Assembly: GCF_029960785.1 (NCBI RefSeq)
Contig: NZ_JASBQE010000006.1
Location: 62,001-126,000 of the forward strand
Origin: Polyangium sp. 15x6
GTDB lineage: Bacteria > Myxococcota_A > Polyangia > Polyangiales > Polyangiaceae
Direction of reading: 5' to 3'
DNA length: 64,000 bases
Numbering within the stretch: the stretch's first letter is position 1; each line of letters begins with the position of its first letter. The position numbers were made by a program, and so were the translations under genes. The notes under the pieces were generated by a model. It saw only the letters and a list, made by a program, of their open reading frames with translations. It ran no database searches and was not told the DNA's origin. Shown in pieces: positions 1-64,000 of the stretch.

Positions 1-709
1 CGTCGAGCTGCGGCGCCTGGAACGCCTTCTTCGGCTTGCCCACCGCCTGACGGACGCGCTCGATGAGGTCGATCACGGGCTGCGCCGTCTCGTGCGCGAA
101 CATGAGCGCGTCGATGATGTCGCTCTCGGTCGCCTCGGCGGCGCCACCCTCGACCATCACGATCGCGTCGCGCGAGCAGGCGACGACGAGGTCGATGTCG
201 CACTCCTCGATCTCGCTCGCCGTCGGGTACGCCACGAACTCGCCGGCCTTGCGGCCGACGCGCACGCCGACGACGGGCCCGTTCCACGGGATGTCCGAGA
301 TGTGCAGCGCCGCGCTCGCGCCCGTGAGCGCGAGGACGTCGGCCTTGTTCTGCTTGTCGCTCGAGAGGACGGTCGCGATGATCTGCGTGTCCTTCTTGAA
401 GCCCTCGGGGAAGAGCGGACGGAGCGGGCGATCCATGATGCGGCAGGCGAGGATCTCCTCGTCGCGCTGGCGCGCCTCGCGCTTGAAGAAGCCGCCGGGG
501 ATCTTGCCGGCGGCGTACGTCTTCTCGACGAACTCGCAGGTGAGGGGGAAGAAATCGAGCCCGGGCCGCTCGTCTTGCGACACAGCGGTCACGAGGACCA
601 TCGTCTCGCCGTACGTGACGAGGACGGATCCATGGGCTTGCTTGGCCAGACGGCCGGTCTCGAGCGTGAGGGCTCGACCGCCGACCATGACGGATTCACG
701 AACGTACAT
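1..709 (-). CDS. pnp: Polyribonucleotide nucleotidyltransferase, N-terminal 236 codons (partial at window edge)
   Basis: PNPase is the trimeric 3'-5' phosphorolytic exoribonuclease of the RNA degradosome. I translated the minus strand from ATG at 709-707. The protein begins [19 protein letters not shown] and continues with the first RNase PH-like domain, including [20 protein letters not shown] and [15 protein letters not shown], all hallmarks of PNPase. The gene runs off the left edge, so the second RNase PH domain and the KH and S1 domains are not seen. It lies 370 nt downstream of rpsO on the same strand, the classic rpsO-pnp order. A strong hairpin between the two genes (1025-1058) could terminate part of the transcription. 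Family assignment is secure; only the left end is missing. Confidence 0.96.
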
Positions 710-1079
710 GTGTCTTGCGCTCTCTCTCACGGCGCGCGATCGCGCTCCCGAAGACCCTGACATCCGAGCGCAAGGCGGATCTTCTTCCTCGATTCCTGCC
801 CAGGAGCAGCAGCGCTGCTGGGCACGAAGCGAAGACGAAGACGCTCCGTAGCGCTCACGGCCTCGGGGAACGCCCCCGCGCCCCGTTCTATTGTCCAAAC
901 CGACGTATTTCGGCTCTCTGTGTAGAGCCTTCGGCGGAGCCCCGCCACTTTTTTCGGCGGACCAGCGACCCGTTCTTCCGGAAGCACTTCCATAAGTTAC
1001 ACAGACAAAACGCACAAAAGCGAAGAGGGCTCGCTCCCCGTCCGGGGAACGAACCCTCTCGTCGCGCTCGCCTGTGCGC
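710..1079. other. rpsO-pnp intergenic region (370 nt)
   Basis: No credible gene lies here. It holds the terminator-like hairpin listed separately, a GC-rich short hairpin near 927-955 followed by TTTTTT on the plus strand, and the pnp leader. In E. coli this region carries RNase III processing and PNPase autoregulation. I cannot show an equivalent structure here, and I see no convincing sigma70 promoter for pnp. Confidence 0.5.
1007..1058 (-). terminator. Terminator-like hairpin between rpsO and pnp
   Basis: On the minus strand, 20 nt after the rpsO stop, arms at 1058-1043 and 1040-1025 pair over about 15 bp, including two G-U wobbles, with a very short loop. They are followed by an interrupted T-rich stretch (TT, TTTT, TTTT) down to about 1007. 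It probably attenuates read-through from rpsO into pnp. The interrupted T tract makes complete termination uncertain. Confidence 0.6.
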
Positions 1080-1346
1080 TTACTTGCGGATGTTGAGGCG
1101 GCTGATGAGCGACCGGTAGCGCTCGATGTCGATCCGCTTCAGGTAGTCGAGCTGGCGGCGGCGCTGGCTGACGAGCTTGAGGAGACCACGGCGCGAGTGG
1201 TGGTCCTTCTTGTGCGTCTTGAAGTGCTCCGTGAGCTGCGTGATCCGCTCGCTGAGGAGCGCGATCTGCACCTCGGGCGAACCGGTGTCGCCCTCGTGCG
1301 TACGGAACTTGTCGATGATCGTCGTCTTGTGAATCGGATGAAGCAT
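1080..1346 (-). CDS. rpsO: 30S ribosomal protein S15
   Basis: S15 is a primary 16S rRNA-binding protein that organises the platform of the 30S subunit. The 88-residue product begins [14 protein letters not shown] and carries the signature [12 protein letters not shown], followed by [18 protein letters not shown] and a basic C-terminus. The ATG at 1346 gives the normal family length, and an AGGA lies just upstream. The longer in-frame extension to 1502 is arginine-rich non-coding sequence that overlaps the promoter, so I rejected it. The next gene on this strand is pnp. Confidence 0.97.
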
Positions 1347-1450
1347 CTGTCCTGCACTCCTCGGCGTACCCTGGCGCTGCCGAGCGCGGGGTCGTCCAGG
1401 CGTCGCCCGACGGCGAGCGCGCGCCCGGAGCGGCGCGTGCCCACGTGATC

Positions 1451-1517
1451 GGGCCGAACGAAAAACGGACGCGGAGTATACGCATCTCGTCCGTTCGGTC
1501 AACGGACGGTTCGGCCC
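1451..1517. promoter_or_regulatory. Nested inverted repeats over the rpsO promoter
   Basis: GGGCCGAAC (1451-1459) is matched by GTTCGGCCC (1509-1517). Inside these, AACGGACG (1464-1471) is matched by CGTCCGTT (1488-1495). The repeats bracket the -35 and -10 boxes of rpsO. They lie in the divergent region between rpsO and the kinase gene, and could be an operator or simply GC-rich symmetry. Confidence 0.35.
1475..1502 (-). promoter_or_regulatory. Sigma70-like promoter for rpsO
   Basis: Reading the minus strand, TTGACC (1502-1497) is followed after 16 nt by TATACT (1480-1475). Each hexamer matches the consensus at 5 of 6 positions. Transcription would start near 1468 and give a ~120-nt leader for rpsO. 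The promoter sits inside nested inverted repeats (1451-1517). Confidence 0.72.
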
Positions 1518-1589
1518 GGAAGTAGGCAGACGGGGTGGGCCGCGGGATTGTCACCCTCGGGAAGCCGACTTCCGCTAGTCTGCGTCGCG

Positions 1590-3251
<1,662 letters not shown>

Positions 3252-3275
3252 CGGCCTGTGGAATTATCGTCGCGA

Positions 3276-3350
3276 GCGCCCCGAAGCTAGGGCGACGGAG
3301 CGAGGAATCCTGAAGGATTTCGAGCGATGTCGACCGACGATTCGGGGCGC
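3276..3350. repeat. 75-nt imperfect inverted repeat between convergent genes
   Basis: GCGCCCCGAA (3276-3285) is exactly matched by TTCGGGGCGC (3341-3350). Further symmetry lies inside, with AATCC and GGATT around a 4-nt loop at the centre. It sits in the 122-nt gap between the kinase gene (+) and ruvX (-). It may act as a bidirectional terminator, although neither side has a T tract. Confidence 0.5.
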
Positions 3351-3373
3351 GCAGCAGATAAGTCCATAGGCTG

Positions 3374-3997
3374 CTAACGCCTGCCACCACGTCCGCGGGG
3401 CGGCGGGGGCGGCGGCATGACGAGCGCATCCACGCTGCCGAGGCCCTGAGCGCGATCGAGGTAAGCCTGGAGCATCACGGCGGCGGCCATCCCGTCGATG
3501 ACGCCTTTTTGCCGCTTGGCCGAGGTGCCGCCCTCCCGGAGCTTCCGGGCCGCCTCCACGGTCGTCCAGCGCTCGTCGAAGAACTCCACGGGCACGCCAG
3601 TGGCCTGGCTGATCTCCTGGGCCAGGTCCGCGGCGCGCGTGGCCATCGGGCCGTGCGCGCCGGACATGTCGAGCGGCAGGCCGACCAGGAAGAGCCCCAC
3701 CCCTTCCTCGCGGGCGAGCTCGCCAAGGGCGCGAATCAGCGCCTTTTTGTCGCGCCCGTCGAGCGGGGGCCGGGGGTGCGCGAGCAGGCCGAGCTCGTCG
3801 GCGATCGCCACGCCCACCCGGGCCTTGCCCAGGTCGAGCGCACATGTTCGCGGGGGGTTTTGGGGCACGGCTCCGCTTGCCGGAGCGGAGCCCCCATCGT
3901 TCGGGTTCGGGGGACGGCCAGGACGCTCTCCCATACCCGAGACAAGGGAGGACAGACCCCGTCGTACGTCAAGAGGTCGGCAGAGCTTGACCCTCAT
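3374..3997 (-). CDS. ruvX: Putative Holliday junction resolvase RuvX/YqgF
   Basis: The YqgF/RuvX family has an RNase H fold and is linked to pre-16S rRNA 5' maturation and Holliday junction resolution. The domain starts at ALDLGKARVGVAI, whose aspartate is the first metal ligand. It continues with LFLVGLPLDMSG, FFDERWTTVEA and the final aspartate in KGVIDGMAAAVMLQAYLD, so the full catalytic set is visible. The start is uncertain. The ATG at 3997 has GGAG 5 nt upstream; an ATG at 4012 and one at 3934 are alternatives, the last giving a family-typical length. The C-terminus is a proline/arginine-rich tail (MPPPPPPRGRGG). The gene is divergent from hisS. Confidence 0.88.
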   Translation of the reverse strand: MRVKLCRPLDVRRGLSSLVSGMGERPGRPPNPNDGGSAPASGAVPQNPPRTCALDLGKARVGVAIADELGLLAHPRPPLDGRDKKALIRALGELAREEGVGLFLVGLPLDMSGAHGPMATRAADLAQEISQATGVPVEFFDERWTTVEAARKLREGGTSAKRQKGVIDGMAAAVMLQAYLDRAQGLGSVDALVMPPPPPPRGRGGRR

Positions 3998-4026
3998 CGG
4001 CTCTCCGACCATAAGCCGCGGCGGAC

Positions 4027-5316
4027 ATGGAACTTCGCGCGGTCAAGGGGATGAACGACATCCTGCCGGACGAGGCGGCGCGCTGGCAGCGCCTCGAGCA
4101 GGCGTTCCGCGAGCACGTCGCTCGGTACGGCTACGACGAGGTGCGCACGCCGATCCTCGAGCACACCGCGCTCTTCTCGCGGCAGATCGGCGAGACGACC
4201 GACGTCGTGGAGAAGGAGATGTACTCGTTCGCGCGTCACGGCGACGAGCTCACCGTGCGCCCCGAAGGCACGGCCGGCGCGGCGCGCGCGTACGTCGAGC
4301 ACAAGACTCACACGAAAGAGCCCGTCTCGCGCTGGTACTACCTCGGCCCGATGTTCCGCGGCGAACGCCCCGCGAAGGGCCGCTACCGGCAGTTTTATCA
4401 GGCGGGCTGCGAGCTCTACGGCGACGCGGGTCCGCTCGCCGACGCCGAGATGATCGAGATGATCCTCTCGCTCCTGAGCACTGGGCTCGGCATCGGCAAC
4501 ATCGAGGTGCGGCTGAACTCGCTCGGCGCGTCGGGCACGCGTGCGCGGTATCGCGACGCGCTCGTCGCGTACTTCACGCCGATGAAGGACAAACTCTCCG
4601 AGGACTCGCAGCGCCGGCTGGAGAAGAACCCGCTGCGCATCCTCGACTCGAAGGATCCGCGTGATCGCGAAGCCTCGAAGGGCGCGCCCTCGATCCTCGA
4701 GCTGCTCGACGAGGCCGACGCCGCGCACTTCGCGGGCGTGCGCCGCCACCTCGACGCGCTCGACGTGCGGTACGTCGTCGACCCCACGCTCGTGCGCGGA
4801 CTCGACTATTACACGCGCACGCTCTTCGAGTTCGTCACGACCACCGGCGATCTCGGCGCGCAGAGCACGGTCGTCGGCGGAGGCCGCTACGACAACATGG
4901 TCGAGGGACTCGGCGGCCCGAGCGTGCCCGCGATCGGCTTCGCGATGGGCATCGAGCGGCTGCTCACGTTGATGCCCGGCGAGGCCTCGCGCGAGCGCCC
5001 TGCGATCTACGTCGCGCCGCTCTCGGATGCGTGCACGAGCCGCGCGCTCGTTCTCGGCCGCGACCTCCGCGCGCGCGGCGTGCGTGTCGAGGTCGACGGA
5101 CGCGGCGGACGCCTCAAGGCGATGCTCCGCCGCGCCGATTCGCTCGGCGCGAAGCTCTGTGTGATCCTCGGCGACGGCGAGCTCGAACGGGGCATCGTGT
5201 CGGTCAAGGAGCTCGCGGCTCACAAGCAGGACGAGGTACCGCTCGCGGATGCGGCGGACGTCCTCGCGGCGCGGGCGCGGGCCGAGGTTTCTCCTCCGCC
5301 GGGCGAGGCGCGGTGA
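4027..5316 (+). CDS. hisS: Histidyl-tRNA synthetase
   Basis: Class II synthetase charging tRNA-His. The product is 429 residues, normal for the family. It shows the N-terminal VKGMNDILPDE, the arginine-containing motif 2 region (WYYLGPMFRGERP), the histidine-binding motif RGLDYYTRTLFEF and motif 3 (GFAMGIERLL). An anticodon-binding domain covers the last ~95 residues. The 3' end overlaps the GTG start of the next gene by 3 nt (GTGA), so the two are probably translationally coupled. Confidence 0.97.
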   Translation: MELRAVKGMNDILPDEAARWQRLEQAFREHVARYGYDEVRTPILEHTALFSRQIGETTDVVEKEMYSFARHGDELTVRPEGTAGAARAYVEHKTHTKEPVSRWYYLGPMFRGERPAKGRYRQFYQAGCELYGDAGPLADAEMIEMILSLLSTGLGIGNIEVRLNSLGASGTRARYRDALVAYFTPMKDKLSEDSQRRLEKNPLRILDSKDPRDREASKGAPSILELLDEADAAHFAGVRRHLDALDVRYVVDPTLVRGLDYYTRTLFEFVTTTGDLGAQSTVVGGGRYDNMVEGLGGPSVPAIGFAMGIERLLTLMPGEASRERPAIYVAPLSDACTSRALVLGRDLRARGVRVEVDGRGGRLKAMLRRADSLGAKLCVILGDGELERGIVSVKELAAHKQDEVPLADAADVLAARARAEVSPPPGEAR

Positions 5317-7025
5317 GCGTCCTTCGAAGGCGTGGCGCCTCGCTGGCCTCTCTCTTGATCGCGGCGCTCGTCGCGGTCCCTGGGGTCGCGCTCGCGCAGG
5401 GCGGCATGGGCCCGGGTGGCCCTGGGGGCCCTGGGGGTCCACCTCCGTCGCAGGGCCGCCCCAAGCAGCCGCCGCCGGACCAGCCGCAGACGCACGCCGC
5501 CTCCGGCGCCGAGGACTCCCCGCAGATGCAGACGCAGGAGCCTTCGCTTCCGCAGGATCCGCTGGCGGTCCCGCCGGCCGTGGCGAAGCGCCTCGGCACG
5601 AGCACCGATCCGGAGGCGACGCCGCCGCTTTCGCCGTCCGAGCGCCGCTTTTATGGCCTGTGGTATTCGGAGAAGAGCCCGAAATACGAATTTCGCACGC
5701 TCTTCCCCCTGTGGGCCGAGTGGAAAAAGCCGCAAGAGAAGGACCGCGCCAGCCTCTTCGGCCTCTTTTATTACAACCGTCGCAGCCCCAAGGCCGACGC
5801 CGACGTCCTTTTCCCGCTGTTCTGGCGCCTCCGTGACGGCCAGACCCGCACGACGGTCGTCGGCCCGTACGTGCACCAGGAGCGCGAGGCCACGGCGAAG
5901 CAGCCGGCGAGCCACATGAACCTCCTGCCCCCGCTCTTCTTCGAGGGGAAGACGGGGACGAAGAGCTACCTGCACATCCCGCCGCTGCTCACGTTCACGC
6001 AGCACACGGATCACGACGGCCTCGACATCGTCGGCCCGATGTTCTGCAAATGGAAGGGCGGCCCCGCGTGCGACACGCGCACCGCCGACGACATCGACCT
6101 CGGCGTCGCGCCCCTTTATTTCTACGGCCGGAACGAGACGACCGAATACGAGGTCATCCCGCCGCTCCTCCATTACTATCGTTACAACGAGATCGGCGAG
6201 AGCTGGCTCAACGTCTGGGGCCCCTACATCCGCCGCCACGACAGCGAAGGCGACAGCCGCCACATCGTGCCGTTCTACTGGCATACGTGGGGCAAGAACA
6301 AGGAACACCTCACGGTCTTCCCGTTCTTTCATTATGGCTACGAGGGCAACGCCTCGCGCCTCGTGACGCCGCTCTTCTGGTGGGAGCGCGGCGAGAAGGG
6401 CGAGAAGACGTTCGCGACCTGGGGCTATGCTCATTACAAGGGCCGCACCGAGCTCGAGATGATCACGCCGCTCTACTGGCATTATCGTGATCCGGACATC
6501 GGGCTCGATCGGAAGCTCTTCTTGCCGTTCTTCTACAAGGGCGAATCGCCGCGCGGCAAGGAGCTCGCGATCTTCCCCTTCTATGGCCGGTTCCAGCGAT
6601 ACGGCCTCAGCGACGAGACCTGGGTCACGCCTCTCTTCCGCTATCGCACGGACACCACGGGCTGGGCGGCGAACTTCTTCCCCATCTTCCACATGGGGCG
6701 CACGAATCAATCGTCGCACCTCGTGCTCGCGCCGTTCGTGTGGGATTTCGCCTCGCCGACGTCGCGCGCGACCGTCGTGCTCCCGGGCTTCTTCCGCTTC
6801 GCCGACCAGGACGGCGTCTCGCAGCTCGCGCTGAACACGTTCTATCGCGAGAAGAAGGTCCCGGGCGGCTCCGAATGGGAATTCCACTTCTTCCCGTTCT
6901 TCTCGTACGGACAATCGCCCGTCGGCCACTGGTGGAACGTCCTCTACGGTTTGGCGGGGTATACGCGCGAGGGGACGATGTCCAAGATGCGGCTCGCCTA
7001 TATCCCGATCACGCTCAGCAAATAG
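5313..7025 (+). CDS. Exported protein with repeated aromatic beta-strand motifs, function unknown
   Basis: A 570-residue product from the GTG that overlaps the hisS stop. It has a signal peptide (hydrophobic LLIAALVAVPGVALA, likely cut after ALA), then a Gly/Pro-rich linker. The rest consists of more than ten recurring short motifs of the type P-L-F/Y-W/Y or F-P-F-F (FPLFWRL, PPLLHYYR, VPFYWHTW, FPFFHYG, TPLFWWER, TPLYWHYR, LPFFYKG, FPFYGRF), spaced about 25-40 residues apart. The regular aromatic strands suggest a beta-barrel or beta-propeller at the outer membrane or cell surface. I do not recognise a named family. The coupling to hisS looks positional rather than functional. Confidence 0.85.
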   Translation: MSVLRRRGASLASLLIAALVAVPGVALAQGGMGPGGPGGPGGPPPSQGRPKQPPPDQPQTHAASGAEDSPQMQTQEPSLPQDPLAVPPAVAKRLGTSTDPEATPPLSPSERRFYGLWYSEKSPKYEFRTLFPLWAEWKKPQEKDRASLFGLFYYNRRSPKADADVLFPLFWRLRDGQTRTTVVGPYVHQEREATAKQPASHMNLLPPLFFEGKTGTKSYLHIPPLLTFTQHTDHDGLDIVGPMFCKWKGGPACDTRTADDIDLGVAPLYFYGRNETTEYEVIPPLLHYYRYNEIGESWLNVWGPYIRRHDSEGDSRHIVPFYWHTWGKNKEHLTVFPFFHYGYEGNASRLVTPLFWWERGEKGEKTFATWGYAHYKGRTELEMITPLYWHYRDPDIGLDRKLFLPFFYKGESPRGKELAIFPFYGRFQRYGLSDETWVTPLFRYRTDTTGWAANFFPIFHMGRTNQSSHLVLAPFVWDFASPTSRATVVLPGFFRFADQDGVSQLALNTFYREKKVPGGSEWEFHFFPFFSYGQSPVGHWWNVLYGLAGYTREGTMSKMRLAYIPITLSK

Positions 7026-7077
7026 CTCGGCCACGCGAGGCCTTTCCGCGCTGCGAATGGCGTGGTAACGTAGGCGT

Positions 7078-7896
7078 GTGCTCGCTTTTCGTCGCGTGCT
7101 CACGCTGGGAATCGCGGTCGCCTCGCTCCTCGTGACCCGGGAGGAGGCGCAGGCGGCGCCGTGCGGGCGGGTCCGATTCGTCACGGTCTACGATTCGCAC
7201 GGCCTCACGGCGTTCGGCGACCGGCTCGACGGCTGGCTCCTCTCGCAAAAAGACGCCGAGCTCGAGAGCTACACGCTCGGCGGCGCGTCGACGGAGTGGC
7301 TCATCGCCGCGAAGGTGTCGCTGCGCGGCTACCATTACCATAGCTGTGACAAATCGCCGATCCTCGCGCGGGTCCGGCTGCCCGAGCGCAAACTGCGCGC
7401 GCCGACGCTCGACGAATTGCTCGCGCCGCCCGCCACGTACGAAAAGCAGGTCGTGCTCGTCGGGCTCGGCAGCAACATGCCCGGGGAGCCTTCGCTCCAG
7501 GTCGGAAGCGTCGAGCAGACGATCCGGCGAATCAAGTCGCACCCGAATACCGTCTGCATCTGGATCGGGCCGCCCTCGATGCGAAAATGGTCGCCGGGCT
7601 TCGGCGACAAGGTCTACGCGATGCTACGCGCCGGCATCAAGGCCGCCGAGGACGATCCGAAGGCCGCGCCCGCCTGTCACCTCATCGACAGCCGCAAGCT
7701 CTCGTCCTATCCCGACGGCGGCGACGGCTGGCATTACGGATTTTTCCCGGCCGGCATCGAGGCTGCCACGAAATGGGCGGACGGCGTCACCGGCGAGCTC
7801 GAAAAGATCCTCCGCGCAACGCGCAACGCGCCCGCTCCGGTGGCCAAAAACGAGGCAAGCACGCGGCGGTCGCCGTTGTCGACGCCCAGCCCCTGA
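7078..7896 (+). CDS. Exported SGNH/GDSL-hydrolase-like protein
   Basis: 272 residues starting at GTG 7078, 52 nt after the preceding gene, with an N-terminal signal peptide (to about EAQAAP). The layout resembles SGNH hydrolases: a block I-like YDSHG near residue 39, a glycine (GGASTEW) for block II, an asparagine in LGSNMPGE for block III, and a C-terminal DGWHYGFFPAG supplying Asp and His (block V). The serine context is not the textbook GDS, so activity is unproven. If active it would be a periplasmic or secreted esterase or lipase. It converges with the PAS-STAS gene, separated by only 6 nt. Confidence 0.65.
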   Translation: MLAFRRVLTLGIAVASLLVTREEAQAAPCGRVRFVTVYDSHGLTAFGDRLDGWLLSQKDAELESYTLGGASTEWLIAAKVSLRGYHYHSCDKSPILARVRLPERKLRAPTLDELLAPPATYEKQVVLVGLGSNMPGEPSLQVGSVEQTIRRIKSHPNTVCIWIGPPSMRKWSPGFGDKVYAMLRAGIKAAEDDPKAAPACHLIDSRKLSSYPDGGDGWHYGFFPAGIEAATKWADGVTGELEKILRATRNAPAPVAKNEASTRRSPLSTPSP

Positions 7897-7902
7897 CGCG
7901 AT

Positions 7903-8781
7903 TCAAGCGCGCCCGGTCGGCAGCCCCTTTCGCCGGACGCGTTGTTTCATCGCGAACGAGATCCCGTCCTCCAGGATGGACCGCGTCGTGATGCGCCCGA
8001 AATCCACCTGGAGCTCCACGAGCGTCCGCGCGACCTCCGGGCCGATGCCCACGAGCACGCACTGGCAGCCGAGCAGCTCCGCCGCTTGCACCGCGCGCGC
8101 GAGGTGCGCCGCGACCGACGTGTCGAACGTCGGGACACCCGTCACGTCGAGGATCACGATCTCGGCCCCCCGCTCGTGAATCGCGCCGAGCAACGTCTGC
8201 AGCGCGCGTTCGGCCCGTCGATCGCTGATCTCGCCGACCAGCGGCATGAGGAGCACGCCCCGCCCGACCTGGAGCACCGGCATGCTCATTCGGTCGAGCA
8301 TCGTGGTCTGCGCCTCGATGACCACGCGTTGCTCGCGGTTCTCCGCTTCGAGCCGCTCGGCCCGTTGCAGGCGCTCCTTCATCATCGTGATGTCGGTGAC
8401 GATGCCGCAGAGGCCCACCACCTCGCCGCCGACGTTCCGCAGCGGGAACTTGCGCGTCCAGATCGTGCGCGTCACGCCGTCCGAGCTCGTGGCGAGCTCC
8501 TCGTTCTCGTTCGGCTGACCGCTGTGGAACACGACATTGTCGAAGTGCCAGAAGACCTCGGCCTGTTCCCTCGGCATGAAGTCGGGATCACTCGCGCCGA
8601 TCAGCACCTCGTACGGCTGACCGACCAGGCGGCAAAACCCCTGGTTGCAGGCGATCAAGCGGTGATCGCGGTCCTTGACGAAGATGGGATCGGGGATCGT
8701 GTCGAGCACGAGCTGGAGGAGCAGGAACGTCTTCCAGTCGGTTCGCTCGATGCTCGGAAGGAGGAATGCCGCGCCGCTCAC
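7903..8781 (-). CDS. PAS-STAS regulator, RsbR/stressosome-like
   Basis: 292 residues. An N-terminal PAS domain (about 20-135, LDTIPDPIFVKDRDHRLIAC) is joined by a coiled-coil-like linker (ERLQRAERLEAENREQ) to a C-terminal STAS domain (about 165-280, with MPLVGEISDRRAERA and EIVILDVTGVPTFDTSVA). This is the arrangement of RsbR-type sensor scaffolds, whose STAS domain is phosphorylated by a partner kinase. The threonine/serine in the TFDTSVA loop is a plausible phosphosite. No RsbS or RsbT partner is adjacent. The gene lies 18 nt downstream of the giant kinase on the same strand, so co-expression with that kinase is likely. Confidence 0.85.
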   Translation of the reverse strand: MSGAAFLLPSIERTDWKTFLLLQLVLDTIPDPIFVKDRDHRLIACNQGFCRLVGQPYEVLIGASDPDFMPREQAEVFWHFDNVVFHSGQPNENEELATSSDGVTRTIWTRKFPLRNVGGEVVGLCGIVTDITMMKERLQRAERLEAENREQRVVIEAQTTMLDRMSMPVLQVGRGVLLMPLVGEISDRRAERALQTLLGAIHERGAEIVILDVTGVPTFDTSVAAHLARAVQAAELLGCQCVLVGIGPEVARTLVELQVDFGRITTRSILEDGISFAMKQRVRRKGLPTGRA

Positions 8782-8799
8782 GATGCCCCCCTCCCCCCT

Positions 8800-11700
8800 T
8801 CAGCCCGTGATCCCCCAGGCCTCGGCGAGCTCGCGCGTCTCTACGTGCTCGGGGATCGCGACGAACGTCCGCCGCGCGTCCGGATCCGTGATCGTCGCGG
8901 TGCGACGCTCGATCTCCTGCAGCGCCTCCACGATCACGGCGCGCGCCTCGTCCACCTGGCCAGCTGCCTGAAGCGCGCGCGCAAGGATCAGCCGCACGAG
9001 CCCCTCGCCCTCTTCGAGCGCGCCCACTTCCGCGAGCAGCTTGCGCGACGCGCGCGCGTTCGCGAGCGCCTCCTCCACGTTGCCCACGGCGAGCAGCACC
9101 CGCGCGAGCGTCGCGTGCCCGTGGCAGAGGTACGGCGGCGCGACCGCGAGCCGATCGACCGCGCGCCGCGCCTCGGCCTCTGCCTCCACGAGGTCGCCCA
9201 TCATCAGGTGGATCGTCGCGAGCTCGTCGCGGCCCACGCCTTCGAGCCGGCGATCGCCGTGCGCCGCGAACTCCGCGACGGCCTGCTCTTCGAGCGTTTT
9301 GGCCTCTTCGAGCCGGCCCATCCGCGCGAGCGCATACCCGAGGTCACGCTGCGCCGACGAGACGATGTGCTTCGCGCCCATGCGCTCGGCGTCCACGATC
9401 GCTGGAACGAGCGCCTTCTCCGCGCCGCTCCAGTCACCGACTTCGAGGCAGGAGGCGCCGTAGTTCGCGCGCTGCAGGCACGCGTTCCGCACGTCGCCGG
9501 CGCTCTCGAACCCCTCGGCCGAGAGCGCGAAGTACCGCGCGGACGCGCCCGTCTCGCCGACGAACGGCGCGCGGAACGCCCGCGCGCGCTCGCGCCAGCC
9601 CACCGCGAGCGGCTGCTGCGAGTCTCCCGCGAGCCTCTCGAGCTCCTTGAACAGCGACTCCGCGAGCTCGTTCTTGCCGAGCAAGAGCGCCGCCGTCGAG
9701 GTGCGCGAGAGCGCCGCGATGTGGCCGTCGCTCGCGGGCGCCTCCTGCACGCACGCGACCGTGAGCAGCGCGTCGCCGAGGACCTCGACGCGCTCCACGC
9801 TGCCGAGCTTGCCGAACACGCTCGCCATCTCGCCGACCGCGAAGAGCCACGGATCGCTGCCCGCGGGCAGGATGTGGATCGCCTCGAGGCCTCGCTCCTC
9901 GGCCTCGGCGAACTTGCCTTGCCAGCGATACGCCTCGGCCTGGCGCAGCCTGAGGCGTCCGAGCTCCTCGCCGTGCGCGCCGCAGGTGATCGCCCGCTCG
10001 CTCCGCGCGATCACGGCCTCGAAGTCGCTGCCTTCGAGCGCCGTCTCCGCCGCGCGCGCGTACCACGACGCCGCGCGGATCAGATCGCCGCCGCGCTCGT
10101 GGTGCTGCGCGAGCACCATCGCCTCGGTCTCGCCCACCGATTCGAGCCATGCGGCTGCGAGGCGATGGCCGAGCATGCGATCGGCGTCCGTGAGCGTCGC
10201 GTACGCCGCCTCGCGCACGAGCGCGTTGCGGAACGCGTGATCCTCCTGATCGAGGAACCTGCGCGAGGCTCGGCGCAGGACGAGCTCGCGCTCGACGAGC
10301 GTACCGAGCGCATCGCGCACCGACGCCTCTTTCTTCTCGCCGCCGACGAGCGCGGCCACGCCCGCGGGCCAGAAGACGTCGCCGAAGACGCTCGCGGCGC
10401 GGAGGGTGCGGCGCTCGACGGCTTCGAGCTCTTCGAGGCGCGCTTGCACCATCGCGAGCACCGTGCCGGGCAGCGCGTCGCCGCGGCCCGAGGCCACCGC
10501 GCGCACGATCTCTTCGAGGTAAAACGGATTGCCCGCTGCGCGCTCGACGATGCGCGCCGTGAGCTCCGGCGTGACGGTGTTGCCGAGCCAAACCTTGCAG
10601 AGCTGCTCGCTCGCGCGCCGCCCGAGGTCACCGAGGCGGACCTCCTGCATGCCGCGCTCCTCCCAGAGGCGCGGGAAGACACGCGAGATCTCCGGACGCG
10701 CGAGCGCGAGCACGCAGAGCGGCTTCTCCCGCGCGTGGCGCAGCGCCGCGTCGATGAGCCGCACCGTCGGCAGATCACCGAAATGCAGATCGTCGAGCAG
10801 GAGCAGCACGGGCTTGTTCGTGCACTCGGCGAAGAGCCAGTCCTCGAACGCGCGGCGCATCTGATCACCCATCAGCATCGCGTCGGCGCGCGCCGCGGCG
10901 AGCAGGTGGCTCCTCTCCGCGGGCAAACGCAGGCCGAGGATCTCGCCGAGGAAGACGGTCACGCGCACAACGTCGTCGGCCGGGACGCACGACGAGACAC
11001 GCGCAAAGAGTTTCTCCTCCTGCACGGCCGCAAGCGCGCCGACCTCGATGTTCGCGGCGGCGCGGACGAGCTGCGCGAGCATGCCGAACGTCGAGCCCGC
11101 GGCCATCGGATCGCCGCGCGCGACCCACACTTCGGGATCGTGCCCCGCCGCGTCGAGCCTGCGCAGCACCTCCGTCGCGACGCGCGACTTGCCGACGCCC
11201 GCGGGCCCCGTCACGAGCGACACGCGCGCGATCGGCTCCGCGATGCTCTCCTCCATGAGCGCGACGAGCGTGCCGATCTCGCGCTCGCGCCCCACGCACG
11301 GGCTCGGCTTCCCGAGCAGCGTGCGCGCGGCATCCGCCCGCTCCCTCACAGCTTCGAGCACGCGCGTGACGCCCTCTTCCTGCACGTCGAAGCGCGCGTC
11401 GAGCAGGCCCGCCGTCACCTCGTCGACGAACACCCGCCCCTCCATACGCACGCCGTCCCGACGCGCCGCCGAGAGCGTACGCGCGGCCGACTCCGCGGCG
11501 TCGCCGACCGGGAGCTGCTGCGCCACGAGGCCACGCCCCGTCGCCACCGCGATCGGCACGCCTGGCAAGAGCTCGCGCATCGCCATCGCCGCTCGCGCGG
11601 CCCGCGCCGCGAGATCGATCGCGGCCGCGGCGCCCGTGAACACCGCGAGCAAGGAGCCGTCGACGAGCCGCTCGAGCTTGCCGCCGTACGCGGCCGCGAC

Positions 11701-12786
11701 GCCGTTCAGATCATCGAGCGTGCCCGCGGTTCCGCTCACCACGTCGCCGCTCAGGCTCGGCAGGCTGCGACGCATGATCGCCTCGGCCATCATCCCCGGC
11801 GTGAGCGTCACGTCCGTCTCGGTGGCGTCACCGTCCGCGATCGTCTTCGAGAACGAGCTCGTCGCGAGCACGACGCAGAGGAGCTGCTGCTCGCGCACCG
11901 TGATCGCTGGCCGGCTCATCACGGACGAGTTCACGAGCCCGCTGCTCGGCGGCCCACCGGGCAGAGGCCCGAGTGCGTCGACCGCGGCGACGACCATCGA
12001 TCCGTCGCGCGGCCGGCCCGCGGGATCCTTGCAGAGCATCGCCGTGACCAGCAGATCGAGCGCGGCCGGCGTCTCGCCGCGGATCGTGCGCACGCGCGGC
12101 GGCTCCTCGAACAGGATGCGCGAGAGCGTGGCCATGAGCTGCTCCGAGGCGAACGCGGGCCTGCCGGTCAAACACTCGAAGAGCATCGCGCCGAGGGAGA
12201 ACACGTCGGCGCGCGCGTCGACGTCCTTGCGCCCTTGGGCTTGCTCGGGCGCCATGTACCCGGGCGTCCCGAGCAGCGTCCCCGTGCGTGTCGCGAGCGT
12301 CCGGCCGTAGCCGAGGCGCGCGATGCCGAAGTCGAGCAGCTTCGCCTCGTCGACGTCGCCGCGCGGCAGGAACACGTTGCTCGGCTTGACGTCGCGATGA
12401 ACGATCCCGCGCGCGTGCGCGGCTCCGAGCGCGTCGGCCACGCGCCGCGCGAGCCGGATCGCCTCGTCGAGCGGCAGGCGGCCGCGCGCGAGACGGTCGG
12501 AGAGATCCTCGCCTTCGAGCCACTCCATGACGAGGAAGAGCTCTCCTGCGGGGAGCGACCCGTGCGACACGTACCGGACGATGCCTGGGTGCCGGAGCTC
12601 GGCGAGCAGGACGGCTTCGGCCGAGAAGCGCTCCATCTCGCGCACGTTGCGTCCACCGAGCACCTTGACCGCGACCACGGCGCCCGACTCGAGATCGCGC
12701 GCGCGGTAGATCGTGGCCATCCCGCCCGAAATCATGTGATCATCGAGCTCGAAGCGCGCGGCGACCCGCATCCCTGGCTTCAACAT
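8800..12786 (-). CDS. Giant signalling protein: Ser/Thr kinase, cyclase-like domain, AAA ATPase, TPR
   Basis: 1,328 residues. The kinase domain (about 10-275) has K41, HRDVKPSN (130-137) and DFG (152-154), but its glycine loop reads ISGGMATIY and lacks the first glycine. Residues ~297-465 resemble a class III nucleotide cyclase module (AAYGGKLERLVDGSLLAVF), but the first metal-binding aspartate appears replaced (LCVVLATSS), so it is probably non-catalytic. An AAA_16-type ATPase follows, with Walker A GPAGVGKS (527-534) and Walker B VLLLLDDLH (660-668). The last ~450 residues are TPR-like helices. Proteins of this type are common in myxobacteria and resemble PknK/MalT-style signal integrators. 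A large opposite-strand open frame is a high-GC artefact. The RsbR-like gene follows. Confidence 0.92.
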   Translation of the reverse strand: MLKPGMRVAARFELDDHMISGGMATIYRARDLESGAVVAVKVLGGRNVREMERFSAEAVLLAELRHPGIVRYVSHGSLPAGELFLVMEWLEGEDLSDRLARGRLPLDEAIRLARRVADALGAAHARGIVHRDVKPSNVFLPRGDVDEAKLLDFGIARLGYGRTLATRTGTLLGTPGYMAPEQAQGRKDVDARADVFSLGAMLFECLTGRPAFASEQLMATLSRILFEEPPRVRTIRGETPAALDLLVTAMLCKDPAGRPRDGSMVVAAVDALGPLPGGPPSSGLVNSSVMSRPAITVREQQLLCVVLATSSFSKTIADGDATETDVTLTPGMMAEAIMRRSLPSLSGDVVSGTAGTLDDLNGVAAAYGGKLERLVDGSLLAVFTGAAAAIDLAARAARAAMAMRELLPGVPIAVATGRGLVAQQLPVGDAAESAARTLSAARRDGVRMEGRVFVDEVTAGLLDARFDVQEEGVTRVLEAVRERADAARTLLGKPSPCVGREREIGTLVALMEESIAEPIARVSLVTGPAGVGKSRVATEVLRRLDAAGHDPEVWVARGDPMAAGSTFGMLAQLVRAAANIEVGALAAVQEEKLFARVSSCVPADDVVRVTVFLGEILGLRLPAERSHLLAAARADAMLMGDQMRRAFEDWLFAECTNKPVLLLLDDLHFGDLPTVRLIDAALRHAREKPLCVLALARPEISRVFPRLWEERGMQEVRLGDLGRRASEQLCKVWLGNTVTPELTARIVERAAGNPFYLEEIVRAVASGRGDALPGTVLAMVQARLEELEAVERRTLRAASVFGDVFWPAGVAALVGGEKKEASVRDALGTLVERELVLRRASRRFLDQEDHAFRNALVREAAYATLTDADRMLGHRLAAAWLESVGETEAMVLAQHHERGGDLIRAASWYARAAETALEGSDFEAVIARSERAITCGAHGEELGRLRLRQAEAYRWQGKFAEAEERGLEAIHILPAGSDPWLFAVGEMASVFGKLGSVERVEVLGDALLTVACVQEAPASDGHIAALSRTSTAALLLGKNELAESLFKELERLAGDSQQPLAVGWRERARAFRAPFVGETGASARYFALSAEGFESAGDVRNACLQRANYGASCLEVGDWSGAEKALVPAIVDAERMGAKHIVSSAQRDLGYALARMGRLEEAKTLEEQAVAEFAAHGDRRLEGVGRDELATIHLMMGDLVEAEAEARRAVDRLAVAPPYLCHGHATLARVLLAVGNVEEALANARASRKLLAEVGALEEGEGLVRLILARALQAAGQVDEARAVIVEALQEIERRTATITDPDARRTFVAIPEHVETRELAEAWGITG

Positions 12787-12952
12787 CGCCCCGGAATTCT
12801 ATCCGGGCGGATGCGCGATCATCCAAGTCATTTCGCGGCGCTCCGTACACGTACCGGATCGACCGGGGCGGCTCGTGGTCAGGGCCGACTGCATGACAAG
12901 CGCGCCGCGAAAGCGCGCCTCCCCCCCTTGCTCGCGCACCTTCCGGCGGCGC

Positions 12953-14233
12953 ATGATGCGTGCGCTCATGGGCCATTTTCTCATCGGTGACGCAGATTTC
13001 GAGTACCAGAGCTTCGCGACGTTCCCGCTCCTCGAGCACGTCCTCGGGGTCGGGCGGATGTTCTGCGCGCCGCGCTTCGAGCTCGTCGACGCGGAGGGCG
13101 AGCCGCTCGACGACGAGGACGCGTTCCTCGCGGAGCTCGGCGAATCCGCGCCGGAGCTCTTCTTGCCGTACGGCGAGGACCTCGTCAGCCTGCCCTCCAC
13201 CGCGGATCTCGACCTCGTCCTCGGGCATCTGCTCGCGCGCGTCAGGCAAGCGGACGAACGCATCCGCGCGCTGCGGGGCAGCGGCCTTGAAGGCGCGCGC
13301 GTGCGCTGGTCGCTCCCCTTCGTGTGGGAGCTGCGCAAGGACGAGTGGGGCGCGCTGCTCGCGACGATCCAGGAGGCCCTGCCCGAGGGAACATCGCTCT
13401 CGCTCGAGTTTTTGCAGGCGGAGGCGACAGAAGAGCTTCTGGATCGGATCTTCGATCGGGATACGCGGCTCGGGCAGCTCCGGGCGGCCTTGTCGGAGAC
13501 GCACGGCTTCGGCCTCGCGGCGCTGGCGTTCGCGGTCGCGCACGACATGCCGGCGTTCACGGTCGAGGACGAGCCGGTGTTTTACGAGTTCGACGAGGGA
13601 GGCGAGGCGCGGCGGTTCATGAACCGGCTCGAATCGACGGTGCTCGCGGCGCCGGAGGCGACCCGGATCGAGCAGATCGCCGTGTACGCGGATTCGGCGC
13701 TGCAAGCGCTCGAAGAGGAGCGGGTCACGGACGCGCTCGCGGACGCGCGGCAGGCGCGGGCGTGGACGTGGGGCGTGCGGGACGCGGCGGCGATCGCGGC
13801 GGCCTATCGCGCGAGCGCGACGGCGTGGCTCGAAGCGGGAGAGCTGGATCGCGCCATCACGGACGCGTCATGGGCGATTTACCTGGAGCCGGACGCGGAC
13901 GCGTTCGATACGCGCGGGATCGCGCGGCACCTCGCGGGCGACGTGGAGGGGGCGATCGCCGATTACACGGCCTCGCTGGAGCTCGCGCCCGAGGCGGCGC
14001 GGGTGCTGTCGAATCGAGCGGAGGCGCATTTCGATCAGGGGAACGACGCGGCGTGCCTCGCGGACGCGGAGCAATCGATTGCGCTGGATCCCGAATACGC
14101 GACGGCGTTCGTGTGGCGAGGGCGGGCGCTTCTGCGGATGGGGCGCGCGGACGAGGCGAGAGCGGACGCGGAGCGAGGGGCGGAGCTCGGGGATGCGGCG
14201 TTGTGGGAGGAGATGGGGCGGGGCGGGGACTGA
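12953..14233 (+). CDS. TPR-repeat protein of unknown function
   Basis: About 426 residues from ATG 12953; the start is uncertain, with ATGs at 12956 and 12968 in frame and no clear Shine-Dalgarno. The N-terminal ~260 residues (GHFLIGDADFEYQSFATFPL...) are acidic and match no family I know. The C-terminal ~170 residues are tetratricopeptide repeats (AAAYRASATAWLEAGELDRA; TRGIARHLAGDVEGAIADY; FVWRGRALLRMGRADEARAD). There is no signal peptide, so the protein is likely cytoplasmic. It is divergent from the giant kinase across 166 nt and could share its regulation. Confidence 0.8.
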   Translation: MMRALMGHFLIGDADFEYQSFATFPLLEHVLGVGRMFCAPRFELVDAEGEPLDDEDAFLAELGESAPELFLPYGEDLVSLPSTADLDLVLGHLLARVRQADERIRALRGSGLEGARVRWSLPFVWELRKDEWGALLATIQEALPEGTSLSLEFLQAEATEELLDRIFDRDTRLGQLRAALSETHGFGLAALAFAVAHDMPAFTVEDEPVFYEFDEGGEARRFMNRLESTVLAAPEATRIEQIAVYADSALQALEEERVTDALADARQARAWTWGVRDAAAIAAAYRASATAWLEAGELDRAITDASWAIYLEPDADAFDTRGIARHLAGDVEGAIADYTASLELAPEAARVLSNRAEAHFDQGNDAACLADAEQSIALDPEYATAFVWRGRALLRMGRADEARADAERGAELGDAALWEEMGRGGD

Positions 14234-14463
14234 ACGCCTGCGTGTTGGTGCTCCGGGGTCCTCCACCGGGCTCCGCGATGAACGCCCGGATCGAGCACAT
14301 ATCGGGGGTCATCGCGCGCAGGTTGCGCTTCAGCGACGCTCTCCCCTCCACAATCGGGCCATCGAGCCGCCTCGGTATCCTTCCCCGAGCTCGTTTATCG
14401 CCATGAGCATCCTCGTGGCCCCCGATCCACGTATCCTCGAGGCCCTTGAGCACGTCCGCAACG

Positions 14464-15462
14464 TTACCCACGAAGCCATTCAAGGATGTTCTGTTGAAGC
14501 TCGCCGGACAGCTGCCTGGCTATGAAATCGTTGAGTTTTTCAGGGTCGGCGTCGAAGCGGCGCGCTTCGCACCGCTCGGTCCAGGTCTCGTGGTCGCGAA
14601 CGTTGTCGATCACGAAGAGGCCGATTCCGTGACGGGCTGCTTCCTCCTCGACCGGGATGATGCGCTCCTTCTGCCCGTCCGTGAGGGGGCCATCGGCCAC
14701 GCAAAGCAGATACGCGCGCGTCGCGGAGCGGCGATGCGCAAGCGCTTCGTACACACCGGTAACGTCTAGCGCCTCTATGGTTTTCACCTCGAAGGTCGTG
14801 ACATCGAGGAAGACACCAGGGATATACCGATAACGTGTCAACGATACCGCCGTGAGATCGGGGCGACTCCATCTGCCCCCCGTATCTCTTCTGCCTTGCT
14901 TTGCAGTGATCTCGACTTCAACGCGAGTGAAGCTGCGGTCCTTTGCCCACTGCGTGCGAAGGGTCTCGGCTAGAGCTTTATAGTATCGCTCCTCCCTGTT
15001 GTCGGGCGCCCTCTCGGCATCGCTCACCGGCGGTCGTCGATTCGAGCGCGCATCGGGCTGGGCGGGCATCGCCACGGGTGCATCGATCGGCGTCTCGGCC
15101 AAGCGGAGCGTGCCACCGCGACCGACACCGCGCACGACTTTGCCTGTATCAACCAAGCGGTCTCGAGCCGCAAAGTAACGGTCTTCGTCCCACCCCAACT
15201 TTTCGAGCAGCCTGGTCTTGCCGATTGTCGATCCGTCGACAGGCAGAAGGGCGAGAAGGCGTTCGTCATCCTTGACAGCGCCAGAACGGCGAATCGCCCC
15301 GCCACGACCGGCGCTCTTGAAGACTTGGCCCTTCGCTAGGAGCTGTTCACGTACTTCAAGGTATTTTTTTTCCGGCCACTTGAGCAGTCGCTGGAGGGTA
15401 GCGTTGCCGATGGCTGTGCCATCCTCGGGAACGTGACGGAGGAAATCCTCGAGATCACTCAT
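14464..15462 (-). CDS. Predicted PD-(D/E)XK nuclease with two winged-helix repeats
   Basis: 332 residues. The N-terminus holds two homologous ~55-residue units (about 3-58 and 66-121). Each has the pattern DGTAIGN or DGSTIGK, then a helix, then GRGGAIRR or GRGGTLRL, typical of small winged-helix DNA-binding modules found in restriction-type proteins. After a polar linker, residues ~155-300 carry a restriction-endonuclease-like core: Glu in VEVEITAK, Pro-Asp at 201-202 (SRPDLTAVS) and E-V-K at 225-227 (TTFEVKT). The gene is visibly less GC-biased than its neighbours, is flanked by gene-poor DNA and stands alone on its strand. That suggests acquisition and a possible defence role. No methyltransferase or helicase partner is nearby. 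The nuclease fold is an inference from motifs. Confidence 0.72.
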   Translation of the reverse strand: MSDLEDFLRHVPEDGTAIGNATLQRLLKWPEKKYLEVREQLLAKGQVFKSAGRGGAIRRSGAVKDDERLLALLPVDGSTIGKTRLLEKLGWDEDRYFAARDRLVDTGKVVRGVGRGGTLRLAETPIDAPVAMPAQPDARSNRRPPVSDAERAPDNREERYYKALAETLRTQWAKDRSFTRVEVEITAKQGRRDTGGRWSRPDLTAVSLTRYRYIPGVFLDVTTFEVKTIEALDVTGVYEALAHRRSATRAYLLCVADGPLTDGQKERIIPVEEEAARHGIGLFVIDNVRDHETWTERCEARRFDADPEKLNDFIARQLSGELQQNILEWLRG

Positions 15463-15838
15463 ACGAATTCACGCAGCTTTCGGCGGATGTCGGCCTGTAC
15501 ACGAACGCTAGCGGGTCGCTCCAAGGACGTCCACCTTCCGCGGTCACCCCGCCCCGCTCGCCTGCGCCACAAACCGCCCCCGACGGCAACCCCGAGCCGC
15601 TCCCCCGTTCCATCGCTCATCCCCGCCCCCTGCCCCGAGGCGCTCGCTCACGCGGTCGACCGCGCCCCCACCCTACCCCGAGTCGCTCCCCCCATGCGGC
15701 CGACCGCCCCCGAAGGCTGCTCCGACTCGCTCCCCCCTGCCGCCGACCGCCCCCCAGCATCACCCCCGGTCGCCCGAGCAAGCCGCCGACCTCATCTTCC
15801 GGTGTCCGTCTCACACGCTTCGCTTACACTCCCGCCCC
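15463..15838. other. Gene-free C-rich tract (376 nt)
   Basis: No coding signal. About 15540-15790 is strikingly pyrimidine-rich on the plus strand, with many runs of 4-6 C (for example near 15548, 15634, 15688, 15750 and 15770). The minus strand is therefore G-run rich and could form G-quadruplexes. The region is upstream of both the predicted nuclease (-) and the gene at 15839 (+). I see no confident promoter. Confidence 0.6.
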
Positions 15839-16552
15839 ATGTTGACCCTCACCTCCGTCAAGCTCGGTCTCCGCGACCTGCTCGACAAGCGCCGGCCGGA
15901 CCTCGTCCTCTCGAAGGCCGGCACCTACTACGAACCCCAGCTCGAAGAGCAGCTCGCCGCGATCGAGACGCTCCCGCCCGCGCTCACCGGCGGCGCGCCC
16001 CACGCGGCGACGCTGGACGCGCTCAACGACACGCACGACGGATTCGGCGCCGCCATCTATTTCACGACCGAGGTGTATCTGCGATTGCCCGACGCGAACC
16101 CCCAGACCGTCGCCGCCGCCGAGCGGATCCGCGCCGCGTTCATTCCCCAAATGGCCGATCTTGGCGCGTCCTACGCCGTCCAGGCCGAGCGCGCCATCGA
16201 ACGAAAACCCCTGCTCGTCTCCATGAAAGCCGACCTCGAACGTTTCCCCCTCGCGGACGGCGGCACGTTGCTCGACACAGCCAAAGGATTCCTCGAAGCA
16301 GGCGAGCAGATCCATCTCACGCTCAGCGACCGCGCCGACGTGCCCAAAGCCGCCCGGAAACAGGCCGCTCAGCTCCGCTCGTCGGCCGTCGGAGTGCTCG
16401 GGCGACTGCGAGACGATCTGGTCCGCGAGATCAAGAAAAACCCGGCGCTGCCCCGGGACCTCGAAGCAAAGGTGTTCGGGTACCTCGACACGCTCGAGGA
16501 GATGCAGCCATCCGGAAAGGCCCCGCCGCCCGGGGGCCCCTCCGGCGGCTGA
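15839..16552 (+). CDS. Conserved-looking cytoplasmic protein of unknown function
   Basis: 237 residues starting MLTLTSVKLGLRDLLDKRRP. It is largely helical and charged (KADLERFPLADGGTLLDTAK; RDDLVREIKKNPALPRDLEAK), with a Gly/Pro C-terminal tail. No signal peptide, membrane segment or recognised domain is visible. Codon bias is strongly GC at third positions like other genes here, which supports its being real. It converges with the histidine kinase gene, with only 2 nt between the stop codons, and is divergent from the predicted nuclease. Confidence 0.75.
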   Translation: MLTLTSVKLGLRDLLDKRRPDLVLSKAGTYYEPQLEEQLAAIETLPPALTGGAPHAATLDALNDTHDGFGAAIYFTTEVYLRLPDANPQTVAAAERIRAAFIPQMADLGASYAVQAERAIERKPLLVSMKADLERFPLADGGTLLDTAKGFLEAGEQIHLTLSDRADVPKAARKQAAQLRSSAVGVLGRLRDDLVREIKKNPALPRDLEAKVFGYLDTLEEMQPSGKAPPPGGPSGG

Positions 16553-16554
16553 GG

Positions 16555-19014
16555 TCACCGCCCCGGCCCGAGCGCCCGCCCGTGCCTCGTGACGACCTTC
16601 TGGATCACCGCGAGCGCATCCTCCGCGGAGAACGGCTTCTCCAGCACCGGCCGCCCCGACTCCGCGAGGAACCGCTCCACGTCGGCGCCGAAGCCGACGC
16701 CCGTCATGAACACGAAGCGCTTCGCGACCTCCGGTTTGTCCGCGGCGACCTTCTCGTAAAACGCCTCGCCGCTCATCCCGGGCATCCTGAGATCGCAGAG
16801 GATCACGTCGAACCGCTGCGTCGTGAGCGCCTCGAACGCGCCCTGCGCCCCGCCCGCCACCGAGACCTCGTGCACACGGCCGATCTCTTCCGCGAGCGCG
16901 CGCGCGAGCGGCGCCTCGTCCTCGACCACCAGCACACGCACGCCGCTCTTGATGGAGCGCGGCGGCGTCGACGGCATCGGCGGGATCGACGAGTCGCCTC
17001 TTCCTGCGGCAGGTAAAACGATCACGAAGCGCGCGCCGCGCGGCGGCTCTTCGCCCTCGATCGGGCTCTCGACGTAGATGCGGCCGCCGCTGCGCTCGAT
17101 GATCTCGCGGCTGATCGAGAGCCCGAGGCCCGTGCCTGCGCCGGGCTCCTTCGTGGTGAAGAACGGATCCCAGATGCGATCGAGGATCTCCGGCGAGATC
17201 CCGACGCCCGTGTCCCGCACATCGATCTCCACCGTGCGTGGATCCTCGCTGCGCGTCGTGACCGTGACGGCGGGCTCGCCGGGCGCGTTGCGCGGGATCG
17301 CCTGCGCCGCGTTGACGAGCAGGTTCACGAGCACCTGCCCGAGCCGGCCCTCGTCGATGATGACCGGCGGCACATCGCCGAGGTCGCGGACGATCCGCGC
17401 GCGCTCGATGATCTGCCCCCGCGTGAGCGAGAGGGCGCTCTCGACGGTGCGGTTCACGTCGACCGCGATACGGCGCGTGCCGGCTGGCGCGCGGGCGAAC
17501 ATGCGGAGGTCACGGACGATGTCGACGATGCGCCGCGTGGAGTCGCGCAGCTCGCCGAGCATGTGGCGCACTTGCTCGGAGACGGTGGGGCCGAGATCGA
17601 CGCCGGGGCCGTCGAGCATGCGGGCCATCATGTCGAGGCCGAGCAGGATGAACGCGGCGGGGTTGTTGATCTCGTGCGCGACGCCGGCGGCGAGCGTGCC
17701 GAGCGTGGAGAGGCGATCGGCCTGGATGAGGCGCGTGCGCGCGGCGTGCTCGACGCTCACGTCCATGAAGAGGCCCTCGATCGCGACGACCTCACCGCCC
17801 TTGCCGACGAGCGGGTAGATCGTGCCGCGCGCCGTGATCGCGTGCGCGCCGCGGCGCGCGAGGCGGGCCTCGTACGGCGAGGAGCGCATGCCCGCGCGGG
17901 CCCGGAGGACGGCCTCGTCGTACGCGGCGGCCCCCTCCTGATCGACGTGCACGCCGCACAAAAACCCGGGCGTCGCGAGCGCCTCGTCGAGCGGCACGCC
18001 GAGCAGACGCTCGGCGCAGTGGTTCAGATAGACGAGCTCGAGCGTCCTCGGATCGAGCCGGAAGATCACGAGCGGGGCGTTGTCGAGCAGCGTGCGGTGC
18101 TGCTCTTCGAGCTCGCGGATGCGCGCGAGGTGCGCGACCACCTCGCGCTCGCTCGCCTCCCACGCCGAGAGATCACGCAAGAGCGCGTGGCAGGCGACGA
18201 GCGCATCGTCCTCCACGGCCGTGATCGTCGCGGCCACGGGCAAACGTCGTGCTTCGCCTGCGGGCGTGCGCGTGACGAGCCCGAGGCGCGCGTCGGGCTG
18301 CGGCAAACCCACGGCCGGATCGGGCTCCGGATCGAGGAGAGATCCGATCTTCCGGCCGATGAGCTCCTCGCGCGTGTGGCCCGTGAGCGCGAGCGCGGCG
18401 GCGTTCGCGTCCGTCACGCGACCGCTCCGATCCCAGGCGAGCATCGCGTCCCCCGAGGTGTCGAGGATCATCGCGAGCCTTCGCTCCCGCGCGGAGCGGA
18501 GCGAACGCTCGATGCTCGCGCCGATGATGTCCGCGATCTCCTCGATGATGTCGACGGGCGCATGGCGCGCGGCGCCCGGCTCCGCGAAGGTCACGGAGAA
18601 CGAGGCGAGCGGCCGCTTGCCGTCCGGCGAGCGCACGGGCACGGCCACGTAGGACCGGTAGCCGACCTCGCCGACCGAACGCTCGATCTCGTTGCCGAGG
18701 CGCGTGTCATCGCAGATGTACGGACGAACCTCGACGTAGACGCGCTGGTAGAAGTTCGGATCGAAAGGGATGCGGGCGCCGAAGCGGACGGTGCCGGGCA
18801 GGTTCGGATCGGCGTGGTCGGTGTAGAAGCGCTGGTAGCCCTCGTCGTCCGGCATGAGCACGGCGACCGAGGCGAACTTGATGTGCGCCGCGAGCGCGCG
18901 CGAGAGGTCCTCGAACGCCGCCGGCGCGAGCAGGCTCGGATGACGAGCCGCAACACGCAGCACGGCGTTGAGGACGACGAGTTTGTCCTGATCGGGCACC
19001 GATCCCTCCCTCAT
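16555..19014 (-). CDS. Hybrid sensor histidine kinase (GAF-PAS-PAS-HisKA-HATPase-REC)
   Basis: 819 residues from the ATG at 19014, whose ATGA overlaps the upstream stop. Domains in order are a GAF-like region (about 25-175), PAS 1 (about 180-285), PAS 2 (about 300-425), and HisKA with phospho-accepting His447 in AAGVAHEINNP. The HATPase has N-box LVNAAQAI, G1 DTGVGIS, F-box FFTTKEPG and G2 GTGLGLSI. A C-terminal receiver carries Asp741 in VILCDLRMPGM. There are no membrane helices, so it is a cytosolic sensor. It is the last gene of the lon operon. Its output partner is unknown; the receiver may pass phosphate to a separate Hpt protein. Confidence 0.93.
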   Translation of the reverse strand: MREGSVPDQDKLVVLNAVLRVAARHPSLLAPAAFEDLSRALAAHIKFASVAVLMPDDEGYQRFYTDHADPNLPGTVRFGARIPFDPNFYQRVYVEVRPYICDDTRLGNEIERSVGEVGYRSYVAVPVRSPDGKRPLASFSVTFAEPGAARHAPVDIIEEIADIIGASIERSLRSARERRLAMILDTSGDAMLAWDRSGRVTDANAAALALTGHTREELIGRKIGSLLDPEPDPAVGLPQPDARLGLVTRTPAGEARRLPVAATITAVEDDALVACHALLRDLSAWEASEREVVAHLARIRELEEQHRTLLDNAPLVIFRLDPRTLELVYLNHCAERLLGVPLDEALATPGFLCGVHVDQEGAAAYDEAVLRARAGMRSSPYEARLARRGAHAITARGTIYPLVGKGGEVVAIEGLFMDVSVEHAARTRLIQADRLSTLGTLAAGVAHEINNPAAFILLGLDMMARMLDGPGVDLGPTVSEQVRHMLGELRDSTRRIVDIVRDLRMFARAPAGTRRIAVDVNRTVESALSLTRGQIIERARIVRDLGDVPPVIIDEGRLGQVLVNLLVNAAQAIPRNAPGEPAVTVTTRSEDPRTVEIDVRDTGVGISPEILDRIWDPFFTTKEPGAGTGLGLSISREIIERSGGRIYVESPIEGEEPPRGARFVIVLPAAGRGDSSIPPMPSTPPRSIKSGVRVLVVEDEAPLARALAEEIGRVHEVSVAGGAQGAFEALTTQRFDVILCDLRMPGMSGEAFYEKVAADKPEVAKRFVFMTGVGFGADVERFLAESGRPVLEKPFSAEDALAVIQKVVTRHGRALGPGR

Positions 19015-21337
19015 GGAAGCGCGTCCCCGGCCTTCGTGGCCTCGGGGACGGCCGGCGCGCGTGCGCCCGTGCAACGAGCATACAGGCTCGCCGCGGCCTC
19101 GCGGCGCGCGCGTGGCACGTCTCTCCGCGCGACGTAGGCGAGCGTCATCCGCTCGGCGGTCGGGCGGTCTTCGAGCGCGCAGGCCGTGACCAGGCGAAGG
19201 CGCTCGGCCTCGGCCGCGACCCGGCCGATCACGATCCGCCGCCCGAGCGCGCGATCGAGCCGCCGGGCGGCCTCGGCGAAATCACCGCTGCCCACGTACC
19301 CGCGCGCGAGCAGGTAGTCGGGCAAACCGTCGTCCGCCGAGCTCGTGGCCCAGGCGCCGAGCTCCTCCGCGGCGCGCACCTTGTCGGGCCCGCGGCCCTT
19401 CGTGCCCACGAGCAGCGCGACGATCGCGTCCTTGCCGCGCGGGTCCTGCGCGGCTTCGAGCTTCACGTCGAGGGTGCGGAGCTGATCCTCTTCGACGGTG
19501 CGGGACATGACCTCGCGATAATGCACCATCGCGCGCTCGTGATCGCCCTCCGCGAGCGCGAGGTCGCCGAGCTCCTCCAGCGCGCGGTCCCGGACGTGGC
19601 GGGGAAAACGCGCGTCGTCCGCGATCGCCTGGAGCTCGACCTTGCCGGCGTCGGGTTTGCCCAGGCGAACGAGGGCGCGGGCGATGGAGACGCGCGCGCC
19701 GCTCTCGCCCGGATCGAGCGCGAGGGCCTCGCGGAGCGCCTCGATCACGCCTTCATCGTCGCCGCGGGCCTTCTGCTCTTCGGCGCGCTTGCGGCAGGCG
19801 TCGACCACGTGCGGACAGCGCCGGCCGAAGATCCCGGGCCGCTCGAAGCGCGCGCGCGCCTGGGCCGCGGCCGCCTCGGGGAGCACCACGCGATCGAGAT
19901 CCTCGTGGAACGCTCGTTCGAGCTCGTCCCAGCTCGCGCCCGTGATCTCCGGCAACGATCCGCCGCCGTACCACGCGCGCACCGCCGCGGCGCCGTGACG
20001 TTCCTTGACGAACCCCACGAACGCGCCGCTCGCCGTGTACGCGACGCTGGAGTTTTCCCCAAGAAACCCGAGCGCGAAGAGGCGCGAGAGCTTGGGCAGC
20101 TTGCCGAGGTCCTTCATGGCCTTCGCCCACTCGCGGGCCGAGAGCGCGCCCTCGTGCGGCGAGGTGGCGACGGCGATGCCCTCGATGAGGCCGGGGTTCG
20201 GCAAGAGGCCGCCGAGGCTGCCGGCGATGCGGAAGGGCCCGCGGCCGAAGGATCCGGCCATCACGTGCGCGATCTCGTGGCCGAGCACGGGGTGCGGGTA
20301 GCCGTTCTGCTGAACGTAGACTTCGCTCCGCCAGGGCTTGGCGATGTAGGTGTCCGCCGCGCCCATGAGCGCGCCTTTTTGCGCGGGATCGGCGAAGAGG
20401 TAGGCGGTGATCTTCGCGGGCCCCTTCGTCTCCAGCCACGCCTCCTGCGCCACGACGTGCGCGGTGCAGTCACGCGCGAAGCGGAGCGCGTCCTCGCGGG
20501 GCATGCCGCGCGGATAGACGACGTCGCAACGCTCGCTCTCGACCTTGCCGCCGAGCGTCTCGGCGATGCTCGCAGGCGTGTGCCAGTGCCCGAGGCGATG
20601 ACCGAAGAACGTCATCCCGAGGCTCGCCGCGGCCGCGAACACGCCGAGCACGAGCGCGCTCGGCCGGCTGATCGAGCGGCGCGCGAGCTTTCCTTCGTCC
20701 GTGCGCACGAGGTGCGCCGCGAGCACGGCGCCCGCGAGAAGCGTCGCGGCCGAGCCGACGCGGTACGCGTAGAGCCCCGAAGCGTCGATGACCGTGTCGT
20801 AGAGGCTGCCGCTGAAGTAGCCGACGAACGGGTCGTACGCGAAGACCATCGGGCTCGTGTAGAAGCGGACGAGCGAGACGCCGACGGACGCGAGCGGCGC
20901 CGCGAGCGCGAGCAGCACCGCCGCGAGCCGCCTTCGCTTCACGCGCCCCGCGATCTCGCCCGCCGCCGCGCCAGAGGCGCCTGCGACGAGCGCGCCGACC
21001 CCGGGGCCGAGGGCGAACAGCACCGAGCCCGAGAGCGGATCACAAAACCCCGCGCGCAGGCCGTGGACGAGCGTCACGAGCCACGCGACGCCCGCCAAGA
21101 GCGCGCCCCGCGCGAGCCCCGAGGCGAACGCGTCGAACGGCGCCGGCCGCGCCTTGCTCGTCTCGAGCGCCGTCGTGATCGCCGCGACGCTCGGCACGAC
21201 GAGGCCCGCGGCGAGCGCGCTCTCGTAGCCGGGCCCGTCGAAGAGCGGCAAGAAGCCGATCGCGCCCACGAGCAGCACGACCGCCCCGATCCCGATCGAG
21301 GACGGCCGTGCGCTCACGAATGCTTTGAGATGCAGTT

Positions 21338-21341
<4 letters not shown>
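19011..21341 (-). CDS. Membrane protein with gluzincin-type (HExxH) peptidase domain and TPR tail
   Basis: 776 residues. The N-terminal ~245 residues contain about six to eight hydrophobic helices. They are followed by a peptidase-MA-like domain with the zinc motif HEIAH at 355-359 and the third ligand glutamate 387 in LIEGIA, as in thermolysin/M1-like gluzincins. The C-terminal third is TPR-like (IEALREALALDPGESG, VHYREVMSRT). The likely topology is an inner-membrane anchor with a periplasmic or cytoplasmic protease domain, which cannot be settled from sequence. It overlaps lon upstream and the histidine kinase downstream by 4 nt each, so the three are translationally coupled. A role in membrane proteolysis linked to stress sensing is inference. 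Confidence 0.85.
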
Positions 21342-23737
<2,396 letters not shown>

Positions 23738-23764
23738 ACGCGCGACACCCTAGTACATTTTTTG

Positions 23765-23791
23765 CGGACCTGCTCGTAACGCGCAGGTCCG
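23765..23791 (-). promoter_or_regulatory. Perfect hairpin in the lon leader
   Basis: CGGACCTGC (23765-23773) pairs with GCAGGTCCG (23783-23791) around a 9-nt loop, in the 66-nt gap between the lipoprotein stop and the lon ATG. On the minus strand it is followed by CAAAAAATG rather than a T tract, so it is not a standard terminator. It could be an mRNA-processing or translation-control element. Confidence 0.4.
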
Positions 23792-23803
23792 ATGCGGGCC
23801 GCG

Positions 23804-24583
23804 TCAGAAGTCGCGAATTTTCCAGAGCCCGTGCTCGCGGATCAGAGCGACCGTACCACCGGCGCCGTAGGACATCGAAGCGCTGTCCCCGGTCTCCTCG
23901 ATGACGGCGGTCGGGAGCGCAGTTCGAATGGCCTGGACGATCCGGTTGATCTGGTCCTTCTGCGGACCTTCCCAGGCCGCGCGGAGTTTTTCCGCCGTGA
24001 GCTCCGTGCCGGTCGTCTTGGGTGCGGGCGCGTCGGTTTTTCCGGCCGGCGCGTTCTCGGCGGGCGCGGCGGGCGCGGGCTCTTCGCCGAGCGTGATGCC
24101 TTCTTTCTCCGCGTCGGGGACGTACCGGAGGATCACGTCGTAACGCTTGCGCTCGAAGGCCCGCAAGAAGCCCGCGAGGGCCTGGCGCGGCGTGGCCTGG
24201 CTGTAGAGGTCGATCGCGGCGGCGTCGATCCGCCACTTGCCGTCCTCGTAGACGAGCAGCAGCTCGTCGCCGTTCGGCAGGCTCACGGTGGCCGTGACGA
24301 GCGGATCACTCGCGGGGCGCGAGACGGCGCGGGCGATCTCGATGACCTCGTCCGGGCTCTCCTTCACCGCGCGGCGGAACGCTTCGAGGGACATCGAGCG
24401 CTTGGCATCGTCGGAGAGCAGGCGATAGGCCTCGTCGACGTGGCCTTCTTCGAGCGCGCGCGCGTAGGCGCGGAGCGTGTCGCTGGGCCCTTGCTGGACG
24501 AGGGTGCTCGGGCTGCAGGCGACGCCGAGGAGCGCGAGGGCGACGAGCCAGGCGGAGAGCTTCACGAGGCGGGCATAACACAT
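23804..24583 (-). CDS. Lipoprotein of unknown function
   Basis: 259 residues with a lipoprotein signal (hydrophobic AWLVALALLGVAC, acylated Cys). The mature part holds two similar helical segments, the first (SDTLRAYARALEEGHVDEAY) and the second (PRQALAGFLRAFERKRYDVI). This suggests an internal duplication of a DUF4878/NTF2-like small domain, separated by an Ala/Pro-rich stretch. The GTG at 24565 (VKLSAW) is an alternative start that gives a more usual signal peptide. The start codon is only 21 nt from that of hisB on the other strand. It is the first gene of the lon operon by position. Confidence 0.75.
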   Translation of the reverse strand: MCYARLVKLSAWLVALALLGVACSPSTLVQQGPSDTLRAYARALEEGHVDEAYRLLSDDAKRSMSLEAFRRAVKESPDEVIEIARAVSRPASDPLVTATVSLPNGDELLLVYEDGKWRIDAAAIDLYSQATPRQALAGFLRAFERKRYDVILRYVPDAEKEGITLGEEPAPAAPAENAPAGKTDAPAPKTTGTELTAEKLRAAWEGPQKDQINRIVQAIRTALPTAVIEETGDSASMSYGAGGTVALIREHGLWKIRDF

Positions 24584-24604
24584 CTACGGACGAAAGGAGC
24601 TACG

Positions 24605-25201
24605 ATGCCCGCCATGCCGCGTGCTGCCCGGGTGGAACGAGTCACCCACGAGACCCGCATCGCCGTCGAGATCGATCTGGACGGGAGCGGAAAGAGCCGC
24701 ATCGCGACGCCGCTGCCGTTCCTCTCGCACATGCTCGATCAGATCGCCCGGCACGGGCTCTTCGACCTGACCGTGGAGGCCGAGGGTGACGTGGAGATCG
24801 ACGGGCACCACACGACCGAGGATCTCGGGATCGTGCTCGGCACGGCCGTCGCGCAGGCGCTCGGAGACAAGGCCGGGATCGCTCGGTACGGCGAGGCGAC
24901 GTTGCCGATGGACGAGGCGCTCGTGACGTGCGCGCTCGATCTCTCGGGTCGAGCGTATTTCGTGTTTCGCGTGCCCTTGCCGAAGGCGAAGGTCGGGACG
25001 TTCGACGTGGAGCTCGTGCCGGTGTTTTTCGAGGCCTTCGCCCGGTCGGCGCAGTGCAACCTGCACCTCAAAATGCACGAGGGCGAGAACCTGCACCACA
25101 TCATCGAGATCAGCTTCAAGGCCTTCACGAAGGCGCTGATGCGGGCGACGCGGATCGATCCACGCGTGGCCGGGGTGCCGTCGACGAAGGGGAGCCTCTA
25201 G
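24605..25201 (+). CDS. hisB: Imidazoleglycerol-phosphate dehydratase
   Basis: Sixth step of histidine biosynthesis, removing water from imidazole-glycerol phosphate. 198 residues, the length of the monofunctional enzyme, with no phosphatase domain. The metal-binding histidines are visible in DGHHTTEDLGI and GENLHHIIEISFKAF, and the substrate loop in PLPFLSHMLDQIARH. The start is fixed by AAGGAG at 24594-24599, 5 nt before ATG. hisH follows after 2 nt. A promoter must lie within the opposite-strand lipoprotein gene, because only 21 nt separate the two start codons. Confidence 0.97.
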   Translation: MPAMPRAARVERVTHETRIAVEIDLDGSGKSRIATPLPFLSHMLDQIARHGLFDLTVEAEGDVEIDGHHTTEDLGIVLGTAVAQALGDKAGIARYGEATLPMDEALVTCALDLSGRAYFVFRVPLPKAKVGTFDVELVPVFFEAFARSAQCNLHLKMHEGENLHHIIEISFKAFTKALMRATRIDPRVAGVPSTKGSL

Positions 25202-25203
25202 CC

Positions 25204-25848
25204 GTGGCGCGCGTCGTGGTCGTGGATCTAGGGATGGGGAATCTGCGCAGCGTGGAGCGTGCGATCACGCGCGCGGCCGAGGATCGTGGCGTGGCGAGCG
25301 AGGTCGTTCGCAGCGGACGGCCCGAGGACGTGCTCGGCGCGGACAAGATCGTGGTGCCCGGGCAGGGCGCTTTCCGCGATTGCGCGGCGGCGCTCGCGGG
25401 TGAGCTCGGGGAGGCGCTGCGAGAGGCGGTTCGTCGAGGAACACCGTATCTCGGCATTTGCTTGGGGTTGCAAGCGCTGTTCGAGACGAGCGAGGAGGCG
25501 CCGGGAGCCACGGGGCTCGGGGTGTTCCGCGGCGCCGTTCGAAGGCTCGATCCGGGAGCAGGCGCGGACGCGGTGAAGATCCCGCACATCGGGTGGAATC
25601 GGCTGGAAATGAAGCGCGCGCCCGAAGGAGCGCTCGCCGCCTGGGGATCAGAGGCGCCGCACGTGTACTTCGTCCACAGCTATCACGCGGTGCCGGAGGA
25701 TCCGGCGATCGTGGTGGCGACGGTGACGCACGGGCCGAACGTGGTCACGGCGGCCGTCGCGCGGGACAACGTGACGGCCGTGCAATTCCACCCCGAAAAG
25801 AGCCAGGGCGCGGGGCTCGCGCTGCTCGGGGCGTTCGTCGCGGCGTGA
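25204..25848 (+). CDS. hisH: Imidazole glycerol phosphate synthase, glutaminase subunit
   Basis: 214 residues from GTG 25204, 2 nt after the hisB stop. It is the class I glutamine amidotransferase that supplies ammonia to HisF. It has the N-terminal VVDLGMGNLRSVERA, the nucleophile elbow GICLGLQALFE with the catalytic Cys, and the His and Glu of VQFHPEKSQG. HisF, its obligate partner, is not in this window, and hisA lies 6.4 kb downstream. The next gene is convergent, with 3 nt between the stops. Confidence 0.97.
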   Translation: MARVVVVDLGMGNLRSVERAITRAAEDRGVASEVVRSGRPEDVLGADKIVVPGQGAFRDCAAALAGELGEALREAVRRGTPYLGICLGLQALFETSEEAPGATGLGVFRGAVRRLDPGAGADAVKIPHIGWNRLEMKRAPEGALAAWGSEAPHVYFVHSYHAVPEDPAIVVATVTHGPNVVTAAVARDNVTAVQFHPEKSQGAGLALLGAFVAA

Positions 25849-25851
25849 CGA

Positions 25852-26280
25852 TTACCGCTCGAAGAGCATTGCGGTGAGGAGCGGGTAGAGCTTCCGCACG
25901 CCGGGGACACTCGCGGCCACGGACGAGAGCACGTCCCAGTGATCGCGGTGGTAGACCACGACGCCGCTCTCGGAGCGGAACTCGCTCACGCCCGGCGCCG
26001 TGATCGTGACGCCGAGCGGGCCCTCGATCGTCGCGGTCCACGAGAGCATGAAATGGGGCTCCTCACCGACGAGCGCGAGGTCGTCGAAGCGCATTTCCCG
26101 AAGGCGCTTGAAGAGGTTCTCGTTGATGCGCAGGAAGCGGTCCTTGCCCGTGACGTCGTTGAACGGATCGACGAAGCGGACGTCGGGCGCGTAGATCGCG
26201 TCGAGGTCCGCGAGGACCTTCTCGCGGCGAATGTGGTAGGTGGCGAAGAGCGTGAGGATGCGCTCGGGCAGCGTGGGCAT
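25852..26280 (-). CDS. NTF2/SnoaL-like family protein
   Basis: 142 residues starting MPTLPERILTLFATYHIRRE. The pattern of an N-terminal helix, then IYAPDVRFVDPFNDVTGKD, then LSWTATIEGP and SGVVVYHRDHWDV is typical of the cone-shaped NTF2-like (SnoaL/DUF2358-like) fold, which binds small hydrophobic ligands or serves as an enzyme scaffold. No signal peptide is visible. It lies 23 nt downstream of the DUF1552 gene on the same strand and is probably co-transcribed with it, although the two secreted proteins upstream have no evident link to it. Ligand unknown. Confidence 0.75.
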   Translation of the reverse strand: MPTLPERILTLFATYHIRREKVLADLDAIYAPDVRFVDPFNDVTGKDRFLRINENLFKRLREMRFDDLALVGEEPHFMLSWTATIEGPLGVTITAPGVSEFRSESGVVVYHRDHWDVLSSVAASVPGVRKLYPLLTAMLFER

Positions 26281-26303
26281 GCTGCCCGATATACCATTTC
26301 GCG

Positions 26304-27680
26304 TTACGCGATGATCTCGGTGAGCAAGCCTTTCGGCAGCTCGGGGTCGCCGAAATCGTCGAGCGGACCTCCCGCGGCATTCTTGCAGCCGAGGGCCGCG
26401 CCGATCGTGCCGAGGAGGCGGCCGTTATGCACGCCGTTCACGTTGACGTACTGGCCCGTCTTCAGGTAGCCGTTCGCGCCGCCCACGAGGACGTACGGGA
26501 CGTCGGTGTACGAGTGGTACTTGTTCCCGAGGTCGTTCAGCCAGACCGCGACGCCGAAATCGAGGAGCGATCCGGAGCCGAGATCGTAGGCCGCGAGTTT
26601 GTCGAGCAGGTACCTGAACAGCCGCGCGTGGATGCGATCGATCTCGTGGTGCAAGAGGTACGCGCCCTCGATCGGCGGGCCCTCGGAGCCGTCGCTGTCG
26701 ATACGGTGCGAGATCTTGTGGAAGCTCTTCTGCCGGACGCCGTTGATGTAATACTCGGTGCTGTCGTTGCCGTCGCCGATCTGGATCGTCGCGGCGCGCG
26801 TCGTGCCGCACGCCATCGCGAGCGCGATGATGTCCATCTGCATCCGCGCGACCTTCTCCAGGTTGTCGTTCGAGCGCGCGTCCGGGCTCATCGCCTCCAT
26901 CGCCGCGACCTCTTCCTTCGTGAGCGCGCACTGGAGCCCGACCTCGAGGTCCCGGATCGACGTGAAATGCAGGTCCAATCGATCGCGGTCGGCCTTGCCG
27001 AGATCACCACGCGTCATGAGCGATTGCATCTGCTCGCGCACGAGGTCGTTCACGCTCTTGCGTTGCGCGGCGAGTTTCTTCAGGACCTCCGGGTCGAGAT
27101 TGGAGAGGCCGAAGAGCGCCTGGTAGGCGTTGATCGGGTTGTGCTCGGCCGCGCGGATGACCTTCGCGTCGCGGTACGAGAGCACCTCGTTGATGTAGCC
27201 GGCCTTCTTGCCCGCGTAGAGCGTGAGGGGCTCGACGCCCGCGGGGTTGAGCTCGCGCGCGATGCGGTTGTCGATCGACTCGCCCATCGCAAGCGACTCG
27301 TTGCCGACCGGATCCGTCGAGACCTTCTGCGCCGTGAGGCACTGGTTGCCGCCGCCGGAGTGGCCGCAGCCGTTGCCCGGGAACGCGAAGTTGATGCCCT
27401 TCAGCAGGATGAGGCGCGAGGCATACGCGCTGAGCTCGCTGACCGCGCGATCACTCTCGGCGTTCATCGACTCGGTCGTGAGCGCGCCGGTCTGGCTCGG
27501 CCAGAACATCTCCGGCTCGTCGTCCGTCTTCTGCACGACGCCGTTCGCCTGGCGCATGAAGATCGCGAACGGAGGCACGTCACCCGGGCCGGCCTCGGCC
27601 TTGCGCGGCGAGAAGCTCTCCAGGAACGGGAGCGCGAGGGAGACGCCGAAGAGACCTCGAAGAAAATGACGGCGATTCAT
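26304..27680 (-). CDS. Tat-exported DUF1552 protein
   Basis: 458 residues from ATG 27680, whose ATGA overlaps the previous stop. It begins with a twin-arginine signal (MNRRHFLRGLFGVSLALPF), so it should be exported folded by Tat. The body matches the DUF1552 family (FMRQANGVVQ; GINFAFPGNGCGHSGGG; YHSYTDVPYVLVGGANGYL), whose fold resembles sulfatase/alkaline-phosphatase-type enzymes. These proteins occur in planctomycetes and myxobacteria next to DUF1592/DUF1588 proteins, as here. Biochemical activity is not established. The pair may process a polymer or be part of a surface redox or binding system. Confidence 0.87.
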   Translation of the reverse strand: MNRRHFLRGLFGVSLALPFLESFSPRKAEAGPGDVPPFAIFMRQANGVVQKTDDEPEMFWPSQTGALTTESMNAESDRAVSELSAYASRLILLKGINFAFPGNGCGHSGGGNQCLTAQKVSTDPVGNESLAMGESIDNRIARELNPAGVEPLTLYAGKKAGYINEVLSYRDAKVIRAAEHNPINAYQALFGLSNLDPEVLKKLAAQRKSVNDLVREQMQSLMTRGDLGKADRDRLDLHFTSIRDLEVGLQCALTKEEVAAMEAMSPDARSNDNLEKVARMQMDIIALAMACGTTRAATIQIGDGNDSTEYYINGVRQKSFHKISHRIDSDGSEGPPIEGAYLLHHEIDRIHARLFRYLLDKLAAYDLGSGSLLDFGVAVWLNDLGNKYHSYTDVPYVLVGGANGYLKTGQYVNVNGVHNGRLLGTIGAALGCKNAAGGPLDDFGDPELPKGLLTEIIA

Positions 27681-29353
27681 GGCGCGACCTCCACGGGGCG
27701 GCGGGTCGAGAAGGCGTCGGAGGAGACGAGTTCGAGCAGGAGGTCCTTGACGGACATGCCGGTGCGCGAGGCCTCGCCGAGCTTCGTGATGAGCGCGGCG
27801 TCCTCGACCTCGGCGTCCCTGCCGTAGGCGAACTCGAGCCAGTTCTTCGCGAAGCACTCGTTCGCCTCGCGGCTCTCCGCGAGGAGCTTGCTCCACGTGA
27901 GGGCGTCGCTGAACGTCGCCATCCCGCCGCCGAGCGGATAGGCGTCCGCGGCGTTGACCGGGAAGCCGTTGTCCTCGGACCGATAGCGGCCGATCGCGTC
28001 GTAGTTCTCGAACGCGAAGCCAGCCGGGTTGATGAGCGTGCCGTGGCACGAGGCGCCGCACGTGCCCTTGCCCGTGTGGCCGGCGACGATCTCGCGCGTG
28101 GTCTTGCCCTCGACGGGCGGGAGCGGCGGCACGTTGTTCGGCGGCGGCGGCAAACGCGCGCAGAGGACGCGCAGGTTCACGAAGACGCCGCGATGGATCG
28201 GATCGGACGCGCGGGCCGTGCCGTTCGCGGCGAGGAAGCCGGCGCGCGTGAGGATGCCGCTGCGTTTCTCGGCGTCGAGCTCGACCTTGCCGAACTCGGC
28301 GCCGTTCGGCGCGGTGACCTCGTAGATCGGGGCGAGTCTGTCGTTCACGAACGCGGTGCGCGAGGTGAGCAGTTCGTGGAAGCCGCCCTCCTGCTCGAAG
28401 ACCACGTCCTCGACGAAGAGCTCGGCCTCGCGAATGAGGTCCTGGCCGATCTCGGGGACGAATTCGGGAAAGACGGCCGGATCCTTGTAGAGATCGCCGA
28501 ACTTCCTCCAGTCGAAGAGCTGGCTGTGGAACGAGAGGATGACCTCGCGCGCCTGCGGATCCGCGAGCATGCGCTCGGCGTGGGCGCGCAGGCCCTCCTT
28601 CGTGTCGAGCTCGCCCGCCGCCGCGGCCTCGAGGAGGACGTCGTCGGGCATCGTGTTCCAGAGGAGGTACGAGAGCCTCGAGGCGAGCTCGTAGGCGGCG
28701 AGCGGGATGAGGCCATCGGGGCGCGGCTTGCGCGTGCCCTCGACGCGGTAGATGAAATGCGGCGACTGGAAGAAGGCCGAGAGGACGTGCTCGACGCCGG
28801 CGAGGAAGGGATCGCCGTCGATGAGGGACGGGGCCTCGTTGAAGAGCGCGACGTGCGTGTCGATCTCCTGGGCCGTGAGGGGGCGGCGATACGCGCGCTT
28901 GCCGACGGTCTCGATGAAGGCGCGGGCGCGGGCCTCATTTCCTTGTCCCTCGTCGGCCGGCACGAGCGCCGCGACTTTTGCGGGATCCGAGACGACCATG
29001 GCCGCGAGCTCCTCGGCGGCGCGCTGGTAATCGGCCCACAGGTTCGGCGTGACGGAAAGAACGGCCTCGTTGTTGTCGAAGACGCCGCCGAGCGGATCTC
29101 CGGTGAACGACGCCGAAAATCCGGGGCGCTCTTCGAGGCGCAATACATCACGCGTCGAGTTTTCCCATTGCGCATGGGTCAAGCGCGGGAAGGCGCTGCG
29201 CTCGGGTACCGATTGAACGGCTGCTTGATCATCCGATGAGCCACCAATCGTCCCGACGCACGAAGGCAAGAGACAAGCGAGGACGATCGCTCCGGCGCGT
29301 AAAAGCGTCGGAATGCGGCGCATGACGGAGGAAGGGGCGCTGAGAGTCTCCAT
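27677..29353 (-). CDS. DUF1592/DUF1588/DUF1585 lipoprotein with heme-c motif
   Basis: 558 residues from ATG 29353, chosen because GGAGGT lies about 8 nt upstream; a second ATG at 29323 directly precedes the signal. A lipoprotein signal ends at CLLPSC. The body shows the PSD-type domains in the usual order. First is an N-terminal FPRLTHAQWENSTRDVL region (DUF1587/1595-like). Then come ELASRLSYLLWNTMPDD (DUF1592), AGFLAANGTARASDPIHRG (DUF1588) and YDAIGRYR...LEFAYGRD (DUF1585). The sequence CGASCH (CxxCH) is a covalent heme-binding motif. It is coupled to DUF1552 by ATGA. Function of the pair unknown; electron transfer at the surface is a plausible inference. Confidence 0.87.
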   Translation of the reverse strand: METLSAPSSVMRRIPTLLRAGAIVLACLLPSCVGTIGGSSDDQAAVQSVPERSAFPRLTHAQWENSTRDVLRLEERPGFSASFTGDPLGGVFDNNEAVLSVTPNLWADYQRAAEELAAMVVSDPAKVAALVPADEGQGNEARARAFIETVGKRAYRRPLTAQEIDTHVALFNEAPSLIDGDPFLAGVEHVLSAFFQSPHFIYRVEGTRKPRPDGLIPLAAYELASRLSYLLWNTMPDDVLLEAAAAGELDTKEGLRAHAERMLADPQAREVILSFHSQLFDWRKFGDLYKDPAVFPEFVPEIGQDLIREAELFVEDVVFEQEGGFHELLTSRTAFVNDRLAPIYEVTAPNGAEFGKVELDAEKRSGILTRAGFLAANGTARASDPIHRGVFVNLRVLCARLPPPPNNVPPLPPVEGKTTREIVAGHTGKGTCGASCHGTLINPAGFAFENYDAIGRYRSEDNGFPVNAADAYPLGGGMATFSDALTWSKLLAESREANECFAKNWLEFAYGRDAEVEDAALITKLGEASRTGMSVKDLLLELVSSDAFSTRRPVEVAP

Positions 29354-29434
29354 GCCGGCCACCTCCAGGGCTTTGGCAATCACGGTGGTATGCCGGGTGT
29401 CCACGCGCGTCAACGCTCGAACGCGGCTTCCGAT

Positions 29435-29458
29435 CCAAGGGACCGCCGAATCCCTTGG
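29435..29458. promoter_or_regulatory. Inverted repeat in divergent promoter region
   Basis: CCAAGGGA (29435-29442) and TCCCTTGG (29451-29458) form a perfect 8-bp inverted repeat with an 8-nt spacer. It lies in the 202-nt gap between the divergent DUF1592 gene and the gene at 29556. The half-site size and spacing fit a dimeric repressor operator, but no regulator can be assigned. Two more GC-rich palindromes (29511-29530 and 29532-29543) sit just before the plus-strand gene. Confidence 0.35.
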
Positions 29459-29555
29459 AGCCCACAAGAATTTCGCAATGGGATTAGATTTTGCTGTCAA
29501 GGACGGTCCTCCGGGGGGCTTTACCCCCGGGCAGGGGCCCCTGTAGGCTCACGCC

Positions 29556-30935
29556 GTGCTTCCGATGAACGCGGTGCCGCGAAAGGCGGCGAATCGCTCG
29601 CGATCCTCGCGAGCGGCGGCGTGGGCCTTCGCGCTTTCGACGCGCCTCGCGGCGCCGGTCCTGGGCTTCGTCCTGGCGAGCGCGCCGGGTTCGGCCTCGG
29701 CCGCGGAGCCCGCGGCGAAGAAGGTGCTGGCCGTGTACGTGGAGGGCCAGGACGCGGACGCGGTGCGCGAGGACATCGCGGCCGCGCTGCCGGATCGGAT
29801 CGCCGTGACCCCGACGAAGGAGTTCGCGGCGGCGCTGAAGAAGGCAGGCCAGGCGAAACCGCTCGGCGCCGCGATGACGAACGCGAAGCAACGCGACCGG
29901 CTCGTGCCGCGCGTGCAGCAAGCGGGGTCGATCGTCGGCGCGGGCGCGGTGCTCGTGGGCGTCGTGCAGAAGGTGCGGGGCGAGAAGCGCGTGCACCTCG
30001 TGTGGGTGAACGCGGAGGACGACGCGACGCCCGTCGACGAGGCGGTGTCGCTGAAGGGCTCCGAGGACGAACGGAGGAAGGCGATCGCCAAGGCGATCAC
30101 GAACGCGGTCGAGACGTACGCGCCGGCGCCGCCGCCCGAGCCGCAGGAGTCGGCGCCGCCTCCTTCGAGCGAGACGAAGCCGAAGGAGGAAGAGGAGCCT
30201 TCGGGCCGCGTGCGGCATCAAGCCGGATCGTCGATCGTGTCGGCGGAGGTCGGCTTCGAGCTCGGCGGGCGCGTGTTCACGTACTCGGACGGGATCTCGG
30301 GGAACTTGCGGCGTTACGACGTGTACGGGGCGCCCGTGGGGGCCGTGCAGGTCGAGGTGTTCCCGGCGGCGATGACGACGATTCCCGTGCTGCGTGACCT
30401 CGGGATCTCGGCGGGGTACGCGCGCGCGTTCGGGCTGCAATCCGCGACGGAGGGCGGCGAGCCGGTAAGCACGGTCTACCAGCGGATCACGGCGGCGCTG
30501 AAGTACCGGATCCCGCTCTCGCGGCCGACGGGGCCGGTGATCGGCGTGCTCGGCGGGGTCCGGTGGCAGACGTTCGCGATCGACGCACCCGGCGCGCTCG
30601 GAGATCAGGTGGCGAACGTGGATTACCTGGCGATCCGCGCGGGCGTCGACGGGTGGATCCCGATCGGGCCGGTCGCGGCGATCCTCGGGTTCGAGTGGCT
30701 CGAGCCGCTCACGACGGGCGCGGTGTACGATCGGTTCTCGGGCCCGAAGGTGCATGGAATCACGGCGGCGGCGGGGCTCGCCGTTCGCTTCGCGTCGGGG
30801 CTGCAGATCCGGCTCACGGGCCACTACGATCGGTTCTTCTCGGACTTCGATCCCGTGCTCGGCGATGCGTACGTGGCGGGCGGCGCGCTCGACCAGTATT
30901 TCGGCGTCCGGCTCGGCCTGGCCTACATGGATTGA
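29556..30935 (+). CDS. Exported protein with C-terminal outer-membrane beta-barrel-like domain
   Basis: 459 residues; ATG at 29556 or 29565. A long signal peptide ends near GSASAAEPA. The N-terminal ~130 residues (VLAVYVEGQDADAVREDI...) form an alpha/beta domain. A Pro/Glu-rich linker (PAPPPEPQESAPPPSSETK) leads to a C-terminal ~230-residue region of alternating strands ending in YFGVRLGLAYMD, with a penultimate aromatic typical of beta-barrel proteins. I do not recognise a named family. The small lipoprotein gene follows 7 nt downstream, so the two probably form an operon. Confidence 0.8.
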   Translation: MLPMNAVPRKAANRSRSSRAAAWAFALSTRLAAPVLGFVLASAPGSASAAEPAAKKVLAVYVEGQDADAVREDIAAALPDRIAVTPTKEFAAALKKAGQAKPLGAAMTNAKQRDRLVPRVQQAGSIVGAGAVLVGVVQKVRGEKRVHLVWVNAEDDATPVDEAVSLKGSEDERRKAIAKAITNAVETYAPAPPPEPQESAPPPSSETKPKEEEEPSGRVRHQAGSSIVSAEVGFELGGRVFTYSDGISGNLRRYDVYGAPVGAVQVEVFPAAMTTIPVLRDLGISAGYARAFGLQSATEGGEPVSTVYQRITAALKYRIPLSRPTGPVIGVLGGVRWQTFAIDAPGALGDQVANVDYLAIRAGVDGWIPIGPVAAILGFEWLEPLTTGAVYDRFSGPKVHGITAAAGLAVRFASGLQIRLTGHYDRFFSDFDPVLGDAYVAGGALDQYFGVRLGLAYMD

Positions 30936-30942
30936 GGAGACG

Positions 30943-31467
30943 ATGATGAACGCGCGCTTCCTTCGTATCTGCGTCGTGGCGCTCGGCGCGCCTCTCGTCG
31001 TCGCGCTCGCGGCCGGTTGTCCGGGCACGTTGACCGAGGAGGAGAAGGCGATCTTCCAGGGCGGCGGCGCTTGCCCGGACGTGCCTGCCATGCTCGCGGC
31101 GAAATGCGGCACGGCGAACTGCCACGCGTCTGGCTCGACGACGGTGGACCTCGCCTCGCCGAACCTGGAGTCGCGGCTCGTGAGCGTCGCGGGGACCGAG
31201 TCATGCGGGAGCGTGATCCTGGCGAACCCGATCGACGCGGCGGGCAGCCTGATCTACGCGAAGCTCCTGGATCCGCCGCCGTGCGGGCTGAAGATGCCGC
31301 TCGGCGGTTCGATGAGCGATCTCGAGATCAACTGCGTGAAGCTCTGGATCGAGAGCCTCGATCCGAACGCGGGCCCAGGCTCGGGCGGCATGGGTGGCAT
31401 GGGCGGCGCCGGTGGCATGGGCGGCGCCGGCGGCATGGGCGGCGGCATGGGCGGCGGAGGTGGGTGA
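30943..31467 (+). CDS. Small lipoprotein with cytochrome-like Cys motif and Gly/Met-rich tail
   Basis: 174 residues from ATG 30943 with GAGGAG just upstream. The lipoprotein signal is VVALAAGC. The mature protein has AKCGTANCHASG, in which C-x4-C-H is close to the CxxCH heme motif of the planctomycete cytochrome-type domains that often precede DUF1587/1592 proteins. The rest of that small domain is recognisable (LDPPPCGLKMPLGGSMSD, VKLWIESL). The last 45 residues are GGMGG/GAGG repeats. The spacing differs from canonical heme c, so heme attachment is uncertain. It is followed by the hairpin-array intergenic element. Confidence 0.8.
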   Translation: MMNARFLRICVVALGAPLVVALAAGCPGTLTEEEKAIFQGGGACPDVPAMLAAKCGTANCHASGSTTVDLASPNLESRLVSVAGTESCGSVILANPIDAAGSLIYAKLLDPPPCGLKMPLGGSMSDLEINCVKLWIESLDPNAGPGSGGMGGMGGAGGMGGAGGMGGGMGGGGG

Positions 31468-31478
31468 GGACCCCTTTC

Positions 31479-31565
31479 GCTCGAGGTCGACCGCCAGCGA
31501 AGGTGGGCGAGCACCACTTTCGCCCGGGGTCGACCCCCGGCGAAGGTGGGCGAGCACCACTTTCG
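31479..31565 (+). repeat. Two tandem ~43-nt direct repeats
   Basis: Two imperfect copies with a 43-nt period share an identical 26-nt core at 31497-31522 and 31540-31565, each preceded by a GGTCGAC-type sequence. They lie between the lipoprotein stop and the hairpin-array unit. They are absent from the sister locus at 41.6 kb, so they are an optional neighbour of the element. Confidence 0.75.
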
Positions 31566-31567
31566 GT

Positions 31568-31687
31568 GAAGCCGCTTCGCTGGGGCTTTGCCCCAGGCCC
31601 CACCAGGGGCTGTCCGCCCCTGGACCCGGACCAGCGCAAGCGCTGGACTCGGGGTCGATGAACTGCGCTCCGCGCAGTTCATCGAAC
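31568..31687 (+). repeat. Hairpin-array unit A-left (sense to the upstream lipoprotein gene)
   Basis: The 120-nt unit contains four hairpins. They are CTGGGGC/GCCCCAG (31580-31596), CCAGGGGC/GCCCCTGG (31603-31623), CCAGCGC-AA-GCGCTGG (31631-31646) and a 14-bp perfect stem TCGATGAACTGCGC/GCGCAGTTCATCGA (31655-31685). It matches 41608-41727 at 117 of 120 positions and is an inverted, ~80% similar relative of 31750-31866. No coding potential is evident. Confidence 0.9.
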
Positions 31688-31708
31688 GAGCCGGGGTTCA
31701 AGACCGGC

Positions 31709-31739
31709 GACGGCCCTGCCAGCGACGGGCAGGGCCGTC
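31709..31739. repeat. Central 12-bp perfect hairpin of element A
   Basis: GACGGCCCTGCC (31709-31720) pairs exactly with GGCAGGGCCGTC (31728-31739), in the spacer between the two inverted units. The sister locus has unrelated sequence in this position but also forms a stem there (41738-41809), so the spacer keeps symmetry but not sequence. Confidence 0.75.
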
Positions 31740-31749
31740 CCACCGGCCT

Positions 31750-31866
31750 GTGGGAAAAACTGCGCGGAGCGCAGTTTTTCCCCCTGAGGTCCAGGGCTTG
31801 CCCTGGTCCGGGTCGAGGGGCGGATAGCCCCCGCGGGGCCCGGGGCAGCGCCCCGGCGCAACGGCC
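31750..31866 (-). repeat. Hairpin-array unit A-right (sense to the DUF2288 gene)
   Basis: Inverted copy of the unit. It contains GGGAAAAACTGCGC/GCGCAGTTTTTCCC (31752-31782, 14 bp, loop GGA), CCAGGGC-TT-GCCCTGG (31791-31806), GGGGC/GCCCC (31817-31831) and CCGGGGC-AGC-GCCCCGG (31840-31856). It ends 3 nt from the stop codon of the minus-strand gene at 31870, so it would form that mRNA's 3' end. It corresponds to 41820-41937. Confidence 0.9.
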
Positions 31867-31869
31867 CCT

Positions 31870-32166
31870 CTAAGACAAAGCCTTCGCGGGGGGCCGTCGG
31901 ATCAAGACGAACGGCTGCACGATGGCCGCGAGGAAGCGCGTGCTCGCGTCGAGTGACCAGCGCGTGAGCTCCTCGGCCGTGGGCTTCTGGAGTTTGCCTG
32001 CGCGGATCCACGCGTCGACGGAGGGCACGTCGTTCTTTGCGAGGGCCACGCCGACGTCGAGCAGATCGAGCGCGTCGTCGACGATGATCACGGCGTCGCG
32101 CGCCAGGTGCGCGCGGAGGTCGCTCCAGTGGACGTCTCCGAGGGTCTCGGCGATGCGTTCGCGCAT
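31870..32166 (-). CDS. DUF2288 family protein
   Basis: 98 residues (MRERIAETLGDVHWSDLRAHL). The pattern matches the short DUF2288 family as I remember it: an N-terminal helix, then VIIVDDALDLLDVGVALAKND, then VDAWIRAGKLQKPTAEELTRW and a final FLAAIVQPFVLI. Members are small cytoplasmic proteins of unknown role found in proteobacteria and cyanobacteria. It is divergent from hisA across 56 nt. The 3' end abuts the hairpin-array element. Confidence 0.8.
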   Translation of the reverse strand: MRERIAETLGDVHWSDLRAHLARDAVIIVDDALDLLDVGVALAKNDVPSVDAWIRAGKLQKPTAEELTRWSLDASTRFLAAIVQPFVLIRRPPAKALS

Positions 32167-32222
32167 GGTGGCGAGAGCCTAGCTTTTCCTCGGCCTGGTT
32201 CCATCGTAGGCCACGGGTCGCG

Positions 32223-32945
32223 ATGTTGATCCTCCCTGCGATCGATCTCTTCGAGGGCAAGGCCGTCCGCTTGCATCAAGGGCGCTATGACGCCGTCACC
32301 GTCTACGACGCGGATCCCGTCGGCCTCGCGGCGAAGCTCGCGGGCAAGGTCGAGACGCTGCACGTGGTCGATCTGGAGGGCGCGCGGGAAGGTCGTCCCG
32401 TGCAGAGGGAGCTCGTCCGCGCGGTCGTACAGGCGTTCGGGCCGGGCGTGGAGGTCGGCGGCGGGGTGCGATCGGCCGAGACCGCGGAGGAATACCTCGC
32501 GCTCGGGGCCGACAAGGTCGTGCTCGGCACGGCGGCGATCCGCGATCTCGCGATGGTGCGCGCGCTCGCGACGGCGCACCCCGGGCGCGTGGTGGTCGCG
32601 CTCGACGCGAAGGACGGGTTCGTCGCGGTGGAAGGGTGGGTGCAGACGTCGACACGCACGGCGCTCGACGTGGCGCGGGATCTCGCGGGCGCGCCCGTGG
32701 CTGCGCTGCTCTACACGGACGTCTCGCGCGACGGCACGCAGGCGGGGCCGAACGTCACGGCCACCGCGGCGCTCGCCGAGAAGGGAGGGTTTCCCGTGAT
32801 CGCGTCGGGCGGCGTGGGCACCCTCGAGCACCTCCGCGCGCTCGCGCGTGTCCCGGGCGTGGCCGCCGCGATCGTGGGGCGCGCGCTGTATGAGCGCGTT
32901 TTCACGCTGGAAGAGGCAATCGCCGCGGCGGCCTCCGTTCCTTGA
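32223..32945 (+). CDS. hisA: Phosphoribosylformimino-5-aminoimidazole carboxamide ribotide isomerase
   Basis: Fourth step of histidine biosynthesis, an Amadori isomerisation in a TIM barrel. 240 residues, the normal length. The N-terminal acid/base Asp is in LPAIDLFEGKAVRLHQG, the second Asp in TDVSRDGTQAGPN, and the phosphate-binding loops are GGGVRSAE and ASGGVGTLEHL. It is separated from hisB-hisH by about 6.4 kb of unrelated genes on both strands, with hisF not seen. It is divergent from the DUF2288 gene. A TPR-AIM24 gene starts 72 nt downstream. Confidence 0.96.
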   Translation: MLILPAIDLFEGKAVRLHQGRYDAVTVYDADPVGLAAKLAGKVETLHVVDLEGAREGRPVQRELVRAVVQAFGPGVEVGGGVRSAETAEEYLALGADKVVLGTAAIRDLAMVRALATAHPGRVVVALDAKDGFVAVEGWVQTSTRTALDVARDLAGAPVAALLYTDVSRDGTQAGPNVTATAALAEKGGFPVIASGGVGTLEHLRALARVPGVAAAIVGRALYERVFTLEEAIAAAASVP

Positions 32946-33017
32946 CGCACCCGGTTCGGTACGCGAAACACCGCGCCCGCCCTTTTCCTGCGGCGATCAT
33001 CGTGTACCCTTCGCGCC

Positions 33018-34355
33018 GTGGCCGATCGAGCATCCCCGCCGCGCCCTCCTCCGGGTGATCCCGGGGAGGACTTTCTCTTCCACCTGTACCGCGGCGGCGA
33101 GCTCCTGCAGGACAACCGCGTCTCGGAGGCGCGGGTCGAGCTCGAACGAGCGCTCGAGCTCTCGCCCGCGGATCCGAAGGGCCAGGACCTGCTCGGCGTC
33201 GTCTACTTCCGGCTCGGCCTCTACCCGCGGGCCGTCGCGCTCTACGAAAAGCTCGTCCAGGCGTACCCGGAGCCCTTCGAGCCGCGCGTGAACCTCGCGC
33301 TCTGCTTCCTGAAGACGGGGCAACCCGCGCGAGCGCGGCAGGAGCTCGAAAAAGTGGTCGCGCAGCACGCGGGCCACCAGCGCGCGTGGGGCTACCTCGG
33401 CCTCGCGCACCAGGCGCTCGGCGACCCGGATCGCGCGCTCCACGCGTTCACGCGCGGCGGTCACGAGGCGATGGCGCGAAGGATCATGGACGCGACCGGT
33501 GTGACGCTGAACGGACAGCGCAAGCCCTCGATGCCGCCGGGATCGTTCACCGAGCTCGATCGCACGATGGACCTCAACCCTTCGAGCGCGCTGCCGCAGT
33601 CGCTCTCGGCGGGGTGGGACGCGCTGCTCGCCGCCGCGGACGGTCCCCCTGCCCGCGCGACGCCTGCCGCGAACGCGACGACGAACGGCGCGGCGAAGTC
33701 CGACTCGCCGCCGCGCGGACCGCTCTCGCCGACGGATCTCGGCCGGCGACACACGCTGACGTTTCCCGCGGAAGGGAAGATCGCGGCGCACCCGGGCGGC
33801 GTCTTGCTCGTGGCGGCGACGAACGGTTTTGCGGTGCGACCCTCGCTCGTCCGCTCGATGGCGTACGCGAACGGGCTCCGTCACAAGCCGTTGATGCGCA
33901 GGATGCGCGGGAAGTCGCTCGAAGAGCCGCTCGGCGGCGAGGGTGATGTGATCGTCGAGCTCGAGGGGCGCGGTGATCTCGTCCTCGCGCCGCCGCCGGA
34001 TCACGAGCTCGTGTCGATCGGCCTCGAAGAAGAGCCGCTCTACCTGCGCGAGGATCTGCTTGGTGGCTTCGAGGGGGCGATGAGCTACGAGAACGGCCGT
34101 ATGCCCGTGGGTGACGCCGAGGCGGTCGGGATGGTGCAGCTCCGCGGCCCGGGCACGCTCGTGGCGCGCCTCAAGGGGCCGATGCTCGCGCTCGACGTCC
34201 GCGAGGGCAAGAGCTCCGCGCTCTACGCGCCGAGCGTCCTCGGCTGGATGGGCCGCGTGATCCCGCGCGCGCTGCCCCCGAGCGAGGCGCCCGCCGGCGC
34301 GAAGAGTTTTGTCGTCTTCAGTGGCGAGGGCACGGTGCTGCTCCATGGTCGCTAG
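33018..34355 (+). CDS. TPR and AIM24-like domain protein
   Basis: 445 residues from GTG 33018. The N-terminal ~140 residues are TPRs (ARVELERALELSPADPKGQDLLGVVYFRLG; PEPFEPRVNLALCFLKTGQPARARQ is their continuation). A low-complexity linker follows, then an AIM24/TIM-barrel-unlike beta-rich domain (about 240-440: LTFPAEGKIAAHPGGVLLV, GLEEEPLYLREDLLGGFEG, LRGPGTLVARLKG). AIM24 domains occur in bacterial surface or membrane-associated proteins of poorly known function. There is no signal peptide. The 3' end overlaps pgsA by 11 nt, so expression is linked to phospholipid synthesis, at least positionally. Confidence 0.8.
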   Translation: MADRASPPRPPPGDPGEDFLFHLYRGGELLQDNRVSEARVELERALELSPADPKGQDLLGVVYFRLGLYPRAVALYEKLVQAYPEPFEPRVNLALCFLKTGQPARARQELEKVVAQHAGHQRAWGYLGLAHQALGDPDRALHAFTRGGHEAMARRIMDATGVTLNGQRKPSMPPGSFTELDRTMDLNPSSALPQSLSAGWDALLAAADGPPARATPAANATTNGAAKSDSPPRGPLSPTDLGRRHTLTFPAEGKIAAHPGGVLLVAATNGFAVRPSLVRSMAYANGLRHKPLMRRMRGKSLEEPLGGEGDVIVELEGRGDLVLAPPPDHELVSIGLEEEPLYLREDLLGGFEGAMSYENGRMPVGDAEAVGMVQLRGPGTLVARLKGPMLALDVREGKSSALYAPSVLGWMGRVIPRALPPSEAPAGAKSFVVFSGEGTVLLHGR

Positions 34356-35037
34356 CGGCTCGAAGGTGGACAAGGCGTCGCTGCGGCAGATCAAGGCCGC
34401 GCGACGGAAGACGCTCTGGGAGGACGCGCGGAACGTCCCGAACCTCCTGACGTTCGCCCGGATCGTCATGATCCCGATCGTGCTGATCCTGCTCGGGCGC
34501 GGCAGCCCCCACGACTGCTTCTGGGCCGCGGCCGTCTACGCGCTCGCCGCGATCACGGACATGCTCGACGGATGGCTCGCGCGGCGGCAGGGCCTCGTGA
34601 GCGTGCTCGGCAAATTCCTCGATCCGCTCGCCGACAAACTCATCGTCACGGGCACGCTCGTCTGGCTCGTTCCGATGGGGCGGATCTCGGCGTGGGCCGT
34701 GGTGCTCCTGATCTCGCGCGAGATCACGATCACGGCGCTGCGCTCGATCGCCTCGTCCGAGGGCATCATCATCGCCGCGGGCGAGGGCGGCAAGACGAAG
34801 ACGGCGCTGCAGATGATCGGGATCGTGTGCCTGATCCTCGGCTACCCGTACTGGTTCACGATCGGCATCTTCGACTTCGGGGTCGTCGATCTCGTGCACG
34901 TGGGGCGGCTGCTCATCTACACGTCGCTCGTGTTCTCGTTGTGGAGCGCGGGCCGGTACATGAGCCTCTTCGTGGACGCCATCGACGCGAAGAACAAGGC
35001 GGCGTACGAGGGACCAGAGCAGGCGCGGGAAAAATGA
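34345..35037 (+). CDS. pgsA: CDP-diacylglycerol-glycerol-3-phosphate 3-phosphatidyltransferase
   Basis: Makes phosphatidylglycerol phosphate in the inner membrane. 230 residues from ATG 34345 (MVASGSKVDKAS). The CDP-alcohol phosphatidyltransferase signature is complete: DMLDGWLARRQG, then GKFLDPLADK, giving D-x2-D-G-x2-A-R-x8-G-x3-D-x3-D. There are about five to six membrane helices. An N-terminal charged stretch precedes NVPNLLTFARIVMIP, the usual start of the membrane domain. It overlaps the TPR-AIM24 gene by 11 nt. A lipoprotein gene starts 14 nt downstream. Confidence 0.94.
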   Translation: MVASGSKVDKASLRQIKAARRKTLWEDARNVPNLLTFARIVMIPIVLILLGRGSPHDCFWAAAVYALAAITDMLDGWLARRQGLVSVLGKFLDPLADKLIVTGTLVWLVPMGRISAWAVVLLISREITITALRSIASSEGIIIAAGEGGKTKTALQMIGIVCLILGYPYWFTIGIFDFGVVDLVHVGRLLIYTSLVFSLWSAGRYMSLFVDAIDAKNKAAYEGPEQAREK

Positions 35038-35046
35038 TAAGAGAGC

Positions 35047-35064
35047 CGGCGTGATTTCACGCCG
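35047..35064 (+). promoter_or_regulatory. Hairpin enclosing the GTG start of the lipoprotein gene
   Basis: CGGCGTG (35047-35053) pairs with CACGCCG (35058-35064) around ATTT, a 7-bp perfect stem. The proposed GTG start (35051-35053) is inside the left arm. If it folds in mRNA it would block initiation, which could lower or regulate expression of the small lipoprotein behind pgsA. Confidence 0.45.
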
Positions 35065-35431
35065 TATCTTCCCGGGGTTCGTCCTGGTTGCGCTCGCCGC
35101 GGGCCTCGCCTTCGCCGCGTGTTCGAACCAGGGCGTGGGTCAGGCCTGCAGCATCGACAACAACAACACGGACTGCGAGGACGGCCTCGTGTGCGTGTCG
35201 AAGACCGAGCTGCTCGGCGTCTCGGACATCTGCTGCCCGCCGACGGGCAGTGAAGAACCCGCGTGCACGCCCGGGGCGCTCACGGGCGGCGTCGGCGGCG
35301 CCGGCGGCGCGGGCGGTGCGGGCGGTGGCACGGGTGGTACCGGCGGCACCGGCGGAACGGGCGGAACGGGCGGAACGGGAGGCACGGGCGGCACGGGTGG
35401 TGCTGGCGGCGCCGGGGGCAGCGGGGGCTAG
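35051..35431 (+). CDS. Small Cys-rich lipoprotein with Gly/Thr-rich tail
   Basis: 126 residues from GTG 35051. The lipoprotein signal ends at AAGLAFAAC. A Cys-rich head (NQGVGQACSIDNNNTDCEDG, VCVSKTELLGVSDICCPP) resembles the short disulfide-rich modules common in myxobacterial surface proteins. The last ~45 residues are GGAGG/GGTGG repeats. This is coding DNA with a 9-nt period (about 35330-35400) and probably length-variable. Function unknown. The EpmA-like gene begins 10 nt later. Confidence 0.78.
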   Translation: MISRRIFPGFVLVALAAGLAFAACSNQGVGQACSIDNNNTDCEDGLVCVSKTELLGVSDICCPPTGSEEPACTPGALTGGVGGAGGAGGAGGGTGGTGGTGGTGGTGGTGGTGGTGGAGGAGGSGG

Positions 35432-35441
35432 GGCCCAGCGC

Positions 35442-36713
35442 GTGCCGACGTCGACCGAAGCTCACTCGCTCCCGTTCGCGCCGAGTGATCTCGACACGCT
35501 CGCGGGCGCGCCTGGGCCGATCCGCGTGGCGGGTCGGGTGCTCGAGGTCGTGGACGACGAGGTCGTCGTCGCCGATGCGTTCGCGCGCGTGACGATCACG
35601 CTCGCCGAAGGATCCCTCGCGCCCGCGGATCTCGCGGTCGTCGAGGCCTCGTTCATCGCCGGCAAGCTCGCGCAGGGCCGCGTGCTCGAGCGGCGCACGC
35701 CGAACGCGCCGGCCGTGTCGCAAGGCGCGGCGAGCGAGGCGCCGAAGACCGAGACCGAGCGGCTCGTGTTCCGAGGTGTGGGGCGCGCGCTCCGAGCCCG
35801 GGCGGAGGCGCTCGCCGAGGTGCGATCGTTCTTCGTTCGCAGGGGTTTTCTGGAGGTCGAGACGCCCTCGATGGTCCCCTGCCCCGGCCTCGATTTGCAC
35901 CTCGATGCGTTCGGTGTGGAGGGAGCTCCGGCGGCTCGGCCGCTCTGGCTCATCACGTCGCCCGAGTACCAGATGAAGCGCCTGCTCGCGGGCGGCGTGC
36001 CGCGCTGTTTCCAGCTCGCGCGCTGTTATCGCCGCGGCGAGATCGGCAGCCGGCACAACCCCGAGTTCACGATGCTCGAGTGGTACCGTGCCTTCGCGCC
36101 GATGGACGCGGTCGTCGCGGACACGGAAGAGCTCGTGCGATCGGTCGTATCGAAGCTCGCGGGGACGAGCGTGATCGAGGTCGAGGGGACGCGCGTGGAT
36201 CTCGCGGCGCCGTTCGAGCGGATCTCGGTCGGCGAGGCGTTCGCGCGGTACGCGGGCACGAGCGCGGACGAGGCGATCACGATGGCGAGCGAGGACGAGG
36301 ATCGGTTCTTCCGGCTGCTCGTCGAGGAGGTCGAGCCGCGCCTCGCGCGCCTCGGCCGGCCGGTCTTCCTCGTCGAATACCCTGCCCCGTTCGCCTCGCT
36401 CGCGCGCCTCTGCCCGGGCGATCCGCGTGTCGCCGAGCGCTTCGAGCTCTACGTGGGTAGCCTGGAAGTGTGCAACGGCTTCGGCGAGCTGACGGATCCG
36501 ATCGAGCAACGCGCGCGTTTCGAGCGGGATCAGGCGCAGCGGCGCGCCGAGGGCAAGCCCGTCTACCCGATCGACGAGCGGTTCCTCGCGGCGCTCGCGG
36601 AGGGCATGCCGCCCGCGGCCGGCAACGCGCTCGGCATCGATCGGCTCGTCGCGCTCGGCATCGGCGCGCACGCGATCGGCGACGTCACGGCTTTCCCGTA
36701 CGCGTGGCTGTGA
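35442..36713 (+). CDS. epmA: EF-P beta-lysine ligase-like protein (EpmA/GenX) with extra N-terminal domain
   Basis: 423 residues from GTG 35442. The C-terminal ~310 residues are the LysRS-like class II catalytic core: FFVRRGFLEVETPSMV (motif 1), CFQLARCYRRGEIGSRHNPEFTMLEW split across motif 2, and AGNALGIDRLVAL (motif 3). This matches EpmA (PoxA/GenX), which adds beta-lysine to elongation factor P. EpmA normally has no anticodon-binding domain. Here ~105 extra N-terminal residues include an OB-fold-like stretch (IRVAGRVLEVVDDEVVVADA). EF-P (efp) and the aminomutase epmB are not in the window, so the substrate is inferred. The next gene overlaps by 4 nt. Confidence 0.82.
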   Translation: MPTSTEAHSLPFAPSDLDTLAGAPGPIRVAGRVLEVVDDEVVVADAFARVTITLAEGSLAPADLAVVEASFIAGKLAQGRVLERRTPNAPAVSQGAASEAPKTETERLVFRGVGRALRARAEALAEVRSFFVRRGFLEVETPSMVPCPGLDLHLDAFGVEGAPAARPLWLITSPEYQMKRLLAGGVPRCFQLARCYRRGEIGSRHNPEFTMLEWYRAFAPMDAVVADTEELVRSVVSKLAGTSVIEVEGTRVDLAAPFERISVGEAFARYAGTSADEAITMASEDEDRFFRLLVEEVEPRLARLGRPVFLVEYPAPFASLARLCPGDPRVAERFELYVGSLEVCNGFGELTDPIEQRARFERDQAQRRAEGKPVYPIDERFLAALAEGMPPAAGNALGIDRLVALGIGAHAIGDVTAFPYAWL

Positions 36714-37267
36714 AGGCGCCCGCGCCGAGCCGCGAGGCGCTCTCTGCGCTCGAGAGCAAATACGCCGAGATCGCGGAGCTCCGGCGCGCTCGGGATCGCG
36801 GCGAACCGATCCCCGAGCGCGCCGTGTTCAAGGCCCTCGCCGAGCGCTTCCCGGGCGCGCTGCACGAGCTCGACACCTTGCCGCTCGACGTCGTCGACGC
36901 GCGCCTCGCCGCGGTGCGAAGAGCTCTCGCGGTCGGACCGATCGAGCCGTGGATGGCATGGATGACGAGCTACCACGCGCTGCTCCGCGCGGGCCTGCGC
37001 ATCCGGATCCGCACGACGAAGGACCGCGATCGCGGCGCGGAACGGGCGAGCGAGCTCGCCGAAGACGCGTCGTCGTACGCGGGCATCGAGGTCGACGTGG
37101 CGTTCGTGCACGCCGCGCTCCGCCCGCCGAAAGGCCGGCTCGTGGGCGTCGTCTACGCGCGCCTCGAAGCCCTCTTCGGCGAGCCGGCCTCGTTGATCCG
37201 CGCGACGCTCTTCCCGAGGCTGCGCGATCGCCGCACCCCGGAGACCTCGGGCGACGACGAGGCGTGA
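36710..37267 (+). CDS. Conserved-looking protein of unknown function
   Basis: About 185 residues from GTG 36710, which overlaps the previous stop (GTGA); GTG 36704 is also in frame. It is a cytoplasmic, charged, mostly helical protein (SALESKYAEIAELRRARDRG; FKALAERFPGALHELDTLPL). No known motif is visible. Coupling to the EpmA-like gene and strong GC3 codon bias support a real gene. The AmpG-like transporter starts 13 nt downstream. Confidence 0.72.
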   Translation: MKAPAPSREALSALESKYAEIAELRRARDRGEPIPERAVFKALAERFPGALHELDTLPLDVVDARLAAVRRALAVGPIEPWMAWMTSYHALLRAGLRIRIRTTKDRDRGAERASELAEDASSYAGIEVDVAFVHAALRPPKGRLVGVVYARLEALFGEPASLIRATLFPRLRDRRTPETSGDDEA

Positions 37268-37280
37268 TAGCCTCGGCTCG

Positions 37281-38609
37281 ATGAGCGAGCCGGCCGAGAA
37301 CCCTTACCTGGCTCCCGCGGAGGCCGATCCACCGAAGCGGCGCGGCACGACGCTCGCGGACAGCCGCATCCTCCGCTTCGTCTTCTTCGGCTTGCTCTAC
37401 CTCGCGCAGGGCATCCCGTGGGGCTTCCTCGCGGGCGGCTACCGCGTCTTCCTGATCGATCGCGGCCTCAGCAACGAAGCCCTCGGCACGGTCATGGGGA
37501 TCGCCTACCTGCCCTGGAGTTTTAAGGTCTTTTATGGGCCGCTGCTCGATCGATACCGCGGAGGCCGCTTCGGCCGGCGGCGCCCGTTCATCATCCTCGC
37601 CGAGATCCTCATGGGCCTGCCGCTGCTCGCGCTCGCGGCCGCGGATCCGGGCCGGCTCGGCCTGATCAACGTGCTGCTGTTCGCGCACAACACGTTCGCC
37701 GCGCTGCAGGACCTGGCCGTGGACGGGCTCGCGGTGGACATCCTGCCGGCGAACGAGACCGGCCGCGCCAACAGCATCATGTGGGCCGGCAAGACCCTCG
37801 GCGTGACGCTCGGATCGAGCGGCGCGGTGATCGCGAAGCACATCGGATGGCAAGCGACGTTCGTCGCGATGACCTTGCCGGTGTGGCTCATCATGATCGT
37901 GCCGCTGCTCGTGCGGGAGCGGCCGCCGAGCGAGGACACGCGCCTCGGGCGTGAGGGCAGGCGCCTCGACGTCCCGGAGCTCGTCCGCACGCTCAAGTTC
38001 CCCTCGACGCTCGCGGGGTTCCTCATCGCGTTCCTCGCGCCGGCCGGCTTCGCGCTCGTCGGTACGTTCACGACGCGCCTCTACCGCAAGGACCTCGGGC
38101 TCTCCGAGGAGGCGCTCTTCCTGCTGAACGTCATCGACGCGCCCGCCGGCATCGTGGGCTCGCTCGTCGGCGGCGCGCTCGCGGACCGCTTCGGCATGCA
38201 CAAGGCGATCGCCGCGGGCATGGCCTGGATCGGAGGCGTCATGGCGCTCTTCGCGACGCTCTCCGGTCTCTGGCCTCGTTACGGGTTTCTCGTCGCCTAC
38301 CAGGCGCTACTGCAGATCGGGATCTGCTTCTACAGCGCGGCGGCGCTGAAGTTCTTCATGAGGCTCACGAACCCCGCGGTCGGAGCCACGCAGTTCACCG
38401 CCTACATGGCCATGACGAACCTCTGCTACTCGTTCACGGCGCGCTACGGCGGGTGGATGGCAGATCATCTCGGCTACGCGCGCGCGATTCTCATCGCCGC
38501 GATCGTCCAGGTCGTGACGATCCCGCTCCTGCTCCTCTGCGATCCCAAGAAGGCCGAGGCGCGCTTCCGCAGCGACGAAAAAGACGCGCAGACTGCAACA
38601 CGGGTGTGA
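37281..38609 (+). CDS. AmpG-like major facilitator transporter
   Basis: 442 residues with about 12 membrane helices. The pattern FGLLYLAQGIPWGFLAGGYR, GTVMGIAYLPWSFKVFYGPLLDRY and FAALQDLAVDGLAVDIL is characteristic of the AmpG/acetyl-CoA (PAT) branch of the MFS. AmpG imports anhydro-muropeptides for cell-wall recycling. Related members import other small solutes, so the substrate is only inferred. It is the last gene of the run that begins with hisA-TPR-pgsA. Divergence begins only at the PAD gene 160 nt downstream, on the same strand. Confidence 0.85.
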   Translation: MSEPAENPYLAPAEADPPKRRGTTLADSRILRFVFFGLLYLAQGIPWGFLAGGYRVFLIDRGLSNEALGTVMGIAYLPWSFKVFYGPLLDRYRGGRFGRRRPFIILAEILMGLPLLALAAADPGRLGLINVLLFAHNTFAALQDLAVDGLAVDILPANETGRANSIMWAGKTLGVTLGSSGAVIAKHIGWQATFVAMTLPVWLIMIVPLLVRERPPSEDTRLGREGRRLDVPELVRTLKFPSTLAGFLIAFLAPAGFALVGTFTTRLYRKDLGLSEEALFLLNVIDAPAGIVGSLVGGALADRFGMHKAIAAGMAWIGGVMALFATLSGLWPRYGFLVAYQALLQIGICFYSAAALKFFMRLTNPAVGATQFTAYMAMTNLCYSFTARYGGWMADHLGYARAILIAAIVQVVTIPLLLLCDPKKAEARFRSDEKDAQTATRV

Positions 38610-38769
38610 GCTCCGCGGTGTGCGTTTTCGCGCGCGGAGCACACACGGCGAAACATTCTCACCTCACGTGAACGTACACAGTTCGTAACGATTCGGTCGT
38701 TGCGGCGAGGCTTTCGATCGGCCTACATCGATGCCTCACGCGGGACGACAATCGTTCGAGGTGAAACGA

Positions 38770-40653
38770 ATGCGTAGACGATGGACGTGGCTGTGCGCCG
38801 CGACGCTCTCGGGAGCCGCGCTCGCGGCAGGGTGCGGCGGAGCCGACGAGGATCTCGGGTTCAACTCGGGCCCGGGCGTCGGGGGCGGCGCAGGACAAGG
38901 CGGCGCGGGCCAGGGCGGAGCCGCGCAGGGCGGCGCGGGCCAAGGCGGCGGAGGGCCCAAGGGCCCCGTCGATCTACGCGCCGACGTGAACCGCAACGGG
39001 AGCGTCGATTTCGACGATCCCACCGAGGATCAAGGCGAGGACACGTGGGACGCCGCGCACGGCGCGATCTTCCTCGCCAACGTCGACGACGATCAGGCGC
39101 AGTGCCCCTCGAGCGGCCAGGCCGATTCACAGCTCGTCGCGTGCAACGACGCCGCCGACACGATCGTGAACGGCGAGGATGATCTCGCGGATCTCGCGCG
39201 GATCGTGGCCGCGCCGTGGCCGGAGGCGTACGCCGATGCCGAGGGCACGATCACGGTGAGCGCGCCGGAGCATGTCCGGCTCTTCCGGAAGACCGCGCTG
39301 GGGTCGTTCGAGGTCTTCAACGTCGCGACGAAGATCCGCCAGGCGGATCTCGCGGCCGGCGTCGAGTTCGCGATCGAGGCGCTCGACATCGTGCGCGATG
39401 AGACGGTGTGGGACGGGTTCGTCGACGTCTCGCTCACGGTGACGAGCACCGATTCCTCGGGCGCGCCGATGCCGGAGGTGAAGGACACGGTGCGGCTCCG
39501 CGTGGCGCCGGTGCTCTTCCGCCACCACCTGCACCCGGCGCGCACGATCTACGCGGCGAACGTGCAAGGGCAGTCGTCGTCGTCGACGGCGTTCCGCAAC
39601 GATCTGAAGGCGGCCATGCAGACCGCGGGCCTCAGCGAGCCGCTCTACGAGCACGCGAGCTCGGATCAGTGGACGCAGGACTACTTCGAAACCGCGTACA
39701 CCTCGATGCCCGGCCCCGGCGGCAAGCAGCAGGTGATGCACGTGAACTTCCGCTCGGCGAACCACACGGGCAACCTGCGCCCCGCGGGCCGGATCGTGTT
39801 CGCGCTCCGCGGCAAGGACGTCGGGGGTCTCGCGCAGTTCGATTCAACGCACTCGAACCAGATGGATTCGCTGAACTCGTTCGGCAATCTGGAGACCGTT
39901 CCGCCCTACACGCACGACGGCAAGAGCTACCCGAACGGACGTGTGCTGCGCGGATCGACGCCCTCGTACTACCCGGACAAGAGCTTCGACCGCATGGTGA
40001 GCGCGCAAGGCGCGCAGCCGATCATCTACATCGATACGGAGTGGCTCCTGGTCGGTCACGTCGACGAGACGACGACGTTCGTCAAGGCCAACACGCCGCG
40101 CGGCTGGGCGCTCGGACTGAACGACGCCGCGCTCGCGAAGCAGATGCTCGAGGACGCGAAAGCGGCCGGGCACGGCAACGTGCCCATGTTCGTCGGCCAA
40201 TACTGGTGGGGCAACGTGCCCGCCGAGGTCACGATCGACGAGGTGCTGGACGACCCCGACGTGATGAACGAGAGCGCATCCTCCGCGGTCGAGGTCGCCG
40301 GGCAGCTCGAGGTGCTGAAGCAGGAGACGGGCATCACGGACGCGGAGATCATCCGCATCCCGTTCTTGCATCAGCCAGCGGAGGGCTACTCGGTCGCCTA
40401 CCAGCCGGGCACGGTGAACGGGATCTACCTCTCGGACACGGTCTTCGGCGCGCCGAAGCCGCACGGCCCGATCATCAACGGAGAGGACATCTTCGAGGCG
40501 CAGCTCATCGAGGCGTTCAAGCCCTACGGCATCACGGTGAGCTTCATCGAGAACTGGAACCTCTACCACCGCAACGACGGAGAGGTGCATTGCGGGTCGA
40601 ACACGACGCGGGTCGTGCCGGAAACGAACCCCTGGTGGGGAGGTGCTCTATGA
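38770..40653 (+). CDS. Secreted peptidylarginine deiminase (PAD)-type lipoprotein
   Basis: 627 residues from ATG 38770, preceded by GAGGTG about 8 nt upstream. The lipoprotein signal ends at ALAAGC22. A GAGQGG-repeat linker (about 36-64) and an EF-hand-like DVNRNGSVD (72-80) precede the PAD middle and catalytic domains. The four PAD catalytic residues are in place: Asp304 (QDYFE), His430 and Asp432 (GHVDE), Cys608 (GEVHCGSN). LNSFGNLETVPP matches the conserved PAD SFGNLE motif. The spacings (126 and 178 residues) are close to human PAD4 (D350, H471, C645). The predicted activity is calcium-dependent citrullination of arginine at the cell surface or in the periplasm. It is coupled to a HEAT-repeat gene. 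Confidence 0.9.
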   Translation: MRRRWTWLCAATLSGAALAAGCGGADEDLGFNSGPGVGGGAGQGGAGQGGAAQGGAGQGGGGPKGPVDLRADVNRNGSVDFDDPTEDQGEDTWDAAHGAIFLANVDDDQAQCPSSGQADSQLVACNDAADTIVNGEDDLADLARIVAAPWPEAYADAEGTITVSAPEHVRLFRKTALGSFEVFNVATKIRQADLAAGVEFAIEALDIVRDETVWDGFVDVSLTVTSTDSSGAPMPEVKDTVRLRVAPVLFRHHLHPARTIYAANVQGQSSSSTAFRNDLKAAMQTAGLSEPLYEHASSDQWTQDYFETAYTSMPGPGGKQQVMHVNFRSANHTGNLRPAGRIVFALRGKDVGGLAQFDSTHSNQMDSLNSFGNLETVPPYTHDGKSYPNGRVLRGSTPSYYPDKSFDRMVSAQGAQPIIYIDTEWLLVGHVDETTTFVKANTPRGWALGLNDAALAKQMLEDAKAAGHGNVPMFVGQYWWGNVPAEVTIDEVLDDPDVMNESASSAVEVAGQLEVLKQETGITDAEIIRIPFLHQPAEGYSVAYQPGTVNGIYLSDTVFGAPKPHGPIINGEDIFEAQLIEAFKPYGITVSFIENWNLYHRNDGEVHCGSNTTRVVPETNPWWGGAL

Positions 40654-41600
40654 AGGCGAAGCGTGTCTTGGGGATCGGCCTGGTCGCAGCAGGGCTCTTG
40701 CTCTCGGCGCTCACGGGCGTGGCGAGCGCAGCCGAGGGTGTGTGGATCGGTCCGGATCGGATCGCGGAGCAGGATCGGGCGGCGCTCGTGCAGGCGATCG
40801 GAGTCGCGCGCAAGGAGAACCCCACGGCGTTCGATACGCTCGCGCGGCTGCGCGAGGACATGCCGGCGCTCGACGCGCAAAAGCGCGGTCGGTACGTGCC
40901 CGTCGCGGCGATCTTGAAGGGCCTCGGCAAGGACGCGCTCCTGCCGATGCTGAACGAGCTCGCGGTGGACGCGAAGCCGCGCGGAGACATGCCCGACGAC
41001 GCGTGGCACGCATGGCGCGTGGGCCTCGTGGAAGCCGTGGGCGCACTCAGGGACGGCCGCGCAGCGCCCGTGCTCTTCGCGATCATCGACACGACGGAGA
41101 TGGACACGGATCTCGTGCGAGCCGCAGCCTCGGCGCTCGGCAAGCTCGGCACGGACGCAGCAGCGCGGAAGCTCGTCGGCATGGCGAAAAAAGAGGGCCC
41201 GAAGCAGAAGGGCGTGCTCGCAGGGATGGGCGATTGCCGGAGGCTCGTCGTGGCCGAGGCACTCGCATCCACGCTGCGCGCGCACCCGGACGCAGAGACG
41301 GCGATCCTCGTGGCGCGATCGCTCGGCGACGTGGGCTCGGCGTGGGCCTGGAAGACGCCGATCATCGCGGCAAGCGGCGAGGAGGATGCCGTGCGCGCAG
41401 CTGCGTCGCAGGCGCTCGTGGATTCGTACCTGCGATACGAAGGCGAGGCGCGTACAGCCATCACGAAGGCCGTGCTGATGGTGGATCACCCGTCGACGCC
41501 AGCGCTCGTGGAGGCCGCGAAGCGCAGCGCTCGCCCGGGGGATCAAGCAGCACTCGACGCGCTGCTCGAGCGGTTCAAGAACAGCCCGCTCCACCGCTGA
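40650..41600 (+). CDS. Exported HEAT-repeat protein coupled to the PAD
   Basis: 316 residues from ATG 40650, overlapping the PAD stop (ATGA), with GGGGAGG upstream. A signal peptide (VLGIGLVAAGLLLSALTGVASA) is followed by paired-helix HEAT/PBS-lyase-like repeats (VEAVGALRDGRAAPVLFAII; VRAAASALGKLGTDAAARKL; ILVARSLGDVGSAWAWKTPI; VRAAASQALVDSYLRYEGEA). Such solenoids bind proteins, so it may be the PAD's partner or substrate, but that is inference from coupling alone. The 3' end leads directly into the hairpin-array element. Confidence 0.85.
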   Translation: MKAKRVLGIGLVAAGLLLSALTGVASAAEGVWIGPDRIAEQDRAALVQAIGVARKENPTAFDTLARLREDMPALDAQKRGRYVPVAAILKGLGKDALLPMLNELAVDAKPRGDMPDDAWHAWRVGLVEAVGALRDGRAAPVLFAIIDTTEMDTDLVRAAASALGKLGTDAAARKLVGMAKKEGPKQKGVLAGMGDCRRLVVAEALASTLRAHPDAETAILVARSLGDVGSAWAWKTPIIAASGEEDAVRAAASQALVDSYLRYEGEARTAITKAVLMVDHPSTPALVEAAKRSARPGDQAALDALLERFKNSPLHR

Positions 41601-41607
41601 GCGATCC

Positions 41608-41727
41608 GAAGCCGCTGCGCTGGGGCTTTGCCCCAGGCCCCACCAGGGGCTGTCCGCCCCTGGACCCGGACCAGCGCAAGCGCTGGACCCGGGGTCGATG
41701 AACTGCGCTTCGCGCAGTTCATCGAAC
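41608..41727 (+). repeat. Hairpin-array unit B-left (sense to the HEAT gene)
   Basis: 120 nt with the same four hairpins as 31568-31687 (offset 10,040). It differs at three positions, of which the base 41710 change (C to T) lies in a loop. The terminal stem is TCGATGAACTGCGC/GCGCAGTTCATCGA at 41695-41725. It starts 8 nt after the HEAT gene's stop codon. Confidence 0.9.
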
Positions 41728-41737
41728 AGGCCAGATC

Positions 41738-41825
41738 AAGACCACCAACCACCTTGCCAACCGAGACAGCCGCGATGCCATTTCGACGGGCAACGCTGTC
41801 TCTGGTCTTCCAACGGGCCCGTTGG
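41738..41825. repeat. Central stems of element B
   Basis: AAGACCA (41738-41744) pairs with TGGTCTT (41803-41809) and encloses GAGACAGC/GCTGTCTC. It is followed by a 16-nt perfect palindrome CCAACGGGCCCGTTGG (41810-41825). The sequence is unrelated to the spacer of element A but again symmetrical. Confidence 0.7.
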
Positions 41826-41937
41826 AAGAACTGCGCATCGCGCAGTTCTTCCACCCCGAGTCCAGGGCTTGCCCTGGTTCGGGTCGAGGGGCGAACAGCC
41901 CCCGCGGGGTCCGGGGCAGCGCCCCGGCGCTACGGCA
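41820..41937 (-). repeat. Hairpin-array unit B-right (sense to queE)
   Basis: Matches 31750-31866 inverted. The terminal stem is TGGAAGAACTGCGC/GCGCAGTTCTTCCA (41823-41853, loop ATC). It differs from the A copy at two stem positions, and both partners change together (G-C to T-A and A-T to G-C). CCAGGGC-TT-GCCCTGG and CCGGGGC-AGC-GCCCCGG are conserved. It ends 6 nt from the queE stop codon. Confidence 0.9.
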
Positions 41938-41943
41938 CCAGCC

Positions 41944-42597
41944 TCAAACGCCCTGCACGTCCGCGCCCCAGATCACCTTGTGGAGCTGGACTTGCACGCG
42001 CACGAGTAGGCTGTCCTCGAGCACCCAGGCCACGAGATCCTTTGGGGAGAGTTTGCCCCAGACGGCGGATGCGAGCAGCGTGCAGCCGAGCCGCGCGAGG
42101 TCGCGCTCGTGGATCACGGTGCGCATCCATTCGTAGTCGGCGCGATCGGCCAGCACGAACTTGATCTCGTCGTGCGGGCCGATGTGCGCGAGGTTCGACC
42201 AGCGGTTGCGATGGGTCTCGCCGCTGCCGGGCGCTTTGAGGTCCATGATCTTGTGGACGCGGGGATCGACGCGAGAGACGTCGGCCTCGCCGCTCGTCTC
42301 CACGAGCACCGTCCGACCCGCGTCGCAGAGCTCGCGCAGGAGTGGGATCGCGCCGGGTTGCAGGAGCGGCTCGCCTCCCGTGAGCTCGACGAGCGGCGTG
42401 CCGAATGCGAGCGCCTTCTCGCGCACCTCGCTGCGCGGCATCCGTTTTCCGCCGTAAAACGCCTGCGTCGTGTCGCACCAGGCGCAACGCAGGTTGCAGC
42501 CGGTCAAACGCACGAACGTGCACGGCAGCCCGGCGAACGTGGATTCGCCCTGGATGCTCGAATAAATCTCGTGGACGACGAGGGTGTCTTCCTTCAC
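41944..42597 (-). CDS. queE: 7-carboxy-7-deazaguanine synthase
   Basis: Radical SAM enzyme that forms the deazaguanine ring in queuosine and archaeosine-type precursor synthesis. 217 residues from GTG 42597. It shows EIYSSIQGESTFAG, the cluster motif CNLRCAWCDT (C-x3-C-x2-C), and the SAM-binding GGEP in VELTGGEPLLQ. Other que genes are not in the window. It is the last gene of the fabH-nadC-birA-queE run, 14 nt after birA. Confidence 0.95.
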   Translation of the reverse strand: MKEDTLVVHEIYSSIQGESTFAGLPCTFVRLTGCNLRCAWCDTTQAFYGGKRMPRSEVREKALAFGTPLVELTGGEPLLQPGAIPLLRELCDAGRTVLVETSGEADVSRVDPRVHKIMDLKAPGSGETHRNRWSNLAHIGPHDEIKFVLADRADYEWMRTVIHERDLARLGCTLLASAVWGKLSPKDLVAWVLEDSLLVRVQVQLHKVIWGADVQGV

Positions 42598-42611
42598 GGC
42601 CGGCGACGTTC

Positions 42612-43469
42612 TTACCCCGCGGCCTCGCCCGCGCCAGGCCCGCCGCGAACCCGAGCGCCTGGCGAGCCGAGCGGACCGTGCGTCGTGATGCTCCCCGAGC
42701 CGATGCGATGCGTGGCGCCGTCGCTCGTGATCACGCGGAGGTAACCCTCGCGATCGATGCCCGCGGCCGTGCCCGAGACGCCCGAGACGTCGATGGGCAC
42801 GCCGCGAAGGACGTCACGGTGGTCGAGCTCGGCGAGGAACGGGTCGAGCCCGTCGGCCTCGAAGACGCGCACGGCGCGGCCGATCTCGGCGAGCAAGCGC
42901 GCAGCGATCGAGGAGCGGTCGAGCCCGCGTCCGCCGAGCACGTGGAGCGAGGTCGCGCGGGAGGCGAGCTCCTCGGGGAACGAGGAGGCGTGCACGTTGA
43001 GCCCGATCCCCGCGACGACGGCGTCGATCGCGCCGCCGCGCAGGGCCGTCTCGACGAGCAGACCCGCGAGCTTCTTGCCGTCCACGAGCACGTCGTTCGG
43101 CCATTTGACACCGGCGCGCGGGCCGCTCGCCGCGCTCGCCCCGAGCAGCTCGTCGACGACCCGCGCGACGCAGACGCCGAGAACGAGCGCGAGCGGTGGC
43201 AACGCTTGGGGCGCGAGCTTGGGGCGAAGGACGACGGAGAGGTAGAGGTTTTCCCCGGCCGGCGAATGCCACGCGTGGCCGCTGCGGCCGCGCCCCTGGG
43301 TCTGCGCGTCGGCGAGGAACGACGCGCCGTGGGGCGCGCCTCCGGAAGCAGCTCGGCGCGCGTCGTCGTTCGTCGAGGCCGTGACGGAGGCGACGACGAC
43401 GGGCTTGCCGACGCTCGCGCCGAGCCTCTCGAGCTCGGCCTCGATGCGGAGAGGATCGAGGTCGCTCAA
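42612..43469 (-). CDS. birA: Biotin-[acetyl-CoA-carboxylase] ligase
   Basis: 285 residues from TTG 43469, whose TTGA overlaps the nadC stop. The catalytic core is clear: ASTNDDARR, the biotinyl-AMP loop GRGRSGHAWHSP, VKWPNDVLVDGKKLAGLLVE split across the conserved KWPND and K motifs, and the C-terminal SH3-like cap (GIDREGYLRVI). It lacks the N-terminal helix-turn-helix of E. coli BirA, so it is a monofunctional ligase and not a repressor. It presumably biotinylates the acetyl-CoA carboxylase carrier, which fits the neighbouring fabH. Confidence 0.94.
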   Translation of the reverse strand: MSDLDPLRIEAELERLGASVGKPVVVASVTASTNDDARRAASGGAPHGASFLADAQTQGRGRSGHAWHSPAGENLYLSVVLRPKLAPQALPPLALVLGVCVARVVDELLGASAASGPRAGVKWPNDVLVDGKKLAGLLVETALRGGAIDAVVAGIGLNVHASSFPEELASRATSLHVLGGRGLDRSSIAARLLAEIGRAVRVFEADGLDPFLAELDHRDVLRGVPIDVSGVSGTAAGIDREGYLRVITSDGATHRIGSGSITTHGPLGSPGARVRGGPGAGEAAG

Positions 43470-44314
43470 AGCTGAAAATCGAGCCCGATGTCGGCTGCGG
43501 GCGCCGAGTGCGTGAGGGCTCCGACGCTGATCACGTCGACGCCGGCGAGCGCGAGCTCCGTGATGCGCTCGAGCGTGATGCCACCCGAGGCTTCGAGGAT
43601 CGGCCGCGGCGTGAGCGACGCCGCGCGGGCGACGGCGCGCGCGACGTCCTCGGTCGAGAAGTTGTCGAGCAGGATGATGTCCGCGCCCGCCGCGATCGCC
43701 TCTTCGAGCTGCACGAGCGAGTCGACCTCGACCTCGATGCGCGAAGAGTGCGGCGCGTGCGCCCGCGCGCGCTCGACGGCGCGGGTGATGCCGCCGGCCG
43801 CGACGATGTGGTTGTCCTTGATCATCACCGCGCTGCCGAGATCGTTCCTGTGGTTGATCCCGCCCCCCATGCGCACGGCGTACCGCTCGAGCGCGCGCAG
43901 GCCCGGCGTGGTCTTGCGCGTGTCGGTGATGCGCGTCCGCGCGCCTTTCGGCACCGCGTCGACGTAACGGCGCGTGACCGTGGCGATGCCCGTCATGCGC
44001 TGCACGAGGTTCAGCGCTGTCCGCTCGGACGCGAGCACCGCGCGGGCGGGGCCTCGCACGCGCCAGAGCGTCGTCCCGGCGGGCGCCTCTTTTCCGTCGG
44101 GCACGAGCGTCTCCACCACGCAACGCGGATCGACCCGCGTGAACACGCGCCGGAACACCTCCGCGCCGCAAGCGATCACGGCCTTGCGCGCGACGGCGGC
44201 GGCGTCCGCCTGCGTATCTGCATCGACGCAGGCCTCGCCGGAGAGATCACCGCCGGCGAGGTCTTCTTCGAGCGCGCGATCGACGATGGCGTCGAGGATG
44301 GGGGGAGCAATCAT
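43466..44314 (-). CDS. nadC: Nicotinate-nucleotide pyrophosphorylase (quinolinate phosphoribosyltransferase)
   Basis: Third step of de novo NAD synthesis. 282 residues, the family length. It shows LNLVQRMTGIATVT, DTRKTTPGLRALERYAV (substrate-binding Arg/Lys), GGGINHRNDLGSAVMIKDNH, and the C-terminal barrel loops VEVDSLVQ and LEASGGITL. It lies 10 nt downstream of fabH and is coupled to birA by a TTGA overlap. nadA and nadB are not in the window. Confidence 0.97.
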   Translation of the reverse strand: MIAPPILDAIVDRALEEDLAGGDLSGEACVDADTQADAAAVARKAVIACGAEVFRRVFTRVDPRCVVETLVPDGKEAPAGTTLWRVRGPARAVLASERTALNLVQRMTGIATVTRRYVDAVPKGARTRITDTRKTTPGLRALERYAVRMGGGINHRNDLGSAVMIKDNHIVAAGGITRAVERARAHAPHSSRIEVEVDSLVQLEEAIAAGADIILLDNFSTEDVARAVARAASLTPRPILEASGGITLERITELALAGVDVISVGALTHSAPAADIGLDFQL

Positions 44315-44324
44315 CGGGCTCTTC

Positions 44325-45320
44325 TTACCACCGGAGCACGGCCGCGCCCCAGGTGTAGCCGCTGCCGAACGCGGCCGTCAGCACCGTCGTGCCTTCCTTG
44401 ATGCGTCCCTCGGCCACGGACTCGCTGAGGCCGATCGGGATCGTCGCGGCCGTCGTGTTGCCGTACCGCTCGATGTTGTGGACGACCTTCTCCTGCGGCA
44501 AACCGAGCTTGTCGGCCACGTACTGGTTGATGCGCATGTTCGCCTGGTGCGGGACGAACAGGTCGATACTGCTGATGTCGATGCCGGCCGCGGCGAGCGC
44601 CTCGCGGCTGACCTCGGGCATCTTCTCGGTGGCCCAGCGGAAGACCTGCTTGCCGATCATCTTCGGGTACTGCTCGCCCTTGTCGAGCATCTCGTGCGTG
44701 ATCCGCGGGATGTGCTTCGACGCGGGCGCGGGGATCCAAAGATCCTTTGCGCCCGTACCATCGGCGTGCAGGTGGATCGAGATCAGGCCGCGATCGTCGG
44801 ACGGGCTCGGGCCCACGAGCGCCGCGCCCGCGCCGTCGCCGAAGAGCACGGCCACGTCGCGGCCGCGCTCGGTGAACTCCACGCCCGTCGAGTGCACCTC
44901 GGCGCCCACGACGAGGATGTTCTTGTACGCCCCGGTGCGGACCCACGCGTCCGCGACGCTGAGCCCGTAGAGGAACCCCGAGCACTGGTTGCGGACGTCG
45001 AGCGCGGGCACGCCGGGCAGGCCGAGCTTCTCGCCGAGGAAGCAACCCGAGCCGGGGAAGAAGTGATCCGGGCTCAGGGTCGCGAAGATGATCATGTCGA
45101 CGTCGGAGACCTTGCGACCGGCGCGCTCGAGGGCCATCTGCACGGCCGGCACGGCGAGGTCGCTCGCGCCGATCCCGTCGTGCTCGATGAACCGGCGCTC
45201 CTTGATCCCCGTGCGCTGCTGGATCCACTCGTCGCTCGTCGGCATCATGCGAGCGAGGTCGTCGTTGGTCACCACCTTGGTCGGCACGTAATGGCCGACG
45301 CCCAGAATCGCTGAACGCAT
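44325..45320 (-). CDS. fabH: 3-oxoacyl-[ACP] synthase III
   Basis: 331 residues from ATG 45320; a longer open frame to 46484 overlaps a plus-strand gene and was rejected. KAS III starts fatty-acid synthesis by condensing acyl-CoA with malonyl-ACP. The catalytic triad is visible: Cys in NQCSGFLYG, His in VPHQANMRI and Asn in RYGNTTAATIP. The substrate specificity (acetyl or branched starter) cannot be read directly. First gene of the fabH-nadC-birA-queE run. A small palindrome lies 64-80 nt upstream. Confidence 0.96.
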   Translation of the reverse strand: MRSAILGVGHYVPTKVVTNDDLARMMPTSDEWIQQRTGIKERRFIEHDGIGASDLAVPAVQMALERAGRKVSDVDMIIFATLSPDHFFPGSGCFLGEKLGLPGVPALDVRNQCSGFLYGLSVADAWVRTGAYKNILVVGAEVHSTGVEFTERGRDVAVLFGDGAGAALVGPSPSDDRGLISIHLHADGTGAKDLWIPAPASKHIPRITHEMLDKGEQYPKMIGKQVFRWATEKMPEVSREALAAAGIDISSIDLFVPHQANMRINQYVADKLGLPQEKVVHNIERYGNTTAATIPIGLSESVAEGRIKEGTTVLTAAFGSGYTWGAAVLRW

Positions 45321-45383
45321 TCCGTGGCTCGTAATGCGACTCGGCCGGGTATCAAAGGCATAACGACCGACACGGTGCGTCAG

Positions 45384-45400
45384 CGGACGGAATACGTCCG
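45384..45400. promoter_or_regulatory. Palindrome upstream of fabH
   Basis: CGGACG-GAATA-CGTCCG, a 6-bp inverted repeat in the 201-nt divergent region between fabH and the gene at 45522. It could be an operator for either gene. No regulator is identified and no clear -10/-35 pair overlaps it. Confidence 0.3.
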
Positions 45401-45521
45401 ACCGACCGGACACATCATTGAACTGCGAACGATTTTTTGCGGCGCCGCGTTCGCTCCGTCGCTCCATTTCGCGGCTGTTCTCCGTCATGCTCGGACGGCT
45501 CTGGGAGGAAAGCGACGAACG

Positions 45522-46364
45522 ATGGAAGAACGCCAAGCGAAGGTACGAGAACGAGAGCAGCTCCGGCGCGAGCGCGCGGAGCTTTCGGCGGCGTGTCTGG
45601 GGCGCGAGCTCCGCGTGCCGCTGCGAAATCCCGCCCGCATGCTCTGGGTGTTCGCGGTGCTCCTCGTGCTCGGCTTCGCGCTCGGCCTCGCTGTCGGGCT
45701 CACGCGTGGTGACAAGACCGGCCTCGCGCTCGCCGGGTTCGGCGTGGTGCTCTTCGCGTGCGGGATCTACGCGGGCGTGCTGGCGAGGCGCTTCGGCGCT
45801 CGGCAAGACCTCGCGATCGTGCTCGGGCTGCGCACGCTGACGGTCCCGGCGCTGCCGCTCGTGCGCGGCGGGACGGTGGAGATCGCGTACGAGGATCTGG
45901 AAGGCGTCACGCTCCTGCCCTCGGGCAACCGTCTCGTGCACGTGCTGCGCACGTCGGACGGCCTCGTGCCACTGCTGCTCGACAGGCTCCCGCAAAGCGA
46001 GAAGAACACGAAGCTGCCGCTTCGGATCCACGTGCGGGCGGCGCTCGCGCGAAAGCGACCACGGCTCACGGCGACGCGGCTCGCGGCGGTGGAAGCGCAG
46101 CTCCTCCACGAAGGCCCGAGCGTCGGGGCGCTGGTGACGACGACGAACGGCGAGCCGGAGGTGATCTCGGTGGTGCACGACGAAGCTCACCTCGGCGCGT
46201 GGCTCCTCTCGGGGGAGCTCCCCGCGGAGTACGAGATGATCTGCGCGCAAGACGTGCTCGACCCGCTGGGCGACGCGCTCCGGGACGCGATCGGCGCCAT
46301 GGTCGACGTCGGAGGCAGCACCGTGAAGGCGCAACGGACGAGCACCGCGGACGGGGACCGCTGA
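45522..46364 (+). CDS. Membrane protein with two transmembrane helices, function unknown
   Basis: 280 residues from ATG 45522 (MEERQAKVREREQLRRE); GGGAGG is present but about 14 nt upstream. After a charged N-terminal coiled-coil-like stretch come two hydrophobic helices (MLWVFAVLLVLGFALGLAVGL and GLALAGFGVVLFACGIYAGVL, about 45-110). A ~170-residue soluble domain follows (VEIAYEDLEGVTLLPSGNRLV) that resembles membrane-tethered PH-like domains in layout only. No family recognised. Divergent from fabH. Confidence 0.78.
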   Translation: MEERQAKVREREQLRRERAELSAACLGRELRVPLRNPARMLWVFAVLLVLGFALGLAVGLTRGDKTGLALAGFGVVLFACGIYAGVLARRFGARQDLAIVLGLRTLTVPALPLVRGGTVEIAYEDLEGVTLLPSGNRLVHVLRTSDGLVPLLLDRLPQSEKNTKLPLRIHVRAALARKRPRLTATRLAAVEAQLLHEGPSVGALVTTTNGEPEVISVVHDEAHLGAWLLSGELPAEYEMICAQDVLDPLGDALRDAIGAMVDVGGSTVKAQRTSTADGDR

Positions 46365-46471
46365 GCGAGCGCAGCGCCGGCTCCGCTTCCATAACTGCTT
46401 CCGTATCCGATCGCGCCAACCGCTCCGCTTCGCTGCCCGCCTCCGCGCCCGCCTCGTGGTACGCTTCCCCC

Positions 46472-47083
46472 ATGGTTGCAGCACCCACCATGCCCATCCC
46501 GCCGCCGATGTCGCTCGAGCAGTGGGCCGACATGGCCGAGGACGAGCCGGGGGAGCTCGTCGATGGCTACCTCGTGGAGGAAGAGGTGCCCAATCATGCG
46601 CACGAAGCGGTCGTCTCGTGGCTCCTGTTCGTCCTCATGTCCTGGGCGAGGCCTCGGCGGGGCGTGGTGTTCGCCTCCGAGCACAGGATCGGCGTCGCGC
46701 CGACGCGCGGGCGCAAGCCGGACGTCACGATGTACCCGCCGGATACGCGCCTCGGCGCGGGGTCTTTGTCACGCAAGCCCCCGCGGCTCATCGTCGAGGT
46801 CCTCTCGCCCGATCCCCGCGACGTGCGCCGTGACCGCTTCGAGAAGGCCGGCGAGTACGCGCGCTTCGGTGTGCGTTCTTACTGGCTCTTCGACCCCGCC
46901 GCCCGCATCGTCGAGTGCTTCGACCTCGAGCCCCAAGGACGGTGGATCCGCACCGTCTCCGCCGCCTACGGGCAGGTGACCGTCCCGGGCTTCGACGATC
47001 TCGTCCTCGACCTCGACGATCTCTGGTCCGAGGTGGACCACGTCACCGCCGACGACCCCGAGGACGACCTCGCCGCCCTCTGA
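46472..47083 (+). CDS. Uma2-family (DUF820) putative endonuclease
   Basis: 203 residues from ATG 46472. The Uma2 fold of the PD-(D/E)XK superfamily is recognisable: LEQWADMAEDEPGELVDGYL, then NHAHEAVVSWLLFVL, then RKPDVTMYPP (Pro-Asp) and PPRLIVEVLSPDP (E-x-V in place of E-x-K), and RRDRFEKAGEYARFGVRSYW with WLFDPAARIVE. Members are abundant in cyanobacteria and myxobacteria, often as solitary genes of unknown biological role. The substrate is unknown. It stands alone between a membrane-protein gene and a kinase gene. Confidence 0.87.
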   Translation: MVAAPTMPIPPPMSLEQWADMAEDEPGELVDGYLVEEEVPNHAHEAVVSWLLFVLMSWARPRRGVVFASEHRIGVAPTRGRKPDVTMYPPDTRLGAGSLSRKPPRLIVEVLSPDPRDVRRDRFEKAGEYARFGVRSYWLFDPAARIVECFDLEPQGRWIRTVSAAYGQVTVPGFDDLVLDLDDLWSEVDHVTADDPEDDLAAL

Positions 47084-47263
47084 CCCCGTCGCGGCTCACC
47101 TCCCACCCCCGATTTCCGTGCCCGTCTCCGTTTCCGCCCCGCCCGTCCCTGCGCCGGGAGCGCGGGATCACGAACGCGTCGTTCGACAGGACGAAATTCT
47201 TTGTCGCTCGTCCATAGGGCTGTGACACTCTCCCGCGTCCAAAGTAGCGCCGCACAGGTCCCC

Positions 47264-49225
<1,962 letters not shown>

Positions 49226-49281
49226 AGAGTTCGTCCCCGCATGCAGCCCGCAGCTCGTGAGCCCAGGAGAACGTCGGCGAG

Positions 49282-50199
49282 ATGAGCGAACAGCAAGGTG
49301 GTCCGCCGGGCGGGCCCTACGGTCCTGGAAAAACCATCGTCGGTGAGCCGTTGTTCGGCCCCGAAGGCCCGGGCGTCGCGCCGGCCCCCGTCTACCCGGC
49401 GCCCGCGCCCCACGCAGGCGCGCCCGTGCCCAGCACGATGGTCGACGCCGGCCCCGCACAGGCCCCCGTCTACCCGGCCCCCGCGCCGCCCGCCGGCGCT
49501 CCTTTCGGCGGGGGATCGGGCACCCAGGTGGGCGGTCCGCCGCCGTATGGCGCGCCTCCCGCCGCAGGCCCGTATGGCGCACCCGGCCCCGGACCGGCTC
49601 CCTACGGCGCGCCGCCCCCGTATGGCGCGCCCGTCCCCGGACCGGCCCCTTACGGCGCGCCCGGCCCAGGCATGGGAGGGCCGCCCGCGTACGGCATGCC
49701 GCCGCCGCCCGTTCGAGCCGTTTCTTCCGGCAGCAGCGGCCCGCCGCTCGTCGCGATCGGGCTCGGGGCCGCCTTCGTGATCGGCAGCCTCTCGCTCGGT
49801 GGCTACTTCCTCCTGCGCGGCGGCTCGAGCAGCACCGCCGAGGACGCGCCGCTCGAGCCCATCACCACGCCGAGCGCCGTGACCGTCGCCTCCGATCCCC
49901 CGGCGACGGGCGACACGTCCACGCCGCCGCCCGAGGCCACGGCCGCAGCGCCCGAGCCGGTGTACACCACGTCCACCACGCCGGCCCCGAAGCCCACGGC
50001 GACCACGACGTCGACGAGCACGACGAAGCCGCCGACGCAGGTCCCCACCACGACCACGACCGGGACGACGCCCAAGCCGACGACGACCACCACGTCGACG
50101 AGCCCGCCCACGCGCCCGACGGTCTCGCTGCCCGGCACGTCCTCTCCGTCGCCGAAGCCCACGACCACGACGAAGAAGAGCATCCCCAAACCGTTTTGA
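49282..50199 (+). CDS. Single-pass membrane protein with Pro/Gly/Tyr-rich head and Thr-rich tail
   Basis: 305 residues from ATG 49282, 56 nt after the kinase gene. The N-terminal ~145 residues are repeats such as PYGAP and APVYPAP. One hydrophobic helix follows (LVAIGLGAAFVIGSLSLGGYF). The C-terminal ~110 residues are Thr/Pro/Lys-rich (TTTSTSTTKPPTQ). The layout mirrors the non-kinase half of the preceding kinase, which suggests duplication or a co-opted partner. No domain is recognised. The Thr-rich tail could be a phosphorylation target, but this is speculative because it is predicted on the other side of the membrane from the kinase domain. Confidence 0.75.
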   Translation: MSEQQGGPPGGPYGPGKTIVGEPLFGPEGPGVAPAPVYPAPAPHAGAPVPSTMVDAGPAQAPVYPAPAPPAGAPFGGGSGTQVGGPPPYGAPPAAGPYGAPGPGPAPYGAPPPYGAPVPGPAPYGAPGPGMGGPPAYGMPPPPVRAVSSGSSGPPLVAIGLGAAFVIGSLSLGGYFLLRGGSSSTAEDAPLEPITTPSAVTVASDPPATGDTSTPPPEATAAAPEPVYTTSTTPAPKPTATTTSTSTTKPPTQVPTTTTTGTTPKPTTTTTSTSPPTRPTVSLPGTSSPSPKPTTTTKKSIPKPF

Positions 50200-50203
50200 G
50201 GTC

Positions 50204-50914
50204 CTACGGAGCCGGGAGCGGACCGAGCAGCACGCTCGCCGCGGCCTCGGCGATCTCCTCGAACGTGCGCGGCGCGCAGAGCGCCACGTCCACCACCGGA
50301 TGGCTCAGCGCGAACCGCACGTGCGCGCCGACCGCGTCCCTCCGCGCAGGCGACACCACGATGCCAGGACGCTTCCCGGCGAGCGTCGCGAAGAGCTCGG
50401 CCTCGATCACGCGGCGCGAGGATTCATAGCGGATCGTCAGCACGTCCGGCGCGAGCTCGTCACAGAGCGACGCCGCGAGCGCGCCGTCGTCGCAGGCGAT
50501 CCCGATCGCCCGCGCCTTCCCCTCGGCCCGGAGCTTCCGCAGCGCGGGCCACGTCTCCCCGGCCGCCCAGAGCCGCGCCCGCACCCCGAGCAGGTGGAAC
50601 ACGTCCACGTGCCCGACGCCCATCCCGCGCGTCACGAGCGCCCACTCCCGCGGCACCATCGCGCCGATCGGCACGTGCGCCCCGCACGCGATCACCATCC
50701 GATCACGGTGCCCCGCACGCACGAGCCTGAGCACGCCCGCCGAGAGCGCGGGCCACAGGGGCGAGGCGAAGAAGTAGTTCACCCCGAGCTCGTGAAAGGC
50801 GCGCTCGACCGCGTCCGCGTCGATGCCGCCCGAGCCCACGAGCCCGAGCGGCGAGACGCAGAGCCCCGTCGAGCCGAACGGCTTCTGCGGAAGCGCGGTC
50901 GTCATGCCTGTCAT
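50204..50914 (-). CDS. Aldo/keto-reductase-like protein, likely catalytically degenerate
   Basis: 236 residues from ATG 50914 (or 50905). The start LPQKPFGSTGLCVSPLGLVG is typical of AKR family proteins, as are the barrel strands GVGHVDVFHLLG, LRKLRAEGKARAIGIAC and VVDVALCAPRTFEEI. It is shorter than usual AKRs (~300). All four positions of the catalytic tetrad seem replaced: GVNYFFASPLW for the D/Y motif, VIACGA for the Lys site and VFHLLG for the His site. It is probably a pseudo-enzyme or has another substrate chemistry. Converges with the Thr-rich membrane protein gene. Confidence 0.75.
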   Translation of the reverse strand: MTGMTTALPQKPFGSTGLCVSPLGLVGSGGIDADAVERAFHELGVNYFFASPLWPALSAGVLRLVRAGHRDRMVIACGAHVPIGAMVPREWALVTRGMGVGHVDVFHLLGVRARLWAAGETWPALRKLRAEGKARAIGIACDDGALAASLCDELAPDVLTIRYESSRRVIEAELFATLAGKRPGIVVSPARRDAVGAHVRFALSHPVVDVALCAPRTFEEIAEAAASVLLGPLPAP

Positions 50915-51042
50915 CGCCGAGCGCGCCGAGCGCCGTCCGCGCGCTCGGTCGTTCGCCGGAACGTACCACGATCGGAAGCGCGCTCGGCGGCTCTCCGCGC
51001 GGGGCGCTTGATCGAGCGGCTTGCGTCGAATAGGAGGGGCCC

Positions 51043-51579
51043 ATGATGGCCATCCGTCGTTTGGGTTCGCTCGCGGTCGTCGCCCTCGGCGTCGTCACCG
51101 CCGCTTGTGAGAACAAGGTCCCCGAGCCGTCCGCGGAGCCTCGCGCCGCAGCGCCGCGCGAGCCGGAGAAGCCGGAGCCCGCGGACCTCATCAAGGAAGA
51201 CATCACCGTCGGCACGGGCCCCGAGGCCCGGGAAGGCGACAAGGTCAAGGTCCACTACACGGGCCGGTTGCTCAAGACGAACTTCATGTTCGACAGCTCC
51301 GTCGGCAAGGAGCCGTTCGAGTTCGAGCTCGGCAAGGGCGAGGTCATCAAGGGCTGGGACCAGGGCGTCGCCGGCATGAAGGTCGGCGGCAAACGCAAGC
51401 TCACGATCCCCTCGAAGCTCGGCTACGGCGACGACGGGAGCCCGCCCAAGATCCCCGGCAAGGCGACGCTCGTGTTCGACGTCGAGCTGCTCGAGGTCGT
51501 CTCGCCCAGCCGCGGCCCCGCGGACGGCAAGGACACGAAGGCGAAGGACGCACCGAAGAAGGACGCGCCGAAGAAGTGA
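51043..51579 (+). CDS. FKBP-type peptidyl-prolyl isomerase lipoprotein
   Basis: 178 residues from ATG 51043, with AGGAGG just upstream. The lipoprotein signal ends at VVTAAC. A linker rich in Pro/Glu precedes a complete FKBP domain (about 62-150): [55 protein letters not shown] and [12 protein letters not shown]. The catalytic-pocket Tyr, Phe, Trp and Tyr positions are conserved. It ends in a Lys/Ala-rich tail. It is likely a periplasmic outer-membrane-anchored folding catalyst. Divergent from the AKR-like gene. Confidence 0.95.
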
Positions 51580-51583
51580 ACGG

Positions 51584-52444
51584 TCAGCGCCAGGCGACTT
51601 GGCGCAGGTCTTCCCAGACCTCGCGGGCGGACTGGTAGCGGTAGGCGTCGCGACGTCGGAGGAGCTTGGCGATCACGTTGCCGACGGGCGTGCCGAGGGC
51701 CTCGGCCTTCTTGCGCGGCGCGCCCTCGGAGATCTGCCGCGTGATCTCCGGATACGCGACGTCCACGTCGATCGCGGGCTGACCCGTGTGCATCTGGTAC
51801 ATGAGGAGCCCGAACTGGTAGAGGTCGCTCTGCGTCGTCGTGTATCCGGCGGTGACGAGTTCCGGCGTCAGGATCTTGGGGTTCGCCACCTGTGGGCGAA
51901 ACCAGCGCGTGCTGCCCTGGAGCTGATGCGACACGCCGAAGTCCGTCAGCTTGACGATCGGAGATCGGTCGAGCTGCGAGATGAGCACGTTGCCCGCGTG
52001 CAGGTCCGAGTGCACGACGCCGCTGTCGTGCAGGTACTGCAGCGTCATGAGCAGCTGGCGACAGAGCTCCACGAGCAAGAGGTCCGAGAAGGGCCGCCCG
52101 AGCAGCGCGCGCAGGCTCGTGTCGCACCGCTCGAGCGCGAGGTAGAAGAGGTAGTTGTTCTCGAACGCGTCGTGGATGTAGACGATGTTCGGATGGCGGA
52201 ACTGCTCGAGGCGCCGTAGCTCCTGCGCCCACTCGTCCTTCACCGCCTGGTAGGACTTGTTCGCGGGCCGCAGCATTTTGAGCGCATACCGTTGATCGAA
52301 CGGTCCGATGCACTCGTAGACCGATCCATACTGGCCGTCGCCGATGAGCGCACCGACGACGTAGGTGCCGCGGGTGGACGTGAGCGTCGTCCCCGGTACC
52401 GGAAACGGGATCAGATGCGAGCCGGTTTGATTCGCCCAGTTCAC
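51584..52444 (-). CDS. Compact cytoplasmic Ser/Thr protein kinase with HSD catalytic loop
   Basis: 286 residues with no transmembrane helix. The glycine loop is GDGQYGSVYE (35-44), the ATP Lys is 56 (YALKML), the catalytic loop is VVHSDLHAGN (143-152) with HSD instead of HRD, and DFG is at 168-170. The catalytic Asp147 is kept. An HxD kinase without the Arg does not need activation-loop phosphorylation, so it may be constitutively active. No extra domain is present. Its stop is 4 nt from the FKBP gene's stop. The substrate is unknown. Confidence 0.9.
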   Translation of the reverse strand: MNWANQTGSHLIPFPVPGTTLTSTRGTYVVGALIGDGQYGSVYECIGPFDQRYALKMLRPANKSYQAVKDEWAQELRRLEQFRHPNIVYIHDAFENNYLFYLALERCDTSLRALLGRPFSDLLLVELCRQLLMTLQYLHDSGVVHSDLHAGNVLISQLDRSPIVKLTDFGVSHQLQGSTRWFRPQVANPKILTPELVTAGYTTTQSDLYQFGLLMYQMHTGQPAIDVDVAYPEITRQISEGAPRKKAEALGTPVGNVIAKLLRRRDAYRYQSAREVWEDLRQVAWR

Positions 52445-52517
52445 GCGACATCAATTTAACAAGAATCAGGCCGCCCGGGTCTCCTCCGCACCAAACGCGC
52501 CCAGGGCGGCGCGGGCG

Positions 52518-52943
52518 TCAGGCGCCTTCCTCTTCGCGCAGCATCTCCTCGGTCCCTTCACGGTCGAGCCCGAGCGCCGCGCCGATCTCGTGGATCATGG
52601 CCCGCTCCGCCTTCGAGATCGCGCCGTCGGCCGTGATCACGCCGATCGCAAGGCTCAACGCCACGCGGCAAGCGCTGGGGCTGCCGAGCGTCTGCCGCGC
52701 GCCCTCGAGCAGCGCCGCCGTGCCCGAGGCCTTCCGCGCCGCGTCGAGCCGCGTGATGAGCTGCTCCAGCTGCTCCGGCGTCACCTTGCGGTCCGTCAGC
52801 GACTGCACGCTCCGCGCGAAATGACGCTTCTCCTCGGTGCCGAACCCGCCGTCGGCGTACGCAGCGAGGTACATGAGCTCGACGAGGGCCTCGAGCTTCG
52901 GTTCGTCGAGCGTGTGCGAGGATCGCAAGGAAATGGGCGCCAT
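52518..52943 (-). CDS. TerB-like domain protein
   Basis: 141 residues, all-helical. Two TerB-type halves are visible: LVELMYLAAYADGGFGTEEKR and VALSLAIGVITADGAISKAER, each with the acidic A-x-x-D-G metal-ligand turn typical of the tellurite-resistance TerB/DUF533 superfamily. These small cytoplasmic proteins bind metal and are often fused to other domains. Here it stands alone, 73 nt upstream of the HSD kinase on the same strand, with which it may be co-expressed. Divergent from the Sel1 lipoprotein gene. Confidence 0.85.
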   Translation of the reverse strand: MAPISLRSSHTLDEPKLEALVELMYLAAYADGGFGTEEKRHFARSVQSLTDRKVTPEQLEQLITRLDAARKASGTAALLEGARQTLGSPSACRVALSLAIGVITADGAISKAERAMIHEIGAALGLDREGTEEMLREEEGA

Positions 52944-53063
52944 GCCCCTTTCCTACACCGTCCTCGCCGAGGCCAAAAGTCCGCTGCAAAGGGCCCGGAC
53001 GCCCCGGACGTCCCGAACGAGGAAAACCACCGGCGAGGGCGAGCCGTGTGTCATCCTTCGTGG

Positions 53064-53786
53064 ATGCGCCCCTTGCACCCAGGCGCCGCCTTCTTGACGC
53101 TCGGGGCGCTCGCGCTCGCCGCCTGCGGCCCCGCGCCCGCGCCGAAGGCCCCGCCGAGCGAGGATCTCGCGGCGCAGGACATGGCTGAGATGGAAGCCTC
53201 GGCGGCGCCGCCCGCGTCCGCGCCCGAGCCGCCCAAGCTGCGCCTGCCGTGCGCCGAGAACGATCTCGTGGGCTGCACGAACGGCTGCAACGACGCGATC
53301 GTCGAGGACTGCGTCACGCTCGGCGCGATGTACATGCGCGGCGAGGTCGTGCGCCCCGACCCGCCACGGGCCATCGACCTCTTCCGCGGCGCCTGCACGA
53401 ACGGCAGCGCGCGCGGCTGCATCAAGCTCGGCGACCTCTACCACGACGGCACGCTGAAGGACGATCCGACCGAGGAGGTCACGCTCTACCGCAAGGCCTG
53501 CGACGCCGGCGCGAACCGCGGCTGCCTCGCGGCCGGCAAGGCCTACCTCGAGGGGCGCGTGGTCGGTGTCGACCCGGTCTTCGCGGCGACGCTCTTCACC
53601 CGCGTCTGCGAGCGCGGCAACGCCGAGGCCTGCCTCGAGCTCGGCCGGCTCTACGATCGCGGCCACGGCGTGCGCAAGGATCCGGCCCGCGCGCTGGCGC
53701 TCTTCACGAAGGCCTGTCAGCTCGGGCTCGACGAGGGGTGCCTCACGGCCGATCCGTCGGGGGAAGTCGCGCCGCCGCGTCAGTGA
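53064..53786 (+). CDS. Sel1-repeat (Hcp-like) Cys-rich lipoprotein
   Basis: 240 residues from ATG 53064. The lipoprotein signal is GALALAAC. At least four Sel1/Hcp-type repeats follow, each with a Cys pair (DCVTLGAMYMRGEVV; GCIKLGDLYHDGTL; GCLAAGKAYLEGR; ACLELGRLYDRGHGV). Such disulfide-linked Sel1 solenoids act as extracytoplasmic protein-binding scaffolds, with HcpA of Helicobacter as the known example. Target unknown. The nucleotidyltransferase gene starts 29 nt downstream. Confidence 0.88.
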   Translation: MRPLHPGAAFLTLGALALAACGPAPAPKAPPSEDLAAQDMAEMEASAAPPASAPEPPKLRLPCAENDLVGCTNGCNDAIVEDCVTLGAMYMRGEVVRPDPPRAIDLFRGACTNGSARGCIKLGDLYHDGTLKDDPTEEVTLYRKACDAGANRGCLAAGKAYLEGRVVGVDPVFAATLFTRVCERGNAEACLELGRLYDRGHGVRKDPARALALFTKACQLGLDEGCLTADPSGEVAPPRQ

Positions 53787-53815
53787 ACCGCCCTCGCGTG
53801 GTACGTTCGCCGGCG

Positions 53816-54538
53816 ATGAAGGCCATCGTTCTCGCCGGGGGAAAGGGCAGTCGTCTCAAGCCGTACACGGCGCTCATCCCGAAGCCGCTCATGCCGATCG
53901 GCGACCAGACCATCGTGGAGATCCTCCTCCGCCAGCTCGCGTTTTACGGCGTGACCGACGTGACCCTGTGCACGGGCCATCAGGCCGGCCTGATCGAGGC
54001 CGTGCTCGGCGAGGGCAATCGCTACGGCGTCAAGCTCTCGTACCGGCGCGAGGAGCAGCCGCTCGGCACGATCGGGCCGCTCCGCGCGATCGCCCACGAG
54101 CTGCCCGAGCGGTTCCTCGTGATGAACGGCGACATCCTCTGCGACCTCGATTTCGCCGAGCTCGCGCGGAAGAGCGCCGAGGCGAACGCGCCGCTCACGG
54201 TCTGCGTCTTCGAGCGCGCCACCAAGATCGACCTCGGCGTGCTCGAGCTCGACCCCGAGGGGTCTGTCACGGGGTTCCGGGAAAAACCGACCTACTCGTT
54301 CTGGGTGAGCATGGGCATCTACGCGATGAGCCGCGAGACGCTCTTGCGCTTCGTGCCGGAAGGCGAGCCTTTTGGCTTCGATCAGCTCATGCACGCGCTG
54401 CTCGCCGCGCGCGAGCCGATCCAGACGCACCCGTTCCGCGGGCAGTGGCTCGACATCGGGCGCAGCGACGACTTCGCCGAGGCGCAGGAGGAGTTCGAGC
54501 AAAATCGCCTGCGTTATTTGCCCGAAACGAAGGCGTGA
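53816..54538 (+). CDS. Sugar nucleotidyltransferase (NDP-sugar pyrophosphorylase)
   Basis: 240 residues from ATG 53816. The nucleotide-binding signature KAIVLAGGKGSRLKPYT is at the N-terminus, followed by IPKPLMPIGDQ, the metal/phosphate region VMNGDILCDLDF (NGD) and GFREKPTY. The family covers RmlA-like, GlmU-N and mannose-1-phosphate guanylyltransferase types. The length and PKPLMP favour a sugar-1-phosphate nucleotidyltransferase for surface polysaccharide, but the base and sugar cannot be fixed. No other polysaccharide genes are adjacent. Confidence 0.9.
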   Translation: MKAIVLAGGKGSRLKPYTALIPKPLMPIGDQTIVEILLRQLAFYGVTDVTLCTGHQAGLIEAVLGEGNRYGVKLSYRREEQPLGTIGPLRAIAHELPERFLVMNGDILCDLDFAELARKSAEANAPLTVCVFERATKIDLGVLELDPEGSVTGFREKPTYSFWVSMGIYAMSRETLLRFVPEGEPFGFDQLMHALLAAREPIQTHPFRGQWLDIGRSDDFAEAQEEFEQNRLRYLPETKA

Positions 54539-54688
54539 CGGGCCGGCGCGGCCATAGGTTCTCGGACAAACCAATCTTCGACGGCCCCCTCGACGCGTGC
54601 CTGCCTGGCCCCACGTGAAGGGTGGAGGCGGCGATGCGGCCGGCGGGGTTTTCCCCCGGGAGCTCGCCCGCTGGGAGGAGTGTCCGTC

Positions 54689-54886
54689 ATGGCGCAGAAC
54701 AAAAACCAGGGGAACCAGGGCACCGAGGAGAAAGGCTCGATGACCGTGGAAGAGGCCGGCCGGATGGGCGGCCAGCGCGTGCGCGAGCTCGTCGAGGAGG
54801 GCAAGCAGGCCGAGGGCGAGCAGGGCGGAGGGTCGTCCGGCGGCAGCCAGCAACAGCAGGGCGGCCGCGGAAGCCAGAACCGCTGA
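54689..54886 (+). CDS. Small hydrophilic KGG-like stress protein
   Basis: 65 residues from ATG 54689; an in-frame GTG at 54680 is less likely because GGAGG would then be too close. It is highly charged and glutamine/glycine-rich, with the core MTVEEAGRMGGQRVREL, which resembles the KGG/Con-10-type repeats of general-stress proteins of the YciG class (motif E-A-G-x-x-G-G). It is probably intrinsically disordered. A strong terminator follows (54908-54953). This gene is short but has a ribosome site and a terminator of its own. Confidence 0.75.
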   Translation: MAQNKNQGNQGTEEKGSMTVEEAGRMGGQRVRELVEEGKQAEGEQGGGSSGGSQQQQGGRGSQNR

Positions 54887-54907
54887 GTTTTTCGGGAGCC
54901 TCCCCAC

Positions 54908-54953
54908 GCCCCACGAGGCGAGCCGCGGCGGCCCGCTTCGTGGGGCTTTTTTT
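54908..54953 (+). terminator. Rho-independent terminator
   Basis: GCCCCACGAGGC (54908-54919) pairs with GCTTCGTGGGGC (54935-54946), with one mismatch, followed directly by seven T. It terminates the small stress-protein gene and lies 7 nt before the convergent ileS end. Confidence 0.9.
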
Positions 54954-54959
54954 CGGGGT

Positions 54960-57900
54960 CTAGGCCCGCGCGATCGTCAGGACGAGCGCCTCGCCGTCGA
55001 CGTTGAGCTCGCGCCGCTCGCCGGACACGGTGGAGGCGCCGATCTCGAACGAGCGGACCAGCGCTTCGCGGGCGATCTCGTCCTGGGCCGCGCGCGTGAC
55101 GCGGAGGACTCGCTCGCTGCCCTCGACGGCGAGCGCGATGCGGTCCGTGAAGCCGAGGGACAGGTCCTTCCGCAGGCCCTGCACGCGCGAGAGGATCTCG
55201 CGGGAGAGGCCCTCGTCGCGAAGCGCGTCCGTGAGCGCCGTGTGGAGCACGACGACGCCCGCCTTGCCGCCGGCCGCCGCGAAGTCCTTGCCGGCCTCGA
55301 CGACGACCTCGATTTCCTCGGGCCCGAGCGAGACCCGCTCGCCGTCGAGCTCGATCTCGATGGCGCCGCGCGTGACGAGCTCGGTGCGGAGCTCGGCGGC
55401 GTTCGCCTTGGCGAGGACCTGCTTGGCGAGCTGCACCTTCTTGCCGAGCTTCGGCCCGAGGGCGCGGAAGTTCGGTTTGAGCACGTAACGAACGGCCTCG
55501 CCCTCCTGCCCCGGCTCGAGGAAGCGGACCTCCTTGACGTTGAGCTCCTCGGCGATGAGGGCCTCGTGCTGCGCGAGCGCGCGCCGCATGGCCTGGTTCG
55601 AGACGATGACGTCGGCGCGCGCGAGGGGCTGGCGGACCTTCTGCTTGTTCAGCGTGCGGACCTGGAGGCCGAGGCTCACGAGCTCGCGGACGGCGCGCAT
55701 CTCGGCGGCGAGGCCCTCGTCGATCGCGGCGAGGTCGGGCTCGGGGTAACTCGCGAGGTGCACGCTCGCGGGCTGGGACGTGGGCCACGGGCCGCGGACG
55801 AGCGTCTGGTAGAGCTCCTCGGCGATGAATGGCGTGAACGGGGCTGTGAGGTGCGCGATGGCCACGAGCGCCTCGTACAGCGTGAAATACGCGTCGCGCT
55901 TGTCGGCGAGGGCCTCGGCCGAGACGTTCTCCGCGGGCGACCAGAAGCGCGCGCGGCTCCTCCGGACGTACCAGTTCGAGAGCGCGTCCACGAAGTCGAC
56001 GAGCCGCTGCGCCGCCTCGTACAGGCGGTAGTTGTCGAGGTGCTGCGTGACCTCGCGGGTCGTGAGGGCGAGCTCGGAGAGCAGCCAACGATCGAGCAAG
56101 CTGCGCTCGCGGGCTGGCCGGTAGCCCTCACTCTTCGCGAGATCCGCGGGCGAGACGCCCTTCGCGTCGGGGTTACCGCGGGCCGGATCGAAGCCGTCGA
56201 TGTTCGCGTAGATCGCGAAGAACGACCACACGTTCCGGATCTTGATCGCGTACTCCTTCTGCGCTGCGCGGACGTTCGTCAGCGAGTGACGCGTGTTCGT
56301 CCACGGGGGCGAGGACGCGTAGAAGAACCAGCGGAACGCGTCGGCGCCGGGCGCGGGCGTCGAAGGATCTTCGACGAAAACGCGGTTCTCCTGGGCGAGC
56401 CGCGGCACGTCCCTGGGCAAAACGCGGAGCGCGTCGCGGGCGGGGGTGAGCCCGAGGGCCTCGATGTCCGACGTGTGCATCACGATGATGCGGCGCGGGA
56501 ACATGCCCATGCCCGACGTCGGTCGGAGCGTGATCTCGAGCGCCTCGTTCGGCCGATCGGCGCGATAGAGTTTTACCTTGGTGCTGTCGCCCTGCAGATC
56601 GAGGCCCTCGTAGTCCTCACGCGCGATGCGGGCGACGCCCTTCTGCACGTCGCGCTGATCCTTCAGCGGGTCGTCCTGATCGGAGCAGACCGCGAACTCC
56701 ATGCTGACGCGGTCGAGGATCACCTCGGGCGGCGTGTAGTTCCCCTTCTGCTTGCTCTCCTTCTTGCCCTCGCGATCGCCGACGTGCCCGAGCACCACGC
56801 AGGTCTGGTACGGGTGCGGAAAGCTCCGGATGCGCGAGAGCCCCAGCGATTTCTGCGTCTCCTCGTCGAAGACGAGCGTCGAGATCATGAGCAGCGAGTA
56901 GAACCAGCCGCGGGTCTGATCGATCGCCTCGCTGATGAAGTCGGCCGGGAAGGCGCGGTCGAACTTCTCCTTCGAGCCTTCCGCGTGCGGAAATCCCCAC
57001 TGCGCGAACGGCATCGCGCCCGAGTCGAACCAGCAGTCGATGACCTCGGAGACGCGCCGGTAGGTGCCGGGCTCGCCGGGCTTCTGGTAGGTGATCTTGT
57101 CGATCCAGGGCTTGTGCACGAGCAGGTGCTCGGCCGTCTTCGGGTGCGCGCTCGCGAGCTCGCGCTCGACCTCGGCCACGTTGTTGCCAGGCCGCTCGCG
57201 CAGCGCCTTCACCGAGTCGATCGCCTCCATCGCGCCCGTCTGGTCGTTCATCCAGATCGGCAGCGGCGTGCCCCAGTAACGCTCGCGCGAGAGCGCCCAG
57301 TCGACGTTGTTCGCGAGGAAGTCGCCGAACCGGCCCGTCTTGATGTGCTCGGGCAGCCAGTTGACCGTCTGGTTGTTCTCGATCGCCTTGTTGATCAGCG
57401 CTGTCGTGCGGATGTACCAGGCCGGGCGAGCGTACTGGATGAGCGGGTCTTCCTCGGCGCGCCAGCAGAACGGGTACTCGTGGCGATAGACCTCGGCATG
57501 CACGAGCTTGCCCGCCTGCGCGAGGTCCTTCTGCAAGCCCTTGTCGGCGTCCTTCACCCAGCGGCCCGCGTACTTGCCCATCTCGTCGATGAACGTGCCG
57601 TCGGGCTTCACGGCGCAGAACGGATCCTTCGGCGTCTTGCCCGCCGCGAGGAGCTGCCGGTGGGCGCCGTAGTCGTCCTCGCCGAACGCGGGCGCGACGT
57701 GGACGATGCCCGTGCCGGCGTCGAGCGTGACGAAATCCGCCGCGATGACCGCGTGTACGGCCTCGTACGCCGATGCTTCCTTTGCGTAGAGATCGAACGG
57801 CGGCACGTACTTCTTGCCGACGAGCGCCGATCCCTTGGTGGTCGAAAGAACCGGCAGATCCTTGCCGAGCTTCTTCGCGAGCGCCTCGCGCAGGCCCGCG

Positions 57901-58715
57901 GCGACGACGAGCTTTCGATCGCCCGCGTCGACGACCACGTAGTCGAAGTCCGCGCGGACCGCGGCGTACATGTTCGAAGGCAAGGTCCACGGGGTCGTCG
58001 TCCAGACGCAGAGCGCAGTCGACGGATCGTCCACGAACGGGAACGCTACGAAGACGCTCGGATCGTCGACGGGCTTGTAGCCCTGACCGACCTCGGCGCT
58101 GGAGAGCGCGGTGCCGCCCTGCGCCCACCACCAGACAACCTTGTGCCCCTGGTAGAGCAGGCCCTTCTCGTAGAGCTTCGCCAGCGCCCACCAGACGCTC
58201 TCGACGTAGCTCCGGTGGTACGTGACGTACGCGTCGGGCAGGTCGACCCAGAAGCCGATCTTGTCCGTCAGCTTCTCCCAGGCATCCGTGTAGCGGAACA
58301 CGCTCTCGATGCAGCGCGCCACGAAGGGCTCGACGCCGTACTTCTCGATGTCCGCCTTGCCGTGGATCCGCAGCTCTTTCTCGACCTCGACCTCGACCGG
58401 CAGGCCGTGTGTGTCCCAGCCGGCTTTGCGGGGCACGTCGTAGCCGCGCATGGTCTTGTAGCGAGGGAACACGTCCTTCACGGCGCGCGTGAGGACGTGG
58501 CCGTTGTGCGGCATGCCGTTCGCCGTCGGAGGACCCTCGTAGAAAACGAACGTGCCCTTCGACGGGCCCGTGGCGCGCGTCTCGGCCGAGAGCGTCTTCT
58601 GGAAGATGCCCTCCCTCTTCCAAAACGCGAGGATCTCGGCCTCGTCCCTCGGGAAATCGAGCTCGGGCCTTACGGTCTTGAAGAGGTTTTTCCGGGAAGA
58701 TTCGCGGCCTGACAT
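54960..58715 (-). CDS. ileS: Isoleucyl-tRNA synthetase, type 2 (eukaryotic-like), with altered KMSKS loop and insertion
   Basis: 1,251 residues, about 200 longer than usual. The HIGH motif is PHNGH (69-73). The editing domain is present (TTPWTLPSNMYA). The C-terminal region has LKPNFRALGPKLGKK, a feature of the type 2, mupirocin-tolerant class. At the expected KMSKS position the protein reads KESKQ (residues 652-656, in GKKESKQKGNY). About 115 extra residues (roughly 677-788) separate this loop from PGADAFRW, where other IleRS have ~15. Both HIGH and the flanking sequences are intact. I therefore call it functional but divergent. Upstream is a small exported protein gene. Confidence 0.93.
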   Translation of the reverse strand: MSGRESSRKNLFKTVRPELDFPRDEAEILAFWKREGIFQKTLSAETRATGPSKGTFVFYEGPPTANGMPHNGHVLTRAVKDVFPRYKTMRGYDVPRKAGWDTHGLPVEVEVEKELRIHGKADIEKYGVEPFVARCIESVFRYTDAWEKLTDKIGFWVDLPDAYVTYHRSYVESVWWALAKLYEKGLLYQGHKVVWWWAQGGTALSSAEVGQGYKPVDDPSVFVAFPFVDDPSTALCVWTTTPWTLPSNMYAAVRADFDYVVVDAGDRKLVVAAGLREALAKKLGKDLPVLSTTKGSALVGKKYVPPFDLYAKEASAYEAVHAVIAADFVTLDAGTGIVHVAPAFGEDDYGAHRQLLAAGKTPKDPFCAVKPDGTFIDEMGKYAGRWVKDADKGLQKDLAQAGKLVHAEVYRHEYPFCWRAEEDPLIQYARPAWYIRTTALINKAIENNQTVNWLPEHIKTGRFGDFLANNVDWALSRERYWGTPLPIWMNDQTGAMEAIDSVKALRERPGNNVAEVERELASAHPKTAEHLLVHKPWIDKITYQKPGEPGTYRRVSEVIDCWFDSGAMPFAQWGFPHAEGSKEKFDRAFPADFISEAIDQTRGWFYSLLMISTLVFDEETQKSLGLSRIRSFPHPYQTCVVLGHVGDREGKKESKQKGNYTPPEVILDRVSMEFAVCSDQDDPLKDQRDVQKGVARIAREDYEGLDLQGDSTKVKLYRADRPNEALEITLRPTSGMGMFPRRIIVMHTSDIEALGLTPARDALRVLPRDVPRLAQENRVFVEDPSTPAPGADAFRWFFYASSPPWTNTRHSLTNVRAAQKEYAIKIRNVWSFFAIYANIDGFDPARGNPDAKGVSPADLAKSEGYRPARERSLLDRWLLSELALTTREVTQHLDNYRLYEAAQRLVDFVDALSNWYVRRSRARFWSPAENVSAEALADKRDAYFTLYEALVAIAHLTAPFTPFIAEELYQTLVRGPWPTSQPASVHLASYPEPDLAAIDEGLAAEMRAVRELVSLGLQVRTLNKQKVRQPLARADVIVSNQAMRRALAQHEALIAEELNVKEVRFLEPGQEGEAVRYVLKPNFRALGPKLGKKVQLAKQVLAKANAAELRTELVTRGAIEIELDGERVSLGPEEIEVVVEAGKDFAAAGGKAGVVVLHTALTDALRDEGLSREILSRVQGLRKDLSLGFTDRIALAVEGSERVLRVTRAAQDEIAREALVRSFEIGASTVSGERRELNVDGEALVLTIARA

Positions 58716-58787
58716 GGTCGGCTGCGCTTAGCACGTTTCGCCCCGGAAGGGCGTCGAGCACGCCCGCTTCCCACGTTTCCAGGCCGT

Positions 58788-59072
58788 TCAGGGGGGTGCG
58801 GGGAGCGGCGATCCGAGCTCGGCGAGCTCCTGCCGGGCACGCTCGGCGTGGCGGCTCGAGGGGTAACGCGTGGCGAGGAAGCGCAGCGTGGTGATGCGCG
58901 CCTCCTTGTCGCCTCGCTCGCGGAACTGCTCGGCGAGCTGATAGAGCGCGTCTTCGGGCGGCTCCTCCATGGCCTTCTCGGGATCGGGATCCCGCGCGCA
59001 TTGAAAGGGGGCGGTGGCGAAGGCGCCGAGGGCGAGGGCCGCGATCGGCGCGCGGAGGAGCGGGAGGAGCAC
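58788..59072 (-). CDS. Small exported protein with TPR-like helices
   Basis: 94 residues from ATG 59072. A hydrophobic N-terminus (APIAALALGAFATAPF) ends at a cysteine (QCARD) that could be a lipid-attachment site, although the lipobox is not canonical. The mature part is a single helical hairpin pair (YQLAEQFRERGDKEARITTL; RFLATRYPSSRHAERARQEL), similar to one TPR of YbgF/BamD-type proteins. It lies 72 nt upstream of ileS on the same strand. Function unknown; the size makes the call moderate. Confidence 0.6.
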   Translation of the reverse strand: MLLPLLRAPIAALALGAFATAPFQCARDPDPEKAMEEPPEDALYQLAEQFRERGDKEARITTLRFLATRYPSSRHAERARQELAELGSPLPAPP

Positions 59073-59501
59073 GGAGGCATCGTCGCCGGGCCGATTCCGC
59101 TGTCAACGATCCCGTGAGGCGGGTGCGGCAGGGACGATGGTAGGTGGTCAGGCCAAACGGCGAGACCACCATTGAAATTGCGACTGGTTCCGGATCGTTG
59201 CGTAACGACGCACGCAACACGCGGCATGGCGCGGCACGCGATCCGAGGAGCGGAGACCTCAGTTGAGGCCCGGGGTTGCTGCCCGCAAGCCTCACTGAAA
59301 TCAGGCGACAAACGTGATTTGGCCCGATCGTTTGTGGTCCGTCGCCGGCACAGTCCGTGTATAGGTAGGGTCTCGTGTCTGCTGCCGCCGGAGACATACA
59401 GCGATGCGGCGGACATCTTCGGGTCACTCCAGGGCGACGTCTTCCGTCGAGCCTTCCTTTGGGCGGACTCCGACACGACAATTCGAGAGGTCAATCACGC
59501 G
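59073..59501. other. Gene-free region upstream of the OmpA-TSP3 gene (429 nt)
   Basis: No convincing gene. It contains one inverted repeat, GTTGCGT (59197-59203) with ACGCAAC (59212-59218), and GAGAGG about 11 nt before ATG 59502. Its base composition is less GC-rich than the neighbouring genes, as expected for a promoter, but I cannot define -10 and -35 boxes with confidence. An in-frame open extension of the OmpA gene to 59172 has no start or codon support. Confidence 0.5.
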
Positions 59502-61601
59502 ATGCGAACTTCCAAGGGACATAGGTGGCTGCTCTGCGCGGCGGCGCTGGGGTCGATCGCGGGCATCGCCGCGCCGGCAAGTGCGGACGATCTCGCCATC
59601 AACCGGTTCTACCCCGCCCCGGCCGGTGATCGGTTCTTCGGCGCTCAGTCGCCCTACGTGGCCGGCGAGCTCACGCCGCACGCCGCGCTCATCGTCGACT
59701 ACGCGCACAACCCCCTCGTGCTGCGTCGCCAGAGCGACGACGAGTCGCTCGGCTCGGTCGTGAGCAACCAGCTCTATTTGCACCTCAACGGATCGTTTGC
59801 GCTGTTCGAGCGGCTGCTCGTCAACGTCGACGTGCCCGTCGCCCTCTACCAGAACGGCGAAAATCCGACGAACACGCTCGGCATCAGCTCGCCGAGCGGC
59901 GCCGATTTCGGCGACCTGCGCCTCGGCCTTCGCCTGCGCGTGGTCGGCGACTACGACAGCATCTTCCAGCTCGGCATCGGCGGCTACGTCTGGGTGCCGA
60001 CGGGCACCGGCTCGTTCGTGACGGACGGCAACGTGCGCGGCCTGCCGCAGGTGATCGTGGGCGGTAAACACGACCGGTTCGTGTACTCGGTCGCGGTCGG
60101 CCCGGAGATTCGCCCGGATCAGAACTACTTCAACAACGTCTTGCTCGGTACGACGTTCGTGGCGGGCGGCGGCATCGGCTTCCTGCTCGGCGAGGAGCGA
60201 AACTTCCAGATCGGCCCCGAGTTCAACATCGTCGCCTCGATGCGCGACACGACGCGGCAAAGCCTCAACGCAGAGGCGCTCGTCGGCGCGAAGTATCGCT
60301 TCGCGGAGAACTTCGAGGCGGGCATCGCCGCCGGCCCCGGCCTCGCCTCCGGCATCGGTACGCCGGACTTCCGCGTCGTCGGCTCGCTCGCGTACACGCC
60401 GAAGTGGAAGGCGAAGGACACGGACGGCGACGGCATCGTCGACAAGGAGGACGCCTGCGTCGACGTGAAGGGCGTGAAGCACTCCGACCCGGCGAAGAAC
60501 GGCTGCCCGGCGGATCGCGACAACGACACGATCCTCGACGTGCAGGACGCCTGCCCGGATCTCAAGGGCGTGGCGAACGCGGATCCGAAGAAGAACGGCT
60601 GCCCGCCCGACAGCGACGACGACGGGATCTACGACGACAAGGACGCCTGCCCGGACGTGAAGGGCGTGTCCGATCCCGATCCGGCGCGCAACGGCTGCCC
60701 GCCCGACAAGGACAAGGACGGCATCATCGACGCGCAGGACGCCTGCATCGACGTGCCCGGCGTGTCCGATCCGGATGCGAAGAAGAACGGCTGCCCGCCG
60801 GACAAGGACAACGACGGCGTGTACGACGCGCAGGACGCGTGCCCGGACATCCCCGGCATCAAGACGAACGATCCGGCGACGAACGGCTGCCCCGGCGACA
60901 CCGACGGCGACACGATCCGCGACGACAAGGACGCCTGCCCGAACGAGAAGGGCAAGCCCGATCCGGATCCGAAGCAGAACGGCTGCCCGAAGGCGGTCCG
61001 CGTCACCGAGACCGAGGTCATCATCCTGCAGCAGGTGCAGTTCGACACGGCCAAGGCGACGATCCGCAAGGTCAGCGATACGCTGCTCGACGAGGTCGCG
61101 GCCGTGCTCAACGAGCACCCGGAGCTCATCAAGGTCGAGGTCCAGGGCCACACCGACAGCCGCGGCTCGAAGCAGCTCAACACGAAGCTCTCGCAGGCGC
61201 GCGCCGACGCGGTGAAGGCCGCGCTCGCCAAGCGCGGCGTGAGCGCGGATCGCATGTCGACGATGGGCTACGGCCCGGATCGTCCCGTGGGCGACAACGC
61301 GACGGAGGAGGGCCGCCAGGCGAACCGCCGCGTGCAGTTCGTCATCCTCGAGAAGAAGATGAAGGACGGCTCGATCAAGAAGTACGAGAACGTCGCGCCG
61401 CCTCCGCCGCCGCCCGCCGCGCCGAAGGGCGCTGCCCCGGCCGCGCCGAAGGGTGCTGCCCCGGCCGCGCCGAAGGGCGCCGCTCCCGCGCCTGCGGCCC
61501 CGAAGGGTGCCGCTCCCGCGCCTGCGGCTCCGGCCCCGAAGGGTGCTGCTCCCGCGCCTGCCGCGCCGAAGAAGGCTGCACCGGCTCCCACCAAGAAGTG
61601 A
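59502..61601 (+). CDS. Exported OmpA-family protein with thrombospondin type 3 repeats
   Basis: 699 residues. The signal peptide ends near PASADD. Residues ~30-300 form an outer-membrane beta-barrel-like domain (ELTPHAALIVDYAHNPLVL...). Residues ~305-495 contain six or seven calcium-binding thrombospondin type 3 repeats (DTDGDGIVDKEDAC; DSDDDGIYDDKDAC; DKDNDGVYDAQDAC), each ending in NGCP. Residues ~500-620 are the OmpA/MotB peptidoglycan-binding domain (VQFDTAKATI, VEVQGHTDSRGSKQLN, LSQARADAVKAAL, GYGPDRP, ANRRVQFVI). The tail has PAAPKGA repeats. The role is tethering the outer membrane to the wall, with a Ca-stiffened stalk. A terminator follows immediately. Confidence 0.94.
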   Translation: MRTSKGHRWLLCAAALGSIAGIAAPASADDLAINRFYPAPAGDRFFGAQSPYVAGELTPHAALIVDYAHNPLVLRRQSDDESLGSVVSNQLYLHLNGSFALFERLLVNVDVPVALYQNGENPTNTLGISSPSGADFGDLRLGLRLRVVGDYDSIFQLGIGGYVWVPTGTGSFVTDGNVRGLPQVIVGGKHDRFVYSVAVGPEIRPDQNYFNNVLLGTTFVAGGGIGFLLGEERNFQIGPEFNIVASMRDTTRQSLNAEALVGAKYRFAENFEAGIAAGPGLASGIGTPDFRVVGSLAYTPKWKAKDTDGDGIVDKEDACVDVKGVKHSDPAKNGCPADRDNDTILDVQDACPDLKGVANADPKKNGCPPDSDDDGIYDDKDACPDVKGVSDPDPARNGCPPDKDKDGIIDAQDACIDVPGVSDPDAKKNGCPPDKDNDGVYDAQDACPDIPGIKTNDPATNGCPGDTDGDTIRDDKDACPNEKGKPDPDPKQNGCPKAVRVTETEVIILQQVQFDTAKATIRKVSDTLLDEVAAVLNEHPELIKVEVQGHTDSRGSKQLNTKLSQARADAVKAALAKRGVSADRMSTMGYGPDRPVGDNATEEGRQANRRVQFVILEKKMKDGSIKKYENVAPPPPPPAAPKGAAPAAPKGAAPAAPKGAAPAPAAPKGAAPAPAAPAPKGAAPAPAAPKKAAPAPTKK

Positions 61602-61607
61602 CGGAAG

Positions 61608-61638
61608 CGGAGCGTCCGCGAAGGCGGGCGCTCCGTTT
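61608..61638 (+). terminator. Terminator hairpin after the OmpA-TSP3 gene
   Basis: CGGAGCGTCCGC (61608-61619) pairs with GCGGGCGCTCCG (61624-61635), including one G-U, around a GAAG tetraloop, then TTTC. It starts 7 nt after the stop codon. The T tract is short. Confidence 0.7.
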
Positions 61639-61829
61639 CACCCACGGTCCGGAGGCTCGAAAGGGCCTCCGGGTCCCTAGCTTCGTCGCCTCGGCTCGCT
61701 CCCCTGAGGTCGGGCCGAGATCCGCGTGGCGTAAGGCTTCAGAGAGCCGCGCCACCTCACCAAAAGACGGTCGGTCGGGCCGTCGAGCAATCCGTTGGAA
61801 CACCAAAGGACTGCGACAAGGGATCAGAC

Positions 61830-64000
61830 ATGAGAAGACATTTGCTTTTGGCGGGCCTCGCGAGCGTGACGGCGCTCGGGATTTGCGCCCGCGACGCGGC
61901 TGCCGCGCCGAACTTGCGCGTGCAGGTGGATCAGAAGGGCGACTTCATCCTCATCGGCAACACGCTCGGGCATGACTGCGCGGGCCCCGCGCCTCTCCTG
62001 CCCGCCGGCGTGAACGTCGCCACGGGCTGCACGAACACGCCGGCCGACAACGACAGCGGCATCGACCTCCTCTGGCAGTCGCAGGAGCCGCTCCCGACGC
62101 AGGCGTCCGCGAACACCTCGATCACGGCGGCGCAGGCGCGGAGCACCGCGATCCTCACGATCCCGGCCGGCGCGACGGTCACGCACGCGTACCTCTACTG
62201 GGGCGGGACGCGCAGCTCCTCGGGCGCCGACACCACGGCCACGCTGGATCGCCCGAACGGCTTCAGCCAGAACCTGACGGCGGGCCAGGCGTACACGTCG
62301 ACGAACAACTCCTACCAGAGCGTCGTCGACATCACGTCGATCGTGCAGGCGGAAGGGTCCGGCGCATACCGCGTCTCGGGCGTCGACGTGGAGCCGACGA
62401 ACGGCATCATCGACGAGACCACGTTCGCGGCCTGGTGGATGGTCGTGCTCTACGAGCGCGCCTCGGATCCGCCGCGCAACCTGGCGATCTTCGACGGGCT
62501 CGACGCCGTGGGCAACGGCAACCCGCAGAACGTGACCCTCTCGGGCTTCAACGTGCCGCCCGCGTTCGCGAACGCGAGGCTCGGCGTCGTGGCCTTCGAG
62601 GGCGACACGTCGGTCTCGGGAGACTCGTTCTCCTTCAACAACGTGCAGCTCTCGAACGCGCTGAACCCCGCGACCAACTTCTTCAACCGCACGCGGACGA
62701 ACCTCGGGGCCGCCGTGACGGTGGCGGGTGACCTGCCCCAGCTCGACGGCACGGCCGGCAGCTACTCGGGCATGGACATGGACATCGTGGACATCACGGG
62801 CCAGCTCACCGCAGGCCAAAAGTCCGCGCCGATCTCGGCGACGAGCACCGGTGACGTCTACTGGCTCGCCGGGTTCGTGACCTCGATCCCCACGTTCAAG
62901 CCCGATTTCACGACGTCTGTGAAGTCGGCCGTCGACGTGAACGGCGGTGCGCTCCTCGTAGGGGACGTCGTCGAGTACACGATCGTCGCGACGAACACCG
63001 GCAACGACACGGCCATCAACACCGTGCTGGTGGACCCGATCCCGATGGGCGTGACGTACGTGCCGGGCTCGATCGAGGTCGTGTCGGGCCCGAACACGGG
63101 CGCGAAGACGGATGCGCTCGCCGACGATCAGGGCGAGTACAACGCCGCGACGAACGAGGTGCTCATCCGGCTCGGTACGGGCGCGAACGGCACGAACGGC
63201 GGGACGATGCTCGTCAACGACACGACGACCGTGAAGTTCCGCGTGACCGTGAACCCGGACGCGACGGGCACGATCCTGAACCAGGCGACCATCACGGCCG
63301 CGGGCCAGACCGGCGCGCCTGCCCAGGACACGCCCACCGACGGCAACGGTCCGTCGCCGGACGAGCCGCCGACGCCGATCTACATCGATCAGTGCGAGTC
63401 GGACATGAACTGCATGGCGCCCACGCCCGTCTGCAACGTGGCCGGGACGCCGAACACCTGCGTCGAGTGTGTGACGGACACGCACTGCAGCGGCGCCACG
63501 CCGACCTGTGATGCCGCGACGAACACGTGCGTCTGCGTGCCCACGGGCGCGGAGATCTGCGACGGCCTCGACAACGACTGCAACGGCACCGTCGACGACG
63601 GCTTCAACGTCGGCATGGTGTGCTCGGCCGGCGTCGGCGCCTGCCAGACCGCGGGCGTCTTCGAGTGCTTGCCGAACGGCACCTCGGCCTGCAACGCCTT
63701 CCCGGACGAGCCCGGCGTCGAGACCTGCAACAACATCGACGACAACTGCGACGGCGTCACGGACGACGGCTTCGACCTCGGCATGGCGTGCTCCGCTGGC
63801 GTCGGCGCTTGCATGGCGTCGGGCGTCATCGCCTGCGACGGGTCGGGCGCGTCCTCGTGCAACGCGGTCCCCGGCACGCCCGGGACCGAGATCTGTGGCG
63901 ACGGCATCGACAACGACTGCGACGGCCAGACCGACGTCAACTGCCAGGACTCCGACGGCGACGGCATCTCCGACGACGTGGAGACCCAGAACGGCACGGA
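61830..64000 (+). CDS. Large exported protein with DUF11 and MopE-type repeats (3' end beyond window)
   Basis: The first 723 codons are visible. It starts at ATG 61830 with AGGGA 7 nt upstream. A signal peptide (LLLAGLASVTALGICARDAAA) leads into a beta-rich region (AAWWMVVLYERASDPPRN) that recalls the DUF3344-like adhesin domain. A DUF11 immunoglobulin-like domain follows at about 62930-63320 (VVEYTIVATNTGNDTAIN, FRVTVNPDATGTI). Short Cys-rich modules come next (CVECVTDTHCSGATPTCD), then three MopE-type repeats (ICDGLDNDCNGTVDDG; TCNNIDDNCDGVTDDG; GDGIDNDCDGQTD). A thrombospondin-3 repeat (DSDGDGISDDVE) begins as the window ends. Probably a calcium-dependent surface or adhesion protein. Anchor signal not seen. 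Confidence 0.9.
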   Translation, partial: MRRHLLLAGLASVTALGICARDAAAAPNLRVQVDQKGDFILIGNTLGHDCAGPAPLLPAGVNVATGCTNTPADNDSGIDLLWQSQEPLPTQASANTSITAAQARSTAILTIPAGATVTHAYLYWGGTRSSSGADTTATLDRPNGFSQNLTAGQAYTSTNNSYQSVVDITSIVQAEGSGAYRVSGVDVEPTNGIIDETTFAAWWMVVLYERASDPPRNLAIFDGLDAVGNGNPQNVTLSGFNVPPAFANARLGVVAFEGDTSVSGDSFSFNNVQLSNALNPATNFFNRTRTNLGAAVTVAGDLPQLDGTAGSYSGMDMDIVDITGQLTAGQKSAPISATSTGDVYWLAGFVTSIPTFKPDFTTSVKSAVDVNGGALLVGDVVEYTIVATNTGNDTAINTVLVDPIPMGVTYVPGSIEVVSGPNTGAKTDALADDQGEYNAATNEVLIRLGTGANGTNGGTMLVNDTTTVKFRVTVNPDATGTILNQATITAAGQTGAPAQDTPTDGNGPSPDEPPTPIYIDQCESDMNCMAPTPVCNVAGTPNTCVECVTDTHCSGATPTCDAATNTCVCVPTGAEICDGLDNDCNGTVDDGFNVGMVCSAGVGACQTAGVFECLPNGTSACNAFPDEPGVETCNNIDDNCDGVTDDGFDLGMACSAGVGACMASGVIACDGSGASSCNAVPGTPGTEICGDGIDNDCDGQTDVNCQDSDGDGISDDVETQNGT

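Follow-up and report, generated by a model that had tools for sequence, protein, structure and literature searches.

A MITE-like repeat of Polyangium with two structured arms, preferentially found between closely spaced convergent genes

Bacterial MITEs are short, non-coding elements with terminal inverted repeats and target duplications that are present in many copies, and the NEMIS/Correia and RU-type repeats are structured mobile repeats of 100–170 bp that lie beside genes. To our knowledge, it is not settled how very G+C-rich bacteria end converging transcripts, or what draws palindromic repeats to convergent 3' ends. The REP sequences offer a close precedent, and in the portion of PMC3733652 drawn on here, conv-REPs mostly lie no farther than 20 bp from either 3' end, have unlike partners and structured spacers, and sometimes supply the stop codon with their own end. 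In the open-licence PMC literature, which covers the field in part, none of the papers among the matches listed dealt with the Polyangium element described below, with repeats of Polyangium in general or with MITEs of myxobacteria.

The element was encountered in the window, by which we mean the whole 64,000-nt stretch of Polyangium sp. 15x6 DNA that was analysed. With the REP, BIME and REPIN elements, as that portion of PMC3733652 presents them, it shares high copy number, an intergenic location, inverted dimers, unlike partners, structured spacers and a position at 3' ends, but its units are ~105 nt long and comprise four hairpins and a loop-linker helix in place of one hairpin of 20–40 bp, it has terminal inverted repeats and duplications of 8–9 bp, and no Y1/RAYT match was found in three of six genomes. 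It behaves as a REP dimer but is a MITE by its ends. Like bacterial MITEs, it is short and multi-copy, with no coding capacity seen, and has terminal inverted repeats and target duplications; unlike them, most of its copies lack their ends near the stop codon and keep the inner hairpins, it prefers tight convergent gaps, and no parent transposon was found for it in the ~2.3 Mb searched. Intrinsic (Rho-independent) bidirectional terminators resemble it in placing G+C-rich hairpins right after the stops on both strands of convergent pairs, but the Polyangium element has no T tract after a hairpin, combines four hairpins with conservation over a long sequence, and is mobile. The NEMIS/Correia and RU-type repeats are likewise structured, mobile and next to genes, and are set apart by description only, the Polyangium element being two-armed, larger and from another taxon.

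The junction in question lies between a forward-strand gene (30943–31467, stop at 31467), which had no Pfam match and whose label of “lipoprotein” comes from the original prediction only, and a reverse-strand gene (31870–32166) that was correctly recognised at the outset as DUF2288 (E 2.7e-28). What had been described there was a pair of inverted relatives, each with three to four hairpins, abutting the two stop codons, and this observation was confirmed in part. Unit A occupies 31580–31685 on the + strand (hp1 31580–31596, hp2 31603–31623, hp3 31631–31646, hp4 31655–31685) and unit B, inverted, 31752–31856 on the − strand (hp4 31752–31782, hp3 31791–31806, hp2 at about 31814–31835, hp1 31840–31856). 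The two are indeed inverted relatives, with arms (31592–31694 and 31743–31845) that are 78% complementary; their 14-bp terminal stems, with the AACTGCGC core, are perfect at 31655–31685 and 31752–31782, and their folding was strong against shuffles (z of −6.66 and −4.19 per unit, and −18.65 for 31468–31869). Four hairpins per unit proved to be conserved, and there is on top of them a loop-linker helix, of the pseudoknot type, that had been missed; in unit A (31613–31630, + strand) it would join UCC at 31613–31615 with GGA at 31628–31630. The spacing to the genes did not hold up on either side. From the left stop at 31467 to the first conserved hairpin at 31580 there are 112 nt, mostly made up of a 43-nt tandem repeat in three copies (31454–31582, + strand) that separates unit A from the stop of the left gene and is outside the family. 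On the right, where 3 nt had been given, the distance is 13 nt, from the last base of the outermost conserved hairpin (31856) to the stop codon (31870–31872) that faces unit B.

The sequence separating the units (31686–31751, 66 nt between the terminal stems in this copy, with an inverted repeat of its own at 31709–31739) is a conserved part of the element. The left outer end is a remnant (31565–31579, + strand), and the terminal inverted repeat TGAGCATTGGTCTC is unrecognisable on both sides of the window copy. That the junction lacks a T-tract terminator was upheld, as there were 0 terminator-like sites in 31400–31950 (0.4 in shuffles), and Rfam returned 0 matches at gathering score in the window, the best permissive E of 0.39 being far below the family cut-off. 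The core palindrome occurs four times in the window and was not seen in 100 shuffles. A second copy of the element is located at 41616–41931, between the convergent genes at 40650–41600 (+) and 41944–42597 (−). This copy is a full pair, its neighbours encode a HEAT-repeat and a radical-SAM protein, and the left gene's stop is a TGA with GC after it, in keeping with the end of the element itself. In the congener G004, the counterpart of the first junction has a single inverted unit with a different stem type, and at that junction in the other four congeners no unit was found by the search. By eye, the tandem repeats there are similar to the 43-nt type in G004, and those in G001, G002, G003 and G005 are other repeats of ~22 nt, degenerate; the G002 counterpart (L143) also has a different inverted repeat of ~100 bp, CAGGCTGTTGAGAAA...TTTCTCAACAGCCTG.

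A search for the family in its own genome and in relatives, the check proposed with the original prediction, revealed hundreds of copies, genus-wide. The 13.4-Mb genome has 488 exact stem cores of the form AACTGCGC-NNN-GCGCAGTT (i.e., AACTGCGCNNNGCGCAGTT sites), with 0 for a control in which the pattern was read backwards, and the congeners G001 to G005 have 54, 434, 338, 230 and 217, respectively; 91 other genomes from the same family and order had one core site in total, in one genome. A covariance model of hairpins 1–3, built from 48 of 105 distinct cores and used to score at most 50 candidates per genome under strict filters, matched six of 97 genomes, exactly the genus Polyangium. Among named genomes, a 28-base pattern gave at least 76 loci, all of them Polyangium among the matches listed, in the records of P. 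fumosum DSM 14668, P. sp. y55x31 and P. sp. 6x1, two of which appear to be the congeners G003 and G004; this identifies the genus but is no proof that the family is confined to it. Among the genomes searched, then, the family was found only in Polyangium.

Individual elements were studied in a sample of the own genome, 1.556 Mb on seven contigs picked for length and for the presence of hits, which is rich in elements because 95 of the 488 stems fall in this 12% of the genome. A profile search, which favours intact units, identified 130 units in 81 elements, i.e., 49 pairs (always + then −), 12 single + units and 20 single − units, and the ratio of stems suggests, as a rough figure, ~400 elements in the whole genome. 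Stem density is very uneven, with 3 exact stems in 348 kb on contig C209 and 31 in 354 kb on C198. There is also a class of single units without a partner, with the stem TGCATCGACCGC and an hp1 of the CCGGGGTTTCACCCCGG type (e.g., L076:3619-3742 and L096:4003-4126), and these possibly form a sister family that has separate ends.

Alignment of 121 units (eight of the 130 could not be referenced, and one degenerate unit of the remaining 122 was left out) gave each unit four hairpins and a covarying loop-linker helix. Paired changes were seen in hp1 through hp4: 95.2% of cells were paired versus 87.1% in shuffles, cells with both sides changed numbered 359 versus 112, the score was 0.218 versus 0.092, and 18 of 39 pairs had a double change versus 13.6. 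When partner columns were slid by 1–3 positions, only 33–44% of cells were paired. Two points weigh against so favourable a view, namely that further pair types did not exceed shuffles (29 vs. 30.5 with 121 units, 13 vs. 14.8 with 48), and that template switching at the level of DNA can be an alternative source of the paired changes in hairpins. The two outer pairs of hp2 are broken in 37 of the 121 rows, and in a 48-unit alignment that places those rows otherwise, hp2 cells are 100% paired and the whole structure 98.6%; one pair of hp3 is broken in 22 of 118 rows. The loop-linker helix consists of three pairs between the hp2 loop (UCC or UUC) and the linker (GGA or GAA), with 100% of cells paired and double changes at two of the three, 19 sequences having gone from C-G to U-A and one from U-A to C-G. 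Judged from these alignments, the helix is well supported but not proven, given its small size and the chance that a single ancestral change was passed on to many rows.

In none of the 49 pairs are the two terminal stems identical (in two, the finder missed part of the stem owing to a mismatch), and such unlike stems within pairs are expected of an element that moves as one piece. One giant hairpin would be energetically strong, and was ruled against by this absence of identical stems and by the paired changes counted within arms. Between copies, compared for 30 of the 49 paired elements, the arms are 93% and 89% identical with ~1% gaps, and the spacer, which has a median length of 87 nt, complementary ends and a conserved middle, is 80% identical with 19.5% gaps. 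Units that have lost the terminal repeat keep their fold: none of the 20 scored pairs is broken in 104 of 105 such units, and the 14-bp hp4 is whole in 86 of 88. For units with the terminal repeat, the scored pairs are intact in 16 of 16 and hp4 is whole in 15 of 16. These counts pass over gapped pairs, leave unscored five of 25 core pairs that were misaligned or gapped, and cover hp4 in 104 of the 121 units; moreover, copies without their ends may be young, which would weaken the argument from intact structure.

A full copy is ~360 bp long and consists of an end repeat, unit A, the conserved spacer of ~87 nt, unit B inverted and the end repeat again. The terminal inverted repeat reads (T/C)TGAGCATTGGTCTC, and in some copies hp1 is preceded by a conserved stretch at the outer end, consisting of (T/C)TGAGCATTGGTCTCAT and ~13 nt more; the end repeat has 44 matches in the own genome and 0 in the control. 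Both ends are present, by eye, in six distinct copies (L259, L262, which is the same as L285, L272, L280, L288 and C77:84548), and four of these have an exact 8-bp direct repeat at the expected offset: ATCCTGGC in L259, CGGGACGG in L280 (9 bp by eye), TCAGCCGC in L288 and CGCCAGGT in C77:84548. The other two have no clear duplication, which counts against the interpretation. Among 30 loci with the end repeat, 25 had a partner unit that was scored, and three of these 25 had a duplication versus 0.42 by random pairing. Over all 47 scored pairs there was no clear excess of direct repeats (scores of at least 8 in 14 vs. 8.0 expected, of at least 9 in 3 vs. 3.3) because most copies are without their ends, and the duplication signal thus rests on the doubly intact copies; the one such copy found in the at least 76 Polyangium loci had no duplication.

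Examination of 104 elements yielded 38 flank comparisons, and 13 of these revealed an empty site, recognised as the same junction without the element and with a gap of <60 nt. At the convergent junction C198:279117, 329 nt separate the stops in the own genome, and in G001, G003, G004 and G005 they overlap or are ≤12 nt apart. The terminal inverted repeats, the 8–9 bp duplications and the insertion polymorphism revealed by empty sites in congeners therefore make this a MITE-like, non-autonomous transposon. Target duplications of 8–9 bp would point to a DDE-type transposase. A search of ~2.3 Mb found no end repeat with 0–2 mismatches away from units, and no autonomous parent came to light in that part of the genomes; a single instance of the end repeat with 2 mismatches was noted in L223. 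At one junction, the own genome, G004 and G001 all have an element, with arm types that differ in each species, so that no clean orthologous test of decay is available there; we read these as separate insertions or gene conversion.

The location of the copies relative to genes (from a home-made gene caller) had been set beforehand as a check, and the expected enrichment between convergent genes was found. Seven of the 81 sampled elements touch contig edges, and the other 74 lie in 50 convergent, 15 tandem and nine divergent gaps, against 205 convergent among 1,169 neighbouring gene pairs in the background (odds ratio 12.6, P 3e-23). The three named Polyangium records repeated this, with 47 of 73 non-edge elements convergent (23 more at edges) and 104 of 130 outer units facing a gene end, 85 of them within 30 nt; only gene-relative positions are informative in these at least 76 loci, since they were picked for holding a stem. 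Relative to possible insertion points (gap plus 9), and with gaps measured minus the element and following any trimming, so that they could come out too short, convergent gaps of <30 bp have 27 times the expected number of elements, those of 30–60 bp 24 times and those of 60–120 bp 5.6 times, as opposed to only 1.2–1.3 times for convergent gaps of >120 bp and ≤1.1 times for every tandem and divergent bin. A gene end is faced by 98 of 123 units, 78 of them at ≤30 nt. Against a role at 3' ends stand the 25 of 123 units that face a gene start, the nine divergent elements of 74, mostly with good coding scores for their neighbours, and the single units in tandem gaps, only five in sense orientation versus two in antisense.

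How such elements arose and moved admits other explanations. That they are ordinary terminators that evolved in place and are alike by convergence is scarcely credible, for apart from their location after stop codons, the near-identical sequence at many loci, the conserved spacer, the duplications, the empty sites and the lack of a T tract all contradict it; as an account of origin it is already refuted, which says nothing on function. HUH transposition is not expected to leave target duplications of 8–9 bp such as the Polyangium copies have, and this is one reason why mobilisation as REP/BIME repeats by a RAYT (Y1/HUH) transposase is very improbable. In its favour, GTAG begins 21 of the 121 units, and the elements match the REP dimers in the portion of PMC3733652 used here in their inverted arrangement, the difference between the two arms, the complementarity of the spacer ends and the intergenic position at both 3' ends. 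Yet the units are ~105 nt with four hairpins, not a single palindrome of 20–40 bp, and GTAG in 21 of 121 units falls short of the GTAG or CGTC tag that such repeats have at one end. Y1_Tnp matches are present in G001 and G003, and there is no match in G002, G004 or G005, which have 217–434 stems each; the own genome has a single partial match, a fragment in a 3.2-kb locus (L126) without units. A RAYT/Y1 transposase was rejected as the mover on these grounds. By eye, the L126 fragment adjoins a frame resembling a tyrosine recombinase.

Two further alternatives concern what the arms do. DNA gyrase sites have been proposed for BIMEs, and positive supercoils gather at tight convergent junctions. 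Arms that act as DNA, as cruciforms or protein-binding sites that relieve supercoiling between converging polymerases, would suit both the preference for such junctions and the perfect palindromic stems, but the covariation of the loop-linker helix is more natural for RNA or single strands and the absence of identical terminal stems in all 49 pairs disfavours one large cruciform, making this improbable. A purely selfish MITE, with no host function, that survives where it does least harm, between convergent stops, is a stronger contender, though we still regard it as rather unlikely. Target duplications, empty sites and polymorphic copies agree with it, as do the ≤1.1-fold values for tandem and divergent gaps, and a 9-bp duplication would spare both of two overlapping stop codons. 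Tolerance alone, however, should yield hits in proportion to gap length, in place of 1.2–1.3 times expectation in long gaps versus 24–27 times below 60 bp; neutral tolerance does not explain that pattern, and targeted insertion could. Also against pure selfishness, 104 of 105 units without transposon ends show no broken pair, with the reservation that copies may be young.

On balance, we lean towards the view that the window feature is a copy, with no recognisable ends, of a MITE-like, non-autonomous Polyangium transposon whose arms are structured 3'-end modules, its copies being polymorphic and located in tight, stop-to-stop convergent gaps. The original prediction had offered a 3'-end module for convergent transcripts or a REP/MITE-like dispersed element, and both halves gain a measure of support: the family is dispersed and MITE-like, as its ends, duplications and empty sites attest, and it is not a REP of the RAYT type. 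Each arm would fold in the 3' UTR of the preceding gene and halt or protect the transcript, such that one insertion could provide two facing genes with separate 3' ends. The absence of a T tract from the window units is a point against this reading, and therefore the standard intrinsic terminator is not the model; the block to polymerase or to 3' exonucleases would come from the hairpins and pseudoknot. A two-sided transcript end would agree with the intact structure in units without ends, with the higher identity of the arms than of the spacer, with a location immediately behind stop codons and with the surplus of elements in the shortest gaps, and termination or 3'-end protection, as far as sequence comparison can suggest, would be the best role for the element. 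The bias to short convergent gaps may reflect selection for the 3'-end effect, insertion targeting, or both.

More tentatively, and as a bolder proposal that we hold with some doubt, the transposon may have become a source of bidirectional 3' ends throughout the genus: a mobile cassette of two RNA modules, each with a pseudoknot, that enters or is retained in gaps of a few nucleotides between convergent stops, sheds its transposon ends and thereafter acts for both genes as a common terminator or barrier to RNases. In the own genome, the boundaries of several contigs fall within an element (C77:5, C133:2, C6:33, C7:8 and others), and the repeat probably limits genome assembly in the genus. Since a given junction may be occupied in one species and empty in a close relative, what the gain of an element does to two facing genes is open to direct measurement.
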